Source: an uncultured Bacteroidia bacterium
Lineage (GTDB): Bacteria; Bacteroidota; Bacteroidia; Bacteroidales; UBA932
Reading direction: 5' to 3'
Assembly (NCBI GenBank): GCA_902784965.1
Contig: CACZWU010000022.1
Coordinates: forward strand, 1-61,029
DNA: 61,029 bases
Shown here piece after piece: positions 1 through 61,029 of this stretch. The position numbers and the translations under genes were made by a program. The notes under the pieces are model-generated. The model made no database searches, was not told where the DNA came from, and saw only the letters and a list, made by a program, of their open reading frames with translations. Positions within the stretch are counted from its first letter, which is position 1. Every line of letters starts with the position of its first letter.

Positions 1-463
1 TCCCTGTTTCAAAAGTTTCATCGGAATAAAGGTAACGATAATAATTGGTCGTGTTAGAATACGTAACAAACTTATAGGTTCCCGCAGTCGGAACATCGAA
101 AGAAGTCTGTATACCCATATAACCGTCGCGCATGACACCGTCTTTAAGGAAATTGAACCATTTGGGAGTTTCGCTAATTTCAAAAACTTTGCCTTCTACA
201 AAGAACGCCTTTACCTTGCAATCTCCGGCGAGCGCCACAAAGGTGCTATTCTTTGTTGTATCGCGAATCGTACAGGAACCAGAAACTTTTTCCCAATGGT
301 CAAAACGAGACCCACCATCTGCAGTAGCCACAATCGAAATGGAATCACCGGCAAGTTTATCGTCACTAGAGCCCAATTTACTATTGACTTTAACGCTTCC
401 CGCACCCGAAACTGCAGAAGTCACGTTCACATTTTTGACAACCCATACATTTCCATGAAGCTT
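1..463 (-). other. Foreign AT-richer segment left of a HindIII site (probable chimera)
   Basis: Base composition drops from about 60% GC to clearly lower GC exactly left of the AAGCTT at 458-463. The minus-strand reading frame that enters from the SusD-like gene stays open to the window edge, but its protein style changes. It holds a repeat unit with the FDHW and CKVKAFFVEGK signatures of divergent InlB B-repeat domains, then a tyrosine-rich stretch (YYRYLYSDETFETG). That style is common in Fibrobacter surface proteins and is not a SusD C-terminus. The simplest inference is two DNA fragments joined at a HindIII end in a clone library. A real domain fusion is possible but less likely. Confidence 0.6.
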
Positions 464-982
464 GTTTTCCACAAAGCTGAACTGGAAGCCGTTGCACAGC
501 AGCATATAGCTCCAGGCGCGCAGGGCGCGTGCCTGTGCCATCATGTTGATGGAGTTCTCGTCAGTCACGTCTTCACCGAAACCGTTGAGGAAGGTATTGA
601 CCGAAGCGATCATGTTGTACGGGGCGCGGTAGCGGATGGCCGGGTTACGGTAGTTGGCGTTGCGGGAGGAAAGTTCACCGCAGACGCTGAACCAGTTGTA
701 ACCGCTGTCGGCGATCACGGCGTCGGCACCCTCAAGGTCGTTGCAGAAAAGGATCATCAGGAACTCCCAGTCGTCCGGGGTGGAGTACATCTTGGCCGGG
801 CGTCCGATGTCGGAGAACATACCGGCAAACGGAGCTGCCGCACGCTGCGGCGCGATGGCGTATGTTTCCTGGACCTGCGTGGAAAGCATCGTTCCGCTCT
901 GCGGGACCACATTCTCGATGTTGCCGCAGGAAGCCAGTGCAAGTCCAACCAATATAGTAGAGAGTAATTTAATACGTTTCAT
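1..982 (-). CDS. SusD/RagB-like lipoprotein N-terminus, running into unrelated sequence (partial)
   Basis: The start codon at 980-982 lies 20 bases downstream of the susC stop, the usual susC-susD order. The protein opens with MKRIKLL and a lipoprotein signal whose lipobox is LASC, so the mature protein would be acylated at about Cys20 and exported. Residues 30-170 look like the SusD N-terminal TPR-like region, with MYSTPDDWEFL, a run describing repeated helices, and the hallmark ARALRAWSYMLLCNGFQF. SusD proteins bind glycans over the SusC channel and are normally about 500-600 residues. Here the family resemblance stops at residue about 173, where the HindIII site lies, and the C-terminal two thirds are replaced by InlB-like repeat sequence. 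The left end is outside the window. Confidence 0.7.
   Translation of the reverse strand, partial: MKRIKLLSTILVGLALASCGNIENVVPQSGTMLSTQVQETYAIAPQRAAAPFAGMFSDIGRPAKMYSTPDDWEFLMILFCNDLEGADAVIADSGYNWFSVCGELSSRNANYRNPAIRYRAPYNMIASVNTFLNGFGEDVTDENSINMMAQARALRAWSYMLLCNGFQFSFVENKLHGNVWVVKNVNVTSAVSGAGSVKVNSKLGSSDDKLAGDSISIVATADGGSRFDHWEKVSGSCTIRDTTKNSTFVALAGDCKVKAFFVEGKVFEISETPKWFNFLKDGVMRDGYMGIQTSFDVPTAGTYKFVTYSNTTNYYRYLYSDETFETG
458..463. other. HindIII site at the composition break
   Basis: AAGCTT sits exactly where GC content, codon use and protein family all change within one open frame. Other AAGCTT sites occur in the window (for example near 19241, 30557, 31514 and 33306), so the site is not rare here, but its coincidence with the break suits ligation of two partial-digest fragments. 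Confidence 0.6.
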
Positions 983-1002
983 TTCTTTCAGCATTTAAAA
1001 GG

Positions 1003-4000
1003 TTAGAACGTAAGCGAGATACCGCCCGTGATGGTGCGCATCGGAGCGTATGCACTGGAGGTCAGACCAGCGCCGCTGGTCATGGAGCCGAGACCCATGT
1101 TGTAGCGCGGGTCCATACCCTTGCGGACAGAGAAGACAGCGAGGTTCTCACCGGCCACGTAGAGACGCAGCGCGCTCATGGCGATCTTCTTGGTCCACTT
1201 GGCAGGGAAGGTGTAACCCAAGGTGACGTTGTTGATGCTCAGGTAGTTGGAAGAAACAAGGAAGCGGTCGGTAGCGCTCTGGGCCTCAGCGTAGACACCG
1301 TTACGCGGGATCTCGTTGCTGGGGTTCTCCGGCGTCCAGGCCTTGAGGGCGTCCTTGTGCCATGCGGAACCCTTCTGGTCCTGGGTCCACATCAGCTGCT
1401 GGTAGGAACCGTCGTAGTATTTACCGCCGAGCTGGAAGGAGCACTGGACGGAGAGGTCGAAGCCGTAGGCGTTCAGGGCAGTGCCGAAACCGCCATAGAG
1501 TTTCGGCATCACGCTGCCGAGTTCATACTTGGTAGCCTGGTCGAAGACGTCGGTGGTCTCATCATATTCGTTGGTGACCTTGCCGTTCTCGTCTTTCTCT
1601 TCGACGTGCTTCCAGTAGAGGGGATAACCCGTCTCCTGGTTCACACCGGCGAACTTGTACATGTAGGCGTCGTAGAGGGAACCACCGATCTTGTAGATGA
1701 AGTTGGAACCCTTGATGCCGTTCTCCGAGACGCTCGGGTCGAGGTCGAGGATGATGTTCTTGTAGTGGCTCAGGTTGACGTTCCAGTTCCAGCGGACGTT
1801 CCGGGTGTTGATGATGTTGCCGTCAAGAGAGACCTCGAAGCCACGGTTCATGATGTCACCCACGTTCACAGGGACCTTGCCGGTCGGGTTACCTGCGGAG
1901 TACGGCACGTCTTTCGAGTAGAGGAGGTTCTCGGTCTTGCGGGCGAAGTATTCGACGGTACCGTTGAGGATGCCGTGGAAGAGTTCGAAGTCGAAGCCCA
2001 CGTTGAACGACTTGGAGGTCTCCCAGGTCAGGTCTTCATTACCCTTGTAGCTGAGGACGAGGGAGTACTCGCCGGTCTCCTCGTTGTAGGAGTGCGTGTA
2101 CTGGTCGGCCCACGGGTAGAGAGAACCGAGGTTGTCGTTACCCTGCTGGCCGTAGCTGACCTTGAATTTCAGCATATCGACCCAGTTGGCGCCGCGCATG
2201 AACGGCTCACTGCTGATCAGCCAGGCGCCGCCTACGCTCCAGAAGTTGCCCCACTGGTGACCGGGAGCGAAACGGGAGGAAGCGTCACGGCGATAGGAAC
2301 CGCTGACGAAATACCGGTCGCCGTATTCGTACTGTGCACGGGCGAGGAAACCCTTCGAGATATAGGTGTTGGTCGAAGAGGAGGTACGGGTACCGGAAGT
2401 GCCGTCACCGTTGCCGAGCTCACTCACGAGCGGGTTGAACAGGTGGTCTTTCTGGCCCCAGAGGCTCTGGCTCGTACGGTTGTACTGCTCGTAACCGGCC
2501 AGGATGTCCATGTGGTGGTCGGTGCCGCCGAAGTCGCTCTTGTATTCAGCCAGGTACTGCTGGTTGATGGCGAACATGCGGTCGTGCTTTACGTAGGCCA
2601 GACCGTCGACCGAGGCGCCGCTGCCGAAGATCGAGCTGAGCTCGGCGTCACGGGTGTTGTCGCTGGTCACGTTGAGGTTGGCGGTCAGGCTCAGGCCACG
2701 GACCGGGGTGAAGATGGCGCCGGCCTTGCCGATGAATACATCGGAGAGGTATTTGGTCGAGTCATACATGTTGTCGCGGATGGCGTTGCCCACCACGGCC
2801 GGACGGATGAAGTTCGTGTTGTTGGAGTCGTAGAGGATGCGGCCGTTCTCGGTCTTGATCGAGCCGTCGGCGTTGCGCACGTACAGCGGATAGATAGGAC
2901 CCATGTTGTTGGCCACGTAGAAGACGTTGCCCGAGGAGCCCCAGGAACCGTTGGAACCGTTGGTCTGCGAATTGGCGTGGCTGAAGCTCATCGAGGAGAC
3001 GAGTTTGAACCATTTCTTCACCTGGTAGTCGGCGTTGATACGGCCGGTGTAACGTTTGTAGTTGGAGTTGGCGATGATACCGCCGTCATCCACGAAACCG
3101 CCGCTGGCGTAGTAGTTGAAACGCTCGCCGGAACCGCTCACGGAGAGGTTGTACTCCTGACGGAACGAGTTGTGGAAGGTTTCGCCATACCAGTCGTCCG
3201 GGGTATAGTAGTATTCGCCGTCGCTGTAGCCCAGGGTGGCGTGCGGGTTCAGGCGGAGGTTCGTACCGATGAGTTTCTCACCCTCGGGATAGTCGAACAC
3301 ACGGTAGCCGAGGCCGCCGCTGGTGCTGAACAGCGTCTGGTCTGCAAAAGCGTAGGCCTGTGCGGGCGTATGCGTGGTAATGCCGTCGCCGATCAGGTGC
3401 TTGTAGTACAGCAGCTGATAGTAGGTTTCGTAGTACTGGCCCGGGTCGGTGATCACGTCGTAGTTGGGGATCAGTCGGCTGTTGGAGCCGAGGCGGGCGT
3501 CGAATTTGATCTTCGCGTCGCCGACACCCTTCTTCGTGGTAATCAGGATCACACCGTTGGCACCGCGGTTACCGTAGATGGCCGATGCGGAAGCATCCTT
3601 CAGCACGGACATCGACTCGACGTCGTTCGGGTTGATGTCTTTGATGGAACCCTCGAACGGGGAGCCGTCCACCACTATGAGCGGGCTCGAGCTGGCGCTC
3701 ATGGAGCCGACACCACGGATACGGATGGTCGGGCCACCGCTCGTCGGGTCACCGGAGCCTGCGATCACCTGGACACCCGGCGAGGTGCCGGCCAGGGCGC
3801 TGGTCACGTTCGTGGAGACCTTCTTCTCGATGGCTTCGCTCTTGACCATGGCAGCAGAACCGGTGAAGGAGCTCTTCGTCGAGGTACCATAGGCCACGAC
3901 GATGGTCTCTTCCAGCAATTCCTGGTCGGTAGCCAGCGCTGCGTTGATCACGGACTTGCCTTCGATGGCCACCTCGAGATTCTGGTAGCCGACGAAACTG

Positions 4001-4218
4001 AAGACAAGCACACCGTTGGCGGGAGCGGTGAGTTGGTAGTTACCGTCCAAATCGGTGGCAGCACCGGTCATCGTTCCTTTCACCGAAACGGACGCGAACG
4101 GGATCACTTCTCCTGTGCTTGCATCAGTAACAGTACCCTTCACCTGGATGTTCTGGGCGAAAAGGCCGACAGACATCACCAGCAAGAGGCTTGTCACAAA
4201 AAATCTGATCTTTTTCAT
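1003..4218 (-). CDS. SusC/RagA-family TonB-linked outer membrane protein
   Basis: The 1071-residue protein has a signal peptide (about residues 1-21, ending GLFAQ), a carboxypeptidase-regulatory-like beta domain (about 25-100, with VKGTVTDASTGEVIPFASV), a plug domain with VVAYGT and the conserved IRIRGVGS, PLIVVDG and DASASAIYGNRGANGVILITTKKG signatures, and then a long beta-barrel ending in GISLTF, a typical terminal phenylalanine. Proteins of this family form the outer membrane channel that imports glycans or peptides with TonB energy, capped by a SusD lipoprotein. The substrate cannot be read from the sequence. It precedes the SusD-like gene by 20 bases and has a candidate promoter about 125 bases upstream. 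An exbB-exbD-tonB set lies at 57429-59304. Confidence 0.97.
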   Translation of the reverse strand: MKKIRFFVTSLLLVMSVGLFAQNIQVKGTVTDASTGEVIPFASVSVKGTMTGAATDLDGNYQLTAPANGVLVFSFVGYQNLEVAIEGKSVINAALATDQELLEETIVVAYGTSTKSSFTGSAAMVKSEAIEKKVSTNVTSALAGTSPGVQVIAGSGDPTSGGPTIRIRGVGSMSASSSPLIVVDGSPFEGSIKDINPNDVESMSVLKDASASAIYGNRGANGVILITTKKGVGDAKIKFDARLGSNSRLIPNYDVITDPGQYYETYYQLLYYKHLIGDGITTHTPAQAYAFADQTLFSTSGGLGYRVFDYPEGEKLIGTNLRLNPHATLGYSDGEYYYTPDDWYGETFHNSFRQEYNLSVSGSGERFNYYASGGFVDDGGIIANSNYKRYTGRINADYQVKKWFKLVSSMSFSHANSQTNGSNGSWGSSGNVFYVANNMGPIYPLYVRNADGSIKTENGRILYDSNNTNFIRPAVVGNAIRDNMYDSTKYLSDVFIGKAGAIFTPVRGLSLTANLNVTSDNTRDAELSSIFGSGASVDGLAYVKHDRMFAINQQYLAEYKSDFGGTDHHMDILAGYEQYNRTSQSLWGQKDHLFNPLVSELGNGDGTSGTRTSSSTNTYISKGFLARAQYEYGDRYFVSGSYRRDASSRFAPGHQWGNFWSVGGAWLISSEPFMRGANWVDMLKFKVSYGQQGNDNLGSLYPWADQYTHSYNEETGEYSLVLSYKGNEDLTWETSKSFNVGFDFELFHGILNGTVEYFARKTENLLYSKDVPYSAGNPTGKVPVNVGDIMNRGFEVSLDGNIINTRNVRWNWNVNLSHYKNIILDLDPSVSENGIKGSNFIYKIGGSLYDAYMYKFAGVNQETGYPLYWKHVEEKDENGKVTNEYDETTDVFDQATKYELGSVMPKLYGGFGTALNAYGFDLSVQCSFQLGGKYYDGSYQQLMWTQDQKGSAWHKDALKAWTPENPSNEIPRNGVYAEAQSATDRFLVSSNYLSINNVTLGYTFPAKWTKKIAMSALRLYVAGENLAVFSVRKGMDPRYNMGLGSMTSGAGLTSSAYAPMRTITGGISLTF

Positions 4219-4343
4219 TTGGAAAAGTTTTGTTGGTTAATAAATATTGTTACGGTTCAATTCCGAAGTTTGGTATAAAATGTGTTATTGTTTTTCTGTT
4301 TTTCGCTTTTAATTTGTTAATCCGTAAATGAGCAAACACGTTG

Positions 4344-4374
4344 TAAATGTACGGATATTTCTTGAGAAAAACAA
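4344..4374 (-). promoter_or_regulatory. Candidate Bacteroidota promoter for susC-susD
   Basis: On the minus strand there is TTG (4372-4374), a 20-base spacer and TACATTTA (4344-4351), one base from the TAnnTTTG -7 consensus. It would give a 5' leader of about 120 bases. The whole intergenic stretch 4219-4468 is AT-rich. Prediction only. Confidence 0.4.
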
Positions 4375-4452
4375 TTTTTCGCACAAATTGTTGTAAAATG
4401 AAAGCGGGTATTGGATGTGCGGAATCCGAATAAAAATCTTGGATTTTTTTCT

Positions 4453-4460
4453 TATCTTTG
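4453..4460 (+). promoter_or_regulatory. Candidate -7 element for murI
   Basis: TATCTTTG is a perfect TAnnTTTG -7 box, 8 bases before the murI ATG at 4469, so the transcript would be nearly leaderless. No good -33 box is visible at the expected distance. Confidence 0.3.
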
Positions 4461-4468
4461 ATGCTGGA

Positions 4469-5275
4469 ATGATTGGAGTCTATGATTCAGGAGTGGGCGG
4501 CCTTTCGGTCTGGAAGGAATTGCGGGCGGTTATGCCTGCGGAAGAATTCTGTTATGTATCCGATGGCGCCTATTGTCCCTATGGCCCGAAAGATCCCGGT
4601 TTCGTCGTGGAGCGTGCGACGGCGGTGAGTAAATTTCTTATCGGAAGAGGTGCCGAGACCATCGTAGTGGCTTGCAACACGGCCACGGCGGCGGCGATTT
4701 CCTCCCTTCGCGAACAATTTGAAATCCCCTTTGTCGGGATGGAACCTGCCCTCAAGCCGGCGGCCTTGCATTCGAAGAGCGGGGTCGTGGGCGTACTGGC
4801 GACAGCCGGTACGTTCAAGGGACGGCTCTACCTCAATACGCTGGCCCGTTTCTCGGGCAGCGTGACCGTCATCGAGCGGGTGGGGACGGGCCTGGTGGAA
4901 CTCGTGGAGAGCGGAGACTTCGACGGCCCTGAGGCAGAAGCCCTGGTGCGCCGCTATGTCGAGCCGATGCTTGAGGCCGGTGCCGACCATATCGTGCTGG
5001 GTTGTACGCACTATCCTTTCCTGACCGATACCATCGCCCGCATCGTGCAGGGACGCGCCGCCATCGTCAATCCGGCGCCTGCCGTTGCCCAGCAGGCCCG
5101 CCGCGTGGTGTCGGCATTGCGCGCGGAGCATCCCGAAAAAGAGCAACCGGCCGGGAATCCGGGCCTTTCGACCTTCTTCTCGACCGGTTCCGATGAAACC
5201 TTGCAGAAACTGGTGCGGCAGATCGCCGGCGCGGATGCCGACGGCTACTTGTACCATTCTTTATACATCATATAG
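4469..5275 (+). CDS. murI: Glutamate racemase
   Basis: The enzyme interconverts L- and D-glutamate in the cytoplasm to supply D-Glu for peptidoglycan. From the chosen ATG the protein is 268 residues, the family's usual length. It begins MIGVYDSGVGGLSV, the standard N-terminal signature. Both catalytic cysteines are present: Cys69 in VACNTATAA and Cys179 in LGCTHYPFL. The frame extends 18 codons further upstream to 4415, but those residues are not family-like, so 4469 is preferred. The gene is convergent with the carbonic-anhydrase-like gene, and their 3' ends overlap by 31 bases. Confidence 0.95.
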   Translation: MIGVYDSGVGGLSVWKELRAVMPAEEFCYVSDGAYCPYGPKDPGFVVERATAVSKFLIGRGAETIVVACNTATAAAISSLREQFEIPFVGMEPALKPAALHSKSGVVGVLATAGTFKGRLYLNTLARFSGSVTVIERVGTGLVELVESGDFDGPEAEALVRRYVEPMLEAGADHIVLGCTHYPFLTDTIARIVQGRAAIVNPAPAVAQQARRVVSALRAEHPEKEQPAGNPGLSTFFSTGSDETLQKLVRQIAGADADGYLYHSLYII

Positions 5276-5751
5276 CCCTGGGCATTCTTGTGGGCGGCGG
5301 CCGTGATGGCCTCCGATCCTTCTTTTACCTTCTTGGCGGGGACGCCGGCATAGACGCCCGGTTCCAGTTTCTCGTTGCTCAGGACCACGGCGCCCGCAGC
5401 GATGATACTGCCGTCGGAGATCTCGGCATTGTCCATCAGGATGGCACCCATGCCCACCAGTACGTCGTTGCCCACCTTGGCGCCGTGCACCACGGCGTTG
5501 TGTCCCACCGACACGTCGTCGCCGATGATGGTCACCGAACGCTGGTAGAGCGTGTGGACGCTGGCGTTGTCCTGGATGTTCACGCGGTTGCCGATCTTGA
5601 TGGTATTGACATCACCCCGCAGGACCACTCCATACCAAATGCTGCAATCATCGCCGATGGTTACATCACCGATGATTACAGCATTTTCAGCAATGAAGCA
5701 ATTCTTTCCGATCTTCGGGGTGAAACCTCTCAGGGGACGGATGATTGCCAT
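5245..5751 (-). CDS. Gamma-carbonic anhydrase-like hexapeptide-repeat protein
   Basis: This 168-residue protein is a left-handed beta-helix of hexapeptide repeats. The segments GDVTIGDDCSIWYGVVLRGD, NRVNIQDNASVH, GHNAVVHGAKVGNDVLVGMG and GSIIAAGAVV are typical. The histidines in ASVH, GHNA and VVHG match the metal ligands of gamma-class carbonic anhydrases (YrdA/PaaY/CaiE group). Members act as carbonic anhydrases or have unproven roles, so activity is inferred only. It lies 7 bases downstream of rpoC on the same strand and may be the last gene of that operon. Its 3' end overlaps that of murI. Confidence 0.85.
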   Translation of the reverse strand: MAIIRPLRGFTPKIGKNCFIAENAVIIGDVTIGDDCSIWYGVVLRGDVNTIKIGNRVNIQDNASVHTLYQRSVTIIGDDVSVGHNAVVHGAKVGNDVLVGMGAILMDNAEISDGSIIAAGAVVLSNEKLEPGVYAGVPAKKVKEGSEAITAAAHKNAQGYMMYKEWYK

Positions 5752-5758
5752 GTTCGTA

Positions 5759-10039
<4,281 letters not shown>

Positions 10040-10074
10040 AACCTTGGATTTTTAACGGATCAAACACCTTTTAA

Positions 10075-13000
10075 TTAGTCGTCCATCTTGACGCTCAGGC
10101 CGAGGCCGCGGAGTTCGTGGATCAGCACGTTGAGCGATTCGGGAATACCCGGCGTCGGCATCGGGTCGCCCTTGACGATGGCCTCGTAGGCGCGGCTTCG
10201 TCCGGTCACGTCGTCCGACTTGATGGTCAGGATCTCCTGGAGGATATTGGAGGCGCCGAAGGCTTCGAGCGCCCACACCTCCATCTCACCGAAACGCTGG
10301 CCGCCAAACTGGGCTTTACCGCCGAGCGGCTGCTGGGTGATCAGGGAGTAAGGACCGATGGAACGGGCGTGCATCTTGTCGTCGACCATGTGGCCCAGCT
10401 TGATCATGTAGATCACGCCGACCGTGGCCTGCTGGTCGAAGAGTTCGCCCGTACCGCCGTCGCGGAGCTGGGTGCGGCCATAACGCGGCAGACCGGCCTT
10501 GTCGGTGTACGCGCAGATGTCCTCCAGCGAGGCACCGTCGAAGATCGGGGTGCTGAACTTCAGGCCCAGCTCACGGCCCGCCCAACCGAGGACGGTCTCG
10601 TAGATCTGTCCCAGGTTCATACGGGAAGGCACGCCGAGCGGGTTGAGCACGATGTCGACCGGGGTACCGTCTTCGAGGAACGGCATGTCCTCGTCGCGGA
10701 CCACCTTGGCCACGATACCTTTATTACCGTGACGGCCGGCCATCTTGTCGCCCACCTGGATCTTGCGTTTCTTGGCGACATACACCTTGGCCAGCTTCAT
10801 GATGCCGGAAGGGAGTTCGTCACCGATGGTGAGGTTGTAGTTGACACGCTTGTAATGCGCATCGTACTCCTTGTATTTGATCAGATAATTGTTGATCAGT
10901 TCTTTGATCAGCTCGTTGCTCTTCTTGTCGGAGGTCCACTTCGACGGATTGACGTTGTTGTAGTCGATGCTGTCGAGGATCTCGCGGGTGAACGACTCGC
11001 CTTTCGGGAGGATCTCGGTGCCGTAGAGGTCGCCGATGCCGGCGCTCTTCTTGCCCGAGATGAGTTTCATCAGCTTGTCGAGGAACAGATTCCTGAGGTC
11101 GGCGCACTTGCGGTCGAAATCATCTTTGGCTTCCTGCAGCTGGCGCTTGGCGTTCTCCTTGCCTTTCTTGGTGTTTTCTTTCACCACATGAGAGAACAGG
11201 CGCTTGCCGATGATGGTACCCGAGAGGGAAGGAGATGCCTTCAGGGAGGCGTCCTTCACGTCGCCGGCCTTGTCGCCGAAGATGGCCCGCAGCAGTTTCT
11301 CCTCCGGCGAGGGGTCGCTTTCACCCTTCGGCGTGATCTTGCCGATGAGGATGTCGCCCGGCTCGACGTGGGCGCCGATGCGGATGATACCGTTCTTGTC
11401 GAGGTCCTTGGTGGCCTCTTCGCTGACGTTCGGGATGTCGGCGGTGAGTTCCTCCATGCCGCGCTTGGTGTCGCGGACCTCCATGATATATTCGTCAACG
11501 TGGATGGACGTGAAGATGTCTTCGCGGATGATGCGCTCGGAGAGCACGATGGCATCCTCGAAGTTGTAGCCCTTCCAAGGCATGAAGGCCACTTTCAGGT
11601 TGCGGCCGAGCGCGAGCTCGCCGTTCTGGGTGGCATAACCTTCGGTCATGATCTGGCCGGGGACCACACGGTCGCCCTTGCGGACGATCGGCTTGAGAAG
11701 GATCGAGGTGCTCTGGTTGGTCTTCCGATAGAGCGGCAACTGATAGACAGTGACTTCGGGATCGAAGCTGACGAAGCGTTCGTTTTCGGTCTTGTCGTAT
11801 TTGACATGGATCTCGCGGGCGTCCACGAACACCACCTCGCCGTTGCCTTCAGCGGCGATCTGGGTGCGGGAGTCGCGGGCCATGGGGCCCTCCAGGCCGG
11901 TACCGACGATCGGCGCCTCGGGGCGGATGATCGGGACTGCCTGGCGCATCATGTTCGAACCCATCAGCGCACGGTTGGCGTCGTCGTGCTCGAGGAAGGG
12001 GATAAGCGATGCGGCAATGGAAGCCACCTGGTTCGGGGCCACGTCCATCAGGTCGATGCTCTCCTTGCTCTTGACAGGGAAGTCGGCTTCCAAACGGCAC
12101 TTGATGCGCTCGTCGAGAATTTCACCGTCGTCGTTGAGCTTGACTGAGGACTGGGCCACGATCTTGTTCTCTTCTTCTTCAGCGCTCAGGTAGACCACGC
12201 CCTCGTCGCTCAGGTCGACACGGCCGTTCTCGACCTTGCGGTACGGCGTCTCGATGAAGCCCAGGTCGTTGATCTTGGCATACACGCACAACGACGAGAT
12301 CAGACCGATGTTCGGACCTTCCGGGGTCTCGATCGGGCAGAGGCGTCCGTAGTGGGTGTAGTGCACGTCGCGCACTTCGAAGCCGGCGCGGTCGCGGGAC
12401 AGACCGCCCGGACCCAGTGCGGAGAGACGGCGTTTGTGCGTCATCTCGGCCAGGGGGTTGGTCTGGTCCATGAACTGGCTCAGCTGGCTGGTGGCGAAGA
12501 AGCTGTTGATCACGCTGGAAAGCGACTTGGCGTTGATCAGGTCGACCGGGGTGAAGACCTCGTTGTCGCGCACGTTCATCCGTTCGCGGATCGTCCGGGC
12601 CATACGGGCCAGGCCGACGCTGAACTGGTTGGCGAGCTGTTCGCCCACGGTGCGGATACGGCGGTTGCTCAGGTGGTCGATGTCGTCGACGGTCGCCTTG
12701 GAGTTGATGAGCTGGATGAGGTAGCGGATGATCTCGATGATGTCTTCCTTGGTCAGGATGCGCACGTTCGGGTCGGTGGTCAGGTTGAGTTTCCGGTTGA
12801 GCCGGTAGCGGCCCACCTGTCCGAGGTCGTAACGCTTGTCGGAGAAGAACAGCTTGTCGATCACGTCGCGTGCCGTCGCTTCATCCGGCGGTTCCGAATT
12901 GCGGAGCTGCCGATATGTGTAGAAGATTGCCTCTTTCTCAGAGTTGGTCTGGTCTTTCTGGAGGGTGTTGTAGATGATGGCATAGTCGGCGGTGTAGGCA

Positions 13001-13896
13001 TCTTCCTTGTGGAGGAGGATGGTTTCCACGCCCGACTCGAGGATATCGTCGATGTGGTGTTCCTCGAGCACGGTCTCGCGATCCACGATCACGTTGTTGC
13101 GCTCGATGTAGACCACCTCGCCTGTATCTTCGTCCACGAAGTCTTCGTTCCAGGTCTTGAGGACGCGCGCTGCCAGGCGGCGTCCGATATATTTCTTGAG
13201 GTTCGTCTTGTTGACCTTCACTTCTTCCGCCAGGTCGAAGATGTCAAGGATGGCCTTGTCGCTCTCGAAACCGATGGCACGCAGCAGCGTGGTCACGGGG
13301 AGTTTCTTCTTGCGGTCGATGTAAGCGTACATCACGTTGTTGATGTCGGTGGCGAACTCGATCCACGACCCCTTGAAGGGAATGATGCGCGCAGAATAGA
13401 GTTTCGTGCCGTTGGCGTGCATGCTCTGGCCGAAGAAGACACCCGGCGAGCGGTGCAGCTGGGAGACCACAATGCGCTCGGAACCGTTGATGATGAAGGT
13501 TCCGCGGGGGGTCATATAGGGGATGGCGCCCAGATAGACGTCGGAGATCACCGTATCGAAATCCTCGTGTTCTTCATCGGTGCAATAGAGCTTGAGCTTG
13601 GCTTTGAGGGGAACGTTGTAGGTGAGGCCCATGTCGAGGCACTCGTCCATCGTGTAACGCGGCGGATCGATGAAGTAGTCGATGAACTCGAGAACGAAAT
13701 TGTTGCGGGTATCGGTGATGGGGAAGACCTCCTGGAACACCTTGTAGAGACCTTCGTTCTTGCGGTTCTCGGCCGTCGTTTCAAGCTGGAAGAAATCGCG
13801 GAAAGACTTCAACTGCACTTCCAGGAAATCAGGATAATCCAGGAGCGCTTTGGAAGTCGCGAATGTAATCCTCTGATTACTAGGTTTTTGTGGCAT
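10075..13896 (-). CDS. rpoB: DNA-directed RNA polymerase subunit beta
   Basis: The 1273-residue beta subunit is intact. The rifampicin-pocket region reads [43 protein letters not shown] and has the wild-type D, H and S positions. The C-terminus has the usual [10 protein letters not shown] and [24 protein letters not shown] signatures. The gene starts 84 bases after a strong hairpin that separates it from rplL, so a share of transcripts from the ribosomal protein genes may stop before it. Confidence 0.99.
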
Positions 13897-13939
13897 TTTA
13901 AAAAGGCAGGTTGATTAAAACTTAAAATAACGACAAAAG

Positions 13940-13967
13940 GGGTTTAGGGCCCGCAGGCCCTAAACCC
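13940..13967 (-). terminator. Hairpin between rplL and rpoB (attenuator or partial terminator)
   Basis: A perfect 12-bp stem (13940-13951 with 13956-13967) closes a 4-base CGCA loop. In the direction of transcription it is followed by CCTTTTGTCG and an AT-rich stretch, not a clean U-run. Attenuation between rplL and rpoB is known in other bacteria such as E. coli. Here the hairpin alone is seen, and its effect is inferred. Confidence 0.6.
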
Positions 13968-14005
13968 AAGTCTCTAACCCTCAGCGGGTAGAAGTGGGCG
14001 TGTGG

Positions 14006-14370
14006 CTATTTAAGTTCAACTTCGCCGCCTGCTTCTTCGAGAGCTGCCTTGACTTGTTCTGCTTCAGACTTGGAGACCTTCTCCTTGATGACTGCGTTCG
14101 GAGCCTCGCCTCTTTCAAACCGAGACCGGTGAGTTCCTTGACGGCTTTCACCATCTGGAGTTTGGCCTGGCCGGCCGATACGAGGATCACGTCGAATGCG
14201 CTCTGTTCTGCCTCAGCGGCGGCACCTGCGCCGGCGCCTTCAGCGGCTACGACCACTGCAGCTGCAGCAGGTTCGATACCATATTCATCTTTGAGGATCT
14301 GTGCAAGTTCCTGGACTTCTTTTACGGTAAGGTTAACAAGTTCTTCCGCAAGAGCTTTGATGTCTGCCAT
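14006..14370 (-). pseudogene. rplL: Ribosomal protein L7/L12, disrupted by an internal loss of about 16 nt
   Basis: The N-terminal domain ([31 protein letters not shown]), the alanine-rich hinge and the start of the C-terminal domain up to TGLGLKEA are normal. L7/L12 should continue [15 protein letters not shown]. Instead, at about 14107 the sequence jumps directly to the [33 protein letters not shown] segment in another frame, with the native stop at 14006-14008. The loss fits 16 nt. Read as it stands, the frame runs to 13981 with a nonsense tail. L7/L12 is the essential stalk protein that recruits translation GTPases, so a true null is implausible and an artefact is the preferred reading. 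Confidence 0.85.
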
Positions 14371-14404
14371 AATTATTGATTTTTAATTGTTTTGTTTGCT
14401 TGGG

Positions 14405-14905
14405 TTATTGTTCTGCGACGGCCTCTTTCTTGGAATCCTCGAGTGCGGAGATGACTCGGCGGATAGGTGACTGGAGGAGACCGATGATGTCACCGATAAG
14501 TTCTTCACGAGACTTGATGTTTACGAGGGTGTTCAGCTGGTCGGCGCCCACGTAGGCACATTCCTGGAGGAACGCGCTCTTGAGAGCGGGTTTTCCGAAC
14601 TTGGCACCGTACTCCTTGATCACCTTGGCAGGTGCGCTCGGAGTGCTGGTAAACATGATGGCCGTGTTTCCCTCAAGGGTAGGGTAGAGTGCTTCGACCT
14701 CCTTGTTGTCCAAGGTCATCAAAGCTTTGTGAAGGAGCGTGTTCTTGACGACTTCGAGTTTGATATTCTTTTCGAAGCAGGCACGACGCAGTTCGGAGGT
14801 GTCCTCGGCATTCAGACCGGCGATGTCCGCCAGGTAGAAATTCGGGTTCTCTGCCAACTGGGCGGCTACCTTCTCGATAATCTGGGCTTTCAATTCTTTT
14901 CTCAT
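14405..14905 (-). CDS. rplJ: 50S ribosomal protein L10
   Basis: This 166-residue protein anchors L7/L12 to the 23S rRNA in the ribosomal stalk. It is recognised from the order rplK-rplA-rplJ-rplL, the length, and the pattern MRKELKAQIIEKVAAQL... FYLADIAGLNAED... LRRACFEKNIKLEVVKNTLLHKAL. It lies 17 bases after rplA and 34 bases before rplL, leaving no room for a long regulatory leader. Confidence 0.96.
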   Translation of the reverse strand: MRKELKAQIIEKVAAQLAENPNFYLADIAGLNAEDTSELRRACFEKNIKLEVVKNTLLHKALMTLDNKEVEALYPTLEGNTAIMFTSTPSAPAKVIKEYGAKFGKPALKSAFLQECAYVGADQLNTLVNIKSREELIGDIIGLLQSPIRRVISALEDSKKEAVAEQ

Positions 14906-14922
14906 GATTGTCTCTCCTTGAA

Positions 14923-15627
14923 TTATTCAGCGGTAGCACTGATGGCCTTGGTGTCGATGCAAATACCGGGGCTCATGGTCGCGGACATGAAGATGCTCTT
15001 GACATAGGTGCCCTTCAACGCTTGGGGTTTCAACTTCTGGATGGTGTTGAGCAATTCAACGGCATTCTCAGCGAGCTGCTGAGCACTGAATGATACCTTA
15101 CCGATTGCAGTGTGAACAATACCTTGCTTGTCAACCTTAAAGTCGATTTTACCGGCCTTCACCTCCTTGACAGCCTGGGCGATATCCATCGTCACAGTAC
15201 CGGTCTTCGGGTTCGGCATCAGGCCGCGGGGACCGAGGATACGACCGATCGGACCAATCTTGGCCATCACCGTAGGAGTACAGATGATGACGTCGACATC
15301 CGTCCAGCCGCCCTTGATTTTTTCAATATAGTCGTCGAGACCGACATAGTCGGCGCCGGCTTCCTTTGCTTCCGATTCCTTGTCCGGTGTGCAGAGAACC
15401 AACACGCGGGTGACCTTGCCGGTTCCGTGCGGGAGGGTGACCACGCCGCGGACCATCTGGTTCGCCTTGCGCGGGTCCACACCCAGGCGGACAGAGAGCT
15501 CGACCGAACCGTCGAACTTGGTGTAGGATACTTCCTTCACGAGGTCGCAGGCTTCGATCAGCTTGTACTGACGGTGGGAATCTACTTTAGCTTCCGCTAC
15601 TTTCTGGTTTTTTGTCAGTTTACTCAT
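14923..15627 (-). CDS. rplA: 50S ribosomal protein L1
   Basis: The 234-residue protein is full length. The conserved signature around [26 protein letters not shown] is intact. L1 forms the mobile stalk near the ribosomal E site and in many bacteria also represses its own operon. It sits 11 bases downstream of rplK. Confidence 0.98.
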
Positions 15628-15638
15628 TGCGTGTGGTT

Positions 15639-16085
15639 TTATTGTACATCGGCGGGATACGCTCCGGTGATCGTGACGCCCATACTGCGAGCAGTACCGG
15701 CGACCATACTCATCGCGGATTTTTCAGTGAAAGCGTTCAGGTCGGGCATTTTCTCCTTGGCAATCTCGCGCACCTGGTCCCAGGTGAGGGAGGCAACCTT
15801 CTTGCGGTTCGGCTCCGCGGATGCGGTCTGAATCTTGGCGGCATCCTTGATCAGGACGGCCACCGGGGGCTGCTTGACGACAAAGGAGAAAGACTTATCG
15901 CTGTAAACAGTGATGATCACAGGCAAAATCTTGCCGGCCTTTTCTTGAGTGCGGGCATTGAACTGCTTGCAGAAATCCATAATGTTGACACCCTTCGAAC
16001 CGAGGGCCGGTCCCACGGGCGGCGAGGGATTGGCTGCACCACCTTTGATCTGCAGTTTGATGAACCCGGCAATTTCTTTAGCCAT
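15639..16085 (-). CDS. rplK: 50S ribosomal protein L11
   Basis: The 148-residue protein has the usual L11 features: a proline-rich N-terminus ([28 protein letters not shown]) and the C-terminal rRNA-binding domain ending [15 protein letters not shown]11 forms the GTPase-associated centre with 23S rRNA. It lies 10 bases after nusG. Confidence 0.98.
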
Positions 16086-16095
16086 AGTTGTAGAT

Positions 16096-16644
16096 TTAAT
16101 CTTTTGTTACTTGTGCAAAATTCAACTCCAAAAGAGTCTTGCGGCCGAAAATCTTGACGACGACCTTAATTTTCTTCTTGTCAGCGAGGATTTCGTCGAC
16201 CGTTCCGTCGAAGCCGTTGAACGGGCCGTCGATGATCTTGACGGCTTCACCGACCACGAACGGGGTGACGGTCTCTTCGTCCTGTCCGGCCAGTTCGTCC
16301 ACCCGGCCCATGATCCGGTCCATTTCGGAATCCCGGACGGGGACGGGTACACGGTCCTTGCCTTCGCTCAGGAAGCCCGCGACATAGGGAATGTTGCGGA
16401 TCATGTGCTGGACTTCGCCGGTCATCACCGCCTCGACGAGCACATAGCCGGGATAGAAGATGCGTTCGGCGCTCACGCGCTTGCCGTTCTTCACCTGATA
16501 GTACTTTTCGGTAGGGATGAGGACCTGGGAGATCAGGTGCTCATAGTGGAGTGCTTCGACTTCTTTTTCAATGTACTCCTTCGCCTTCTTCTCCTTGCCT
16601 CCAGCAGTACGGACGACGTACCACTTTTTCGTGCTTTCGCTCAT
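16096..16644 (-). CDS. nusG: Transcription elongation/antitermination factor NusG
   Basis: At 182 residues this matches NusG: an N-terminal NGN domain ([52 protein letters not shown]) and a C-terminal KOW domain ([24 protein letters not shown]). NusG binds RNA polymerase and couples it to Rho or the ribosome. It is 15 bases downstream of secE. Confidence 0.98.
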
Positions 16645-16659
16645 AGGAAATTTGGATGA

Positions 16660-16848
16660 TTAAAGTTGATAGATGCCCATCATAATGGTACGGATCAACA
16701 GGTCGATCAGCCAGATAATCACCGACAGGATCAACGTGGTCACCATCACCAGAATTGCAGAGCTCTGCAGCTTGTCCCAAGTGGGCCAAGTCACCTTTGT
16801 CGTCAACTCTTTCCAGGACTCTTTTACGTAAGTTCCTATTTTTGCCAT
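16660..16848 (-). CDS. secE: Preprotein translocase subunit SecE
   Basis: This 62-residue protein has the SecE pattern: an amphipathic N-terminus (YVKESWKELTTKVTWPTWDKLQ) and a single transmembrane helix (ILVMVTTLILSVIIWLIDLLI). It stabilises SecY in the inner membrane translocon. Its place between tRNA-Trp and nusG is the standard order. Confidence 0.97.
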   Translation of the reverse strand: MAKIGTYVKESWKELTTKVTWPTWDKLQSSAILVMVTTLILSVIIWLIDLLIRTIMMGIYQL

Positions 16849-16933
16849 TGTTATTTTTTTGTTGGCAGGGGACAGTTGGAAGCGGAAGGCCCCGGCCGGT
16901 TAATAACACTCCGGTGCGTAACCACCGGATTTG

Positions 16934-16991
16934 CAGGGGAAGCAGGATTCGAACCCACATCGACGGTTTTGGAGACCGCTGAACTACCCTT
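16934..16991 (-). tRNA. tRNA-Trp (CCA), lacking about 15 nt of the acceptor/D-arm
   Basis: The anticodon arm (GCGGT CTCCAAA ACCGT) and the T-arm with TTCGAAT are clear, and the 3' acceptor strand TTCCCCT-G is present. The matching 5' strand should read AGGGGAA and be followed by a full D-arm. Only AAGGG is left, followed at once by TAGTTC, so the gene is 58 nt rather than about 73. The single tRNA-Trp between tuf and secE is normally essential, so this is another suspected deletion artefact. CCA is not encoded. Confidence 0.8.
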
Positions 16992-17013
16992 GTGTGTTCT
17001 GTGACCGTTCGGA

Positions 17014-18083
17014 TTAGTCGAGCAGATCGGTGATCTGACCGGAACCGACGGTACGTCCACCTTCGCGGATAGCGAAACGAAGACCTTTGTTCAGAGCCAC
17101 CGGGTAGATGAGCTCCACCTTGATCTCCACGTTGTCACCCGGCATCACGACCTCGACACCTGCAGGGAGTTCGATCTCACCGGTGATATCGAGCGTACGG
17201 ATGAAGAACTGGGGACGATAGTGGTTCTTGAACGGCGTGTGACGGCCACCCTCATCTTTCTTCAGGACATAGATAGCTGCCTTGAATTCCTTGTGCGGGG
17301 TGATGGTGTTCGGGTGAGCGATCACCTGGCCACGTTTGACCTCTTTCTTGTCAATACCGCGGAGAAGCAGACCGACGTTGTCACCAGCTTCGCCCTGGTC
17401 GAGGAGTTTGCGGAACATCTCGACACCCGTGACGACGGATTTGCGCGGCTCTTCGCCCAGACCGATGATCTCGACAGGGTCGTTCACTTTCACGACACCC
17501 GTTTCGATACGGCCGGTAGCCACGGTACCACGACCGGTGATGGAGAAGATGCGCCGAGGGCGGAGCCGCGGATGACCGGAGCGTTGTCACCGTCGAAGTC
17601 ATAGAAGCTCAGCAGTTCGCGAACCTCCATTTCCACGAGGTCGATCATTTCGGGATCGTCAACGATATCCACTTTGTTCAGGAAGACAACGATACGGGGC
17701 ACGTTCACCTGACGGGCGAGCAGGATGTGCTCACGGGTCTGGGGCATCGGACCGTCGGTAGCGGCAACCACGAGGATGGCACCATCCATCTGGGCGGCAC
17801 CAGTGACCATGTTCTTCACGTAGTCAGCGTGGCCCGGGCAGTCGACGTGTGCGTAGTGGCGTTTGGCCGTCTGATACTCGACGTGTGCCGTGTTGATGGT
17901 GATACCACGCTCCTTCTCTTCAGGGGCGTTGTCGATCTGGTCGAACGTCTTGATTTCGGAAAGGCCCTGTTTTGCGAGCACCATGGTGATGGCTGCAGTC
18001 AGGGTGGTCTTGCCGTGGTCCACGTGTCCGATCGTACCGATGTTCACATGCGGTTTGTCTCTTTTAAAGGTTTCTTTTGCCAT
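17014..18083 (-). pseudogene. tuf: Elongation factor Tu, disrupted by an internal loss of about 120 nt
   Basis: The GTPase domain is normal: GHVDHGKTT (P-loop), [12 protein letters not shown] (G3), NKVDIVDD (G4) and GSALG (G5). Domains 2 and 3 resume at [19 protein letters not shown] and run to the normal end SGQITDLLD. Between them, about 40 residues that normally link GSALGA to EDVFSITG are missing at about 17551-17553, and the frame shifts. As written, translation from 18083 stops at 17490, and the C-terminal half can be read only from an internal ATG at 17523. EF-Tu delivers aminoacyl-tRNA to the ribosome and is indispensable, so an artefact is likely unless a second tuf exists elsewhere. 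Confidence 0.9.
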
Positions 18084-18112
18084 AGTTGGTTCTAATTTTT
18101 AATGTTGTTGCT

Positions 18113-18187
18113 TGGAGCCGATGGTGAGAATTGAACTCACGACCTCTTCCTTACCAAGGAAGCGCTCTACCACTGAGCTACATTGGC
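18113..18187 (-). tRNA. tRNA-Thr (GGT)
   Basis: A complete cloverleaf on the minus strand runs from GCCAATG to CATCGGC, T73 and an encoded CCA. The anticodon loop is CTTGGTAAG. The acceptor stem has one A-C mismatch at position 4-69. It is followed by tuf. Confidence 0.95.
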
Positions 18188-18205
18188 CAATATGTCAAAA
18201 ATTTG

Positions 18206-18278
18206 AGCGGAAGACGAGGTTCGAACCCGCGACCCTCAGCTTGGAAGGCTGATGCTCTACCAACTGAGCTACTTCCGC
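18206..18278 (-). tRNA. tRNA-Gly (TCC)
   Basis: Complete 73-nt gene with acceptor GCGGAAG/CTTCCGC, D-arm AGCTCAGTTGGTAGAGCA and anticodon TCC in CTTCCAAG. No CCA is encoded. Confidence 0.95.
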
Positions 18279-18306
18279 ACAACTGCGCTTGTAGGCGCAA
18301 AAAAAG

Positions 18307-18389
18307 TGGGCAGAGATGGATTCGAACCACCGTAGGCGTGCGCCAGCAGATTTACAGTCTGCCCCATTTGGCCACTCTGGTATCTGCCC
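18307..18389 (-). tRNA. tRNA-Tyr (GTA)
   Basis: Class II tRNA of 83 nt with a long variable arm, acceptor GGGCAGA/TCTGCCC, A73 and anticodon GTA within ACTGTAAAT. No CCA is encoded. Confidence 0.95.
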
Positions 18390-18422
18390 AGGTTTTTGTC
18401 AGTCAACCACTTAACTAACCAG

Positions 18423-18496
18423 AGCCGATGGAGGGATTCGAACCCACGACCTGCTGATTACAAATCAGCTGCTCTGACCAGCTGAGCTACGTCGGC
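18423..18496 (-). tRNA. tRNA-Thr (TGT)
   Basis: Complete 74-nt gene, acceptor GCCGACG/CATCGGC, anticodon TGT in ATTTGTAAT. It is the first gene of the Thr-Tyr-Gly-Thr-tuf-Trp-secE run. Confidence 0.95.
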
Positions 18497-18508
18497 TGTT
18501 TGGGACTG

Positions 18509-18516
18509 CAAATATA
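18509..18516 (-). promoter_or_regulatory. Candidate -7 element for the tRNA-tuf-secE-rpl-rpoBC operon
   Basis: TATATTTG, a perfect TAnnTTTG, ends 13 bases before the tRNA-Thr(TGT) gene, which suits transcription starting just ahead of it. No clear -33 TTTG is found at 19-21 bases. Confidence 0.4.
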
Positions 18517-18548
18517 TGGGTTTTCAATGAAAAATATTTTTGAAAAAT

Positions 18549-20417
18549 TTATTTCAAGAGGACTTGAAACACAGAATCGGCGTCCATTCCGCACTCGGCG
18601 TAGAGTTCTGCGGGGGTTCCCTGTTCTACGAAATGGTCGGGAAGACCGATGCCGGTGAGCCGGCAGGAATAGCCGCCGGCGGCGATGAATTCGGCCACCG
18701 CACTGTACAGGCCGCCCGACAGGGCCCCATCCTCCAGGGTGACGATGTGGCGGCAGCGACTGCAGGCATCCTGCAGGGCGGATGTGTCGATGGGCTTGAG
18801 GAAACGCATGTCGTAGTGCAGGACTTCGATGCCTTTCTCCCGGCTGGCGCGTGCTACCGCCTCTGCGCCGTTCATGCCGATCGCACCTATAGATAATAAT
18901 GCGACGCCGCTGCCCTCATGCAGCTTGACGGCGGTGCCGGGTTCGATGTAGTGGAAAGGCTGGTCTCTCCAGGGAGCACCATGGCCATAGCCGCGGGGAT
19001 AACGGATGACGGTCGCTCCGTAAGCAGGCTGGGTGGCGGAATACATGAGGTCGCGCAGTTCCGACTCGTTGAGCGGTGCGCAGAGCGTCAGGTTGGGAAC
19101 GGGCCGGAAGGCGGCCATGTCGAAGGCGCCGTGGTGGGTGGCACCGTCTTCCCCGACCAGGCCGCTGCGGTCGAGGCAGAGGATGACTTTCAGGTGCTGG
19201 AGCGCCACGTCGTGGATGACATTGTCATAGGCGCGCTGCGAGAAGCTTGAATAGATATTGCAGAAAGGCAGCATCCCTTCTGCGGCCAGGCCGGCCGAGA
19301 AGGTGACGGCGTGCTGTTCAGCGATGCCCACGTCGAAGACGCGATCGGGCAGGGCTTCCTGCATGATGGTCATGCTGCAGCCCGAAGCCATGGCCGGGGT
19401 GATGCCGACGATGCGCTCATCCGTCCGTGCCAGTTCTAGCAACGTGGTGCCGAAGACGTCCTGGAATTTGGCCACGTCCCGTTTTTTGCCGGTGCGGCGG
19501 CCCGTTTCCACGTCGAAGGTACCGGGCGCATGCCAGATGGTCTGGTCTTCCTCGGCCGGGGCATAACCCTTGCCCTTGGTGGTGATTACGTGCAGCAGTT
19601 TGGGGCCGGGGATATCCTTGAGCCGGCTCAGCATGTAGGTCATCGTGGCGATGTCGTTGCCGTCGACCGGGCCGAAATAGCGGAAACCCAGCGCGTCGAA
19701 GAGCGAGAAGGTGTCGCCGCCCTGCTTGACCAGGTTGCGCTTGGTGCTCTTGACCACCCGCTGCACCCATTTGCGGACGGTGCCGGCGCCCAGACGGTCC
19801 CAGATGTTTTTCTTGATCCGGTTGTAGCGAGCGTCCGTGGTCACCCGCAGCAGGTAGTTGTGGAGGGCACCTGTATTCTGGTCGATGGCGATCTGGTTGT
19901 CGTTGAGGATGACCAGCAGGTCGGCGTTGAGGCTGCCGGCGTTGTTGATGCCCTCGAAGGCCAGGCCGCCCGTGAGGGCGCCGTCGCCGATGACGGCGAT
20001 CACGTGTTCCTTGCGGCCTTCGAGCTGGGCGGCGACGGCCATGCCGAGCGCCGCGGAGATCGAGGTCGAGGAGTGCCCGGTGCCGAACGCATCGTATGGG
20101 CTTTCGTCACGGCGGGGGAATCCGCTGATCCCGTGATATTTGCGGTTCTGTTTGAAGGCTTCGCGCCGACCCGTCAGGATCTTGTGCGCATAGGCCTGGT
20201 GTCCCACGTCCCACACCACCTTGTCGTTGGGGGTGTCGAAGACTTTGTGGATGGCTACGGCGATTTCGACGGCACCGAGGCTGGCACCGATGTGCCCGGG
20301 GTTCTCCGCGCAGCAGGCAATGATGTATTCCCGCAGCTCTTCGCAGAGTTGCCTGAGCTGGTCGTTGTCGAAATCCCGGATCTGGGAGGGGTCGTTGATA
20401 TGCTCCAGCAGGGCCAC
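18549..20417 (-). CDS. dxs: 1-deoxy-D-xylulose-5-phosphate synthase
   Basis: The enzyme condenses pyruvate and glyceraldehyde 3-phosphate, using thiamine diphosphate, in the first step of the non-mevalonate isoprenoid pathway. At 622 residues it is full length. The substrate-binding GHIGASLG, the thiamine site GDGALTGGLAFEGINNAG and the C-terminal transketolase half (DVGIAEQHAVTFSAGLA, DRSGLVGEDGATHHG) are all present. It starts 2 bases after the purA stop, so the two form one transcription unit. Confidence 0.98.
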   Translation of the reverse strand: MALLEHINDPSQIRDFDNDQLRQLCEELREYIIACCAENPGHIGASLGAVEIAVAIHKVFDTPNDKVVWDVGHQAYAHKILTGRREAFKQNRKYHGISGFPRRDESPYDAFGTGHSSTSISAALGMAVAAQLEGRKEHVIAVIGDGALTGGLAFEGINNAGSLNADLLVILNDNQIAIDQNTGALHNYLLRVTTDARYNRIKKNIWDRLGAGTVRKWVQRVVKSTKRNLVKQGGDTFSLFDALGFRYFGPVDGNDIATMTYMLSRLKDIPGPKLLHVITTKGKGYAPAEEDQTIWHAPGTFDVETGRRTGKKRDVAKFQDVFGTTLLELARTDERIVGITPAMASGCSMTIMQEALPDRVFDVGIAEQHAVTFSAGLAAEGMLPFCNIYSSFSQRAYDNVIHDVALQHLKVILCLDRSGLVGEDGATHHGAFDMAAFRPVPNLTLCAPLNESELRDLMYSATQPAYGATVIRYPRGYGHGAPWRDQPFHYIEPGTAVKLHEGSGVALLSIGAIGMNGAEAVARASREKGIEVLHYDMRFLKPIDTSALQDACSRCRHIVTLEDGALSGGLYSAVAEFIAAGGYSCRLTGIGLPDHFVEQGTPAELYAECGMDADSVFQVLLK

Positions 20418-20418
20418 G

Positions 20419-21690
20419 CTAGGGTCTCATTAGGGTTTGGTCGCGGTCGGGACCGAGCGAAAGGATGCGGATGGGAACACCCACTTCCTGTTCGATGTAG
20501 GCGATGTAGGCCTTGAATTCGGCCGGGAGTTCAGCCTCCGTGCGGCACTTGCCGAGGTCGCCCTTCCAGCCCTTGAATTCCTTGTAGATGGGTTCGATAT
20601 CGGCGTATACGTCGTAAGGGACACGGTCGCAGCGCTTTCCGTCCACCCGGTAACCGCACGCCACTTTCACCGTGTCGAAGCCGTCGAGTACGTCGGCCTT
20701 CATCATGATCAGCTCGGTCACGCCACTGATCATCACGGCGAACTTCAGGGCCGGGATGTCGAGCCAGCCGGTGCGGCGGGGACGGCCCGTGGTGGCACCG
20801 AATTCGTGTCCGCGCTGCCGGAGCTCCTCGCCCGTGGCGTCATTCAGTTCTGTGGGGAAGGGACCGCTGCCCACACGGGTGCAGTAGGCCTTGAATACGC
20901 CGTAGACCTTGCCGATGCGGCGCGGGGCCACGCCCAGACCGGTACAGGCACCGGCGCAGGCGGTCGACGATGAGGTAACGAAAGGATAGGAACCGAAGTC
21001 GACGTCGAGCATCGAGCCCTGCGCCCCTTCGGCGAGGATGGCCTTGCCGCTGTCGAGCAGGGCGTTGGTTTCATATTCGCAGTCCACCAACTCGAAACTC
21101 TTCAGATATTCGAGGTCTTTCATCCACTGGTCTTCGGCCTTGTCGAGGTCGAAGGGGGCCACGAACTGATACTGGGCCAGCCGGGCCATATGTTTCTTTT
21201 TCAGTGTGTCGTATTTGGCCTGGAAGCCTTCCTCGAGCAGGTCACCGACCCGGAGGCCGTTGCGGCCGGTCTTGTCGGAATAGGCCGGACCGATACCCTT
21301 GAGGGTGGAGCCGATCTTGCTCTTGCCCAAGGCCGATTCGTCGGCGGCGTCCAGCAGTTTGTGCGTGGGGACGATCAGGTGTGCCCGTTTGGCGATGCGG
21401 ACCCGTTCGCGGACCGGGACGCCGAGCGCTTCGATGGCCTGGCATTCCTCCCGGAAAATGGTGGGGTCGAGCACCACGCCGTTGCCGATGATGTTGATGG
21501 CGTCTTTCCGGAACACGCCCGAAGGAACGGAGTGAAGCACGAAACTGGTGTTGCCGAACTGGATGGAGTGACCCGCGTTGGGACCTCCCTGGAAGCGTGC
21601 CACGACAGGATATTGTGCTGCCAGCACGTCCACAATTTTACCTTTTCCTTCGTCTCCCCATTGGAGACCCAGGACCACGTCGAGTGTCAT
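20419..21690 (-). CDS. purA: Adenylosuccinate synthetase
   Basis: The enzyme joins IMP and aspartate, using GTP, in the first committed step to AMP. The 423-residue protein begins with the GTP-binding loop LGLQWGDEGKGKIVD and keeps FQGGPNAGHSI, GIGPAYSDKTGRNGLRVGDLL and the C-terminal KADVLDGFDTVKVA and PIRILSLGPDRDQTL elements. It is 54 bases downstream of the DUF6057 gene. Confidence 0.98.
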   Translation of the reverse strand: MTLDVVLGLQWGDEGKGKIVDVLAAQYPVVARFQGGPNAGHSIQFGNTSFVLHSVPSGVFRKDAINIIGNGVVLDPTIFREECQAIEALGVPVRERVRIAKRAHLIVPTHKLLDAADESALGKSKIGSTLKGIGPAYSDKTGRNGLRVGDLLEEGFQAKYDTLKKKHMARLAQYQFVAPFDLDKAEDQWMKDLEYLKSFELVDCEYETNALLDSGKAILAEGAQGSMLDVDFGSYPFVTSSSTACAGACTGLGVAPRRIGKVYGVFKAYCTRVGSGPFPTELNDATGEELRQRGHEFGATTGRPRRTGWLDIPALKFAVMISGVTELIMMKADVLDGFDTVKVACGYRVDGKRCDRVPYDVYADIEPIYKEFKGWKGDLGKCRTEAELPAEFKAYIAYIEQEVGVPIRILSLGPDRDQTLMRP

Positions 21691-21744
21691 ATTGGTTGGA
21701 GTTTTTGGACTCGCGAAGATACGACTATTTTTCGAGAATCGGAA

Positions 21745-22936
21745 CTAAAAGGAGAGGAAATAATACTCCCAGAAAGTTCCGGGCTGGATGGGATCGTCCT
21801 CTTTCATCCGCACCTGGTTGTAGGCTTCCATATAACGGCGGAAGGCATCGGCGACGGCCGGAGAGATGCCCTGCTGGATGTCGGGGTCATTGACCAGGCA
21901 CAGGGCCTGCTGGTAACACAGGGGCAGGGTGGAGATGTCGGTTTCGGGCGGGATGGTGAGGGCGAAGTTGCGGATGTCGCGCTGCAGCAGGAGCAGGCAG
22001 CGCAGCCGGTCGGCGGCCGCATCGTTGAACATGCCTTGTTGCGCCATCAGTTTCAGGGTCTGATATGTATTGTGAGATACTACGGAAGCTGAATCCGACG
22101 ATCCGGCGTCGAGATAGGAGTGCGGGGGCATCGCATCCACGACCCTGCGTGCAGCCCGGGCGGTGGCGGCGTTCATCGGGTTGCGTTCCAGGATGTCGCA
22201 GTACTTGCGGGCCATCGCGGCGTTTCCCGATGCGATGTTGTATTTGATCAGGGCGCGCAGCGTGCCCAGGCTCATGCCGTGCGGGGTGGTGCAGGCGGTC
22301 TGGAAGGCGTTTGGTGCAGCCCAGGCACTCGGCGTTCATCTGGGCGAAATAATAGCCGTGGCGGGTGATCTCGCCTTCCAGGTCGAGGTCGTGCGGACCG
22401 GTGACCGGATAGCGGAACAACTGCTGGGGCAGCTGGCCCTTTTCGCTGAGGGCCAGCAGGGCGTAGGGAATCAGCACGGGGTCTTTTTCGGCTGCACGGG
22501 GTGTCGCTGCAGCGAGCACGGTATCCCAGTGCTGCGTCCGCATTCCGTATTCCACGCGCGCCCAGCGTTCGCGCTCGCGGCTGCCGGGCAGCAGGGCGCA
22601 GGTCAGTACGGCGGCAAAAGCCAGGATAGCGAGAGGAAGCTGCCATTTTCGCAAGGGAATCCGCAGCAAGAGGAAAGCCACGGTGACCAGCAGGGCCGTC
22701 AGGGTGGGACCGAGCCAGATGATAAGATAGAACTGGCTGACGAAATCACTGATCAGGGTCCGGATCGGGCGTGGCCCGCTCCAGAGTTCGCTCCAGTAGT
22801 CCGGGGTGTTGAGGAACAGCCCGAAATATTCTTTCTGCAGATAGGTATGGCGGCGCAGGAAGAACTCGACGGCAAATACCGTCAGGAAAAGGAACACTGG
22901 CAGGAGCCGGTCCATCCAGGTTTTCTGTCGTTTCAT
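21745..22936 (-). pseudogene. DUF6057-family membrane protein, frameshifted
   Basis: The first frame (from 22936) has a charged start, a first membrane helix (LLPVFLFLTVFAVEFFL), the YLQKEYFGLFLNTPDYW segment and further helices (LIIWLGPTLTALLVTVAFLLL; PLAILAFAAVLTCALLP). A periplasmic region follows up to FAQMNAECLG. At about 22320 a one-base change in a short G run shifts the frame, and the family pattern resumes as APNAFQTACTTPHGMSLGTLRALIKYNIASG down to the stop at 21745. Function is unknown. In Bacteroidota it is often beside a TolB-like gene, as here, where the two overlap by 4 bases. Either a sequencing error or a recent inactivation. Confidence 0.75.
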
Positions 22937-24300
22937 CGCCGGTCCTCCTTGCTCAGGTTCTGGGCCTGTCCGTCGGGGAAGAGAGCGGCGACGCCCGCTT
23001 CCCGATCGGGCACGCGGCCCGCGACGAATTCAGGGATATTGTACGATTTGAGCCGCAGTTGGTTTTCCTCGGGATCCCGCTGCGGCAGCAGGAAGGGCTT
23101 GGAGAAATGTCCTTCACCGTCGAAGTGACTGAAAAACAGGCGGGTGTAGCGTCCGTCCAGCCGCCGGCTGCTGAACACCACCCAATGACCGTTGCTCGAC
23201 CAGCTGTGGTAGCTGTCGGCCTCGTCGCTGTTGAGTTCCTCCGCCGGGCGGATGTCGCCTGTCTCCAGGTCGAGCAGCAGTAGCTGTGCCTCCGGGTGCC
23301 AGATGGGAAAGGTGCCGAAGCGGGCGGCGGTCATCAGCATCCATCTGCCGCTGACGCGGGGGAAGGAGCAGGAAAGGGAGTCGCTGCCCCAGATTTCCCG
23401 GGGCTCACCGGAGAGCGATCCGTCGGCGAAAGGGGCGGCCATCAGCCGATAGCGGACCTGTCCGCGGGATTGCGGAAGATGGCCAGGGTCGACGGCCTCG
23501 CACCAGTAGAGCGTCCGGCCGTCGGGCGACCAGGTGGGGAAGGTCTCCAGGCAGTCTTTCGTATCCACGAGCAACTGGACCGAATCGGTGGCGCTGTCGT
23601 AGACGATCAGATCGGATTGCGTGTCGTAGACTTCGATGGGCTGCTGGTTGTGCAAGGTGAAACACTGGCGGGTATCGTTCGATGAAAACACGACGTAGCG
23701 CCCGTCAGGATGCCAGGCGGGATAGGTCCCCTGGCGCTGCGGGCCTACGTTGGCCAGGTTCAGGATCCGGACCTGGTCGCCGTCGGTGAAGACGGTGCCG
23801 CCGCCTTGTCCGCGGGCGTGGAACAGCATTCGTTCAGGCTGGCGCCGGTCGAAGGTATGGCAGTTCACGCAGCCCAGGTGGTTGGCCCGGTTGGTCACGA
23901 TGGCTGATTCGTCGAAACTGGCCAGTTCCCGTTGGTACAATCCCATGTTGCGCCAGCTTTCATAGCCGGGCTCGATGAGGCGGTAGGCGATATAGGGGTC
24001 GATGGGATCGTTCGAGATGTAGATGGGGAAGGGGGCATAGCGGATGCCCTTGCGGTCCCCGCGCTTCCAGGCGCTGACCGTGGTCCACAGGACGTCGCCC
24101 TCACGCTGCTGCTCGAAGCGGAAGCGCCGGCCGTCTTCCATGCGGAAGCGGAGCGGGGCGATGCCTTCGGGCACCGTTACGCCGACATAGTCGGGGAAGA
24201 TGGGCGGGTAGGCGGCCTCCTCTGCAAACTCGCGCGGACCGCAGGCAGGAGCCAGAAGCAGGGCCGTGGCGAGCAGGAGGATGGCGTATCTTCTGTTCAT
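22933..24300 (-). CDS. TolB-like beta-propeller lipoprotein with a CxxCH haem motif
   Basis: The 455-residue protein has a lipoprotein signal (LLLAPACGPREF, acylated Cys about 20). A c-type haem attachment motif reads LGCVNCHTF at about residue 145. After that come PD40/WD40-like repeats typical of TolB propellers: YPAWHPDGRYVVFSSND, FPTWSPDGRTLYWCE and SYHSWSSNGHWVVFSSRRLDGRYTR. It is therefore predicted to be periplasmic or outer-membrane attached. A role in anchoring or sensing is not established. It overlaps the DUF6057 start by 4 bases, and the two are likely translated together. Divergent from the MFS genes. Confidence 0.75.
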   Translation of the reverse strand: MNRRYAILLLATALLLAPACGPREFAEEAAYPPIFPDYVGVTVPEGIAPLRFRMEDGRRFRFEQQREGDVLWTTVSAWKRGDRKGIRYAPFPIYISNDPIDPYIAYRLIEPGYESWRNMGLYQRELASFDESAIVTNRANHLGCVNCHTFDRRQPERMLFHARGQGGGTVFTDGDQVRILNLANVGPQRQGTYPAWHPDGRYVVFSSNDTRQCFTLHNQQPIEVYDTQSDLIVYDSATDSVQLLVDTKDCLETFPTWSPDGRTLYWCEAVDPGHLPQSRGQVRYRLMAAPFADGSLSGEPREIWGSDSLSCSFPRVSGRWMLMTAARFGTFPIWHPEAQLLLLDLETGDIRPAEELNSDEADSYHSWSSNGHWVVFSSRRLDGRYTRLFFSHFDGEGHFSKPFLLPQRDPEENQLRLKSYNIPEFVAGRVPDREAGVAALFPDGQAQNLSKEDRR

Positions 24301-24323
24301 ATTCTCAAAGGTGGTTCAGCAGC

Positions 24324-24331
24324 CAAAGATA
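24324..24331 (-). promoter_or_regulatory. Candidate -7 element for the TolB-like/DUF6057 pair
   Basis: TATCTTTG on the minus strand, 23 bases before the ATG at 24300, matches TAnnTTTG. No -33 box is obvious. It overlaps the divergent MFS promoter region. Confidence 0.35.
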
Positions 24332-24339
24332 CGATTTTA

Positions 24340-24371
24340 TTTGTCTTTTCGGGCGTTTTTTCGTAATTTCG
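24340..24371 (+). promoter_or_regulatory. Candidate promoter for the MFS pair
   Basis: TTTG (24340-24343), a 20-base spacer and TAATTTCG (24364-24371), one mismatch to TAnnTTTG. This gives a leader of about 45 bases before the ATG at 24424. Confidence 0.55.
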
Positions 24372-24423
24372 AAGGTTCAAGACTGGGACTGGAGAATGAT
24401 AAATCATTGAAAATCGATACCAT

Positions 24424-26064
24424 ATGTCTGCTACCACGCAACAAACAACCACTTTGCGGGATTCGGCAACCATGCGCTGGATCGCGCTGCTCCTGCTGGC
24501 GCTGGGCATGTTCTGCGCCTACATCTTCATGGATATCCTCTCGCCCATCAAAGACCTGATGGAATCCACCCGCGGGTGGGATTCCAAGGCCTTCGGCACG
24601 ATGCAGGGATCCGAAACCTTCCTCAACGTTTTTGTGTTCTTCCTGATCTTCGCCGGCATCATCCTTGACAAGATGGGCGTGCGCTTCACCGCCGTCCTGT
24701 CGGGCGTGGTAATGTTGGTGGGCGGCCTGATCAAGTATTACGCCGTGAGCGAGGCTTTCTTCGGTTCGGGTCTCGAAACCTGGTTTACCAACAACCTGAA
24801 CTGGCACACCGGTATCGGCTTTATCGACAATATCCTGCCTTTCTATCACGGGATGCCCGCTTCGGCGAAAATGGCGGGACTGGGTTTCATGATCTTCGGC
24901 TGCGGCTGTGAGATGGCCGGTATCACGGTCAGCCGCGGTATCGTCAAATGGTTCAAAGGCCGTGAGACGGCCCTGGCCATGGGCTCCGAGATGGCGCTCG
25001 CACGCCTGGGCGTGGCCACCTGCATGATTTTCTCGCCGTATTTTGCCAAGCTGGGCGGCGTGATCGACGTGTCTCGTTCCGTGGCCTTCGGCGTTGTGCT
25101 CCTGTGCATCGCCCTGATTATGTTCATCACTTATTTCTTCATGGACAAGAAGCTCGACAGCCAGACCGGCGAGGCCGAGGAGAAGGACGACCCGTTCAAG
25201 GTCAAGGACATCGGCAAGATTCTCTCGAGTCTCGGTTTCTGGCTCGTCGCCCTGCTCTGCGTACTCTACTACAGCGCCATCTTCCCGTTCCAGAAATATG
25301 CGGTCAACATGCTGCAGTGCAACCTGACCCTCACGGAACCGGCTGCGGGCAGCTTCTGGGCCGGTGAAAGTGTGACCATCATCCAGTATATCATCATGCT
25401 GGTAGTGGCTGCCTGCGCGTTCTCGAGCAACTTCATCAAAAAGAACAAAGCCCTGAAGACCGGACTGATGGCTGTGGCGATCGTAGCCCTGGTGGTCTAC
25501 TGCTACATGGGCTTCCAGCGTGGTACCGCCGAAACCATCTTCGCCGTGTTCCCGCTGCTGGCCGTGGCCATTACCCCGATTCTCGGCAGCTATGTGGATC
25601 ACAAGGGCAAGGCTGCTTCGATGCTGGTCCTCGGCTCCCTGCTACTGATCATCTGCCACCTGACCTTCGCCTTCGTCCTGCCGCTGTTCAAGGGCAACGC
25701 CGTGGGCGGCACGATCGTGGCCTATGCCACCATCCTGGTCCTCGGCTCCTCGTTCTCGCTGGTGCCCGCGGCCCTCTGGCCTTCCGTTCCGAAGCTGGTC
25801 GACGAGAAGATCATCGGTTCGGCCTACGCTCTCATCTTCTGGATCCAGAACATCGGCCTGTGGCTCTTCCCGATCCTCATCGGCAACGTGCTGACCCGTA
25901 CCAATGCTCCCGGCACGCCTCCCGACGAACTCAACTACACCTGGGCCCTCGTCATGCTGGCCTGCCTCGGCGTGGCCGCCCTGCTCATCGGCCTCTACCT
26001 GAAGGTGGTCGACCGCAAAAAGCATCTCGGCCTGGAGGAACCCAACATCAAGCTATCCAAATAG
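24424..26064 (+). CDS. Major facilitator superfamily transporter (first of a tandem pair)
   Basis: The 546-residue protein has about 12 predicted membrane helices, starting at WIALLLLALGMFCAYIFMD. MFS-like loops are visible (GIILDKMGVRFTAVLSG). A late segment, WPSVPKLVDEKIIGSAYALIFWIQNIGLWLFPILIG, resembles MFSD1-type peptide transporters, but the substrate is unknown. An extra hydrophobic pair around residues 325-360 makes it about 90 residues longer than its neighbour. It lies 9 bases before the second copy and shares a promoter with it. The ATG at 24424 is preferred because the first helix follows directly. Confidence 0.88.
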   Translation: MSATTQQTTTLRDSATMRWIALLLLALGMFCAYIFMDILSPIKDLMESTRGWDSKAFGTMQGSETFLNVFVFFLIFAGIILDKMGVRFTAVLSGVVMLVGGLIKYYAVSEAFFGSGLETWFTNNLNWHTGIGFIDNILPFYHGMPASAKMAGLGFMIFGCGCEMAGITVSRGIVKWFKGRETALAMGSEMALARLGVATCMIFSPYFAKLGGVIDVSRSVAFGVVLLCIALIMFITYFFMDKKLDSQTGEAEEKDDPFKVKDIGKILSSLGFWLVALLCVLYYSAIFPFQKYAVNMLQCNLTLTEPAAGSFWAGESVTIIQYIIMLVVAACAFSSNFIKKNKALKTGLMAVAIVALVVYCYMGFQRGTAETIFAVFPLLAVAITPILGSYVDHKGKAASMLVLGSLLLIICHLTFAFVLPLFKGNAVGGTIVAYATILVLGSSFSLVPAALWPSVPKLVDEKIIGSAYALIFWIQNIGLWLFPILIGNVLTRTNAPGTPPDELNYTWALVMLACLGVAALLIGLYLKVVDRKKHLGLEEPNIKLSK

Positions 26065-26073
26065 TATTGCGAT

Positions 26074-27444
26074 ATGACAACTGAAACCAAGTCCCTGAAG
26101 ACAAGCAAGATCGCCTGTTGGCTGGCGCTTGCCTGCCTGGTGGTGCCGATGTTCGGCTCCTACTTCTTCGACGATATGTTTTCCACCGTGTCGCAGATCT
26201 TCAAGAATCCGGAGATGCTGCAGCTCGGCTGGAACTCCCAGCAGTTCGGCTTCTATGCCGGCGGCTATTCGTTCCTCTGTGTATGGGGCGGCCTGATCAT
26301 CTGCGGCATCCTGCTCGACAAGTTCGGCGTACGGATCATCGGTTCCGTGTTCGTAGGACTGATGGTGATCGGTGCAGCCATCGTCACCTGGGCCATCTCG
26401 ACGCCCGGCCTGGCGCCCGGCACTTCGCTGACCATCGCCTATATCGGCTGCACGTTGTTCGGACTGGGCAGTGAAATTGCCGGCGTGGCGGTCACCCGTT
26501 CCATTGCCAAATGGTTCAAAGGCAAGAATGTGGCACTGGCCATGGGCCTGCAGCTGGCCATCGCCCGTATCGGCACGGGCCTGGCCATGCTGCTTGCGCC
26601 GGTATTGGTACTCAAGAATCATGTGGAAGGAACGATGTACACGCTCTCCGAAACCAACAAGCCGGCCATCGTGGGTCTGACGCTCCTGTTCATCGGTGCC
26701 ATCCTCTGGGCCATCTTCGTGGCCATGGATGCCAAATACGACCGGCAGGAAGGTATCGCCACGCAGCGCGGCGAGGTGAAGGAGGAAGACAAGTTCAAGT
26801 TCTCCGACATCTGGAAAGTGCTCAGCAATCCGCGTTTCATCATGATCGCCCTGCTGTGCGTGTTCTTCTACTGCTGCGTCATCAGCTTCAAGAAATTCGG
26901 CACCTCGATCATCATCCCGCGCTTCGGCCTGGATGCGTCTACGGCCTCCGTGATGATATCGATGATCGCCTTCGCCCCCGTGATCTTCACGCCGCTCTTC
27001 GGTGCGCTGGTCGACAAGGTGGGCAAGGCGACGACCTGGATGATCATCGGAGCCGTCCTGGTGCTTTGTGCACACCTGATCATCGGTTTTGCGCCGGGTG
27101 TTCCGTTCTACGGCTACCTGTCCATCATCTTCCTGGGCATCGGCTATTCACTGGTTCCTTCCGCCATGTGGCCGACCGTTCCGAAGATCATTCCCGAGAA
27201 GAACCTCGGTACGGCTTACTCGATGATCTACTGGATCCAGAACATGGGCATGATGCTCGTCCCGATCTTCGTCGGCCGCATCATGACGAAATACGTTGGC
27301 GATGACATCGCTGCCGCCGTCCACTCCGAGTACATCTTCGTATCCCTCGGCGTGGTGGCCATCACCGTTGCGGTCTGCCTCTACTTCAACTCGAAGCAGC
27401 ACCCAGAACTCAAGATCGACCGGCCGTCGAAAGAATCGGCGTAA
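26074..27444 (+). CDS. Major facilitator superfamily transporter (second of a tandem pair)
   Basis: The 456-residue, 12-helix MFS protein is paralogous to the gene before it: GILLDKFGVRIIGSVF, SRSIAKWFKGKN-like loops and MWPTVPKIIPEKNLGTAYSMIYWIQNMGMMLVPIFVG all have counterparts there. The likely history is a tandem duplication followed by divergence, possibly of substrate. The resemblance to MFSD1-type carriers is by motif only. It ends 4 bases before a strong terminator. Confidence 0.88.
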   Translation: MTTETKSLKTSKIACWLALACLVVPMFGSYFFDDMFSTVSQIFKNPEMLQLGWNSQQFGFYAGGYSFLCVWGGLIICGILLDKFGVRIIGSVFVGLMVIGAAIVTWAISTPGLAPGTSLTIAYIGCTLFGLGSEIAGVAVTRSIAKWFKGKNVALAMGLQLAIARIGTGLAMLLAPVLVLKNHVEGTMYTLSETNKPAIVGLTLLFIGAILWAIFVAMDAKYDRQEGIATQRGEVKEEDKFKFSDIWKVLSNPRFIMIALLCVFFYCCVISFKKFGTSIIIPRFGLDASTASVMISMIAFAPVIFTPLFGALVDKVGKATTWMIIGAVLVLCAHLIIGFAPGVPFYGYLSIIFLGIGYSLVPSAMWPTVPKIIPEKNLGTAYSMIYWIQNMGMMLVPIFVGRIMTKYVGDDIAAAVHSEYIFVSLGVVAITVAVCLYFNSKQHPELKIDRPSKESA

Positions 27445-27448
27445 ACGA

Positions 27449-27485
27449 ATGAGAGCCGCTCACCGAGCGGCTCTCATTTTTTTTT
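27449..27485 (+). terminator. Rho-independent terminator after the MFS pair
   Basis: A perfect 13-bp stem (27449-27461 with 27465-27477), a 3-base ACC loop, then eight or more T residues. Confidence 0.92.
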
Positions 27486-27550
27486 GTCGTCATGCCGGAC
27501 TTTTGTCGTCATGCCGGACTTTTGTCGTCATGCCGGACTTGATCCGGCAT
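27482..27550. repeat. Three 19-bp tandem repeats ending in a palindrome
   Basis: The unit TTTTGTCGTCATGCCGGAC occurs three times exactly (27482-27500, 27501-27519, 27520-27538). The last copy runs into an inverted repeat, ATGCCGGA-CTTGA-TCCGGCAT (27530-27537 with 27543-27550). The motif belongs to a widespread class of short intergenic palindromes of the form GTCATGCCGGACTTGATCCGGCATC. A related copy lies inside the ABC permease at 44323-44350. Confidence 0.9.
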
Positions 27551-27555
27551 CTCTA

Positions 27556-28488
27556 TTATTTGAACATCGCCATCATCGGGCGGCCGCGCCATTCCTTCGG
27601 GATGTTTACGCCGAGGGCGTAGGCCAGGGTAGCGGGAAGGTCGTACTGCATCATGGGCTCTTCGAGGACGTAGCCTTTGCGGATGTTCTTGCCGTAGAGG
27701 ACGAAAGGCGTCTCGAGATGGGCCATTTCGAGTTTGCCGTGGCCCTTGCCGGAACCGCCATGGTCGGAGGAGAAGACGAAAATGGTATCATCATAGATGC
27801 CTGCGTCCTTGGCGGCCTGCAGGATGAGGCCGACCATGCGATCGGTCTCTTCCAGGCAGTCGTAGTATTCGGGGGATTCCCAGCCGCAACGGTGCCCCAC
27901 TTCATCGACGTCACCGATGTAGAAGGTGAAGAATGTCGGCTTCTTATCGAGGATGTATTTTACGGCCCGCTCCTGCGTGTAGTTTTCCATCGAATAGCCC
28001 TCCGGCTCGTGATAGCCCGGGTCATACACATGATAGTCGATGACCACGGTATCGAGCAGCGGTCCGATGCCGTTCCAGTTGTATACGCAGCCCGACTCCG
28101 CGTCCGGCCGCTGCTCCCGCAGCAGCGTGTAGATCGTAGGCGGCATACCCCGTCCGTTATCCAGAACTGCCGGAATTTCCGGCTTGGAAGAATTCCATTG
28201 GCCGTATCCGTGCTGCTCCGTGGGCAGTCCGTTGAAGATCGTGGCCCAGTTGATGGCCGAAGACGACGGCATCACGGACCGCTTCCCGAGTGTGTAACTT
28301 CCTTGCTCCATCATCATTTTGACATTCGGCATCCGCGCCAACAGGGCGGGATCCTTGAAAGCAGGCGTTGACACGCCGTCCACGCCGATGAAGATTACAT
28401 GTTTGGCCTTCGGCTTCACGCCCCCGCAGGAAACCACCATGCAGGCTCCGGCCAGAAGGGTCAGGACAATCAGAAGAAAACGTTTCAT
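27556..28488 (-). CDS. Type I phosphodiesterase/nucleotide pyrophosphatase family protein
   Basis: From the ATG at 28488 the protein is 310 residues and begins with a lipoprotein-type signal (MKRFLLIVLTLLAGACMVVSC). It belongs to the alkaline phosphatase superfamily: metal ligands in GVDGVSTPAF, the nucleophile region VMPSSSAINWATIFNGLPTE, then DVDEVGHRCGW and FSSDHGG. Such secreted enzymes split phosphodiester or pyrophosphate bonds; the substrate is unknown. The open frame extends to 28605, but the added arginine-rich residues would bury the signal, so 28488 is chosen. It is 137 bases downstream of the TlpA-like gene. Confidence 0.85.
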   Translation of the reverse strand: MKRFLLIVLTLLAGACMVVSCGGVKPKAKHVIFIGVDGVSTPAFKDPALLARMPNVKMMMEQGSYTLGKRSVMPSSSAINWATIFNGLPTEQHGYGQWNSSKPEIPAVLDNGRGMPPTIYTLLREQRPDAESGCVYNWNGIGPLLDTVVIDYHVYDPGYHEPEGYSMENYTQERAVKYILDKKPTFFTFYIGDVDEVGHRCGWESPEYYDCLEETDRMVGLILQAAKDAGIYDDTIFVFSSDHGGSGKGHGKLEMAHLETPFVLYGKNIRKGYVLEEPMMQYDLPATLAYALGVNIPKEWRGRPMMAMFK

Positions 28489-28625
28489 AATCATTCGTAT
28501 TTCTACTATAAAATATTCTTTGGCGACATCCTGTCCATGGCCAACATCGCCTATGTCCTTCGGAAAACGACGAATCCGGGGCTTTTGACGCCGACGCTGA
28601 AACAACTGTCATCCCTCGACGCAGG

Positions 28626-29615
28626 TTATCGGGACAGCGCTTCCTCCACCGCCGCATAAATATCGTCGCCGCGGAGGCCCCGTTTCAGGATGGTGCCGTC
28701 AGGGGCGAAAAGGATGACGTGCGGAATGGCGGAGATGCCGTAGATTTCCGCGGGAATCTTCTGCGCGTCAAGAATCTGGTGCCAGGGCATGTCGAGTTGT
28801 TGAAGGGCAGCCACAGTATCGTCACGCTTGTCGCTGACGGCGATGCTCACGACATCGAAGCGATCGCCGGCGAAAGTTTCCCAGGTCTTCTTGATATACG
28901 GCATTTCGGCCTTGCAGGGACCGCACCAGGAAGCCCAGTGGTCGAGCAGGATGAATTTGCCGCGTCCCACGTAATCGGACAGTTTCACGTCCGTACCGTC
29001 GGGATTTCCGCCGGTAACCGTGTAGTCCGTAAACATCCGGCCGGGCGCCGTTCGCTGCTGCAGTTCGATGGCATCGCAGGCTTTCTTGACCAGGCTGAAA
29101 TCACGGACCTTGTCGGATACCTGCGCATGGAGGGCCATAAAGCGGGCCGTATCCACATATGAGAGATCCTCGAGCGCCAGCGCACCGACAAGATTGTCGC
29201 GGTTGGCCATCACGACCGAATCGGCCAACGCCGCTTTCTCTTCGCGCTGGTCCCGCCGGTATCCGTAAAACCTTTTGTGGAAGGCCATGTAATCGTCCAC
29301 CATCGGTGTGCCGGAGCAGACCCGTTCATCGATGTCGGCCGTGACCGTGCCGGGTTCCAGGATCAGGTGGACGCGGGTTTTCTCCCGCCCCACATAGACA
29401 TAGACCGGCTCCTTCACGGTCCCGGAAAAGGAGAAGCGACCGTCTTTCACGGTGGTCGTCCCCAGCGTATCACGGGCGTCTATGTCAATCAGATAAACTT
29501 CCGTACCGTCGGCTGTCGTGAAGATACCGTCGATCGTGTATGTCGGCTTGCTGCAGGATAAGCATCCCAGGAACATAGCGGTCATCAGCGCCGCCTGTTT
29601 CAGTGACAGTTTCAT
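28626..29615 (-). CDS. TlpA-like thiol-disulphide oxidoreductase lipoprotein (DUF4369 + thioredoxin fold)
   Basis: The 329-residue protein has a lipoprotein signal (LGCLSCSKP). An N-terminal DUF4369-type beta domain follows (YTIDGIFTTADGTEVYLIDID... GRFSFSG), then a linker helix region. The C-terminal thioredoxin-like domain carries the redox motif WCGPC at about residue 230 (LLDHWASWCGPCKAEMPYIKK) and a cis-proline loop in ISAIPHVILF. Family members act in the periplasm on disulphides or under envelope stress; the partner is not known. The gene is 12 bases after recJ. Confidence 0.9.
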   Translation of the reverse strand: MKLSLKQAALMTAMFLGCLSCSKPTYTIDGIFTTADGTEVYLIDIDARDTLGTTTVKDGRFSFSGTVKEPVYVYVGREKTRVHLILEPGTVTADIDERVCSGTPMVDDYMAFHKRFYGYRRDQREEKAALADSVVMANRDNLVGALALEDLSYVDTARFMALHAQVSDKVRDFSLVKKACDAIELQQRTAPGRMFTDYTVTGGNPDGTDVKLSDYVGRGKFILLDHWASWCGPCKAEMPYIKKTWETFAGDRFDVVSIAVSDKRDDTVAALQQLDMPWHQILDAQKIPAEIYGISAIPHVILFAPDGTILKRGLRGDDIYAAVEEALSR

Positions 29616-29627
29616 GATAATCGGAAT

Positions 29628-31370
29628 TTAGAAAAGTTCTTTCTCTTTGATGTCCTTCACCCGGAGCTGGATGTTGGCGATGCCGCGGTAGTAGTTCTCG
29701 GCGATGGAGTAGCAGATGTCGACGGGGTTGCCAGCCTGCATATGTTCGAAATGCTCGGAGAGATTGAAGGCGATGGCGGAGATGTGGTGGTAGGGCTCGT
29801 CTTCCTGGATGAGTTCGAGCTTCAGGTGCTTGAGGTCGCCGCCGTCGGCGGCACCCACCTTGCGGCCGTTGCCGTTGTCGTAGACATTCTCCGTGATGAA
29901 GACCGGCGACTGGTTGCCGGGCCCGAAGGGCTGGAACTGCTTGAGCAGCCTGAAGAACTTGGGCGTGATCTGGTTGAAGTCGAGGTAGGAGTCGATGTCG
30001 ACCGTCGGCGTCATCACCACGTTCTGGATCTTGGCGGCGACGGTGGCCTCGAAACGTTCGCAGAAGGTCTCGAAATTTTCTTCCTTGATGGTCAGGCCGG
30101 CGGCGTACATGTGGCCGCCGAAGTTCTCCAGCAGGTCGGCGCAGCTCTCGATGGCGTCGTAGAGGTCGAAACCGGCGATGGATCGGGCACTGCCCGTGAT
30201 GAAGCCGTTCGACTTGGTCATCACGATGGTCGGCCGGTAATAGGCCTCCACCAGGCGCGAGGCGACAATGCCCACGACACCCTTGTGCCAGGAAGGATTG
30301 TAGACGATGGTAGATTTTCGCACGGCGAAATCGGGCATTTCGGCCACCATCTTGAGAGCCTCTTCGGTAATTTCGCGGTCGATCTTCTTGCGGTCGTTGT
30401 TGTGTTCGTTGATGGCGGCACCGATCTCAAGGGCCTCGTTGTCATCGCGGGCCGTTAACATATCCACGGCTGTCCGGCCGCTCTCCATGCGTCCGGCCGC
30501 GTTGATGCGGGGACCGATCTTGAACACGATCTCGTCGATGGTGATGCGGTGCTTCTCCAGTCCGGAAAGCTTGATGATGGGCACCAGGCCCTTGCGGGGA
30601 TTCTCGTTGAGCTGTTTCAGGCCGTAATAGGCCAGCACCCGGTTTTCGCCCGTCACCGATACGAGGTCGGAGGCAATGCTCACCACAAGCAGGTCGAGCA
30701 GGGTCTGGTATTCCTCGAAGGGGATACCGTGCCGGTTGGCATAGGCCTGCACCAGCTTGAAACCCACACCGCAACCCGAAAGGTCGTCGAAAGGATAGGT
30801 GCAGTCCTCGCGCTTGGGATCAAGCACGGCCACGGCCGGGGGCAGCTCCACATCGGGGAGATGGTGGTCGCAGATGATGGCGTCGATCCCCAGTTTCTGG
30901 GCGTATTTGACTTTCTCGACCGCCTTGATGCCGCAGTCGAGCGTGATCAGCAGGGTGCAGCCGTGTTCCTTGGCCGTGTCGATGCCTTTGTACGACACGC
31001 CGTATCCTTCGTCGTAACGGTCGGGGATGTAGTATTCGATGTTCGGGTCGAACTGCCGGAAGAAAGAGTAAACGAGCGAGACGGCCGTGGTGCCGTCCAC
31101 GTCGTAGTCACCATAAATCAGGATGCGTTCCTTGTCGCGCATCGCCCGGTCCATGCGGTCCACGGCCTTGTCCATGTCTTTCATCAGGAAAGGATCGTGC
31201 AGCATGCTCAGGTCGGGGCGGAAGAACTCGCGGGCCTTGGCGAAGGTATCGATGCCCCTCTGCACAAGCAGGTTGGCCAAAACCTGGTCGATCCCCAGCT
31301 CCTGTGCGAGCTGGCGGACGGCAGCGGGATTGCCCTGCTCCTTGACGACCCATTTCTTTTCGATACCCAT
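29628..31370 (-). CDS. recJ: Single-stranded-DNA-specific exonuclease RecJ
   Basis: This 5'-3' ssDNA exonuclease acts in RecF-type recombination and mismatch repair. The 580-residue protein has the DHH phosphoesterase motifs YGDYDVDGTTAVSLVYSFF, LDCGIKAVEKV and CDHHLPDVELPPA, then DHHA1 (GRMESGRTAVDML; FGGHMYAAGLTI) and the C-terminal OB-like domain. A well-matched promoter lies 20 bases upstream. Divergent from lysS. Confidence 0.97.
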   Translation of the reverse strand: MGIEKKWVVKEQGNPAAVRQLAQELGIDQVLANLLVQRGIDTFAKAREFFRPDLSMLHDPFLMKDMDKAVDRMDRAMRDKERILIYGDYDVDGTTAVSLVYSFFRQFDPNIEYYIPDRYDEGYGVSYKGIDTAKEHGCTLLITLDCGIKAVEKVKYAQKLGIDAIICDHHLPDVELPPAVAVLDPKREDCTYPFDDLSGCGVGFKLVQAYANRHGIPFEEYQTLLDLLVVSIASDLVSVTGENRVLAYYGLKQLNENPRKGLVPIIKLSGLEKHRITIDEIVFKIGPRINAAGRMESGRTAVDMLTARDDNEALEIGAAINEHNNDRKKIDREITEEALKMVAEMPDFAVRKSTIVYNPSWHKGVVGIVASRLVEAYYRPTIVMTKSNGFITGSARSIAGFDLYDAIESCADLLENFGGHMYAAGLTIKEENFETFCERFEATVAAKIQNVVMTPTVDIDSYLDFNQITPKFFRLLKQFQPFGPGNQSPVFITENVYDNGNGRKVGAADGGDLKHLKLELIQEDEPYHHISAIAFNLSEHFEHMQAGNPVDICYSIAENYYRGIANIQLRVKDIKEKELF

Positions 31371-31389
31371 AAATTACTCCAATATTCTG

Positions 31390-31422
31390 CAAATATAACA
31401 AAAATGTCGGGCATTACACAAA
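31390..31422 (-). promoter_or_regulatory. Promoter of recJ and the two genes after it
   Basis: On the minus strand there is TTTG (31419-31422), a 21-base spacer and TATATTTG (31390-31397), a perfect match to the Bacteroidota -33/-7 pattern, 20 bases before the ATG. Confidence 0.65.
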
Positions 31423-31429
31423 AAAACAC

Positions 31430-31437
31430 TAACTTTG
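31430..31437 (+). promoter_or_regulatory. Candidate -7 element for lysS
   Basis: TAACTTTG, a perfect TAnnTTTG, 22 bases before the lysS ATG. The -33 region is weak. Confidence 0.4.
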
Positions 31438-31459
31438 TCGACCTAAACTTAGCAATCAG

Positions 31460-33001
31460 ATGGAAATCACCGACCTCAACGAACAGGAACTCAATAGACG
31501 CGCTTCGCTGCAGAAGCTTCAGGAACTGGGCATCAATCCCTATCCCGCAGCAGAATTCAAAGTCAACACGACCACGGAAGAGATCAAGGCCGGTTACGAC
31601 CCCGACAAAGGTAATTTCAACGACGTCGTCATCGCAGGCCGCCTGATGAGCCGCCGCATTATGGGCGCAGCCTCTTTCATCGAACTGCAGGACGACTGCG
31701 GCCGTATCCAGGTATACGTCAAGCGCGACGAAATCTGCCCGGGCGAAGACAAGACCCTGTACAACACCGTCTTCAAGAAACTGCTCGACATCGGCGACAT
31801 CATCGGCATTGAGGGCTACGCCTTCATCACCCAGACCGGCGCCCTCTCCATCCATGCCAAGAGCCTCACCGTGCTGAGCAAGTCGCTGCGCGTACTGCCT
31901 ATCGTCAAGACCGACGCCGACGGAACCGTCCACGATGGCTTCACCGACCCGGAACTCCGCTACCGGATGCGCTATGTCGACCTGGTCGTGAATCCGCAGG
32001 TGAAAGATATCTTCTTCAAGCGCACGAAGATCATCAATACGATGCGCGAGTATTTCAACGAGCACGGCTATCTGGAGGTGGAGACCCCGATCCTGCAGTC
32101 CATCCCGGGAGGTGCCACAGCCCGTCCGTTCATCACCCACCACAACTACCTTGACATTCCGCTCTACATGCGTATTGCCAACGAACTTTACCTGAAACGA
32201 CTCATCGTAGGGGGCTTCAAGGGCGTGTATGAGTTTGCCAAGGACTTCCGCAACGAAGGCATGGACCGCACCCACAACCCGGAATTCACCTGCATGGAAA
32301 TCTATGTTGCGTACAAGGACTACAAGTGGATGATGAAGTTCGTGGAAACGATGCTCGAGCGCATAGCCATTGCCATCAACGGCAAGACGAAATTTGAAGT
32401 ATGGGGCAACGAGATCGAGTTCAAGGCACCTTACCGCAAGCTGCCGATGCTCGAGGCCATCAAGGAATATGCGGGCGTGGACATCGCCGGCATGGACGAA
32501 ACGCAGCTGCGCGAAACCTGCAACCGGCTCAATGTGCCCATCAAGCCTGAAATGGGCGTAGGCAAGCTCATCGATGCCATTTTCGGAGAATATTGCGAGA
32601 AAAACCTCGTACAGCCCACTTTCATCATCGACTATCCCGTGGAGATGAGCCCGCTGACCAAGCGTCACCGCGAAAATCCGGCCCTGACCGAGCGCTTCGA
32701 ACTCTTCGTCAACGGCAAGGAACTGGCCAATGCCTACAGTGAGCTCAACGACCCCATCGACCAGCTCGACCGTTTCAACGAGCAGGTGAAGCTCAAGGAT
32801 GCCGGCGATGATGAAGCCATGTACATCGACATGGACTTTGTCCGCGCCTTGGAATACGGTATGCCGCCGACCTCCGGCCTGGGCATGGGCATCGACCGGC
32901 TGACCATGATGATGACCAATTCTTCCACGATCCAGGACGTCCTTTTCTTCCCGCAGATGCGTCCCGAAAAGACGGCCCCGAAGGAAGAGAAAAGCGAATA
33001 G
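31460..33001 (+). CDS. lysS: Lysyl-tRNA synthetase (class II)
   Basis: The 513-residue enzyme has an N-terminal anticodon-binding OB fold (GRLMSRRIMGAASFIELQDDCGRIQVYVKRDE). The class II core follows with motif 2 (FRNEGMDRTHNPEFTCMEIYVAY) and motif 3 (GLGMGIDRLTMM). It charges tRNA-Lys in the cytoplasm. The trmH-type gene follows 4 bases after the stop, so lysS probably leads the operon lysS-trmH-aroE-HTH gene. Confidence 0.98.
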   Translation: MEITDLNEQELNRRASLQKLQELGINPYPAAEFKVNTTTEEIKAGYDPDKGNFNDVVIAGRLMSRRIMGAASFIELQDDCGRIQVYVKRDEICPGEDKTLYNTVFKKLLDIGDIIGIEGYAFITQTGALSIHAKSLTVLSKSLRVLPIVKTDADGTVHDGFTDPELRYRMRYVDLVVNPQVKDIFFKRTKIINTMREYFNEHGYLEVETPILQSIPGGATARPFITHHNYLDIPLYMRIANELYLKRLIVGGFKGVYEFAKDFRNEGMDRTHNPEFTCMEIYVAYKDYKWMMKFVETMLERIAIAINGKTKFEVWGNEIEFKAPYRKLPMLEAIKEYAGVDIAGMDETQLRETCNRLNVPIKPEMGVGKLIDAIFGEYCEKNLVQPTFIIDYPVEMSPLTKRHRENPALTERFELFVNGKELANAYSELNDPIDQLDRFNEQVKLKDAGDDEAMYIDMDFVRALEYGMPPTSGLGMGIDRLTMMMTNSSTIQDVLFFPQMRPEKTAPKEEKSE

Positions 33002-33005
33002 ATGC

Positions 33006-33720
33006 ATGGCGGAGCTGCTTACCTCCCCGCAGAATCCCAAGATCAAGGATCTCCTCAACCTGGAGACCAAGTCCCGCGAGCGCAAAGCCCGCGGGCTCTT
33101 TGTCGTGGAGGGGCGGCGCGAATACCAGCGTGCCTGCGCTGCCGGCTGGCACGCGGAAACGCTTTTTGTCCGGGAAGGCGAGCCCGAAGCCGAAAAGGCC
33201 GATTTCCTGGTCAGTGAGCGGCTTTACGAGAAGATAGCCTGCCGGGGCGGTACCGAAGGCATTGTGGCCGTGATGCAGGTGCCTGAGCGCCGGCTCGACG
33301 ACCTGAAGCTTTCCTCCTCACCGCTGGTGCTGGTATTGGAAAGTGTCGAGAAACGATCCGCTCACGGACCTCTACAATCCCAACCTGATCCGGGCCAGCC
33401 TGGGCGCCCTCTTTTCGGTGCAGACCGTTGCCTGCCGTTCGGAAGAGGCCTATGCCTGGCTCAGCGAACACGGACTGACCATCCTGACAGCCCAGCTGCA
33501 GGATTCCCGCATCTACTATGATACCGATATGGTCCGCCCCACGGCCATCGTTTTCGGTACCGAAGACAAAGGTCTTTCTTCTTTCTGGCGTGAAAGGGCC
33601 GATGCCCACATCCGCATTCCCATGGCCGGTGCGATGGACTCGCTCAACGTATCGGTCTCGGCTGCCATCCTCGCCTTTGAGGCGGTTCGCCAGCGCAACC
33701 AGCAAACATCCAGACTATGA
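33006..33720 (+). pseudogene. SpoU/TrmH-family RNA 2'-O-methyltransferase, disrupted by an internal loss
   Basis: The N-terminal substrate-binding domain (LLTSPQNPKIKDLLNL... ARGLFVVEGRREYQRA) and the knot region with IVFGTEDKGLSSFW and IPMAGAMDSLNVSVSAAILAFE are typical. In between, at about 33352, VLVLESVEK should continue with motif 1 (PGNLGAILRTADAAGAD). It instead jumps to DPLTDLYNPNLIRASLGALF in another frame. About 22-23 residues (65-70 nt) are missing, including the conserved Asn and Arg of motif 1. As written the frame stops at 33521. Members methylate ribose in rRNA or tRNA using S-adenosylmethionine. The stop overlaps the aroE start (ATGA). Confidence 0.85.
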
Positions 33721-34475
33721 AATACGGACTGATTGGATACCCCATCTCACACAGCAAGAGTCCTGAACTTTTCCGTGCTGCCTATACGGACCACCCGGAA
33801 CTGAGCTACGACCTGATTGAGGAAGACGATTTTGAAAAGGCCTATCGGCGTTTTCTCCAGGAATACGACGCTGTCAACGTTACAGCCCCGTTCAAGGGCG
33901 ACGCCTTCCGGAAGGTCGAAGTGGCAGACACCATTGCGCGGGAATTGTTTGCCGTCAACATCCTCAAGAAGAAAGACGGGAAAATCTATGGTTACAACTC
34001 CGATTTCTGGGCATTGCAGCGATTGCTCCGCCCCTACGCCGGCACACCCCGTCCGAACGTGCTGGTCATCGGATGTGGCGGCGCAGCCAAAGCTGCGGCA
34101 TTGGCGGCGCTCAAGCTCAAGATGTCGGTCCGGGTAGCCAACCGCGATTTTCGCAAGGCACGTGAATTCTGCTTCACGGGAGGAGGAATGATTCCGCTCC
34201 GGCTGGAGCAGGTTCCCGCACAGATGGCGTCCATCCAGATTCTTATCTATGCCCTGCCTGTGAAAATCGACCTGGTCGACACGCTTCCCCTGGAGGGAAA
34301 AGTGGTGGTGGAAGCCAACTACAAGGATCCCTGCCTGAAAGATCGTTGCGCCGAAGCCGGCGCCACCTACATCTCCGGCATGGACTGGCTCGTCGGACAG
34401 GCTATCGAAGGTTATCAGCTGATGACGGGTCTCCAACCTGACGCTGAGCGTGTCAAGGCCTGCTGCGCCCTTTAA
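33717..34475 (+). CDS. aroE: Shikimate dehydrogenase
   Basis: The 252-residue enzyme reduces 3-dehydroshikimate with NADPH in the aromatic amino acid pathway. It shows the shikimate-binding GYPISHSKSP near the start, NVTAPFK with the catalytic lysine, YGYNSDFWA (usually GYNTD) and the nucleotide-binding GCGGAAKAAALAAL. It is slightly short but complete. The start overlaps the preceding stop by 4 bases. A shikimate kinase gene is found at 38000-38500. Confidence 0.93.
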   Translation: MKYGLIGYPISHSKSPELFRAAYTDHPELSYDLIEEDDFEKAYRRFLQEYDAVNVTAPFKGDAFRKVEVADTIARELFAVNILKKKDGKIYGYNSDFWALQRLLRPYAGTPRPNVLVIGCGGAAKAAALAALKLKMSVRVANRDFRKAREFCFTGGGMIPLRLEQVPAQMASIQILIYALPVKIDLVDTLPLEGKVVVEANYKDPCLKDRCAEAGATYISGMDWLVGQAIEGYQLMTGLQPDAERVKACCAL

Positions 34476-34488
34476 TATCATTACAACT

Positions 34489-35071
34489 ATGAAGACACCC
34501 ATCTTCATCCTGTTTTTTTTTAATGGCAGGAGTGGTCGCCTATCTGGGATATCGACTTCATCGCCAAAAGAAAGACTTACAGGATCTTCTCAATTTCATC
34601 GTTACTGAAAAGAAACGGGTCGGCCCTGCCACCCGAAATCTTATGGACCTGCTGTCGGACATCGCCAATGCCTCGGCAGAGAGTGGAGAAAACCATTATT
34701 TGCTGGCCAAACGGCTCCATCATATCCTGTTATCGCCGCGCGGCGAAGGACGCTCCATCAAGGGAGACTACCTTTACCTGGCCGATCTTTACAATGAAGG
34801 GCTGCTGACCTGGCTGCGAAAGGAATATCCTGATCTGACCTCCAACGAGGTCGTGTTGTGCGCCATGCTCACGCTTGGGCTCGAGCCGCCCTGCATCAGC
34901 AAGGTGCTGGGTTACGACCACGAACACACCTTCTATAACAAACGGGCGGAAGTACGCAAGAAACTGCGTCTGGATCACAACGATCCCCTGGAAGGGTTCC
35001 TGGCCGGGCAGGCCGAACGGCTGGAACAACAGCACAAAGCCTTTATCCGTCAACTGACAGAGCGGTACTAA
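34489..35071 (+). CDS. Membrane-anchored putative HTH regulator, frameshifted in a T9 tract
   Basis: The natural start is the ATG at 34489, 13 bases after aroE. It reads MKTPIFIL and then meets a run of nine T (34513-34521). With eight T the frame would continue FFLMAGVVAYLGYRLHRQ, a single N-terminal membrane helix followed by a basic flank. With nine T it leaves frame, and the rest can begin only at the ATG at 34523 (182 residues). The C-terminal part (LTSNEVVLCAMLTLGLEPPCISKVLGYDHEHTFYNKRAEVRKKL) looks like the LuxR-like helix-turn-helix end of Bacteroidota signalling proteins. Target unknown. Confidence 0.55.
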
Positions 35072-35154
35072 GCCGCTGACGACGGCTGCACCGCCGACCA
35101 TTATGAACCGCGCAGCGGGCCTGGACCGCCAGGTGGTGCGGCCGTCAATTTAAA

Positions 35155-35186
35155 TTTGCTCGAATCCGGAATATTGTTTATTTTTA
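35155..35186 (+). promoter_or_regulatory. Promoter of ssb
   Basis: TTTG (35155-35158), a 20-base spacer and TATTTTTA (35179-35186), one mismatch to TAnnTTTG, 17 bases before the ATG at 35204. Confidence 0.6.
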
Positions 35187-35203
35187 GCGAAAATTTAAGA
35201 GCT

Positions 35204-35686
35204 ATGGCACTGAATAAAGTATTACTGATTGGAAACGTAGGGAAGGATCCTGAAATCAGACATCTTCAAGGCGGCGCTTCGGTCGCCACCATTACGCTGG
35301 CTACCAGCGAACGATACAAAGACCGCAATGGCGAATCGCGCGAACTGACCGAATGGCATACCATCATCGCCTGGCGCCAGCTGGCCGACCTGGCCGAAAA
35401 CTATATCCGCAAGGGCAGCCAGATTTTTGTGGAAGGCCGCATCCGCAGCCGCAGCTGGGACGACCAGAACGGGCAGAAACGCTATGTCACCGAAATCCAG
35501 GCCGACAGCATCCAGCTCCTCGGCAAGCGCGGCGACAACGCCGGCACGCCGGCCCAGCCGCAGCCGCAGCCGCAGAACTATGGCGGTGGCTACAACGCCC
35601 CCGCCCAGCCGCAACCGCAGCAGACCACCCCGATGGTCAACCCTGCCGACCTGACCGACGACGGCAGCGACGATCTGCCGTTCTGA
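35204..35686 (+). CDS. ssb: Single-stranded DNA-binding protein
   Basis: From the ATG at 35204 the protein is 160 residues. The OB-fold is clear (LNKVLLIGNVGKDPEIRHLQGGASVATITLATSE; WHTIIAWRQLADLAENYIRKGSQIFVEGRIRSRSW). A Pro/Gln-rich linker follows, and the acidic tail ends DDLPF, which docks repair and replication proteins. The frame extends upstream to 35156, but those codons overlap the promoter. It ends 21 bases before a strong terminator. Confidence 0.96.
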   Translation: MALNKVLLIGNVGKDPEIRHLQGGASVATITLATSERYKDRNGESRELTEWHTIIAWRQLADLAENYIRKGSQIFVEGRIRSRSWDDQNGQKRYVTEIQADSIQLLGKRGDNAGTPAQPQPQPQNYGGGYNAPAQPQPQQTTPMVNPADLTDDGSDDLPF

Positions 35687-35707
35687 ATCGGGCTTCAAAC
35701 CCTTATG

Positions 35708-35750
35708 AAACGCAGCCGATGTCCCCAAAACCGGGACATCGGCTGCGTTT
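35708..35750. terminator. Bidirectional terminator after ssb
   Basis: A perfect 18-bp stem (35708-35725 with 35733-35750), a 7-base loop and TTTTT on the plus-strand side. On the minus side the stem begins with AAA, so it can also serve the convergent GH97 gene. Confidence 0.9.
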
Positions 35751-35768
35751 TTAACGGGATTTGCTACG

Positions 35769-35791
35769 GATGTCCCCGTTTTGGGGACATC
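35769..35791. repeat. Second hairpin repeating the core of the ssb terminator
   Basis: GATGTCCCC-GTTTT-GGGGACATC (35769-35777 with 35783-35791) repeats the GATGTCCCC/GGGACATC core of the stem 40 bases upstream. It lies between the terminator and the GH97 stop and may help to stop transcription from the minus strand. Confidence 0.7.
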
Positions 35792-35804
35792 GGCGACGCT
35801 GGCG

Positions 35805-38003
35805 CTACAACTCCCTTAAAGACACGGCAAACCCGCCGCTGCGGGCCATGCGGAGGTCGAGGACGGTGGAGGCATCCACGGTCCTTTTCGTGATGGTGTA
35901 GGCCTGGGGATTCGTCTCGTAATCGGCGTCGGGGGCGTCGGCGTAGATGGTGGCTTCGTATTTCAGGCCGGGCTGCAGGAAGTCGAGCTTGACAGAGACG
36001 TCACGGGCATCCTCGCCGGTGATGCCGCCCACGTACCAGACGTCATGCTCCCGGCCGTCGGGATGGACAAACTCCCAGACGCTCGACTTGCCGCTCCAGC
36101 GCCCGGAATTGAGCGTCGCCATTTTCGGATGGCGTGCAGTGACGATGTAGGCACCCGGTTCCGCCATCAGGTAGAGGCTCTTGTCCCAGTCGACCGCCAC
36201 GTCCCTGATGAACTGGAAGGCGTCCATGAAACGGGCGTAGTTCTCCGGCAGGTCGGCGGCCATCTGCAGCGGCGAATAGAAGGTCACGTAGAGGCCCAGC
36301 TGGTTGCAGATGGTGTGGCGCATCTTCCCGGTCTCTCCGGGGGCCGTGATGGAAATATCCTGCTCGAAGATGCCGGGGGTGAAGTCCATCGGGCCGCCTT
36401 GCAGGCGCGTGAAGGGCAGGATGGCGGTGTGTCCGGGAGGAACGTCTGCCATGAACTCGTTGCCCATGGCGCTCTCGTTGCCAATCATGTTGGGCCAGGT
36501 GCGGTACAGGCCGGTGGGGCGCACGGCCTCGTGGGCGTTGACCATGATGTGATGTTTTGCAGCTTCGACCACGGCATAGTGGTAGTGGTTGATCAGCGGC
36601 TGGCTGTAATGGTGCTCGCCGTAGGGAATGATGTTGCCTACGTAGCCGCTCTTGACGGCGTCGTAGCCGTATTGATTCATCAACGTATAGGCCTTTTCCA
36701 TCCAACGCTCGTAATTGACGGTTGAAGAGGAAGTTTCGTGATGCATGATCAGCCGGATTCCCTTGCTGTGCGCATAGGCGTTGAGTCCGGGCAGGTCGAA
36801 GTCGGGGTAGGGCGTGATGAAGTCGAACACGAAGTCTTTCTGGGCGCCGAACCAGTCTTCCCAGCCTTCGTTCCAGCCTTCGATGAGCAGCGCGTCGAAG
36901 CCGTTCTCCGCTGCGAAGTCGATGTAACGGCGTACGTTCCCGTTGTTGGCGCCGTGGCGGCCATGCGGCTTGGCGTGCGCGTAATCCGTGATGCCGAGCT
37001 GCACGGAGGGGAAGTCGGAGGTATAGGACCAGTGCGACTTGCCGGTGATCATCTCCCACCACACGCCCATGTATTTCGTGGGATGGATCCAGCTCACGTC
37101 GTCCAGCACGCAGGGATCGTTGAGGTTGAGGATCAGGCGGGAGGCCAGTACGTCGGTGGCGCCGGTGCAGACCTGCACCGTGCGCCAGGGGCTTACGCAC
37201 GGGGCCTGAAGCCGGCCCTTGACGCCTTCGGCGTCGGGCGTCAGATGAATCTGGAAGGTGCGGTTATCTTCTTCCAGCACCAGGTTCGCGGTGGGATAGT
37301 CGAGCACGCGGGCCTCGTGGAGATTGATGTACAGGCCGCTGTCGGTTTTCATCTGCAGGGCGGTCTGGACGGCCCGGTTCGAGATGGCGGCCTGCGAGGC
37401 GTTGTAAGGCCGCGGTACGGAATTGAAACGCGGAATTTCGGAGATCCGCGATTCGGTATAGCTGTATTCCTGGGTGTCGTAGTCGCCGCTGATCCACCAG
37501 GCCGTATGGTCGCCGGAAAGGGCGAATTCCGTCATCTCTTCAGCTACTTTAAAGTAAATCAGCTTGTTCTCCATCGGAAACTCGTAGCGGAAGCCCAGGC
37601 CGTCGTCGTAGAGCCGGAAGCGGATGTTCATGGCGACGCCGTCCTCTTTTTTGAGGCTGACCAGCAGCTCGTTATAGTGGTTCCGTATCTGTGCTTCCTC
37701 GCCCCAGACGGGTTCCCAGGTTTCATCGAGGCTGTCGAAGGTGGAGCCTGTCAGGCTGAAGCCTTCGGTGAGATCGTCCCGGCCGATAAGCGTATAGCCG
37801 AGGCGGGAGGGAAGGATGACGGCTTCGCCGGCCCGGGAGAGGGCATACTGGGGCACGCCGTCGACGACGGCGAAGCGCAGTTCAAGCTGGGTGTCGGGGC
37901 TTCGGAGCACGAGGGCGTCGGCGGGCAGCTGCGGGGTTTTGTGCTGGCAGGCGCCGAGCAGGGGTAGGAGGGCTAGGAGAAGGAGGAGGCGGGTTGTTTT
38001 CAT
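35805..38003 (-). CDS. Glycoside hydrolase family 97 (SusB-like alpha-glucosidase type)
   Basis: The 732-residue protein has a lipoprotein signal (LLPLLGACQHK). It shows the GH97 layout: an N-terminal beta-sandwich (LVLRSPDTQLELRFAVVDGVPQYALSR), a catalytic TIM barrel and a C-terminal beta domain. The barrel carries LLIEGWNEGWEDWF (about residue 379), NAHEAVRPTGLYRTWPNMIGNESAMGNEF (about 490-515) and TLPFTRL-like segments. The EGWNEGWE motif favours the inverting, calcium-using SusB-type group over the retaining alpha-galactosidase group. It would split alpha-glucosides in the periplasm or at the outer membrane. It overlaps aroK by 4 bases (ATGA), an odd partner for a glycan enzyme. Confidence 0.92.
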   Translation of the reverse strand: MKTTRLLLLLALLPLLGACQHKTPQLPADALVLRSPDTQLELRFAVVDGVPQYALSRAGEAVILPSRLGYTLIGRDDLTEGFSLTGSTFDSLDETWEPVWGEEAQIRNHYNELLVSLKKEDGVAMNIRFRLYDDGLGFRYEFPMENKLIYFKVAEEMTEFALSGDHTAWWISGDYDTQEYSYTESRISEIPRFNSVPRPYNASQAAISNRAVQTALQMKTDSGLYINLHEARVLDYPTANLVLEEDNRTFQIHLTPDAEGVKGRLQAPCVSPWRTVQVCTGATDVLASRLILNLNDPCVLDDVSWIHPTKYMGVWWEMITGKSHWSYTSDFPSVQLGITDYAHAKPHGRHGANNGNVRRYIDFAAENGFDALLIEGWNEGWEDWFGAQKDFVFDFITPYPDFDLPGLNAYAHSKGIRLIMHHETSSSTVNYERWMEKAYTLMNQYGYDAVKSGYVGNIIPYGEHHYSQPLINHYHYAVVEAAKHHIMVNAHEAVRPTGLYRTWPNMIGNESAMGNEFMADVPPGHTAILPFTRLQGGPMDFTPGIFEQDISITAPGETGKMRHTICNQLGLYVTFYSPLQMAADLPENYARFMDAFQFIRDVAVDWDKSLYLMAEPGAYIVTARHPKMATLNSGRWSGKSSVWEFVHPDGREHDVWYVGGITGEDARDVSVKLDFLQPGLKYEATIYADAPDADYETNPQAYTITKRTVDASTVLDLRMARSGGFAVSLREL

Positions 38004-38500
38004 AGGGAGGAGATGGTGGCGGACAGGTCGGCGATGACTTGTTCGTAATCGGTTGTGTTGATGGGGAATATGATATCTGCAGCCGCGGCGTACAAGGGAC
38101 GGCGCGCGTCGTAGAGTGCGCGGATCTGGGCCATGGAAAGGCCGCGGACGACGGGCCGGTCGGCATTGCCGATTTCGGAAATGATGATGGCGAAGTCGGT
38201 GTCGAGCCAGATGAGTTTCGCGTGCTCCTTCAGCAGGTGAAGGTTTTCTTCGCGCAGGATGGTGCCGCCGCCCAGGGCCAGCACCTGGTCGGTATCAGTC
38301 TGCAGGGTCTCGGCGAGCATCGCTTTCTCGATTTCCCGGAAGGCCGCCTCACCCTGCGCTGCGAAGATCTCGGCCGGCGTGCCGAAGCGTGTCGCAATGA
38401 CTTCGTCAAGGTCGACGAAATCCCAGCCGAGCCGCTCCGCCGCCGCCCGCCCGAACGTCGTCTTCCCGCTTGCCATAAAACCAGTCAGCGCTGCAATCAT
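38000..38500 (-). CDS. aroK: Shikimate kinase
   Basis: The 166-residue enzyme phosphorylates shikimate with ATP. The Walker A loop reads GFMASGKTTFG at the N-terminus and DLDEVI supplies the conserved Asp pair. ALGGGTILRE and RPLYAAAADI form the substrate and lid regions. Its start overlaps the parC stop by one base and its own stop overlaps the GH97 start, so the three genes are translationally linked. Confidence 0.95.
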   Translation of the reverse strand: MIAALTGFMASGKTTFGRAAAERLGWDFVDLDEVIATRFGTPAEIFAAQGEAAFREIEKAMLAETLQTDTDQVLALGGGTILREENLHLLKEHAKLIWLDTDFAIIISEIGNADRPVVRGLSMAQIRALYDARRPLYAAAADIIFPINTTDYEQVIADLSATISSL

Positions 38501-41217
38501 CAGAACAACGTGGGTTCTTGGGGGTTGGACCAGTCGGTAAGGTCTTCTTCTGGGGTATCCGGCATCGGTTCGTCGGCATCAGGGTCCTCATCGGCAGGCG
38601 TTTCTTTGACCAGCGGCTCCACGAACACAACGCTCCTGACCTCCAGTGACGACACCTTCTTGCCCTTCGCCCGGAACCCTTTCTTGCCGATAAATTCATC
38701 GACATCAATCAGTTCCGGCTCTTTACCGGCATTCTTTCCTTTGAAACTTACCTCTATCTGCGGCCAACGGTCCTCGCTCATGTCCAGGAACTTGGAACCC
38801 TTGCCATCGGCGATGAAACTCACGGCGATGCCATTGTTCGGTTCGAAACTGAAGCGCTTGACATAGTAGGCCTTCGCCGGACCGTCGTAATAAAGCACCG
38901 ACACTGTCTTGTCCGGATCGAATTTCTCGACCCGCATGATATCGCCCTGGAAGTGCGTGCTCAGGTCGAAGCCCGTGGTATAGTAACTGCCATCCTTGCA
39001 CAGGACCAGGATCTGGTCGCCGTCGGTGAATTCGCCCAGATACAGGCCGCGGCCCGCATCGTTGAGCCGGTAGATGTCCTCATCGAGCCAGATGCGCTTC
39101 CCGGCCAGCGTTGAGACGCCCTTTGATTTGAGGGTGATGCGCTGGATGATATTCTTGGAGGTGACTACGTTGCCACGGGTGGTGCGGCCCTTGATGGCCA
39201 GGTCGGCGAAATTGTATTCGTCCACCAGCTTCTTGAGTTTCGGACGCGGGCGGTACTGGATGCGGAGCACTTCGGCCTCACCGTTGCTGTTGGCGGTGAA
39301 CCAGAGCACCGTGGAACCCGGCTTGCCCTGCGTCAGGTCGTACTCCTTGTCGCGTGTGATGCCCGTGATGGCGAAGCGTTTGGCGTAGTACACGCCGCCC
39401 GCCTTCCCGTCGCGGTAGATGACGTTGTAGACGGTACGCTCGTCGCGGCGGTTGAACACCGCGGCGTGGATGATGTCCTTGCCGATGAAAGCCTTGTCCT
39501 TGACACGCGTCACCAGGTACTTGCCGTTCTTCATGAAGACCACGATTTCGGCGATGTCCGAGCAGTCGCAGATGTATTCCGCACCGTCGATCTTCTTGGG
39601 ATCGGTACCCACGAAGCCGTCGGCCTTGTTGGCATAGAGCTTGGCGTTGAGGGTGATGACCTTTTCGGCCTCGATGTTCTCGAAGGTCGTGATTTCGGTC
39701 TTGCGCGGGAAACGGGCGCCGTATTTCCGCTTGAGCTGCTGGAAATAACGGATGGTGTATTCGGTGAGATGCTCGAGGTTGTTGCGGACTTCGTCGATGT
39801 CGGCTTCGATGCCGCGGATGCGCTCCTCGGCGGCCTTGATGTCGAAACGGGAAATCTTGCGCACGGGCTTCTCCACCAGTTTGGCGATGTCTTCGGAGGT
39901 GATGGGGCGCCGCAGCAGCGACTGGTATTTGTTCATTTCCCGGTGTACGTCCTGCAACTGTTCCTCCCAGGTAGCCGCGTCGTTTTCCAGGATGCGGTAC
40001 ACCTTCTGCTCGAAGAAGATCTTCTCGAGGCTCGACCAGTGCCAGTCGCCCTCCAGTTCGTCGAGGAGGATCGTGAGCTCCTGCTGGAAGAGGTCTTTGG
40101 TGTGGAAGGCGTTGAAGCGGAGGATTTCGTCGACTCCCATGAAGTGTGGCTTGCGGTCCATGATCACGCAGGCGTTGGGGGAGAGGGCCACCTCGCAGTT
40201 GGTGAAGGCGTAGAGGGCGTCGATGGTCTTGTCGGGCGAGACTTCGTTCTGGAGCGTGATGTTGATCTCCACCGTGTCGCTCGACATGTCGTCGGCTTTC
40301 TTGATCTTGATCTTGCCCTTGTCGTTGGCCTTGATGATGGAATCGATCAGGCTTTCGGTGGTCTGGCCGAAGGGGATTTCCGTGATGGTAAGCGTACGCT
40401 TGTCGGTCTTGACGATGCGGGCGCGGATCTTGACCTTGCCGCCGCGCAGGCCGCGGTTGTAGCGCGAGCAGTCGATCAGGCCGCCGGTGGGGAAGTCCGG
40501 ATAGAGTTCGAAAGGCTGGCCCTTGAGTGCGGCGATCGAGGCGTCGAGCAGTTCGTTGAAGTTGTGGGGCAGGATCTTGACAGAAAGGCCCACGGCGATG
40601 CCGTCGGTGCCCTGCGCGAGCAGCAGCGGGAACTTCATCGGCAGGACCACCGGTTCCTGGTTGGTACCGTCGTACGAGGGCACCCATTCGGTGATTTTCT
40701 TGTTGAAGGCGACTTCCAGCGCGAACTTGCTCAGCCGGGCCTCGATGTATCGGGAGGCAGCGGCTGCGTCGCCCGTGTAGATATTGCCCCAGTTGCCCTG
40801 GGTGTCGATCAGGTATTCTTTCTGGCCCAGGCCCACGAGGGCGTCCTTGATGGAGGCGTCACCGTGGGGGTGGTATTTCATGGTGTCGCCCACGATGCCG
40901 GCCACTTTGTGGTAATGGCCGTCCTCCACTTTCTGCATCGCATGCAGGATGCGGCGCTGCACCGGCTTGAGGCCGTCTTCGATGTGGGGCACGGCGCGGT
41001 CGAGAATCACATAGGAGGCGTAGTCGAGAAACCACTCCCGGTACATGCCCGAGAGCTTGTACTTGTTCTCGCCTTCCGCCACCAGGCGGTCGAACTTGCC
41101 TTGGGCAGGGTCGATGGCGTCCTCGTCCACGGTCTGGTCTACCTCCTCCTCTTCTTCGGGGAGTTCCTCGCTTCTTTCGTCCAGTTCGTCAAAGTCGTCC
41201 TCTTCTTTCATGGTCAC
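38500..41217 (-). CDS. parC: DNA topoisomerase IV subunit A (ParC/GyrA family)
   Basis: The 905-residue type IIA topoisomerase subunit cuts and rejoins DNA to separate daughter chromosomes. An acidic N-terminal extension (residues 1-40) comes before the winged-helix domain with YASYVILDRAVPHIEDGLKPVQRRIL, HPHGDASI and the catalytic tyrosine in AAASRYIEARLS. The tower and coiled-coil follow, then a C-terminal beta-propeller. The length and the lack of a clear GyrA box suit the Bacteroidota ParC form rather than GyrA. It is 6 bases after era. Confidence 0.9.
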   Translation of the reverse strand: MTMKEEDDFDELDERSEELPEEEEEVDQTVDEDAIDPAQGKFDRLVAEGENKYKLSGMYREWFLDYASYVILDRAVPHIEDGLKPVQRRILHAMQKVEDGHYHKVAGIVGDTMKYHPHGDASIKDALVGLGQKEYLIDTQGNWGNIYTGDAAAASRYIEARLSKFALEVAFNKKITEWVPSYDGTNQEPVVLPMKFPLLLAQGTDGIAVGLSVKILPHNFNELLDASIAALKGQPFELYPDFPTGGLIDCSRYNRGLRGGKVKIRARIVKTDKRTLTITEIPFGQTTESLIDSIIKANDKGKIKIKKADDMSSDTVEINITLQNEVSPDKTIDALYAFTNCEVALSPNACVIMDRKPHFMGVDEILRFNAFHTKDLFQQELTILLDELEGDWHWSSLEKIFFEQKVYRILENDAATWEEQLQDVHREMNKYQSLLRRPITSEDIAKLVEKPVRKISRFDIKAAEERIRGIEADIDEVRNNLEHLTEYTIRYFQQLKRKYGARFPRKTEITTFENIEAEKVITLNAKLYANKADGFVGTDPKKIDGAEYICDCSDIAEIVVFMKNGKYLVTRVKDKAFIGKDIIHAAVFNRRDERTVYNVIYRDGKAGGVYYAKRFAITGITRDKEYDLTQGKPGSTVLWFTANSNGEAEVLRIQYRPRPKLKKLVDEYNFADLAIKGRTTRGNVVTSKNIIQRITLKSKGVSTLAGKRIWLDEDIYRLNDAGRGLYLGEFTDGDQILVLCKDGSYYTTGFDLSTHFQGDIMRVEKFDPDKTVSVLYYDGPAKAYYVKRFSFEPNNGIAVSFIADGKGSKFLDMSEDRWPQIEVSFKGKNAGKEPELIDVDEFIGKKGFRAKGKKVSSLEVRSVVFVEPLVKETPADEDPDADEPMPDTPEEDLTDWSNPQEPTLF

Positions 41218-41223
41218 TTGCCT

Positions 41224-42141
41224 TTAGTCCTGAATATATCCGAATTTCTTGAGCATTTTCTTGTCTTCCCGCCAATTGGGCTCCACCTTCACGAAAACCT
41301 GCAGGAATACTTTCTTCTGAAAGAAATCTTCCATCTCGAGGCGGGCCTGCGTGGCCACGCGCTTGAGCGCACTGCCGCCTTTTCCGATGATGATGCCTTT
41401 CTGTGAGTCGCGCATCACGTTGATGACGGCCCCAATGTCGTAGCGTTCTTCTCCTTCCTTGAACTGCTCGATCACCACCTCGGTGCAGTAAGGGATTTCC
41501 TTGTCGTAGTTCTCCAGGATCTTCTCGCGGATGATCTCCGAGGCGAAGAAACGCATGCTCTTGTCGGTGAACTGCTCCTTGTCGAACCACGGCGGGCTGA
41601 CCGGCAGTTTCGCGATGATGCTGTCGAGGATGCCTTCCAGGTTGAATTTTTCCTTGGCGGAGACGGGGAAGATCTCGGCGGCGGGCACCAAGGCCTGCCA
41701 CTCCTCGATGAGCCGCAGTACGGTGGGCTGGTCGCTCAGGTCGATCTTGTTGAGCACGATGATCACGGGGCAGGTGAGTTTCTGCAGTTTCTCAATATAC
41801 TCCGCGTTCTTGTCTTTCTTCTCAACGACGTCGGTCACGTAGAGGATGACGTCGGCGTCGCCGATGGCCACGTCCACGAAATCGAGCATGCTCTGCTGCA
41901 GGGCATAGTTGGGCTTGAGGATGCCCGGCGTATCGGAGAAGACAATCTGCCAGTCCTCGCCGTTGACGATGCCCATGATGCGGTGGCGGGTGGTCTGGGC
42001 CTTGGATGTCACGATGGAGAGATTTTCGCCCACCAGCGCGTTCATCAGCGTCGACTTGCCGACGTTCGGATTGCCGATGATGTTGACAAATCCGGCGCGG
42101 TGCTGCTGCCGGGGTTGTTTCTGTGTCTGCTTGTCCATCAT
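41224..42141 (-). CDS. era: GTPase Era
   Basis: The 305-residue GTPase helps 16S rRNA maturation and 30S assembly. It has the G1 loop GNPNVGKST, the G3 DTPGI, the G4 NKIDLSD and a C-terminal KH domain (GKGGSALKRVATQARLEMEDFFQKKVFLQVFVKVEPNWR), all in order. Its start overlaps the rluB stop by 4 bases. Confidence 0.97.
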   Translation of the reverse strand: MMDKQTQKQPRQQHRAGFVNIIGNPNVGKSTLMNALVGENLSIVTSKAQTTRHRIMGIVNGEDWQIVFSDTPGILKPNYALQQSMLDFVDVAIGDADVILYVTDVVEKKDKNAEYIEKLQKLTCPVIIVLNKIDLSDQPTVLRLIEEWQALVPAAEIFPVSAKEKFNLEGILDSIIAKLPVSPPWFDKEQFTDKSMRFFASEIIREKILENYDKEIPYCTEVVIEQFKEGEERYDIGAVINVMRDSQKGIIIGKGGSALKRVATQARLEMEDFFQKKVFLQVFVKVEPNWREDKKMLKKFGYIQD

Positions 42142-43037
42142 TCGAAAGCCCCCATTTTCAGCAGTCCGATCTCTTTCTCGTCGAGGAAGCGCCAGGCGCC
42201 GCGGCGCAGGTTCTTCTTGGTCAGGCCGGCGAAATACACGCGGTCGAGTTTCTTGACTTTGTAGCCCAGGTGTTCGAAGATGCGGCGTACGATGCGGTTG
42301 CGGCCCGAATGGATCTCCAGGCCCACCTGCGTCTTGTCGCCCTCCACGTAGGAGAGGGCGTCGGCGGCGATGGGGCCGTCCTCCAGTTCGATGCCCGAGA
42401 GAATGGCGTCGAAATCTTCTTTCCGCAGGTTCTTGTCGAGAGTGGCGTGGTAGATTTTGCGCACCTGGTGCTTGGGATGGGTGAGCTTGTCGGCCAGGTC
42501 ACCATCGTTGGTGAACAGCAGCACGCCCGTGGTGGCTTTGTCGAGCCGTCCTACCGGGTACACGCGTTCCGGGCACATACTCTTGGAAATGAGGTCCATC
42601 ACCGTGCGGTCGGCGTGGGGGTCGGAGAGGGTGGTGACGAAATCCTTGGGCTTGTTCATCACCAGGTAGACTTTCTTCTCGCCCTTGATGCGGGAGCCGT
42701 TGAAGCGGATTTCATCCTTGCTCGGGTCGACCTTGGTGCCGAGTTCCGTGACGCGGACGCCGTTGACGCTCACCAGTCCGTTTTCGATGAACGTATCGGC
42801 TTCCCGGCGCGAGCAGATGCCGGAGTTGGCGATGTATTTGTTGAGGCGCACGAGCCCGTCGTCTTCTACGGGTCGGGTCTGTTTCTTCGGTTTGGTCTTG
42901 TCGGTATAGGTCTTGCGGGCAGGCCGCTTTTCGCGTTCGTCCTTGTCGTAGGAGCGGCGCGGTTTCGCACTGTGGGTCGGCGACGTCTGTCGATTCTCAT
43001 CGGTTTTGCGACGGACGTATGGTCTCTTGTTTTCCAT
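42138..43037 (-). CDS. RluB-type 23S rRNA pseudouridine synthase
   Basis: The 299-residue protein has a basic, low-complexity N-terminal extension (about residues 1-90, starting MENKRPYVRRKTDENRQ). An S4 domain follows (VRLNKYIANSGICSRREADTFIENGLVSVNG). The RsuA/RluB catalytic domain has YPVGRLDKATTGVLLFTNDGDLA, where Asp in GRLD is the catalytic residue. It isomerises uridine in ribosomal RNA. The first 12 codons are repeated 958 bases upstream as the start of the lipoprotein frame, so this gene has been separated from its old promoter by that insertion. Confidence 0.93.
   Translation of the reverse strand: MENKRPYVRRKTDENRQTSPTHSAKPRRSYDKDEREKRPARKTYTDKTKPKKQTRPVEDDGLVRLNKYIANSGICSRREADTFIENGLVSVNGVRVTELGTKVDPSKDEIRFNGSRIKGEKKVYLVMNKPKDFVTTLSDPHADRTVMDLISKSMCPERVYPVGRLDKATTGVLLFTNDGDLADKLTHPKHQVRKIYHATLDKNLRKEDFDAILSGIELEDGPIAADALSYVEGDKTQVGLEIHSGRNRIVRRIFEHLGYKVKKLDRVYFAGLTKKNLRRGAWRFLDEKEIGLLKMGAFE
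43002..43037. repeat. 36-bp direct repeat, copy at the rluB start
   Basis: This copy covers the first 12 codons of rluB. It matches 43960-43995 in 35 of 36 positions; the one difference is A against C inside the CGTATGG segment. Confidence 0.95.
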
Positions 43038-43092
43038 TCTTACGGATTTGTGATATCTTCAAAAAAACGAAACAATTAGCGCTGAAAGGCTG

Positions 43093-43995
43093 TCAATCAT
43101 CATAGCAAGGGTCATCAGGGTCATTGGTACCACCGCCTCCTCCTTCTCCGATGATAATACTTTCTTCAATCTCTTGATTATAGAAGTCAAGTTCGTTCCA
43201 AGGACAATGCGAACAATAGTAATAACCACTTTCATTTTGCTGGAGATCACAGCCGCATTGAGGGCAGATATAATGACTCCCTTCTTTGGTTTTCAAATCG
43301 CTTAATATTCCATAAGCCTTAAAAATATAATAGTGTAGCCGGAAATCAATGCGTTCGCGAGTATGCTTTGATGTTCCATAATAAAGGTCATCTGTCTTTT
43401 TTCCGAAGGAGTATCGCTGCAATTTGATAATATTACCGTTCAAATCGGAATAGATTTCCAGTCCGGAGAAGTCTTCTCGAAATCCATTATTATGGAATCC
43501 CCTATAGAGTTCATCTTCGTAGGAATCCTTATATTTGTCCCGAGAATCCCGAAAAGGAATGAAAAAGTGGTTGTATACCCCTGTGTCGCCATTCTCCAGT
43601 GATTTGATAACTGTGATGGAATGATGACAACGGGTTAGGTAAAAACCCTGCCCATCTTGACTCAATACAAAGTATCGTCTTTTTTCGGAGACAGGGATGT
43701 CAATAGACTCTACTTCGTCAGTTTTGGTTGGCAAAGCCATATTCCAGATAGGAGCAAACGACACTCGATAAAACATATTTGACTTTTCTTTGCCAGAAGG
43801 CGATTTTGTTATCTCCTGAGAGATAGCGTCGTCAAAAAGGATGCGGGCCTCGGCAATGGATAAGGATGAATTGTCGTAGACTTTCTCATTTTCGGCAGAA
43901 CACCCCCAAAGCCAGAGAATGGAAATGAAAAATAGTTGGGCTATGTACATATTATTGGGGGTTTTGCGACGGCCGTATGGTCTCTTGTTTTCCAT
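43093..43995 (-). CDS. AT-rich lipoprotein with a C-terminal zinc ribbon, inserted at the rluB start
   Basis: The open frame of 300 codons starts with the captured rluB codons (MENKRPYGRRKT) and then PNN. The gene's own start is probably the ATG at 43948-43950. It gives a lipoprotein signal (MYIAQLFFISILWLWGC) and 285 residues. The body is rich in Asp, Tyr and Phe and matches no family I recognise. Near the end is a zinc ribbon, CPQC at about 229-232 and CSHC at about 246-249, then a glycine run and an acidic tail. GC content is far below that of its neighbours, which suggests transfer. It stands between 36-bp direct repeats. Function unknown. Confidence 0.65.
   Translation of the reverse strand: MENKRPYGRRKTPNNMYIAQLFFISILWLWGCSAENEKVYDNSSLSIAEARILFDDAISQEITKSPSGKEKSNMFYRVSFAPIWNMALPTKTDEVESIDIPVSEKRRYFVLSQDGQGFYLTRCHHSITVIKSLENGDTGVYNHFFIPFRDSRDKYKDSYEDELYRGFHNNGFREDFSGLEIYSDLNGNIIKLQRYSFGKKTDDLYYGTSKHTRERIDFRLHYYIFKAYGILSDLKTKEGSHYICPQCGCDLQQNESGYYYCSHCPWNELDFYNQEIEESIIIGEGGGGGTNDPDDPCYDD
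43960..43995. repeat. 36-bp direct repeat, copy at the start of the inserted frame
   Basis: The second copy of the rluB 5' end, in the same orientation, 958 bases from the first. The sequence just upstream (43996-44050) holds a -7-like box and probably is the original rluB leader. Confidence 0.95.
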
Positions 43996-44024
43996 GGGCG
44001 TATAAAATACGCATTTTAATCATG

Positions 44025-44032
44025 CAAAATTA
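44025..44032 (-). promoter_or_regulatory. Candidate -7 element upstream of the inserted lipoprotein gene
   Basis: TAATTTTG on the minus strand, 29 bases before the ATG at 43995, matches TAnnTTTG. A TTTG lies only 8 bases further up, too close for a normal -33. It may be the ancestral rluB-era-parC promoter. Confidence 0.35.
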
Positions 44033-44088
44033 GTTAAAACCAAAGGAATTTCCTATTTTTGAAAGTCAAATCTTCTGGAGGATCTGTG

Positions 44089-45255
44089 ATGAGAGATTTT
44101 TACCTGTTCGCCCTGGACGCTTTTTCGACCAACCGCCGCCGTTTTCTGCTCACGGTGGCCATTATCGCCATTGGCGTGGCCTCCCTGGTCGGCATCGAAA
44201 CGGCCGTGGACGTGCTGACCAGCCAGGTGGTCGGCAGTTTCGACAAACTGGGCGCCGGGCTGCTGACCATCCGACCCAGGCCCGACGCCCCTCCCATCGG
44301 TTTTCGGCAGGCATACGCCTTCCGTCATTCCGGGCATGACCCGGCATCTCGTGTCACTGTCTGGACCCCCATGCAGGACGCAGCCATCGTCCGTGGCGGC
44401 GGCCGTACGACCGATCCGGTGGTCCATGTGCTCGCCGTCGACGAGAGTTACCTGCTGGTCCAGGGATTGCGGCTGGCCGGCGGCCGCCACTTTTCGCCTT
44501 ACGAAGTGGAAGGTCATTCCCCGGTGGCACTGCTGGGCGACAACGTCCGTCGACGGCTCTACGGCGAAAGTGACGGGCTGGGGGAGATGGTGTCGGTCGA
44601 TGGCCTGCGACTGCAGGTCATCGGGGTGCTGGAGCGGCAGGGTGCCGTATTCGGCACAGGACTCGACGATGCCTTGCTGATGCCCATCAGTTCCAGTGCT
44701 GAAGATTGTCAGATCACCCTTCGCGCGGCGCAGGGACATCTGCACCCGGCGATGCTGCAAGCCGGCAGCCGGATGGCCACGATCCGGCGCCTTCCGCTGG
44801 GAGCAGAACCCGATTTCGAGATCGTGGAGGCCGACGGTGCCGCGTCGACGCTGGCATCCCTTCGGTCGAAGCTCTCGCTGGCGGCGCTGGCCATCGGCCT
44901 GGTGACGATGCTCGGGGCGGCGGTCGGCCTGATGAACAGTCTGTTGGTCTCCGTCAAGGAGCGGACGCGCGAAATCGGGACGCGGCGGGCGCTGGGCGCC
45001 CGTGCACGCGACATCGCGCGTCAGTTTCTGGCCGAGGCCCTGCTCATTGGCCTGCTGGGCAGTGCCGCCGGCGTGGTGCTGGGACTGCTGCTGGGCAATC
45101 TGGTGGCGCTTTCGCTCGAAGGCTGTTTCACGGCGCCCTGGGGCTGGATGGCCGCCGGTGTTCTCCTTGCCGCCGTCGTCAGCCTCTCCTCCGGTCTTCT
45201 TCCCGCAAGAAGAGCCGCCCGCCTCGATCCCATCGAAGCCCTCCGCAGCCTCTAG
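44089..45255 (+). CDS. MacB/FtsX-type ABC transporter permease
   Basis: The 388-residue protein has one N-terminal membrane helix (about 20-40), a periplasmic MacB core domain (about 45-250) and three C-terminal FtsX helices (ALAIGLVTMLGAAVGLMNSLL; ALLIGLLGSAAGVVLGLLLG; WMAAGVLLAAVVSLSSGL). The family's VKERTREIGTRRALGARARDI loop and the end ARRAARLDPIEALRSL are present. The start at 44089 has a GGAGG (44077-44081) at proper distance, unusual for this genome; the frame extends to 44059. No ATPase gene is adjacent, so its partner lies elsewhere. Residues about 79-88 (RHSGHDPASR) are encoded by a palindromic repeat. A -7-like TATTTTTG is at 44054-44061. Confidence 0.88.
   Translation: MRDFYLFALDAFSTNRRRFLLTVAIIAIGVASLVGIETAVDVLTSQVVGSFDKLGAGLLTIRPRPDAPPIGFRQAYAFRHSGHDPASRVTVWTPMQDAAIVRGGGRTTDPVVHVLAVDESYLLVQGLRLAGGRHFSPYEVEGHSPVALLGDNVRRRLYGESDGLGEMVSVDGLRLQVIGVLERQGAVFGTGLDDALLMPISSSAEDCQITLRAAQGHLHPAMLQAGSRMATIRRLPLGAEPDFEIVEADGAASTLASLRSKLSLAALAIGLVTMLGAAVGLMNSLLVSVKERTREIGTRRALGARARDIARQFLAEALLIGLLGSAAGVVLGLLLGNLVALSLEGCFTAPWGWMAAGVLLAAVVSLSSGLLPARRAARLDPIEALRSL
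44323..44350. repeat. Palindromic repeat element inside the permease coding sequence
   Basis: CGTCATTCCGGGCATGACCC and the following CGGCATCTC resemble the intergenic repeat at 27482-27550. The core is the inverted repeat CCGGG-CATGA-CCCGG (44330-44334 with 44340-44344). It is translated in frame as RHSGHDPASR. Confidence 0.7.
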
Positions 45256-45297
45256 CGGGTTTTATCCGTAAATTTAGCTTTTTCAGTAGTTTTTTCA

Positions 45298-45305
45298 TAA
45301 ATTTG
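45298..45305 (+). promoter_or_regulatory. Candidate -7 element for the MscS-type channel gene
   Basis: TAAATTTG matches TAnnTTTG, 33 bases before the ATG at 45339. A TTAG at 45274-45277 is a weak -33 with a 20-base spacer. Confidence 0.4.
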
Positions 45306-45338
45306 CTTGATTTCCCTATAACGGACGAAGACCTGCCT

Positions 45339-48041
45339 ATGAGAAAGAAACTCCTGACCATTGTTTCCACGCTCTTTGTATACGCCATTCCCGTCTTCTG
45401 TATCGTGAATGGGCAACCCTTGACCGCCGTGCTCAGGGATCTCCGCTCCGAACTGAAGATGACCGTTGAACAAAGCGTAGCGGAACAAACACTTTTTGAA
45501 AAGGATTACGATCGTCAGCATCAGCGGATGATCAATGTGATCACGGCGTCCAACGAGTTGTCCCTTCTCCTGTACACCCAGGAGCAGCAAATGACTTTCG
45601 ACCTGGCCTATGCCCTGAAAAAAGTATCTTCGGCCTATGAGGATTTCAACAAAGACAGAAAGCCGTACGACCGCATCGTCCATGAACTGAACATTGAGGT
45701 CGACCGTTACGCCCGTCTCATCGAGGCCCTCCGCCGGCTTCCGCCGATCAAGACGGAAATCGAGATCGAAATACTGCCTGACAGCCTGCTGTATCGTGTC
45801 GATTCCCTGGACCAGCAGTATTCCGAACTGGCATCCACTCTGGAAAAAGAGGTGATCCGTATTGCCGTCAAGGACTCGCTTTCCTCCCCCTTCGTATTGG
45901 ATGAGGAAGGAGAAATCCACCGGGATTCCTGCATCATGTATGCTTCCGAACTCCTGAAACGGAATGCCTGCAACCGGGATAGCCTGATAGCGGACAGTAC
46001 ACACTATCAGGCGGCCTATTGGCGGGTGAAAGAGGCGTATGACTATGCGCAATCCCGCTATCACGAACTGGAGAAATATGTCTTCGTAGATGGTCAGACG
46101 CCATTTATGGCCTTTCTGTCGGACCCCAAGGGATCTTGGGAAAAAATCAAGGTTGCTTTAAACAATCAGTATGATTTCTCAGAATTGGGCGGTGATGACG
46201 ATGCGCAGCCTGCCGATTCGCTGGCCGTCAGTCCGGCCATAGGCGAAGAGGTTATCATGGAGGAAGATGGAGACCTGTTTACCGGCCTGTCCAGCAAGGG
46301 CGCCAATTCCATGTTGGTGCTGGTAACCATCATCCAGCTGGTCGCCCTGTTCATTTTCTGGGCGCTGGCTTTTCTTGTCATCTGGCTGCTCAGCCGTATT
46401 CCCCGGATGAAGCGCTTCCTGCCCACGAACAATCTGCCACTGTACTCGGTGCTGTTCGGAACCATTTTGTACTATCTGGTGTTGGGCATCAGCGTATCCG
46501 GTGACACAAACGAGTACATTCAATTGGGTGCCAGGCATATCAACACCTTCCTCTGGCTGCTGATTGTGATCTCCGCTTCCCTGCTGCTGCGGGTGAAACC
46601 CGAACGGGTACGCAACTGTCTCCGGCTCTACATTCCCAGCATCGTCATTGCGCTCATCATCATTGTCTGCCGCATTACCTTCGTTCCGGACCAGTTGCTC
46701 GTTTTCCTCTTCCCGCCCATCCTGGCGATTGTCGTGGTGCGACAACTCTTCTTCTGTATCCGGGAAAGCGGAAAAGCCATGCCCATCGACAGCATATTGG
46801 GCTGGATATCCCTGTCCATCTATATCATCGCCTTTGTCTTTGCTTTCCTGGGCTACACCTTCGTGGCCTTGCTCATCCTGATCTGGTGGTACTTCCAGCT
46901 GGCTGTTCTGCTGACCATCGTCTGTGTTTCAGACCTGATGGGACGATACAAGGAACGTTGGCTGGACAAACGGGTGGACGATATGCGCAACCGGATTACC
47001 TATGTGGCGGGTGCAGACCGGGAGTCCCTCCTCTTTGGCGCGACCTGGTTCTACGATTTCATCCGGGAGGTGGCAATTCCTACCCTGTTCGTTGTCTCCC
47101 TGCCGCTCTGTATACATATGTCCCTGGACATCTTTGACTTCGATGATCTGTATGAAAAGATTTTCCATGTTCCTTTCGTTCAGCTCGTGGACAAGGATGG
47201 GTATGAGACACTGCGGATCTCCGGCAGAAGCATCATCGGACTTATGGTCCTGTTCTTCGTTCTCCGGTATGCCAACCGGGCCATTCACGCCATCTGGCAG
47301 TATGTACGCTACGCGGCCTTCATGCGCAAACACAACCGCACCTCCATCCGGAACAATGAAATCAACCTTTCCCTGGGCAATAGCATCATCAGCGTCCTGA
47401 TCTGGATGTCTTATGTGATAGCCGTTGTCGCCGTCTTGCGGATTCCGACCGGTTCCCTGACTTTGGTGGCCGGCGGCCTGTCGGCCGGTATCGGTCTCGC
47501 CCTCAAGGATATCCTCAACAACTTCATCTACGGTATCCAGCTGATGGGCGGCCGCCTGCGTGTGGGCGACTGGATCGAATGTGAGGGCGTGCGCGGCAAG
47601 GTGGTGGCCATCAACTATCAGTGCGTGGTGGTGGAGACGGAGGACGGAACGGAAATGTCCTTCCTCAATGCTTCTCTCTTCGGCAAGAATTTCAACAACC
47701 TTACGCGCAACAACTCCTACGAACTGACCATTATCAAGGTGGGTGTGGCCTATGGAACCGATATCGCGAAAGTGCGCGAGGTGCTGGTGGAGGGCATGCA
47801 GAAAATGCGTACCAAAGACCATTACGGCCGCGAGATCGTGGATCCCAAGCACGGTGTGTATGTGGTTGTGAAAGATATGAGCGACAGTTCCGTGGACATT
47901 GCCGTGAAGCAGTACGTGCTGGTAGCCGAACGGATCGGATATGTTGACAAAGCCAAGGAAGTGATCTATGAGTCACTCAACAATGCGGGCATCACCATCC
48001 CGTTCCCGCAATGCGATGTCCATCTGAAACACGATGAATAG
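45339..48041 (+). CDS. Large MscS-family mechanosensitive channel
   Basis: From the ATG at 45339 the protein is 900 residues. It has an N-terminal signal or helix (LLTIVSTLFVYAIPVFCIVNG) and a long periplasmic alpha-helical domain (about 25-320, with coiled-coil stretches). About eight to ten membrane helices follow (from MLVLVTIIQLVALFIFWALAF at about 324). The MscS pore and beta domain (about 680-765) contain GSLTLVAGGLSAGIGLALKDILNNFIYG and RVGDWIECEGVRGKVVAINYQCVVVETEDG, then the C-terminal alpha/beta domain. The pore pattern with Gly-Ala spacing is typical. It opens on membrane tension to release solutes. The frame opens earlier, inside the ABC permease, but those codons are a shadow. 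Confidence 0.9.
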   Translation: MRKKLLTIVSTLFVYAIPVFCIVNGQPLTAVLRDLRSELKMTVEQSVAEQTLFEKDYDRQHQRMINVITASNELSLLLYTQEQQMTFDLAYALKKVSSAYEDFNKDRKPYDRIVHELNIEVDRYARLIEALRRLPPIKTEIEIEILPDSLLYRVDSLDQQYSELASTLEKEVIRIAVKDSLSSPFVLDEEGEIHRDSCIMYASELLKRNACNRDSLIADSTHYQAAYWRVKEAYDYAQSRYHELEKYVFVDGQTPFMAFLSDPKGSWEKIKVALNNQYDFSELGGDDDAQPADSLAVSPAIGEEVIMEEDGDLFTGLSSKGANSMLVLVTIIQLVALFIFWALAFLVIWLLSRIPRMKRFLPTNNLPLYSVLFGTILYYLVLGISVSGDTNEYIQLGARHINTFLWLLIVISASLLLRVKPERVRNCLRLYIPSIVIALIIIVCRITFVPDQLLVFLFPPILAIVVVRQLFFCIRESGKAMPIDSILGWISLSIYIIAFVFAFLGYTFVALLILIWWYFQLAVLLTIVCVSDLMGRYKERWLDKRVDDMRNRITYVAGADRESLLFGATWFYDFIREVAIPTLFVVSLPLCIHMSLDIFDFDDLYEKIFHVPFVQLVDKDGYETLRISGRSIIGLMVLFFVLRYANRAIHAIWQYVRYAAFMRKHNRTSIRNNEINLSLGNSIISVLIWMSYVIAVVAVLRIPTGSLTLVAGGLSAGIGLALKDILNNFIYGIQLMGGRLRVGDWIECEGVRGKVVAINYQCVVVETEDGTEMSFLNASLFGKNFNNLTRNNSYELTIIKVGVAYGTDIAKVREVLVEGMQKMRTKDHYGREIVDPKHGVYVVVKDMSDSSVDIAVKQYVLVAERIGYVDKAKEVIYESLNNAGITIPFPQCDVHLKHDE

Positions 48042-48080
48042 TAAATAATATGCCGGGTCAATGGCCCGGCATATTATTTA
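48042..48080. terminator. Bidirectional terminator between the MscS gene and the Bat operon
   Basis: A perfect stem of 15-16 bp (48043-48057 with 48065-48079) has AT-rich outer ends and a 7-base loop. It overlaps the stop codon of the batD-batE gene and starts directly after the MscS stop, so it serves both convergent genes. Confidence 0.88.
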
Positions 48081-50729
48081 AATCACCTCGAAAGTAGAGA
48101 CTGGCGCCCAGCCCTGGCGGCCGTCGGCGATGGAGATCTTGGCAAAGTCACCCACGTTGTCGAGGAGGTGGATCTTCGTGCCTTCGTGTAGGACGAAGAC
48201 CGTCTTGCCGCCCTCGGCGGGGGAACTCTTCACCGAGCAGACCGGTGCCGTGACGATGGCGTTGTCCTGGCGCGTGATGGCACGCTTCTGCTGCAGCGAG
48301 AAGATGAAAGTGCAGACCGTCAGCACGGCGAAAACGCAGGCCAGGATGAACGACACTTTTCGCAGCGCGGAGGAACCGCTGTTGCGGAACAAGAGCAGCA
48401 GGATGCCGACGACGGCCGCCAGCGCCAGCGTGATCCAGGCCCAGGCATCGGCCGAAAGCCCCTGTCGCAGCTGATGGAACCAGGACAACAGGATGAAGTC
48501 GGGGACGGCGTCAATCTTGTCGAGTGTCATCTGCCGGGCGATCTCCAGGTTGTTGGCCGCATCGGCATGGGCGGGATCGAGCTTGAGCGCCTTCTCAAAA
48601 TAGAGGATGGCGTGTCCCAGGTCGTTGAGCTTGAAATAGGTGTTGCCGATATTGTAGTACAGGTCGGCACTCTCCAGGTTCTCGCCCTCAATCATCTGGT
48701 AGTAGTTCAGTGCGTTCTGCCATTGGCCGGCCGCAAAGGCCTCGCCAGCCATGTTCCAGAGGTCGGACACGTCGTTCTGTGCCTGCGCGGCGGGCGCCGC
48801 CAGGAGCAACAGGGCCGCGAGGACGGCTCCTACGGCCGCCTTGCCGGCGGCTTTCGGATTCTTCAACTGGCTTTCGATGGCCGATATGGCCTGGATGGCA
48901 TCGTTGTATTCGTTTTCCATTTGTGCTTGACCACTTTCAGGCGCGTAGCGCGCATATTCGCATTTGTCGATCAGATCCGTCAGGGCGTTCACGCTTTCTT
49001 CGCGGACACCCCGCTCCAGCAACTTCTCCCGAACCGTTTCCTTCGACAGGTCGGCGGCCGGAATCAGCAGCTTGTCGGAAACATATCCCAGCAGGGCCTT
49101 GTGCAGTTCTTCATAATAGGCGCTGCCCAAACCCTGCTTCAGGTACGATTCGGCACTCTTGAGCCGTGCGCGGGCCATCTTGTTGGCCCGGCGGTTCTTC
49201 GAACCGGCCACGTCGGCGCGCCGTGCCTGCGAATAGCGGAAGAAGCGGCCGATCAGGAAGAAAATGACGGCCAGTGCAAGCAGGAGCCCGTAGAACAGGG
49301 GAGAACCTGCGAAGAAAGCGCCTTTTTTCTTGAGATTTCCGTCGCCCAGGGCAATGTAGCGGATGTCTTCGGCCAGGCTGCGGACATTCTGCCGGTTGCT
49401 TCCGGCCACGGCCACGCCGCCGCCCGCGATCTCTTCACCTTTTTCGATCGTCACGGGGATGTCGCCGGTCGAAGTGGTGGCATATTTCCCGTGGGCGATG
49501 TCGTAGTAGCCATATTCGATGGAAGGGATGACGAAATCACCGTAACTGCGCGGGATGAAAGGATACTCGAAGGTCTTCGAGCCGTTGGTGCCGCTGGCCG
49601 AGGTCTTGTCGGTGATCTTCAGGTCGTAGACCTCGAAGTCCGGCGGGAAGTCGACCTTCGGGGCTTCCAGCATCGAGAGGTTGCCGGTGCCCGAAACGGT
49701 GACGATGAGCGAGGCCGCTTCGTTCGACTTGATGCCGTCCTTGCTCATTTTCGCGCTGATCTTGAAGTTGCCCACACCGCCGCCGAAAGAAGCCGGCGCG
49801 CCGGCCGGAAGTTCCTTCACCTTGACTTGCAAAGTAGGTGTGCTGATGCGTTTGCGGATGGTCTGGTACTGGTCGAAAAAGTCGTCGAAGATGGAGAGCG
49901 GGCTGCCGCCCGAAGTGCGGACCCGGATCTGGCAGACCATCTCGGCCGGGTCGATGGACAGCGAACCGGTCTGCTGGGGGATGAGGACCCACTGGCGGAC
50001 CAGCGCACTGTTGTAGATGGCCCCGTTCACATTCTCGCGGTTGAACTCCAGGTTGTTGACCGTGACGGTCTCCTTGCTCCAGAAACCGTTGAAAGTCGGA
50101 AACTTGATGTCTTCAAAACCCACGATATCGGTGCGGGTGTAGATTTTCAGGGTAGCGGTGACAGGCTCTCCCTTGACCACGTTGGTCTTGTTGAGGGTCA
50201 GCCTGAGGAAAATGTCTTCATTGGAGACTGTACCACTGACGGTGGGATCGTTCTGCTGCTGGCGGTCCGGCTGGGCCTGCTGGCTGTTCTGCTGGCTGCC
50301 TTGCTGGCCGCCGTTCGCGTTCCCGCTTCCACTGCCGGAAGAGGGGGCCTGCTGTTGGTTGGCGACGACCTCGATCTGCAGGGTACCCGATGAAACTTCC
50401 TGCTTGTCGACCTTGGCCGTAGCGGCGGCGATGGTAAAGGTGCCGGTGCGGCGCGGCTGGAGCAGGTAGGTGACGGTCTCCTGACGCGTGGAGGTGCGTT
50501 TGCCGTTGATGATGTTGACGCTCGACATGGAGCCTTTCTGCGGTCCCCAGACCACGTCGAAATCGTCCGTGCCGGGCCAGTTGAAATCGCTCATCCGGGC
50601 ATCGGCGGTAAAGACGATGCGGAAGGTCTCGTCGGCCGAGACCACCCGCGGGCCATCGATTTTCAATGTCTGGGCAGCTCCTGTCAGGGAGCTGAGCAAC
50701 AGCAGCAGTGTAAGCAGTCGTTTCGTCAT
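48078..50729 (-). CDS. BatD-BatE fusion protein
   Basis: The 883-residue protein joins two Bat proteins that are often separate. The BatD part has a signal peptide (residues 1-20), immunoglobulin-like beta domains (SADETFRIVFTADA; ITLNKTNVVKGEPVTATLKIYTR-like), a Gln/Ser-rich linker (about 125-165) and a membrane helix near 486. After a cytosolic segment, a second signal-like helix (AVGAVLAALLLLAAPAAQAQ, about 630-650) starts the BatE part. That part has TPR repeats (LWNMAGEAFAAGQWQNALNYYQ; ADLYYNIGNTYFKLNDLGHAILYFEKAL), two helices and an SH3-like end (about 830-883). It is last in the operon, 4 bases after batC. Confidence 0.85.
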   Translation of the reverse strand: MTKRLLTLLLLLSSLTGAAQTLKIDGPRVVSADETFRIVFTADARMSDFNWPGTDDFDVVWGPQKGSMSSVNIINGKRTSTRQETVTYLLQPRRTGTFTIAAATAKVDKQEVSSGTLQIEVVANQQQAPSSGSGSGNANGGQQGSQQNSQQAQPDRQQQNDPTVSGTVSNEDIFLRLTLNKTNVVKGEPVTATLKIYTRTDIVGFEDIKFPTFNGFWSKETVTVNNLEFNRENVNGAIYNSALVRQWVLIPQQTGSLSIDPAEMVCQIRVRTSGGSPLSIFDDFFDQYQTIRKRISTPTLQVKVKELPAGAPASFGGGVGNFKISAKMSKDGIKSNEAASLIVTVSGTGNLSMLEAPKVDFPPDFEVYDLKITDKTSASGTNGSKTFEYPFIPRSYGDFVIPSIEYGYYDIAHGKYATTSTGDIPVTIEKGEEIAGGGVAVAGSNRQNVRSLAEDIRYIALGDGNLKKKGAFFAGSPLFYGLLLALAVIFFLIGRFFRYSQARRADVAGSKNRRANKMARARLKSAESYLKQGLGSAYYEELHKALLGYVSDKLLIPAADLSKETVREKLLERGVREESVNALTDLIDKCEYARYAPESGQAQMENEYNDAIQAISAIESQLKNPKAAGKAAVGAVLAALLLLAAPAAQAQNDVSDLWNMAGEAFAAGQWQNALNYYQMIEGENLESADLYYNIGNTYFKLNDLGHAILYFEKALKLDPAHADAANNLEIARQMTLDKIDAVPDFILLSWFHQLRQGLSADAWAWITLALAAVVGILLLLFRNSGSSALRKVSFILACVFAVLTVCTFIFSLQQKRAITRQDNAIVTAPVCSVKSSPAEGGKTVFVLHEGTKIHLLDNVGDFAKISIADGRQGWAPVSTFEVI

Positions 50730-50733
50730 GGCG

Positions 50734-51531
50734 CTACCAATTTTTCTGTTTCTGTTTTGATTTGAGCTTTGCGGCTTTCTCTTTCTTGACCTTGTCCTGG
50801 GTCTTGTCTTCCTGGGCCTGGATGGCCTGCAGCATCTGCTGGGCGGCTTGCGGCGTTATCTGGGGCTGCTGTCCCTGCTGTGGCTGCCGGTCCTGGTTCT
50901 GATCCTTCTGATCCTGATTCTGGTCTTGCTGGTCCTTGTTCTGATCGTTCTGATCCTGATTCTGGTCCTGCTGATCCTTGTTCTGGTCGTTCTGGTCGTT
51001 CTGATCGTTCTGATTCTGGTCCTGATTCTGCTGATCCTGGTTTTGATCCTGATTCTGATCCTGGTTCTGGTCGTTGTTGCCACCGCCGCCGTTCTGCTGC
51101 TGGTCTTCCAGCATCTTTTGGGCGTAGGCCAGGTTGGCCTTGGTCTCCTGGTCGTCCGGGTTGCGGCGCAACGCATTCTTGTAGGCGTCGATGGCGCCCT
51201 GCCAGTTGCGCTGTTTCAGCAGGGAATTGCCCATATTGTGGAAGGCGTCGGCTCCGTATTTCCCTTTGGCGAGCGAGTCGATGCCGGCCTTGTAATAGCG
51301 GTCGGCCTCGGAGTAGTTCTCCATCCGGTAGTAGTTGTTGCCCAGGTTGTAGTCGGCGGTCACGGAGGTGGAATCCGCCACCAGCGCCTTCTTGTAGTCG
51401 ATTTCCGCTTCGGAATATTTCTCTTTCTTGAACTGCCGGTTGCCGTGGCGCACGCTCTTGCGTTCGCTCTGGGCGAAGCAGACTCCCGTGCAAAGCACGA
51501 CCGACAGGATGACAAGCAAATATCGTTTCAT
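50734..51531 (-). CDS. batC: BatC, TPR protein with a long Asn/Asp/Gln tract
   Basis: The 265-residue protein has a signal peptide (LLVILSVVLCTGVCFAQ). TPR repeats at about 30-150 include RQFKKEKYSEAEIDYKKALVAD, TADYNLGNNYYRMENYSEADRYYKAG and AFHNMGNSLLKQRNWQGAIDAYKNAL. A low-complexity tract of DQNQ, NDQN and KDQQ units spans about 153-220, and the tail is lysine-rich (KLKSKQKQKNW). BatC belongs to the envelope Bat complex; the TPRs probably hold its partners. The repeat tract (about 50870-51075 in DNA) is prone to length change. Confidence 0.88.
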   Translation of the reverse strand: MKRYLLVILSVVLCTGVCFAQSERKSVRHGNRQFKKEKYSEAEIDYKKALVADSTSVTADYNLGNNYYRMENYSEADRYYKAGIDSLAKGKYGADAFHNMGNSLLKQRNWQGAIDAYKNALRRNPDDQETKANLAYAQKMLEDQQQNGGGGNNDQNQDQNQDQNQDQQNQDQNQNDQNDQNDQNKDQQDQNQDQNDQNKDQQDQNQDQKDQNQDRQPQQGQQPQITPQAAQQMLQAIQAQEDKTQDKVKKEKAAKLKSKQKQKNW

Positions 51532-51534
51532 GGC

Positions 51535-52539
51535 TCAGTCCTTGAAAAGTTTCCGCCGCGCCTTCGTTTCCGGAACCAGCAGTTCGAGGATCAGGAAGAA
51601 TAGAGCGATGGCGAAGAAATACATATACTGTTCGTCGAAGTCCTCGAACACCACGGAGTTGAACTGCTCCTTGTCGAGGGTGCGGATGTCGTCGATGATG
51701 GGATTCAGGCCGAATTCGCTGTTGCCGGCGCGGACGTATTTGCCGCCGCCGATCTCGGCGATCTCCTGGAGGATACCCTCATCGAGACGCGTGACCACGA
51801 TGTCCCCGTTGGCATCTTTCATCAGACTGCCGTTCTTGGGGATGGGCTTGCCCTGGGGCGAGCCCACGCCGATGCAATAGATGCGGATGCCCTGCTCGGC
51901 GATGGTGCGGGCCGCTTCGAGTGCATCTCCTTCATGGTCTTCACCGTCGGTGATCAGGATGATGGCGCGCGAACGCTCGCTCTGGGTGCTGAAGCTGCGG
52001 GCCGAGGTCATCAGGGCTTCGGCCAGGTCAGTGCCCTGAATGGGCACGCTCTCGGTGTTGATGCTCTTGAGGAACACCTTGGCCGATACGTAGTCGGCGG
52101 TGATGGGCAGCTGGACAAACGCTTCGCCGGCAAACACCACCAGGCCGATGCGGTCGCCCTGCAGGCGGTCGACAAGCCGGGAAATGGCCAGCTTGGAGCG
52201 CTCCAGTCGGTTGGGCGAGTAGTCCTCGGCCAGCATCGAGTTGGAGACGTCGAGGGCCAGCATCACTTCCACGCCCTGGCTTTCATGTTCTTTGAGACGG
52301 GCGCCAAGCTGCGGACGGGCCAGGCCGATGACGAAGAAAAACCAGGCGAGGGCCAGCAGGCTGACCTTGAGCCAGCCCTTGCCGGTGGAGGCATCGGGCA
52401 TCAGCCGGGTCACCAGCTCCGGATTGCCGATCCGGGCGATGCGCCGGCGGCGGATCCGCAACTGGATGGCATACGCCACGAAGAGCAGCGGAATGAGCAG
52501 CAGGAGCAGCAGATATTGGCCTTGTGCAAGATATATCAT
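51535..52539 (-). CDS. batB: BatB, von Willebrand factor A domain membrane protein
   Basis: The 334-residue protein has two N-terminal helices (about 7-25 and 58-77). The VWA domain has the metal-dependent adhesion motif ALDVSNSMLAED (DxSxS), a conserved Thr in IQGTDLAEAL and Asp in LITDGEDHEGD. A C-terminal helix follows (MYFFAIALFFLILELL). Its stop is 4 bases before batC, and its start is within one base of the batA stop. Confidence 0.95.
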   Translation of the reverse strand: MIYLAQGQYLLLLLLIPLLFVAYAIQLRIRRRRIARIGNPELVTRLMPDASTGKGWLKVSLLALAWFFFVIGLARPQLGARLKEHESQGVEVMLALDVSNSMLAEDYSPNRLERSKLAISRLVDRLQGDRIGLVVFAGEAFVQLPITADYVSAKVFLKSINTESVPIQGTDLAEALMTSARSFSTQSERSRAIILITDGEDHEGDALEAARTIAEQGIRIYCIGVGSPQGKPIPKNGSLMKDANGDIVVTRLDEGILQEIAEIGGGKYVRAGNSEFGLNPIIDDIRTLDKEQFNSVVFEDFDEQYMYFFAIALFFLILELLVPETKARRKLFKD

Positions 52540-53525
52540 TACGGGATCCTCCTGAGAATGACAAAACGGAACAGCAGTTCAGCCAACAGGCAGAACAGCG
52601 CGATCAGCGCAAAGCGCATGAACAGTTCGGAATACACGGGGAAGCTGTCGACGGTGGTACGGGTCTTCTCCATCTGGTTGATTTCGTTGTAGATCTCCAT
52701 CAACTTGGTGTTGTTGGTGGCACGGAAATACTTTCCGCCCGTCTCTTCAGCGATCTGCTTGAGCAGGTCTTCGTCGATCTCCACCTTGACGTTCTGGACC
52801 TGGACGCCCCAGGGGGTCATGAACGGATAGGGGGCTTCGCCCATGGCACCCACGCCGATGGTATAGACGCGGACGTCGTAGGTCTTGGCGATCTCAGCCG
52901 CCATCAGCGGGGCCACTTCGCCGCAGTTGTTCATACCGTCGGTGAGCAGGATCACGACCTTGCTCTTGGCGTCGGAATCTTTCAGGCGCGCCACGGCGGT
53001 GGCCAGGCCGTTGCCGATGGCGGTGCCGTCGTCAATCAGGCCGGTCTCCACCTCCTTCATCAGGTTGATCAGGGTGGGCCGGTCGGTGGTCAGCGGAGCC
53101 TGCGTGTAGCTTTCGCCGGCAAACACCACGATGCCCATGCGGTCCGCGGGGCGGCTCGCGATGAACTCGATGGCGATATCTTTGGCGGCGCCGATGCGGT
53201 CGGGCTTGAAGTCACGGGCGAGCATCGAAGTGGAAACGTCCATCGTCAGCACGATGTCGATGCCTTCGGTATCGATCTTTTCGAAATTCTGGGAAGAACG
53301 GGGACGGGCGATGGCCACGATGATGGCCGCCAGCGCCACGATCCGCAGGATGAAGGGGATATGGCGTGCCCAGGCAGCCGCCTTGTGGCTGCCGTCGTCC
53401 CACTGGCTGGCGTTCGAGACGGTCAGCGAGGGCTCCTTGCCCCGCAGTGTCCGCCACAGATAGAGCGCGATGAGCGGAATCAGCAGGAGCTCCAGCCAGA
53501 GCAGGTTCGGATACTCAAAGAACAT
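52539..53525 (-). CDS. batA: BatA, von Willebrand factor A domain membrane protein
   Basis: This 328-residue protein is a paralogue of BatB. Two N-terminal helices (LLWLELLLIPLIALYLW; IPFILRIVALAAIIVAIA) come first. The VWA domain has TMDVSTSMLARDFKPDR, GIVVFAGESYTQAPLTTD and ILLTDGMNNCGE, and a C-terminal helix follows. The DxSxS site is intact. Bat proteins support aerotolerance in Bacteroides, probably through envelope maintenance. Confidence 0.95.
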   Translation of the reverse strand: MFFEYPNLLWLELLLIPLIALYLWRTLRGKEPSLTVSNASQWDDGSHKAAAWARHIPFILRIVALAAIIVAIARPRSSQNFEKIDTEGIDIVLTMDVSTSMLARDFKPDRIGAAKDIAIEFIASRPADRMGIVVFAGESYTQAPLTTDRPTLINLMKEVETGLIDDGTAIGNGLATAVARLKDSDAKSKVVILLTDGMNNCGEVAPLMAAEIAKTYDVRVYTIGVGAMGEAPYPFMTPWGVQVQNVKVEIDEDLLKQIAEETGGKYFRATNNTKLMEIYNEINQMEKTRTTVDSFPVYSELFMRFALIALFCLLAELLFRFVILRRIP

Positions 53526-53528
53526 GGC

Positions 53529-54476
53529 TTATTCCTCCTCCTCGTTTTCAATCTGGGACATGTAGGTATCGTTGACGAAACGGATGGCCGTCGGGATGGC
53601 GTTCTCGTTCTCCTGGTCGGAAGCCGTATGCTTGGCGAACTTCACGAAGTCGGCGGTGGTGAAGAGCTCCTTCATCTGCTCCAACAGCCCGGGTTCGATA
53701 TCCTGCTGGGAAAGGTCGTGGAGCATCTCGGCGGAGGTCTGCTCCATGGCGCCGATCTGGTAGCGTTCGGCAATGTACTGGCGCAGGGCGTCGGTCACCT
53801 GGGTGTAGAACTGCTTTTGTTTGCCGTTCTGCCAGAGTTTCTGGGCGCGGGTCTTCTCGAGGCTGCGGAGCGCCACGATATGCGGCGGATCCTGCACCAC
53901 GGGTTTGCCGAAGAAATTGCGGTTGAGGCGCCGCATCCGGATCCAGCGAACCAGCAGCCAGACCAGCGCCGCAACGAGCAGCGCGAGCCCGATCCAGGGA
54001 AGGACTTCCTTGAAAGTCAACGGATATCGGATCTGGCCCTTGATATCATAGGGCTGGAAAGTGGCGGTGTCGATGGGGATGGTCGTCACTTCGAGCCGGG
54101 GGCCGGCATAGCTGAGCGTGTCGAGGGTCCCGTCGGCACGGACCACCAGCACATACAGGGGAGGCAGTTCATAGCTGCCGCTGTCGAAGCTGGTGAGGGT
54201 CACATGGCCCCGCAGGTTCAGGGTGCCGTCGTTCCGGGACAGGGTGTCGACAGCCAGTTCCCCGAGAGCCTCGACGCCGGGAACCGGCATCTCACCCGGC
54301 TTGCCGATGCGGGCCGATTCGCCCGGGGCGACGCTCAGGTCGAAAGTCCACTCGATCTGGTCGCCGATCAGGATGGAGTCGCGGCTCAGGCGGCTTCGCA
54401 GATCACTGTCGTCCTGCGCGCTGCAGAGCAGCGTGCCGGCGGTCAGCAACCAGACAAGCAGGTATATTTTCTTCAT
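53529..54476 (-). CDS. BatD-like accessory membrane protein of the Bat operon
   Basis: The 315-residue protein has a signal peptide (ending LLCSAQD). Two beta-sandwich stretches (DSILIGDQIEWTFDLSVAPGESARIG; LNLRGHVTLTSFDSGSYELPPLYVLV) recall BatD. A single helix at about 160-180 (LPWIGLALLVAALVWLLV) leads to a cytosolic tail with a helical domain. A gene of this kind commonly sits between DUF58 and batA in Bacteroidota; its role is unproven. It is 3 bases before batA. Confidence 0.75.
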   Translation of the reverse strand: MKKIYLLVWLLTAGTLLCSAQDDSDLRSRLSRDSILIGDQIEWTFDLSVAPGESARIGKPGEMPVPGVEALGELAVDTLSRNDGTLNLRGHVTLTSFDSGSYELPPLYVLVVRADGTLDTLSYAGPRLEVTTIPIDTATFQPYDIKGQIRYPLTFKEVLPWIGLALLVAALVWLLVRWIRMRRLNRNFFGKPVVQDPPHIVALRSLEKTRAQKLWQNGKQKQFYTQVTDALRQYIAERYQIGAMEQTSAEMLHDLSQQDIEPGLLEQMKELFTTADFVKFAKHTASDQENENAIPTAIRFVNDTYMSQIENEEEE

Positions 54477-54477
54477 A

Positions 54478-55359
54478 TCAAGCTCTGTTTTTGAAGAAGG
54501 AGATAAGCCCCTTCACATAGTCTTCGCCCGTGGCGATGCTCACGTTGTCGATGCGGTAGCGGCGCAGGGTGGACAGGGTGCTGTCCACGGCCCGGCGGCT
54601 CCAGGCTTCGTAGTTGCGCCGTACGGCGGCCGATGAGGTGTTCACCCAACTGCTGCTGCCGGTTTCGGCATCCCGCACGTGGACCAGGCCCACGTCGGGC
54701 AGGGTCCGTTCCCGCGGATCGTAGATGTTGATGACGGAGATGTCATGGCGGCCGGCGGCAATCTTCAGCGCGTCTTCGTAGCGGGGATGTTGTGCTGCGT
54801 CAAAGTCGATCATGTCGGAGAGCAGGAAGGCCGTGCAGCGTTTCTTGATGGCATTGGTCAGGTACTGCAGGGCGGCACCGATATCGGTGCCCTGTTCTTC
54901 CGGCTGGAATTCCACCAGTTCACGGATGATGCGCAGCAGGTGGCTGCGTCCTTTTTTCGGCGGGATGAATTTTTCGACTTTGTTGCTGAAGAAGAGTGCG
55001 CCCACCTTGTCGTTGTTGATGGCGGCCGAGAACGACAGCACGGCCGCGATTTCGGTCAGGAGGTCCTTCTTGGTCTGGCTGGTCGTGCCGAAGATGCGCG
55101 AGCCGCTGACGTCGACCAGCAGCATCATGGTCAGTTCGCGTTCTTCTTCGAAGATCTTGACATAGGGTGCGCGGAGCCGGGCGGTGACGTTCCAGTCCAT
55201 ATTGCGGACATCGTCACCGTACTGGTACTCCCGGACTTCGCTGAAGGCCATGCCCCGTCCCTTGAACGCGGAATGGTACTCTCCGGCGAAGACCTGGTGC
55301 GACAGGGCCTTCGTCTTGATCTCGATCTTCCGGACCTTCTTTAACAAATCATTTTCCAT
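54478..55359 (-). CDS. DUF58 protein (VWA-like partner of MoxR)
   Basis: From the ATG at 55359 the protein is 293 residues. It opens with a helix (ENDLLKKVRKIEIKTKALS) and the conserved DUF58 signature FAGEYHSAFKGRGMAFSEVREYQYGDDVRNMDWNVTAR. A VWA-like fold follows with LLVDVSGSRIFGT (DxSxS). The frame extends to 55440, but those codons are basic and not family-like. DUF58 proteins work with MoxR ATPases. It is separated from moxR by a 250-base gap that holds an inverted-repeat element. Confidence 0.93.
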   Translation of the reverse strand: MENDLLKKVRKIEIKTKALSHQVFAGEYHSAFKGRGMAFSEVREYQYGDDVRNMDWNVTARLRAPYVKIFEEERELTMMLLVDVSGSRIFGTTSQTKKDLLTEIAAVLSFSAAINNDKVGALFFSNKVEKFIPPKKGRSHLLRIIRELVEFQPEEQGTDIGAALQYLTNAIKKRCTAFLLSDMIDFDAAQHPRYEDALKIAAGRHDISVINIYDPRERTLPDVGLVHVRDAETGSSSWVNTSSAAVRRNYEAWSRRAVDSTLSTLRRYRIDNVSIATGEDYVKGLISFFKNRA

Positions 55360-55455
55360 CTTCTGATTCGTTTTCTTACGCTTGGCTGCTCTGATTTTTG
55401 TCCCGTTCGCAGAAAAAATGCTCACGGCTCCAAAAATCAACCGCAGCTGCGCTTA

Positions 55456-55603
55456 ATGTTTGCTTTAAGTGCGAATGGGATATTGCTTCGAGGACCCTAA
55501 CCACCCTCGGTTGATAGAGGGAGGGGCCCAAATCTCTGATTTGGGAGGGAGACTCGCTCGCGAGTCGGTCCGAGAAGCAATTCCCTGAGCACAAAGCAAA
55601 CAT
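55456..55603. repeat. 148-bp inverted-repeat (cruciform) element in the Bat operon
   Basis: Terminal 11-bp inverted repeats (55456-55466 and 55593-55603) continue inward as a broken stem: TTGCTTC 55483-55489 with 55574-55580 and GGACC 55492-55496 with GGTCC 55567-55571. The stem encloses three hairpins: CCCTC/GAGGG at 55504-55521, CCCAAATC-TCT-GATTTGGG at 55527-55545 and GACTCG-CTCG-CGAGTC at 55551-55566. The layout resembles a multi-branched RNA or a MITE-like element. It begins 7 bases after the moxR stop, and no coding frame in it looks real. Confidence 0.75.
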
Positions 55604-55609
55604 AATCGA

Positions 55610-56602
55610 TTACGGAACTTCGACGGCGTTGAGGACGTCGGTGATGATTTCTTCGGTGCTGATATTCTCAGCTTCGGCTTCGTAGGTCAGGCCGATGCGG
55701 TGACGCAGGACGTCGTAGCAGACGGCGCGCACGTCTTCGGGGATGACGTAGCCGCGACGCTTGATGAAGGCGTAGGCCTTGGCCGCCATGGCGAGCGAGA
55801 TGCTGGCACGCGGCGAGCCGCCGTAGGAGATCAGGTCCTTCAGTTTGGCGAGACCGAAGTCTTCGGGCTGGCGGGTGGCAAAGACGATGTCGACGATGTA
55901 GCGCTCGATCTTCTCGTCCATGTATACGTCGCGCACCACTTCGCGGGCCCGGATGATGTCTTCGGGCTTGAGCTGCGTCGTGGGCCGCGGGAATTCACCC
56001 TGGTTGTGCATCCGGATGATGAGCTTCTCTTCCTCTTTCTTCGGATATGTCACTTTGACCTTCAGCATGAAACGGTCGACCTGGGCCTCGGGCAGCGGAT
56101 AGGTGCCTTCCTGCTCGATCGGGTTCTGGGTCGCCATCACCAGGAAAGGCTCGGGCAACTTGAAGGTGGTCTCGCCGATGGTCACCTGACGCTCCTGCAT
56201 GGCTTCGAGCAGGGCCGACTGCACCTTTGCCGGGGAACGGTTGATCTCGTCGGCCAGAATGAAATTGGCGAAGATGGGGCCTTTCTTGATGATGAACTGC
56301 TCGCTCTTCTGGCTGTAGATCATCGTACCGATCAGGTCGGCCGGCAGCAGGTCGGGGGTGAACTGGATGCGGTTGAACTTGGCATCCACGATTTGGGCGA
56401 GCGTATTGATGGCCAGGGTTTTGGCCAGGCCCGGCATACCTTCGAGGAGGATGTGGCCGTTGGCCAGCAAACCAATCAGGAGGTTGTCGACGAGCTGTTT
56501 CTGGCCGACGATCACCTTGCCCATCTCCATCTGGATGATGTCGACGAAGGCGCTCTCCCGCTCAATGCGTTCATTTAACTCTTTAATGTTTACGCTATCC
56601 AT
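55610..56602 (-). CDS. MoxR-type AAA+ ATPase
   Basis: From the ATG at 56602 the protein is 330 residues. It has the MoxR features IVGQKQLVDNLLIGLLANGHILLEGMPGLAKT (Walker A of the GxxGxAKT form), FILADEINRSPAKVQSALLEAMQERQVT (Walker B and following) and ATQNPIEQEGTYPLPEAQVDRFMLKV (sensor and arginine finger). MoxR ATPases act as chaperones for VWA proteins, here DUF58, BatA and BatB. The frame extends to 56722 across the truA start, which is unlikely. It is the first gene of the operon. Confidence 0.95.
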   Translation of the reverse strand: MDSVNIKELNERIERESAFVDIIQMEMGKVIVGQKQLVDNLLIGLLANGHILLEGMPGLAKTLAINTLAQIVDAKFNRIQFTPDLLPADLIGTMIYSQKSEQFIIKKGPIFANFILADEINRSPAKVQSALLEAMQERQVTIGETTFKLPEPFLVMATQNPIEQEGTYPLPEAQVDRFMLKVKVTYPKKEEEKLIIRMHNQGEFPRPTTQLKPEDIIRAREVVRDVYMDEKIERYIVDIVFATRQPEDFGLAKLKDLISYGGSPRASISLAMAAKAYAFIKRRGYVIPEDVRAVCYDVLRHRIGLTYEAEAENISTEEIITDVLNAVEVP

Positions 56603-56648
56603 AATAGTTCTATTATTTTTTGTATTTTTGTTGTCTGTAACAATCTCG

Positions 56649-56656
56649 CAAAAGTA
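56649..56656 (-). promoter_or_regulatory. Candidate -7 element for the Bat operon
   Basis: TACTTTTG on the minus strand matches TAnnTTTG, 47 bases before the moxR ATG. The -33 region would lie in the truA start, and no TTTG is found there. Confidence 0.3.
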
Positions 56657-56664
56657 ATAAAAAT

Positions 56665-57417
56665 ATGCGGCTCTTCGTTCAGCTTTCCTACGATGGGGGT
56701 CCTTTCTGCGGCTGGCAGTCACAGCCCAATGTTCCTTCCGTCCAGGATGAGATGGAACGGGCGCTGTCGATCGCGTTGGGCGAGAAAATCACCGTGGTCG
56801 GGGCGGGGAGGACGGATACCGGCGTGAATGCGCGGCATTTCATAGCGCATTTCGACGTTTCCGCCTGGCCGCACGAAGAGTCCGAACGGCTCTTACGCAA
56901 AATAAATGCCATTCTGCCTCCCGCCATTGTGGCAGAATCCTTCTACCGGGTGGCCGACAACGCGCACGCCCGTTTCGACGCCATCAGCCGTACGTATCGC
57001 TATTATATCCATCTGGCCAAGGATCCCTTTGCCCGTCATTCCTGCCGGTGCTGGTACCGGCTTGACGTCGATGCCATGAACCAGGCTGCCGTCCCGCTGC
57101 TGGGCCGGCACGATTTCTCGAGCCTGGAAAAGAGCGGCGGTGCCAACAAGACAGATATCTGTACCGTGACAGAAGCAAGCTGGACGGTGGTCGACGCCAC
57201 GCACCTGGTGTTCACCATCACAGCCGACCGCTTCCTCCGCAACATGGTCCGCGCCACGGTCGGCACGCTTTTGGAAGTGGGAAGGGGGCGTCGCGAGCCC
57301 GGCTGGGTGGCTGAGGTGCTGGAGGCCCGCAACCGTTCCGAGGCCGGACAGTCGGTCATCGGTGAGGCGCTCTTCCTGGAAGAGATCCGTTACCCGTATC
57401 CATTGCAAACAATTTAA
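56665..57417 (+). CDS. truA: tRNA pseudouridine(38-40) synthase TruA
   Basis: The 250-residue enzyme makes pseudouridine at positions 38-40 of tRNA anticodon arms. It shows LSYDGGPFCGWQSQPN, the catalytic Asp in GAGRTDTGVNARHFIAHFD, the FDAISRTYRYYI region and the C-terminal ITADRFLRNMVRATVGTLLEVG. Divergent from moxR and 11 bases before exbB, so it may share a transcript with the TonB-energising genes. Confidence 0.97.
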   Translation: MRLFVQLSYDGGPFCGWQSQPNVPSVQDEMERALSIALGEKITVVGAGRTDTGVNARHFIAHFDVSAWPHEESERLLRKINAILPPAIVAESFYRVADNAHARFDAISRTYRYYIHLAKDPFARHSCRCWYRLDVDAMNQAAVPLLGRHDFSSLEKSGGANKTDICTVTEASWTVVDATHLVFTITADRFLRNMVRATVGTLLEVGRGRREPGWVAEVLEARNRSEAGQSVIGEALFLEEIRYPYPLQTI

Positions 57418-57428
57418 AATCATACACT

Positions 57429-58130
57429 ATGCTTTCTACATTTCTCCAGACTGCCGCTGAAGGTTTCGAAGCGGTTCCCGTGCAGGAAGAGCTCTCTTTC
57501 TCCCTCATCAGCATGGCTGCCAAGGGTGGCTGGCTGATGCTGGTGCTGCTGGCCCTGTCGATCATTGCCATCTACATTTTCGGCAAGAAATGGTGGGCCA
57601 TCAGCCAGGCAGGCAAGATCGACAAGAATTTCATCAAGGATGTCGACAATTATCTGCTGGAAGGAAAGGTGCGTTCTGCCCGCGCGCTGTGCAAGCGCAG
57701 CGACACGCCGATCGCCCGCATGATCGAGAAAGGCATCGAACGTATCGACAAGCCGCTCTCCGACATCCGCATCGCGGTAGAGAACGTAGCCAACGTCGAG
57801 GTGGCCCAGCTCGAGAAGGGGCTCCCGGCCCTGGCGACCATCGCCGGCGGTGCGCCGATGATCGGTTTCCTGGGCACCGTGATGGGTATGGTGCAGGCCT
57901 TCTTCAATATGGCGCAGGCCGGCAACAACATCGATATCACGCTGCTCTCGGGCGGTATCTACACGGCCATGATTACCACGGTCGGCGGTCTGATCGTCGG
58001 TATCCTGGCTTATTTCGGCTACAACTTCCTCACCGCGAAGGTCACCAGCCTGGTCTCCAAGATGGAGGCCGTCTCCATTGAGTTCCTCGACGCGGCACAG
58101 GCCCGCAAAGAAAACAAAAACCAGGCATAA
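57429..58130 (+). CDS. exbB: ExbB/TolQ/MotA-family proton channel protein
   Basis: The 233-residue inner membrane protein has a first helix (GWLMLVLLALSIIAIYIFG), a cytosolic segment and then two helices (LATIAGGAPMIGFLGTVMGMVQAFF; GGIYTAMITTVGGLIVGILAYFGYNFL). The family motif GAPMIGFLGTVMGM is intact. With ExbD it forms the proton channel that energises TonB. It is 2 bases before exbD. Confidence 0.95.
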   Translation: MLSTFLQTAAEGFEAVPVQEELSFSLISMAAKGGWLMLVLLALSIIAIYIFGKKWWAISQAGKIDKNFIKDVDNYLLEGKVRSARALCKRSDTPIARMIEKGIERIDKPLSDIRIAVENVANVEVAQLEKGLPALATIAGGAPMIGFLGTVMGMVQAFFNMAQAGNNIDITLLSGGIYTAMITTVGGLIVGILAYFGYNFLTAKVTSLVSKMEAVSIEFLDAAQARKENKNQA

Positions 58131-58132
58131 CC

Positions 58133-58546
58133 ATGGCGATCAAACGGACCACGAAAGTTGACCCGTCGTTCTCGATGTCGTCGATGACCGACATCGTGTT
58201 CCTGCTGTTGATTTTCTTCCTCGTGACCTCGACGCTGGTCAACCCCAATGCCCTGAAGCTCCTGCTTCCCAAGAGCACGGGCCAGGTGGCGGCCAAGGCC
58301 ACGGTGAGCGTGTCGATCAAGCATTATCCGCAGGAAAACAGGGTAACCTACCACATCAACGGCAACCAGCGGCCGGTGGCTTTCTCCGAGATCGAGCCGC
58401 AGCTCCGCGAACTGCTGCAGTTCGAAGACGACCCGACCTTCTCGATCTATGCCGATGAAACGGTGCCGGTCAAGGAGGTGGTGGCGCTGATGAACATCGC
58501 CAAGCGCAACCATTACAAAGTCATCATGGCGACTTCGCCGGAATAA
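58133..58546 (+). CDS. exbD: ExbD/TolR-family biopolymer transport protein
   Basis: The 137-residue protein has a single N-terminal helix. The conserved Asp in SMSSMTDIVFLLLIFFLVTS carries protons, and the periplasmic domain ends in VALMNIAKRNHYKVIMATSPE. It works with the ExbB before it and the TonB after it, 20 bases on. Confidence 0.95.
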   Translation: MAIKRTTKVDPSFSMSSMTDIVFLLLIFFLVTSTLVNPNALKLLLPKSTGQVAAKATVSVSIKHYPQENRVTYHINGNQRPVAFSEIEPQLRELLQFEDDPTFSIYADETVPVKEVVALMNIAKRNHYKVIMATSPE

Positions 58547-58566
58547 TCTGTTAATCTGTACGATAG

Positions 58567-59304
58567 ATGGATCGGTCCAATTGGGTGGGCATAGGATTGA
58601 CGGTGGTGCTTCACGCGCTGCTGCTGGTCGTGTGCTTCCGGGGCGGACTGAAATACATCTATCCGCCGCCGCAGGAGCAGGCGGTGCTCATGGAATTTCC
58701 GCCCGAGGAGTTCATCCCCGAGGAAATGACCATGGGCAACGAACCCCGGGCCGAGGTGCCTGAGCCCGAGAAGGAGGTCGAACTGGTGAAGCGTTCGGAG
58801 GCCCCTGTCCAGGGTACGAAAGCCAATGAGGCCGAAGAGGCGACGGTAGGGGACGACGGCGATGTCGAAGTCCCGGAACCTGTGCGCCCCATCGACAAGC
58901 GGGCGCTCTTTCCCTCGGCGGCCAACAACAAGAAAGATACGCTGGCTACCCAGACTTCCTCCCAGCCCTCGCCGCGATTCGACGAAGGGCATGCCAGCGG
59001 CAACACGCTGTCTGGCTCATCCGATGGTGAGCCGTCGGCGCGCCTGGCGGGACGCAATGTGGTTGGCTCACTGCCGCTGCCGGACTATGGCGTGCAGAAA
59101 TCCGGTCGCGTGGTGGTGCGCATCACGGTCGACCGCGAAGGCAACGTCACCGATGCCATCCCCGGCATTGAAGGGACCTCCGTCACCGACCGATCCCTCT
59201 GGGCCGCTGCCAAGCAGGCCGCCCTCCAGGCCAAATTCACTGCCAATCCCAAAGCCCCCGTCTCCCAGGAGGGCACCATCACGTATATTTTCCGGTTGCA
59301 ATGA
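58567..59304 (+). CDS. tonB: TonB-family energy transducer
   Basis: The 245-residue protein has an N-terminal anchor helix (WVGIGLTVVLHALLLVVCF, about 5-25). A Pro/Glu-rich periplasm-spanning region follows (PPEEFIPEEMTMGNEPRAEVPEPEKEVE). The C-terminal TonB domain has RVVVRITVDREGNVTDAIPG and ends TYIFRLQ. It passes proton-motive force from ExbB/ExbD to outer membrane receptors such as the SusC protein at 1003-4218. Its stop overlaps the start of the deformylase-like gene by 4 bases. Confidence 0.93.
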   Translation: MDRSNWVGIGLTVVLHALLLVVCFRGGLKYIYPPPQEQAVLMEFPPEEFIPEEMTMGNEPRAEVPEPEKEVELVKRSEAPVQGTKANEAEEATVGDDGDVEVPEPVRPIDKRALFPSAANNKKDTLATQTSSQPSPRFDEGHASGNTLSGSSDGEPSARLAGRNVVGSLPLPDYGVQKSGRVVVRITVDREGNVTDAIPGIEGTSVTDRSLWAAAKQAALQAKFTANPKAPVSQEGTITYIFRLQ

Positions 59305-59927
59305 AAAATAACATGAAATACCTCAAAACCTGCCTTCGGGCCATTTCCACTCCGCTGGTGGCGGGGCTTTTAGTCATCGCCTGCCAGGATCCGGGGAGGT
59401 GGACGGAGGAAGAGCGGGCACTGATTACGCAGCAGCCTGCCGTGATGCGCGTGCTCACGATTGAGGATGCAGCAGATCTGGAAGTGCTCCGGACCCCCTG
59501 TCTCGATCTCTCCGCCGCGGCGCTATCCGATTCGCTGTATGCGGAACTGGCTGCGAAAATGATGGCGACGGTCACGTCGCCGGAGCAGAATGGGGTGGGC
59601 ATCGCCGGTCCGCAGGTCGGCCTGTCCCGCCGCGTGGTCGCAGTGCAGCGCTTCGACAAGGAAGGAGAGCCCTTCGAAGTCTATCCGAACATCCGCATCA
59701 TCGCGCAGCGGGGAGAGCCGCAGCCGGGTCGTGAAGGCTGCCTGTCCGTTCCCGGTCGTCGCGGCGAAGTCCTGCGCTATCAGGATATCGACATCCGGTA
59801 CACCCTCCCGGCCAGTGGCAAAGACACCACCGAACGCATCGAGGGCTTCACCGCCGTCATCTTCCAGCATGAAGTCGACCACCTCGACGGTATCCTCTAC
59901 ATCGACAAGTTGTCCCCGGAACAATAG
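59301..59927 (+). CDS. Peptide deformylase-like protein with a lipoprotein signal
   Basis: The 208-residue protein carries all three deformylase motifs: GVGIAGPQVG, EGCLSVPG (metal-binding Cys) and the HExxH-type site HEVDHLDG. The metal site is thus complete. Unlike the cytosolic enzyme, it begins with a membrane-type signal and a lipobox (LVAGLLVIACQDPG, Cys about 28). It is therefore predicted to be exported and acylated, where formyl-methionine removal makes little sense. The N-terminal residues 30-75 are an added segment. It is translationally coupled to tonB. Role unknown; a periplasmic peptidase or peptidoglycan-linked hydrolase is a guess. Confidence 0.75.
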   Translation: MKNNMKYLKTCLRAISTPLVAGLLVIACQDPGRWTEEERALITQQPAVMRVLTIEDAADLEVLRTPCLDLSAAALSDSLYAELAAKMMATVTSPEQNGVGIAGPQVGLSRRVVAVQRFDKEGEPFEVYPNIRIIAQRGEPQPGREGCLSVPGRRGEVLRYQDIDIRYTLPASGKDTTERIEGFTAVIFQHEVDHLDGILYIDKLSPEQ

Positions 59928-59935
59928 ATTACGGC

Positions 59936-60598
59936 ATGAATTTCTCACTGCATAACAAAGACATCACCTATTTTTACACTTGGGGCGGGCCCCTGAAAGT
60001 GTGCGGGAAGGGGAAGGTCTGCGAAGAAGACCTGGACGTGCAATACGATCGCGGAGAAGGCCGCAGATGGACGGATGAATACGACGGCGTGGCTTTCGAA
60101 AACAGCATCACCGATGTGGGCCCCGGTTTCCTGGAGGGCTTCCGGAACCTTTCGTATATCGTGATTCCCTATACCCTGCGGTCCATTGCGGTGACGCCCG
60201 CGCTGAAGTCGCTGCTTCAGAAAAACAAAGTGCTCGTCCGCGGCTGGTATGACAGCTATGGGGAGCGTTTCGCGCAGGAGAACCATCTCGAGTTCCGCCA
60301 CGCAGACATCCTTGTGGGCTGGGCCCGGGACAAGGAGCATATGACCGACACCCGTCTGGAAATCCGCTTCCGGGAAGACGGGAAACCCTATCGCTTTTAT
60401 GACGACATCTGCCCCGGCTGGGCGGCCAGCAACAACGGCGGCGGCACCTACGAAAGGGAGCTGGATGAAGATTTCTTCGTCGGGGAGACCCTGGAGAGCA
60501 TCGCCGGATGGCTCGAGCGCTTCAAGGACGATGTCCTGAAGAATGAAGATCTCCGGTACTATCTGGAAACCGCCAACCGACGCTACGCGAAGAAGTAG
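59936..60598 (+). CDS. Protein of unknown function
   Basis: The 220-residue soluble protein has no signal, helix or motif that I recognise. It is rich in aromatic and charged residues (YFYTWGGPLKVCGKGKVCEEDLDVQYD; RGWYDSYGERFAQENHLEFRHADILVGWARDKE). The middle contains SITDVGPGFLEGFRNLSYIVIPYTLRSI, which recalls one unit of a leucine-rich surface-repeat protein, but only one such unit is seen. It follows the deformylase-like gene by 8 bases and is probably in the same operon. Confidence 0.65.
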   Translation: MNFSLHNKDITYFYTWGGPLKVCGKGKVCEEDLDVQYDRGEGRRWTDEYDGVAFENSITDVGPGFLEGFRNLSYIVIPYTLRSIAVTPALKSLLQKNKVLVRGWYDSYGERFAQENHLEFRHADILVGWARDKEHMTDTRLEIRFREDGKPYRFYDDICPGWAASNNGGGTYERELDEDFFVGETLESIAGWLERFKDDVLKNEDLRYYLETANRRYAKK

Positions 60599-60606
60599 CC
60601 CAGGTA

Positions 60607-61029
60607 TTACAGCGCCTCAGCCACCTTTGTATCGCTTTTCGACAGCTGGAGCTTCGTGAGGGCCAGGCCCTGGATGCCCAGGAAGCCGTGGCTGAAAGCC
60701 TCGGCGGGAATGGACTTGGTGCCCGTATAGGTCAGGCCGTCGGCGCCCGTGACGGAAAAGAAGTAATCCTGCGCCGTCTCGTCGTCGTTGCGGAGCGCTA
60801 CGTAAATCGGGTCGGCGGAACTGGTGGCCATGTTCACCGTCAGGCTTCCGTAGGTGGTGGTACCCGCAGCCAGGTTGCGGCTCAACACGATTTTTCCCTT
60901 GCTGGAGGAAAGCGTCACGTCCTTGACGGCCAGCGGCGCGTTGCCATTCTTGAAATTGAGACGGTAGATGGCCTGCTGGTTCACGAAATGGGCGTTGGTG
61001 GTAGTCATGCCCATCATTTCAGAGCCAGG
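60607..61029 (-). CDS. C-terminal part of a surface or fimbrillin-like protein (partial)
   Basis: The frame is open at the right window edge (residues PGSE come before the first internal ATG at 61017), so only the last 140 residues are seen. They are a beta-rich domain: NQQAIYRLNFKNGNAPLAVKDVTLSSSKGKIVLSRNL... GSLTVNMATSSADPIYVALRND... FFSVTGADGLTYTG. This style is frequent in Bacteroidales fimbrillin-like or BACON-type lipoproteins. The start and any signal peptide lie outside the window. Confidence 0.55.
   Translation of the reverse strand, partial: PGSEMMGMTTTNAHFVNQQAIYRLNFKNGNAPLAVKDVTLSSSKGKIVLSRNLAAGTTTYGSLTVNMATSSADPIYVALRNDDETAQDYFFSVTGADGLTYTGTKSIPAEAFSHGFLGIQGLALTKLQLSKSDTKVAEAL

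What the first reader, a model, noticed from the sequence alone, without database searches (positions are those of the whole stretch)
43002..43995. AT-rich gene inserted between 36-bp copies of the rluB start
The first 36 bases of rluB are repeated 958 bases upstream with one mismatch, and between them lies a low-GC lipoprotein gene. The upstream copy keeps the old leader and start codon and reads in frame into the new gene; the downstream copy restores an intact rluB. The design would let a cargo gene use a housekeeping promoter and start while rebuilding the target, like integration at a tRNA end but with a protein start codon. No integrase is in the insert, so the enzyme would act in trans.
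Basis: partly seen in the sequence, partly recalled or inferred. Interest (0 to 1): 0.75.

Follow-up and report, generated by a model that had tools for sequence, protein, structure and literature searches.

The report
Toxin-carrier gene between duplicated rluB starts
A Bacteroidales-type bacterium has a foreign lipoprotein gene wedged between two copies of the first 36 bases of a housekeeping gene, most likely left when a captured fragment of a relative's DNA carrying a toxin-type module recombined into the chromosome through a short shared gene end, rather than by a dedicated start-codon-targeting enzyme.

Summary
In detail: rluB codons 1-12 (43002-43037) recur at 43960-43995, 35/36 identical, around an AT-rich lipoprotein ORF that starts in the upstream copy. 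Relatives are empty sites; G016's single copy equals the upstream copy 36/36. The upstream copy keeps the conserved leader; the downstream rluB has an unrelated one. The cargo is the N-terminal half of a lipoprotein family without a Pfam or NCBIfam match, whose longer relatives have differing C-terminal parts (polymorphic-toxin-like). G034 carries what looks like the tail of that gene plus its partner near rluB. Gene-END duplications (74-87 bp) flank or adjoin such modules elsewhere in the bacterial family, and flank an RHS gene after rimM; 5 of 42 regions with this family show a pair, so it is not the rule. Target sequences differ, and at rimM the insert ends in a diverged relic of the far-side gene, so the donor probably carried its module at that locus. 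This favours host recombination of a captured fragment (single crossover after circularisation, or homology-facilitated illegitimate recombination) over a start-codon-specific integrase. Relic support rests on one of three loci tested. No reads, donor, sister strain or structure was available.

The parts
42138..43037 (-). rluB (S4 + pseudouridine synthase), intact reading frame, starts in the downstream copy
43002..43037 (-). downstream 36-bp copy = rluB codons 1-12; one change (GTC for GGC) from the relatives compared
43038..43092 (-). 55-nt leader now in front of rluB; no TAnnTTTG element, no significant similarity to the upstream leader
43093..43995 (-). fused ORF, 300 aa: 12 rluB codons, then PNN, then the lipoprotein
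43093..43950 (-). lipoprotein part (family 'A' carrier domain, CxxC zinc-ribbon-like, GGGGG linker); the C-terminal part of longer relatives is missing
43960..43995 (-). upstream 36-bp copy; identical to the single copy of G016
44025..44032 (-). conserved promoter-like TAATTTTG of the ancestral rluB leader
   Evidence: motif meaning recalled
44086..45255 (+). divergent MacB/FtsX-type permease, also the gene on the far side in the empty sites

Best explanation
The insert is part of a polymorphic-toxin-like module that arrived by horizontal transfer from a relative carrying it next to rluB. Inferred steps: a donor fragment running from the 5' part of the lipoprotein gene to codon 12 of the donor's rluB entered the cell, its ends were joined (AAAACC to CCCAATAATATG), and one crossover in the 36 bp shared with the resident rluB start integrated it. 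Homology-facilitated illegitimate recombination, with the rluB side homologous and the other side joined at random, would give the same product. Either way the resident leader and 36 bp stay upstream, now fused in frame to the cargo, and the donor leader plus an intact rluB follow. The host's recombination machinery would suffice. Shown: the anatomy, the empty sites, gene-end duplications around some similar modules, and one donor-flank relic. Inferred: the transfer route, the order of events, expression of the fusion, and antagonism as the module's role.
For: Empty sites with a single copy, upstream copy ancestral. Like anatomy around related or analogous modules: rimM 3' end, 77 bp at 98.7%, around an RHS gene and a small lipoprotein in G019; ABC-F 3' end, 74 bp at 94.6%, around A plus a neighbour in G025:C66, with a 31-bp third copy beyond a hicA-type gene and G019 as the contiguous empty site; DNA polymerase III delta 3' end, 77 bp at 92.2%, around two A genes, small ORFs and an O-antigen-ligase-type gene in G130; an 87-bp small-gene 3' end spanning A in G295, and in G149 a 69-bp pair spanning A with an 81-bp gene-end pair beside it. 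In G019 the insert ends with a relic of the phosphomannomutase 3' end: 26/32 to its own, 27/34 to G025's, 0 of 500 shuffles each. The targets share no evident core by eye. In an E. coli conjugation assay partial target duplication was seen in 56 of 60 clones, read by the authors as single crossover of a recircularised molecule (PMC3240628, section 12).
Against: Of three other loci tested for a far-flank relic (G019, G130, G025:C66) only G019 shows one; in the window the insert's start against the upstream leader gave nothing (236 of 500 shuffles as good). G028's phosphomannomutase end matched the relic no better than chance (25 of 500). No donor with this leader next to rluB was found. Sliding identity over rluB and the permease shows no clear donor tract. 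Only 5 of 42 A-bearing regions show a pair. 36 bp with a longest exact run of 22 bp is short for host recombination; a passage of PMC2884548 gives about 30 bp as the reported RecA threshold in E. coli. That no pair under 31 bp is listed follows partly from my length cut-offs of 22-28 nt.
Confidence: 0.58

Rival explanations
1. Site-specific integrative element (CIME-like remnant or element mobilised in trans): the 36 bp are attL/attR of an attachment site at the rluB 5' end, like SXT in prfC or islands in dusA, with an integrase lost or elsewhere.
For: Direct repeats flank the insert and rebuild the target reading frame; 5'-end integration that restores a reading frame is documented for a dusA island and for SXT (PMC8409611 passages); decayed elements keeping only attL/attR are described (PMC5704250 passages). 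The rluB start is unusually constant at codon level in the 13 sequences compared. Two species carry parts of a similar module near the rluB start. Four tyrosine recombinases exist elsewhere in the genome.
Against: No recombinase in the insert; repeats at other loci are unrelated in sequence and of other lengths; G034 at rluB and G025 at rimM carry modules without gene-end duplication; the donor-flank relic at rimM.
Confidence: 0.17
2. Insertion with local duplication of the recipient's own DNA (end joining with fill-in, or template switching), with no homologous arm on the incoming DNA.
For: Copies are nearly identical in the window and at rimM (1 mismatch each), while the relic beside the rimM copy differs at 6 of 32 positions from the resident gene end.
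Against: The relic suggests that the donor module sat at the same locus, which random capture does not predict; repeats of 31-87 bp seem long for filled-in ends (judgement).
Confidence: 0.15
3. Misassembly of a metagenome bin at a 36-bp repeat.
For: The window is from a draft assembly of 59 contigs, 78% complete; no reads were available.
Against: Sequence on both sides matches relatives up to the copies; like anatomy recurs in other assemblies; the cargo is a gene family of this bacterial family.
Confidence: 0.05

Closest known systems
Homology-facilitated illegitimate recombination of effector-immunity modules (Vibrio cholerae T6SS arrays, PMC5361080, passages read)
   Same: Antagonism modules added beside older sequence, with one homologous and one illegitimate end proposed
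   Different: Here at housekeeping gene boundaries, with a duplicated gene start fused to the cargo, and not in a T6SS cluster; the classical process usually deletes recipient DNA (PMC3240628 passages)
Single crossover of a recircularised fragment during E. coli conjugation (PMC3240628, section 12 and passages read)
   Same: Foreign DNA flanked by a partial duplication of the target gene end
   Different: There 109-950 bp in a laboratory cross; here 36 bp (74-87 bp elsewhere), inferred from sequence
5'-end integrative elements: dusA islands and SXT in prfC (PMC8409611, passages read)
   Same: Insertion at the 5' end of a housekeeping gene whose reading frame is restored
   Different: Those carry an integrase and give the target a new promoter; here no integrase in the insert, and the cargo takes the old promoter region
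CIME, decayed element with attL/attR only (PMC5704250, passages read)
   Same: Repeat-flanked segment without recombination genes
   Different: No related intact element found, no shared core, repeats differ at each locus
Polymorphic toxins (PMC3482391) and SitA lipoprotein toxins (PMC5562445), both seen in search listings only
   Same: Relatives of the cargo have a constant lipoprotein N-terminus and differing C-terminal parts
   Different: No Pfam or NCBIfam match above cut-off for the N-terminal domain; the window copy lacks a C-terminal domain

Membership tests
Site-specific integrative element or CIME | direct repeats flank the insert, single copy in empty sites | tested here: met
Site-specific integrative element or CIME | same core or target in independent insertions | tested here: not met
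   rluB start, rimM, ABC-F and pol III delta 3' ends differ in sequence and length, judged by eye
Site-specific integrative element or CIME | cognate integrase in cis or in the genome | tested here: inconclusive
   none in the insert; four PF00589 genes on other contigs; serine recombinases not searched; genome 78% complete
DNA transposon | terminal inverted repeats, transposase, short target duplication | tested here: not met
   no inverted repeats of 16 nt or more at the insert ends (shorter ones not searched); the only ORF over 100 aa in the insert is the lipoprotein
Fragment capture by host recombination (HFIR or single crossover) | foreign DNA beside a partial duplication of a resident gene | tested here: met
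Fragment capture by host recombination (HFIR or single crossover) | donor carries the module at the same locus | tested here: inconclusive
   relic of the far flank at rimM in G019; none in G130, G025:C66 or the window
Polymorphic toxin | constant N-terminus with variable C-terminal domains across relatives | tested here: met
   kinds of C-terminal part read by eye; 4 of 21 relatives are short like the window copy
Polymorphic toxin | a C-terminal toxin domain in the window copy | tested here: not met
   ORF ends 11 residues after the GGGGG linker; G025's C-terminal part finds nothing in the own genome
Polymorphic toxin | toxic activity and cognate immunity | not testable with these tools
   partner gene B has no Pfam or NCBIfam match

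The most novel reading that the evidence does not exclude
A class of integrase-free mobile antagonism modules in this bacterial family that travel with a short copy of the neighbouring housekeeping gene's end as a portable homology arm, enter at gene starts or stops by host recombination, keep the target usable, and can leave again through the same repeats; at rluB this gives the cargo a borrowed promoter, start codon and charged signal-peptide front.
Probability: 0.2. Interest if true: 0.72.

Novelty: new variant of a known kind. Interest (0 to 1): 0.45.

Why it matters
It offers a sequence-level footprint, gene-end duplication around toxin-type modules at housekeeping gene boundaries, for how interbacterial-antagonism genes may spread among rumen and related Bacteroidales without mobile-element machinery, and a case in which a housekeeping start codon is spliced onto a lipoprotein. 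The lipoprotein family itself (35 of 398 genomes of the bacterial family) has no Pfam or NCBIfam model above cut-off for its constant domain.

Tried and rejected
A start-codon-specific system: not favoured, because the start sequence was found only at rluB in the genus genomes that have it and the clearest other duplications are at gene 3' ends. A transposon: no inverted repeats or transposase seen. A viral home for the cargo: 0 relatives in viral contigs. A repeat at G000:C10 that looked like a second gene-start duplication (L106) is, by eye, a dispersed repeat element. A donor tract in rluB by sliding identity: nothing clear. A shared hairpin in the duplicated ends: the rimM and ABC-F ends fold better than shuffles (z about -3), the rluB and pol III delta ends do not (z 0.27, -0.87). 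Similarity of the 55-nt leader to anything held: the best match outside the window was 18 bases in L098, taken as chance. Structure prediction: the machine was busy at all seven tries, so there is no fold evidence. Solved-structure search: only weak matches, mostly ribosomal zinc-ribbon proteins. PHROGs and PADLOC were not searched.

Rows dropped before counts: repeats of L065, L069, L071, L073, L091 and L093 were set aside as AT-rich, dispersed, paralogous or terminator-like by eye; also a 40-bp pair between the two paralogous A starts of L067, and the 77-bp pair at the contig start and the 33-bp pair of L070. In one search, two AT-rich pairs of L137, the pairs of L232, L234, L235, L238 and L241. 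Thresholds differed between those calls (22 nt at 85%, 28 nt at 80%, 28 nt at 82%), and contig ends cut several regions, so 5 of 42 may be an undercount. G295 and G149 belong to one genus and may share history. The 31-bp third copy in G025:C66 is itself a hairpin and may be an independent terminator-like element.

Full report
Observation. The expected number of such pairs by chance in an i.i.d. sequence of this length is about 4e-11. The DNA between the copies is 40.5% GC, and the ORF has GC3 0.41 against 0.81 for rluB. The fused ORF (43093-43995) reads MENKRPYGRRKT from the rluB start, then PNN, then MYIAQLFFISILWLWGC..., a lipoprotein-type signal (reading by eye).

Empty sites. rluB was found in 37 of 40 genus genomes; 30 matches, one of them the window's own, came back as loci. 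The permease-to-rluB-S4 distance is 271-327 bp in G035, G037, G006, G010, G016 and G018 and 1223 in the window; more distant members vary more, up to 1185, partly through long repetitive rluB N-termini. G016's single copy equals the upstream copy 36/36; G010, G037 and G035 differ from it by 1, 2 and 3, and by one more from the downstream copy. So the upstream copy and its leader are the resident ones. TAnnTTTG lies within 80 nt of the start in all 12 relatives whose start the script placed (13 tried) and in the upstream leader here, but not in the 55-nt leader of the downstream copy.

Host. 

The cargo. The lipoprotein ('A') has relatives in 19 of 299 genomes of the family by single sequence and in 35 of 398 by profile, the own genome included in both. 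In the own genome there is one copy. Of the 21 other loci, 17 have frames of 421-588 codons and 4 are short (290-347, one cut by a contig end): a constant lipoprotein domain, often CxxC pairs and a Gly-rich linker, then in the long ones differing C-terminal parts (some look by eye like EELxHxxQ metallopeptidases, others unlike). Pfam and NCBIfam give only sub-cut-off zinc-ribbon-type matches in the constant domain; one relative has a Divergent InlB B-repeat match over the cut-off in its C-terminal part. The window copy stops 11 residues after its GGGGG linker, and the C-terminal part of G025's relative finds nothing in the own genome, which is 78% complete. So a lost C-terminal part is likely, but short forms also exist elsewhere. 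The three closest relatives (L033, L051, L095) have charged residues near the signal start while the window's Met-Tyr-Ile start has none, so the rluB codons may supply a replacement front (inference).

A second species with debris at rluB. G034 has a permease-to-rluB distance of 1185. Between them lies an ORF related to gene B, which directly follows A in G025 (45% over 152 residues), preceded by NLSNLFDCY-stop, which resembles the end of G025's A, YLSTIFDCYE-stop (by eye). Its insertion point is upstream of the rluB promoter element and no gene-end repeat was found. The window holds the front of A; G034 seems to hold the tail of A plus B.

Like anatomy elsewhere. Searching rimM for empty sites gave a second, 28-codon match in G019. 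In G019, rimM is followed by an ORF that runs off its contig; another contig brings an RHS ORF (RHS core model), a small lipoprotein by eye, a 77-bp copy of the rimM 3' end (98.7%), and the phosphomannomutase end. Taking the two contigs as one insert is inference. Just before the copy lies a relic of the phosphomannomutase 3' end: 26/32 to G019's own, 27/34 to G025's, 0 of 500 shuffles each; G028's end matched no better than chance (25 of 500). In G025 the same rimM boundary carries A-B with no duplication and a 2-bp gap relative to empty G028. In G025:C66 the ABC-F 3' end (74 bp, 94.6%) is repeated past A and a neighbour, and 31 bp of it, itself a hairpin, again past a hicA-type gene; G019 is the contiguous empty site. 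In G130 the 3' end of a DNA polymerase III delta gene (77 bp, 92.2%) is repeated past two A genes, small ORFs and an O-antigen-ligase-type gene. In G295 an 87-bp small-gene 3' end (89.7%) is repeated across A; in G149 a 69-bp pair ending at an ORF start spans A and an 81-bp gene-end pair lies beside it.

Counts and controls. Such pairs occur in 5 of 42 A-bearing regions examined (window, 10 regions, 11, 20): the window and four of the 10 regions; none of the 11 or the 20. Control stretches: 0 pairs in 20 stretches, 400,000 bp, of G018; 6 pairs in 22 stretches, 472,781 bp, of G000, of which I count only the window's as a gene-start pair around low-GC DNA. Samples of G025 (7 pairs, 20 stretches, 276,325 bp) and G019 (9 pairs, 20 stretches, 308,187 bp) were mostly palindromic or dispersed by eye; one more gene-end pair appeared, 109 bp of the 3' end of a gene I read as BlaR-like, in G025:C20. 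The association with A is suggestive, not established.

Mechanism. Three facts weigh against a start-codon-specific integrase: target ends differ in sequence and length, insertions at the same boundaries in two other genomes lack duplication, and the rimM relic suggests that the donor carried its module at the same locus. The product at rimM reads as a filled allele stacked against an empty allele, and the window reads as an empty allele cut at codon 12 stacked against a filled one. Two known routes give this: homology-facilitated illegitimate recombination, proposed for Vibrio effector-immunity arrays (PMC5361080, passages), and single crossover of a recircularised fragment, the authors' reading of 56 of 60 clones in an E. 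coli conjugation assay, with target duplications of 109-950 bp in the 14 sequenced (PMC3240628, section 12). HFIR proper generally comes with a deletion (same paper, passages), so the single-crossover route fits a duplication better. Against both, 36 bp with a longest exact run of 22 is near or below the RecA threshold quoted in PMC2884548 (about 30 bp in E. coli; passages). Site-specific integration at 5' ends is real elsewhere (dusA, prfC; PMC8409611, passages) and stays as a rival at 0.17.

Limits. No reads, no second strain of the species, no donor, no structure (seven tries, machine busy each time). Relic support rests on one of three loci tested. Function of the cargo, of gene B and of the fusion is inference.

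Noticed in passing
window 42990-43037 and rluB loci L003-L014: The rluB 5' end is unusually constant: Tyr, Gly, Thr, Asp, Glu, Asn and Pro codons of the (S/P)YG..TDENR...P stretch are a single codon in all of the 13 sequences (window included) that keep the residue, while the rest of the N-terminus varies in length and sequence. Not tested against a formal null.
   Followed up: partly
L179 4496-4604 and 7533-7641 (G025:C20): A 109-bp, 94.5% copy of the 3' end of a BlaR-like gene (named by eye) lies about 3 kb away, with unrelated ORFs between it and the BlaI-like gene: another gene-end remnant beside accessory genes.
   Followed up: partly
L070 and L072 (G295:C43, G149:C2): Four like genes occur in cyclically permuted order with repeated gene ends between them (by eye), as expected from circular intermediates or tandem duplication.
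   Followed up: no
L063 3744-4509 (G025:C66): A hicA-type toxin gene and its neighbour sit between the second and third copies of the ABC-F gene end.
   Followed up: partly
window 50875-51081: Thirteen overlapping copies of a 51-nt unit, a low-complexity repeat.
   Followed up: no
window 25730-25895 and 27122-27287: A 166-nt direct repeat, 72% identical, 1392 apart.
   Followed up: no
L106 14954-14982 and 15858-15886 (G000:C10): A 29-bp repeat 904 apart, beside what looks like the phosphomannomutase gene, that resembles a dispersed repeat element.
   Followed up: partly
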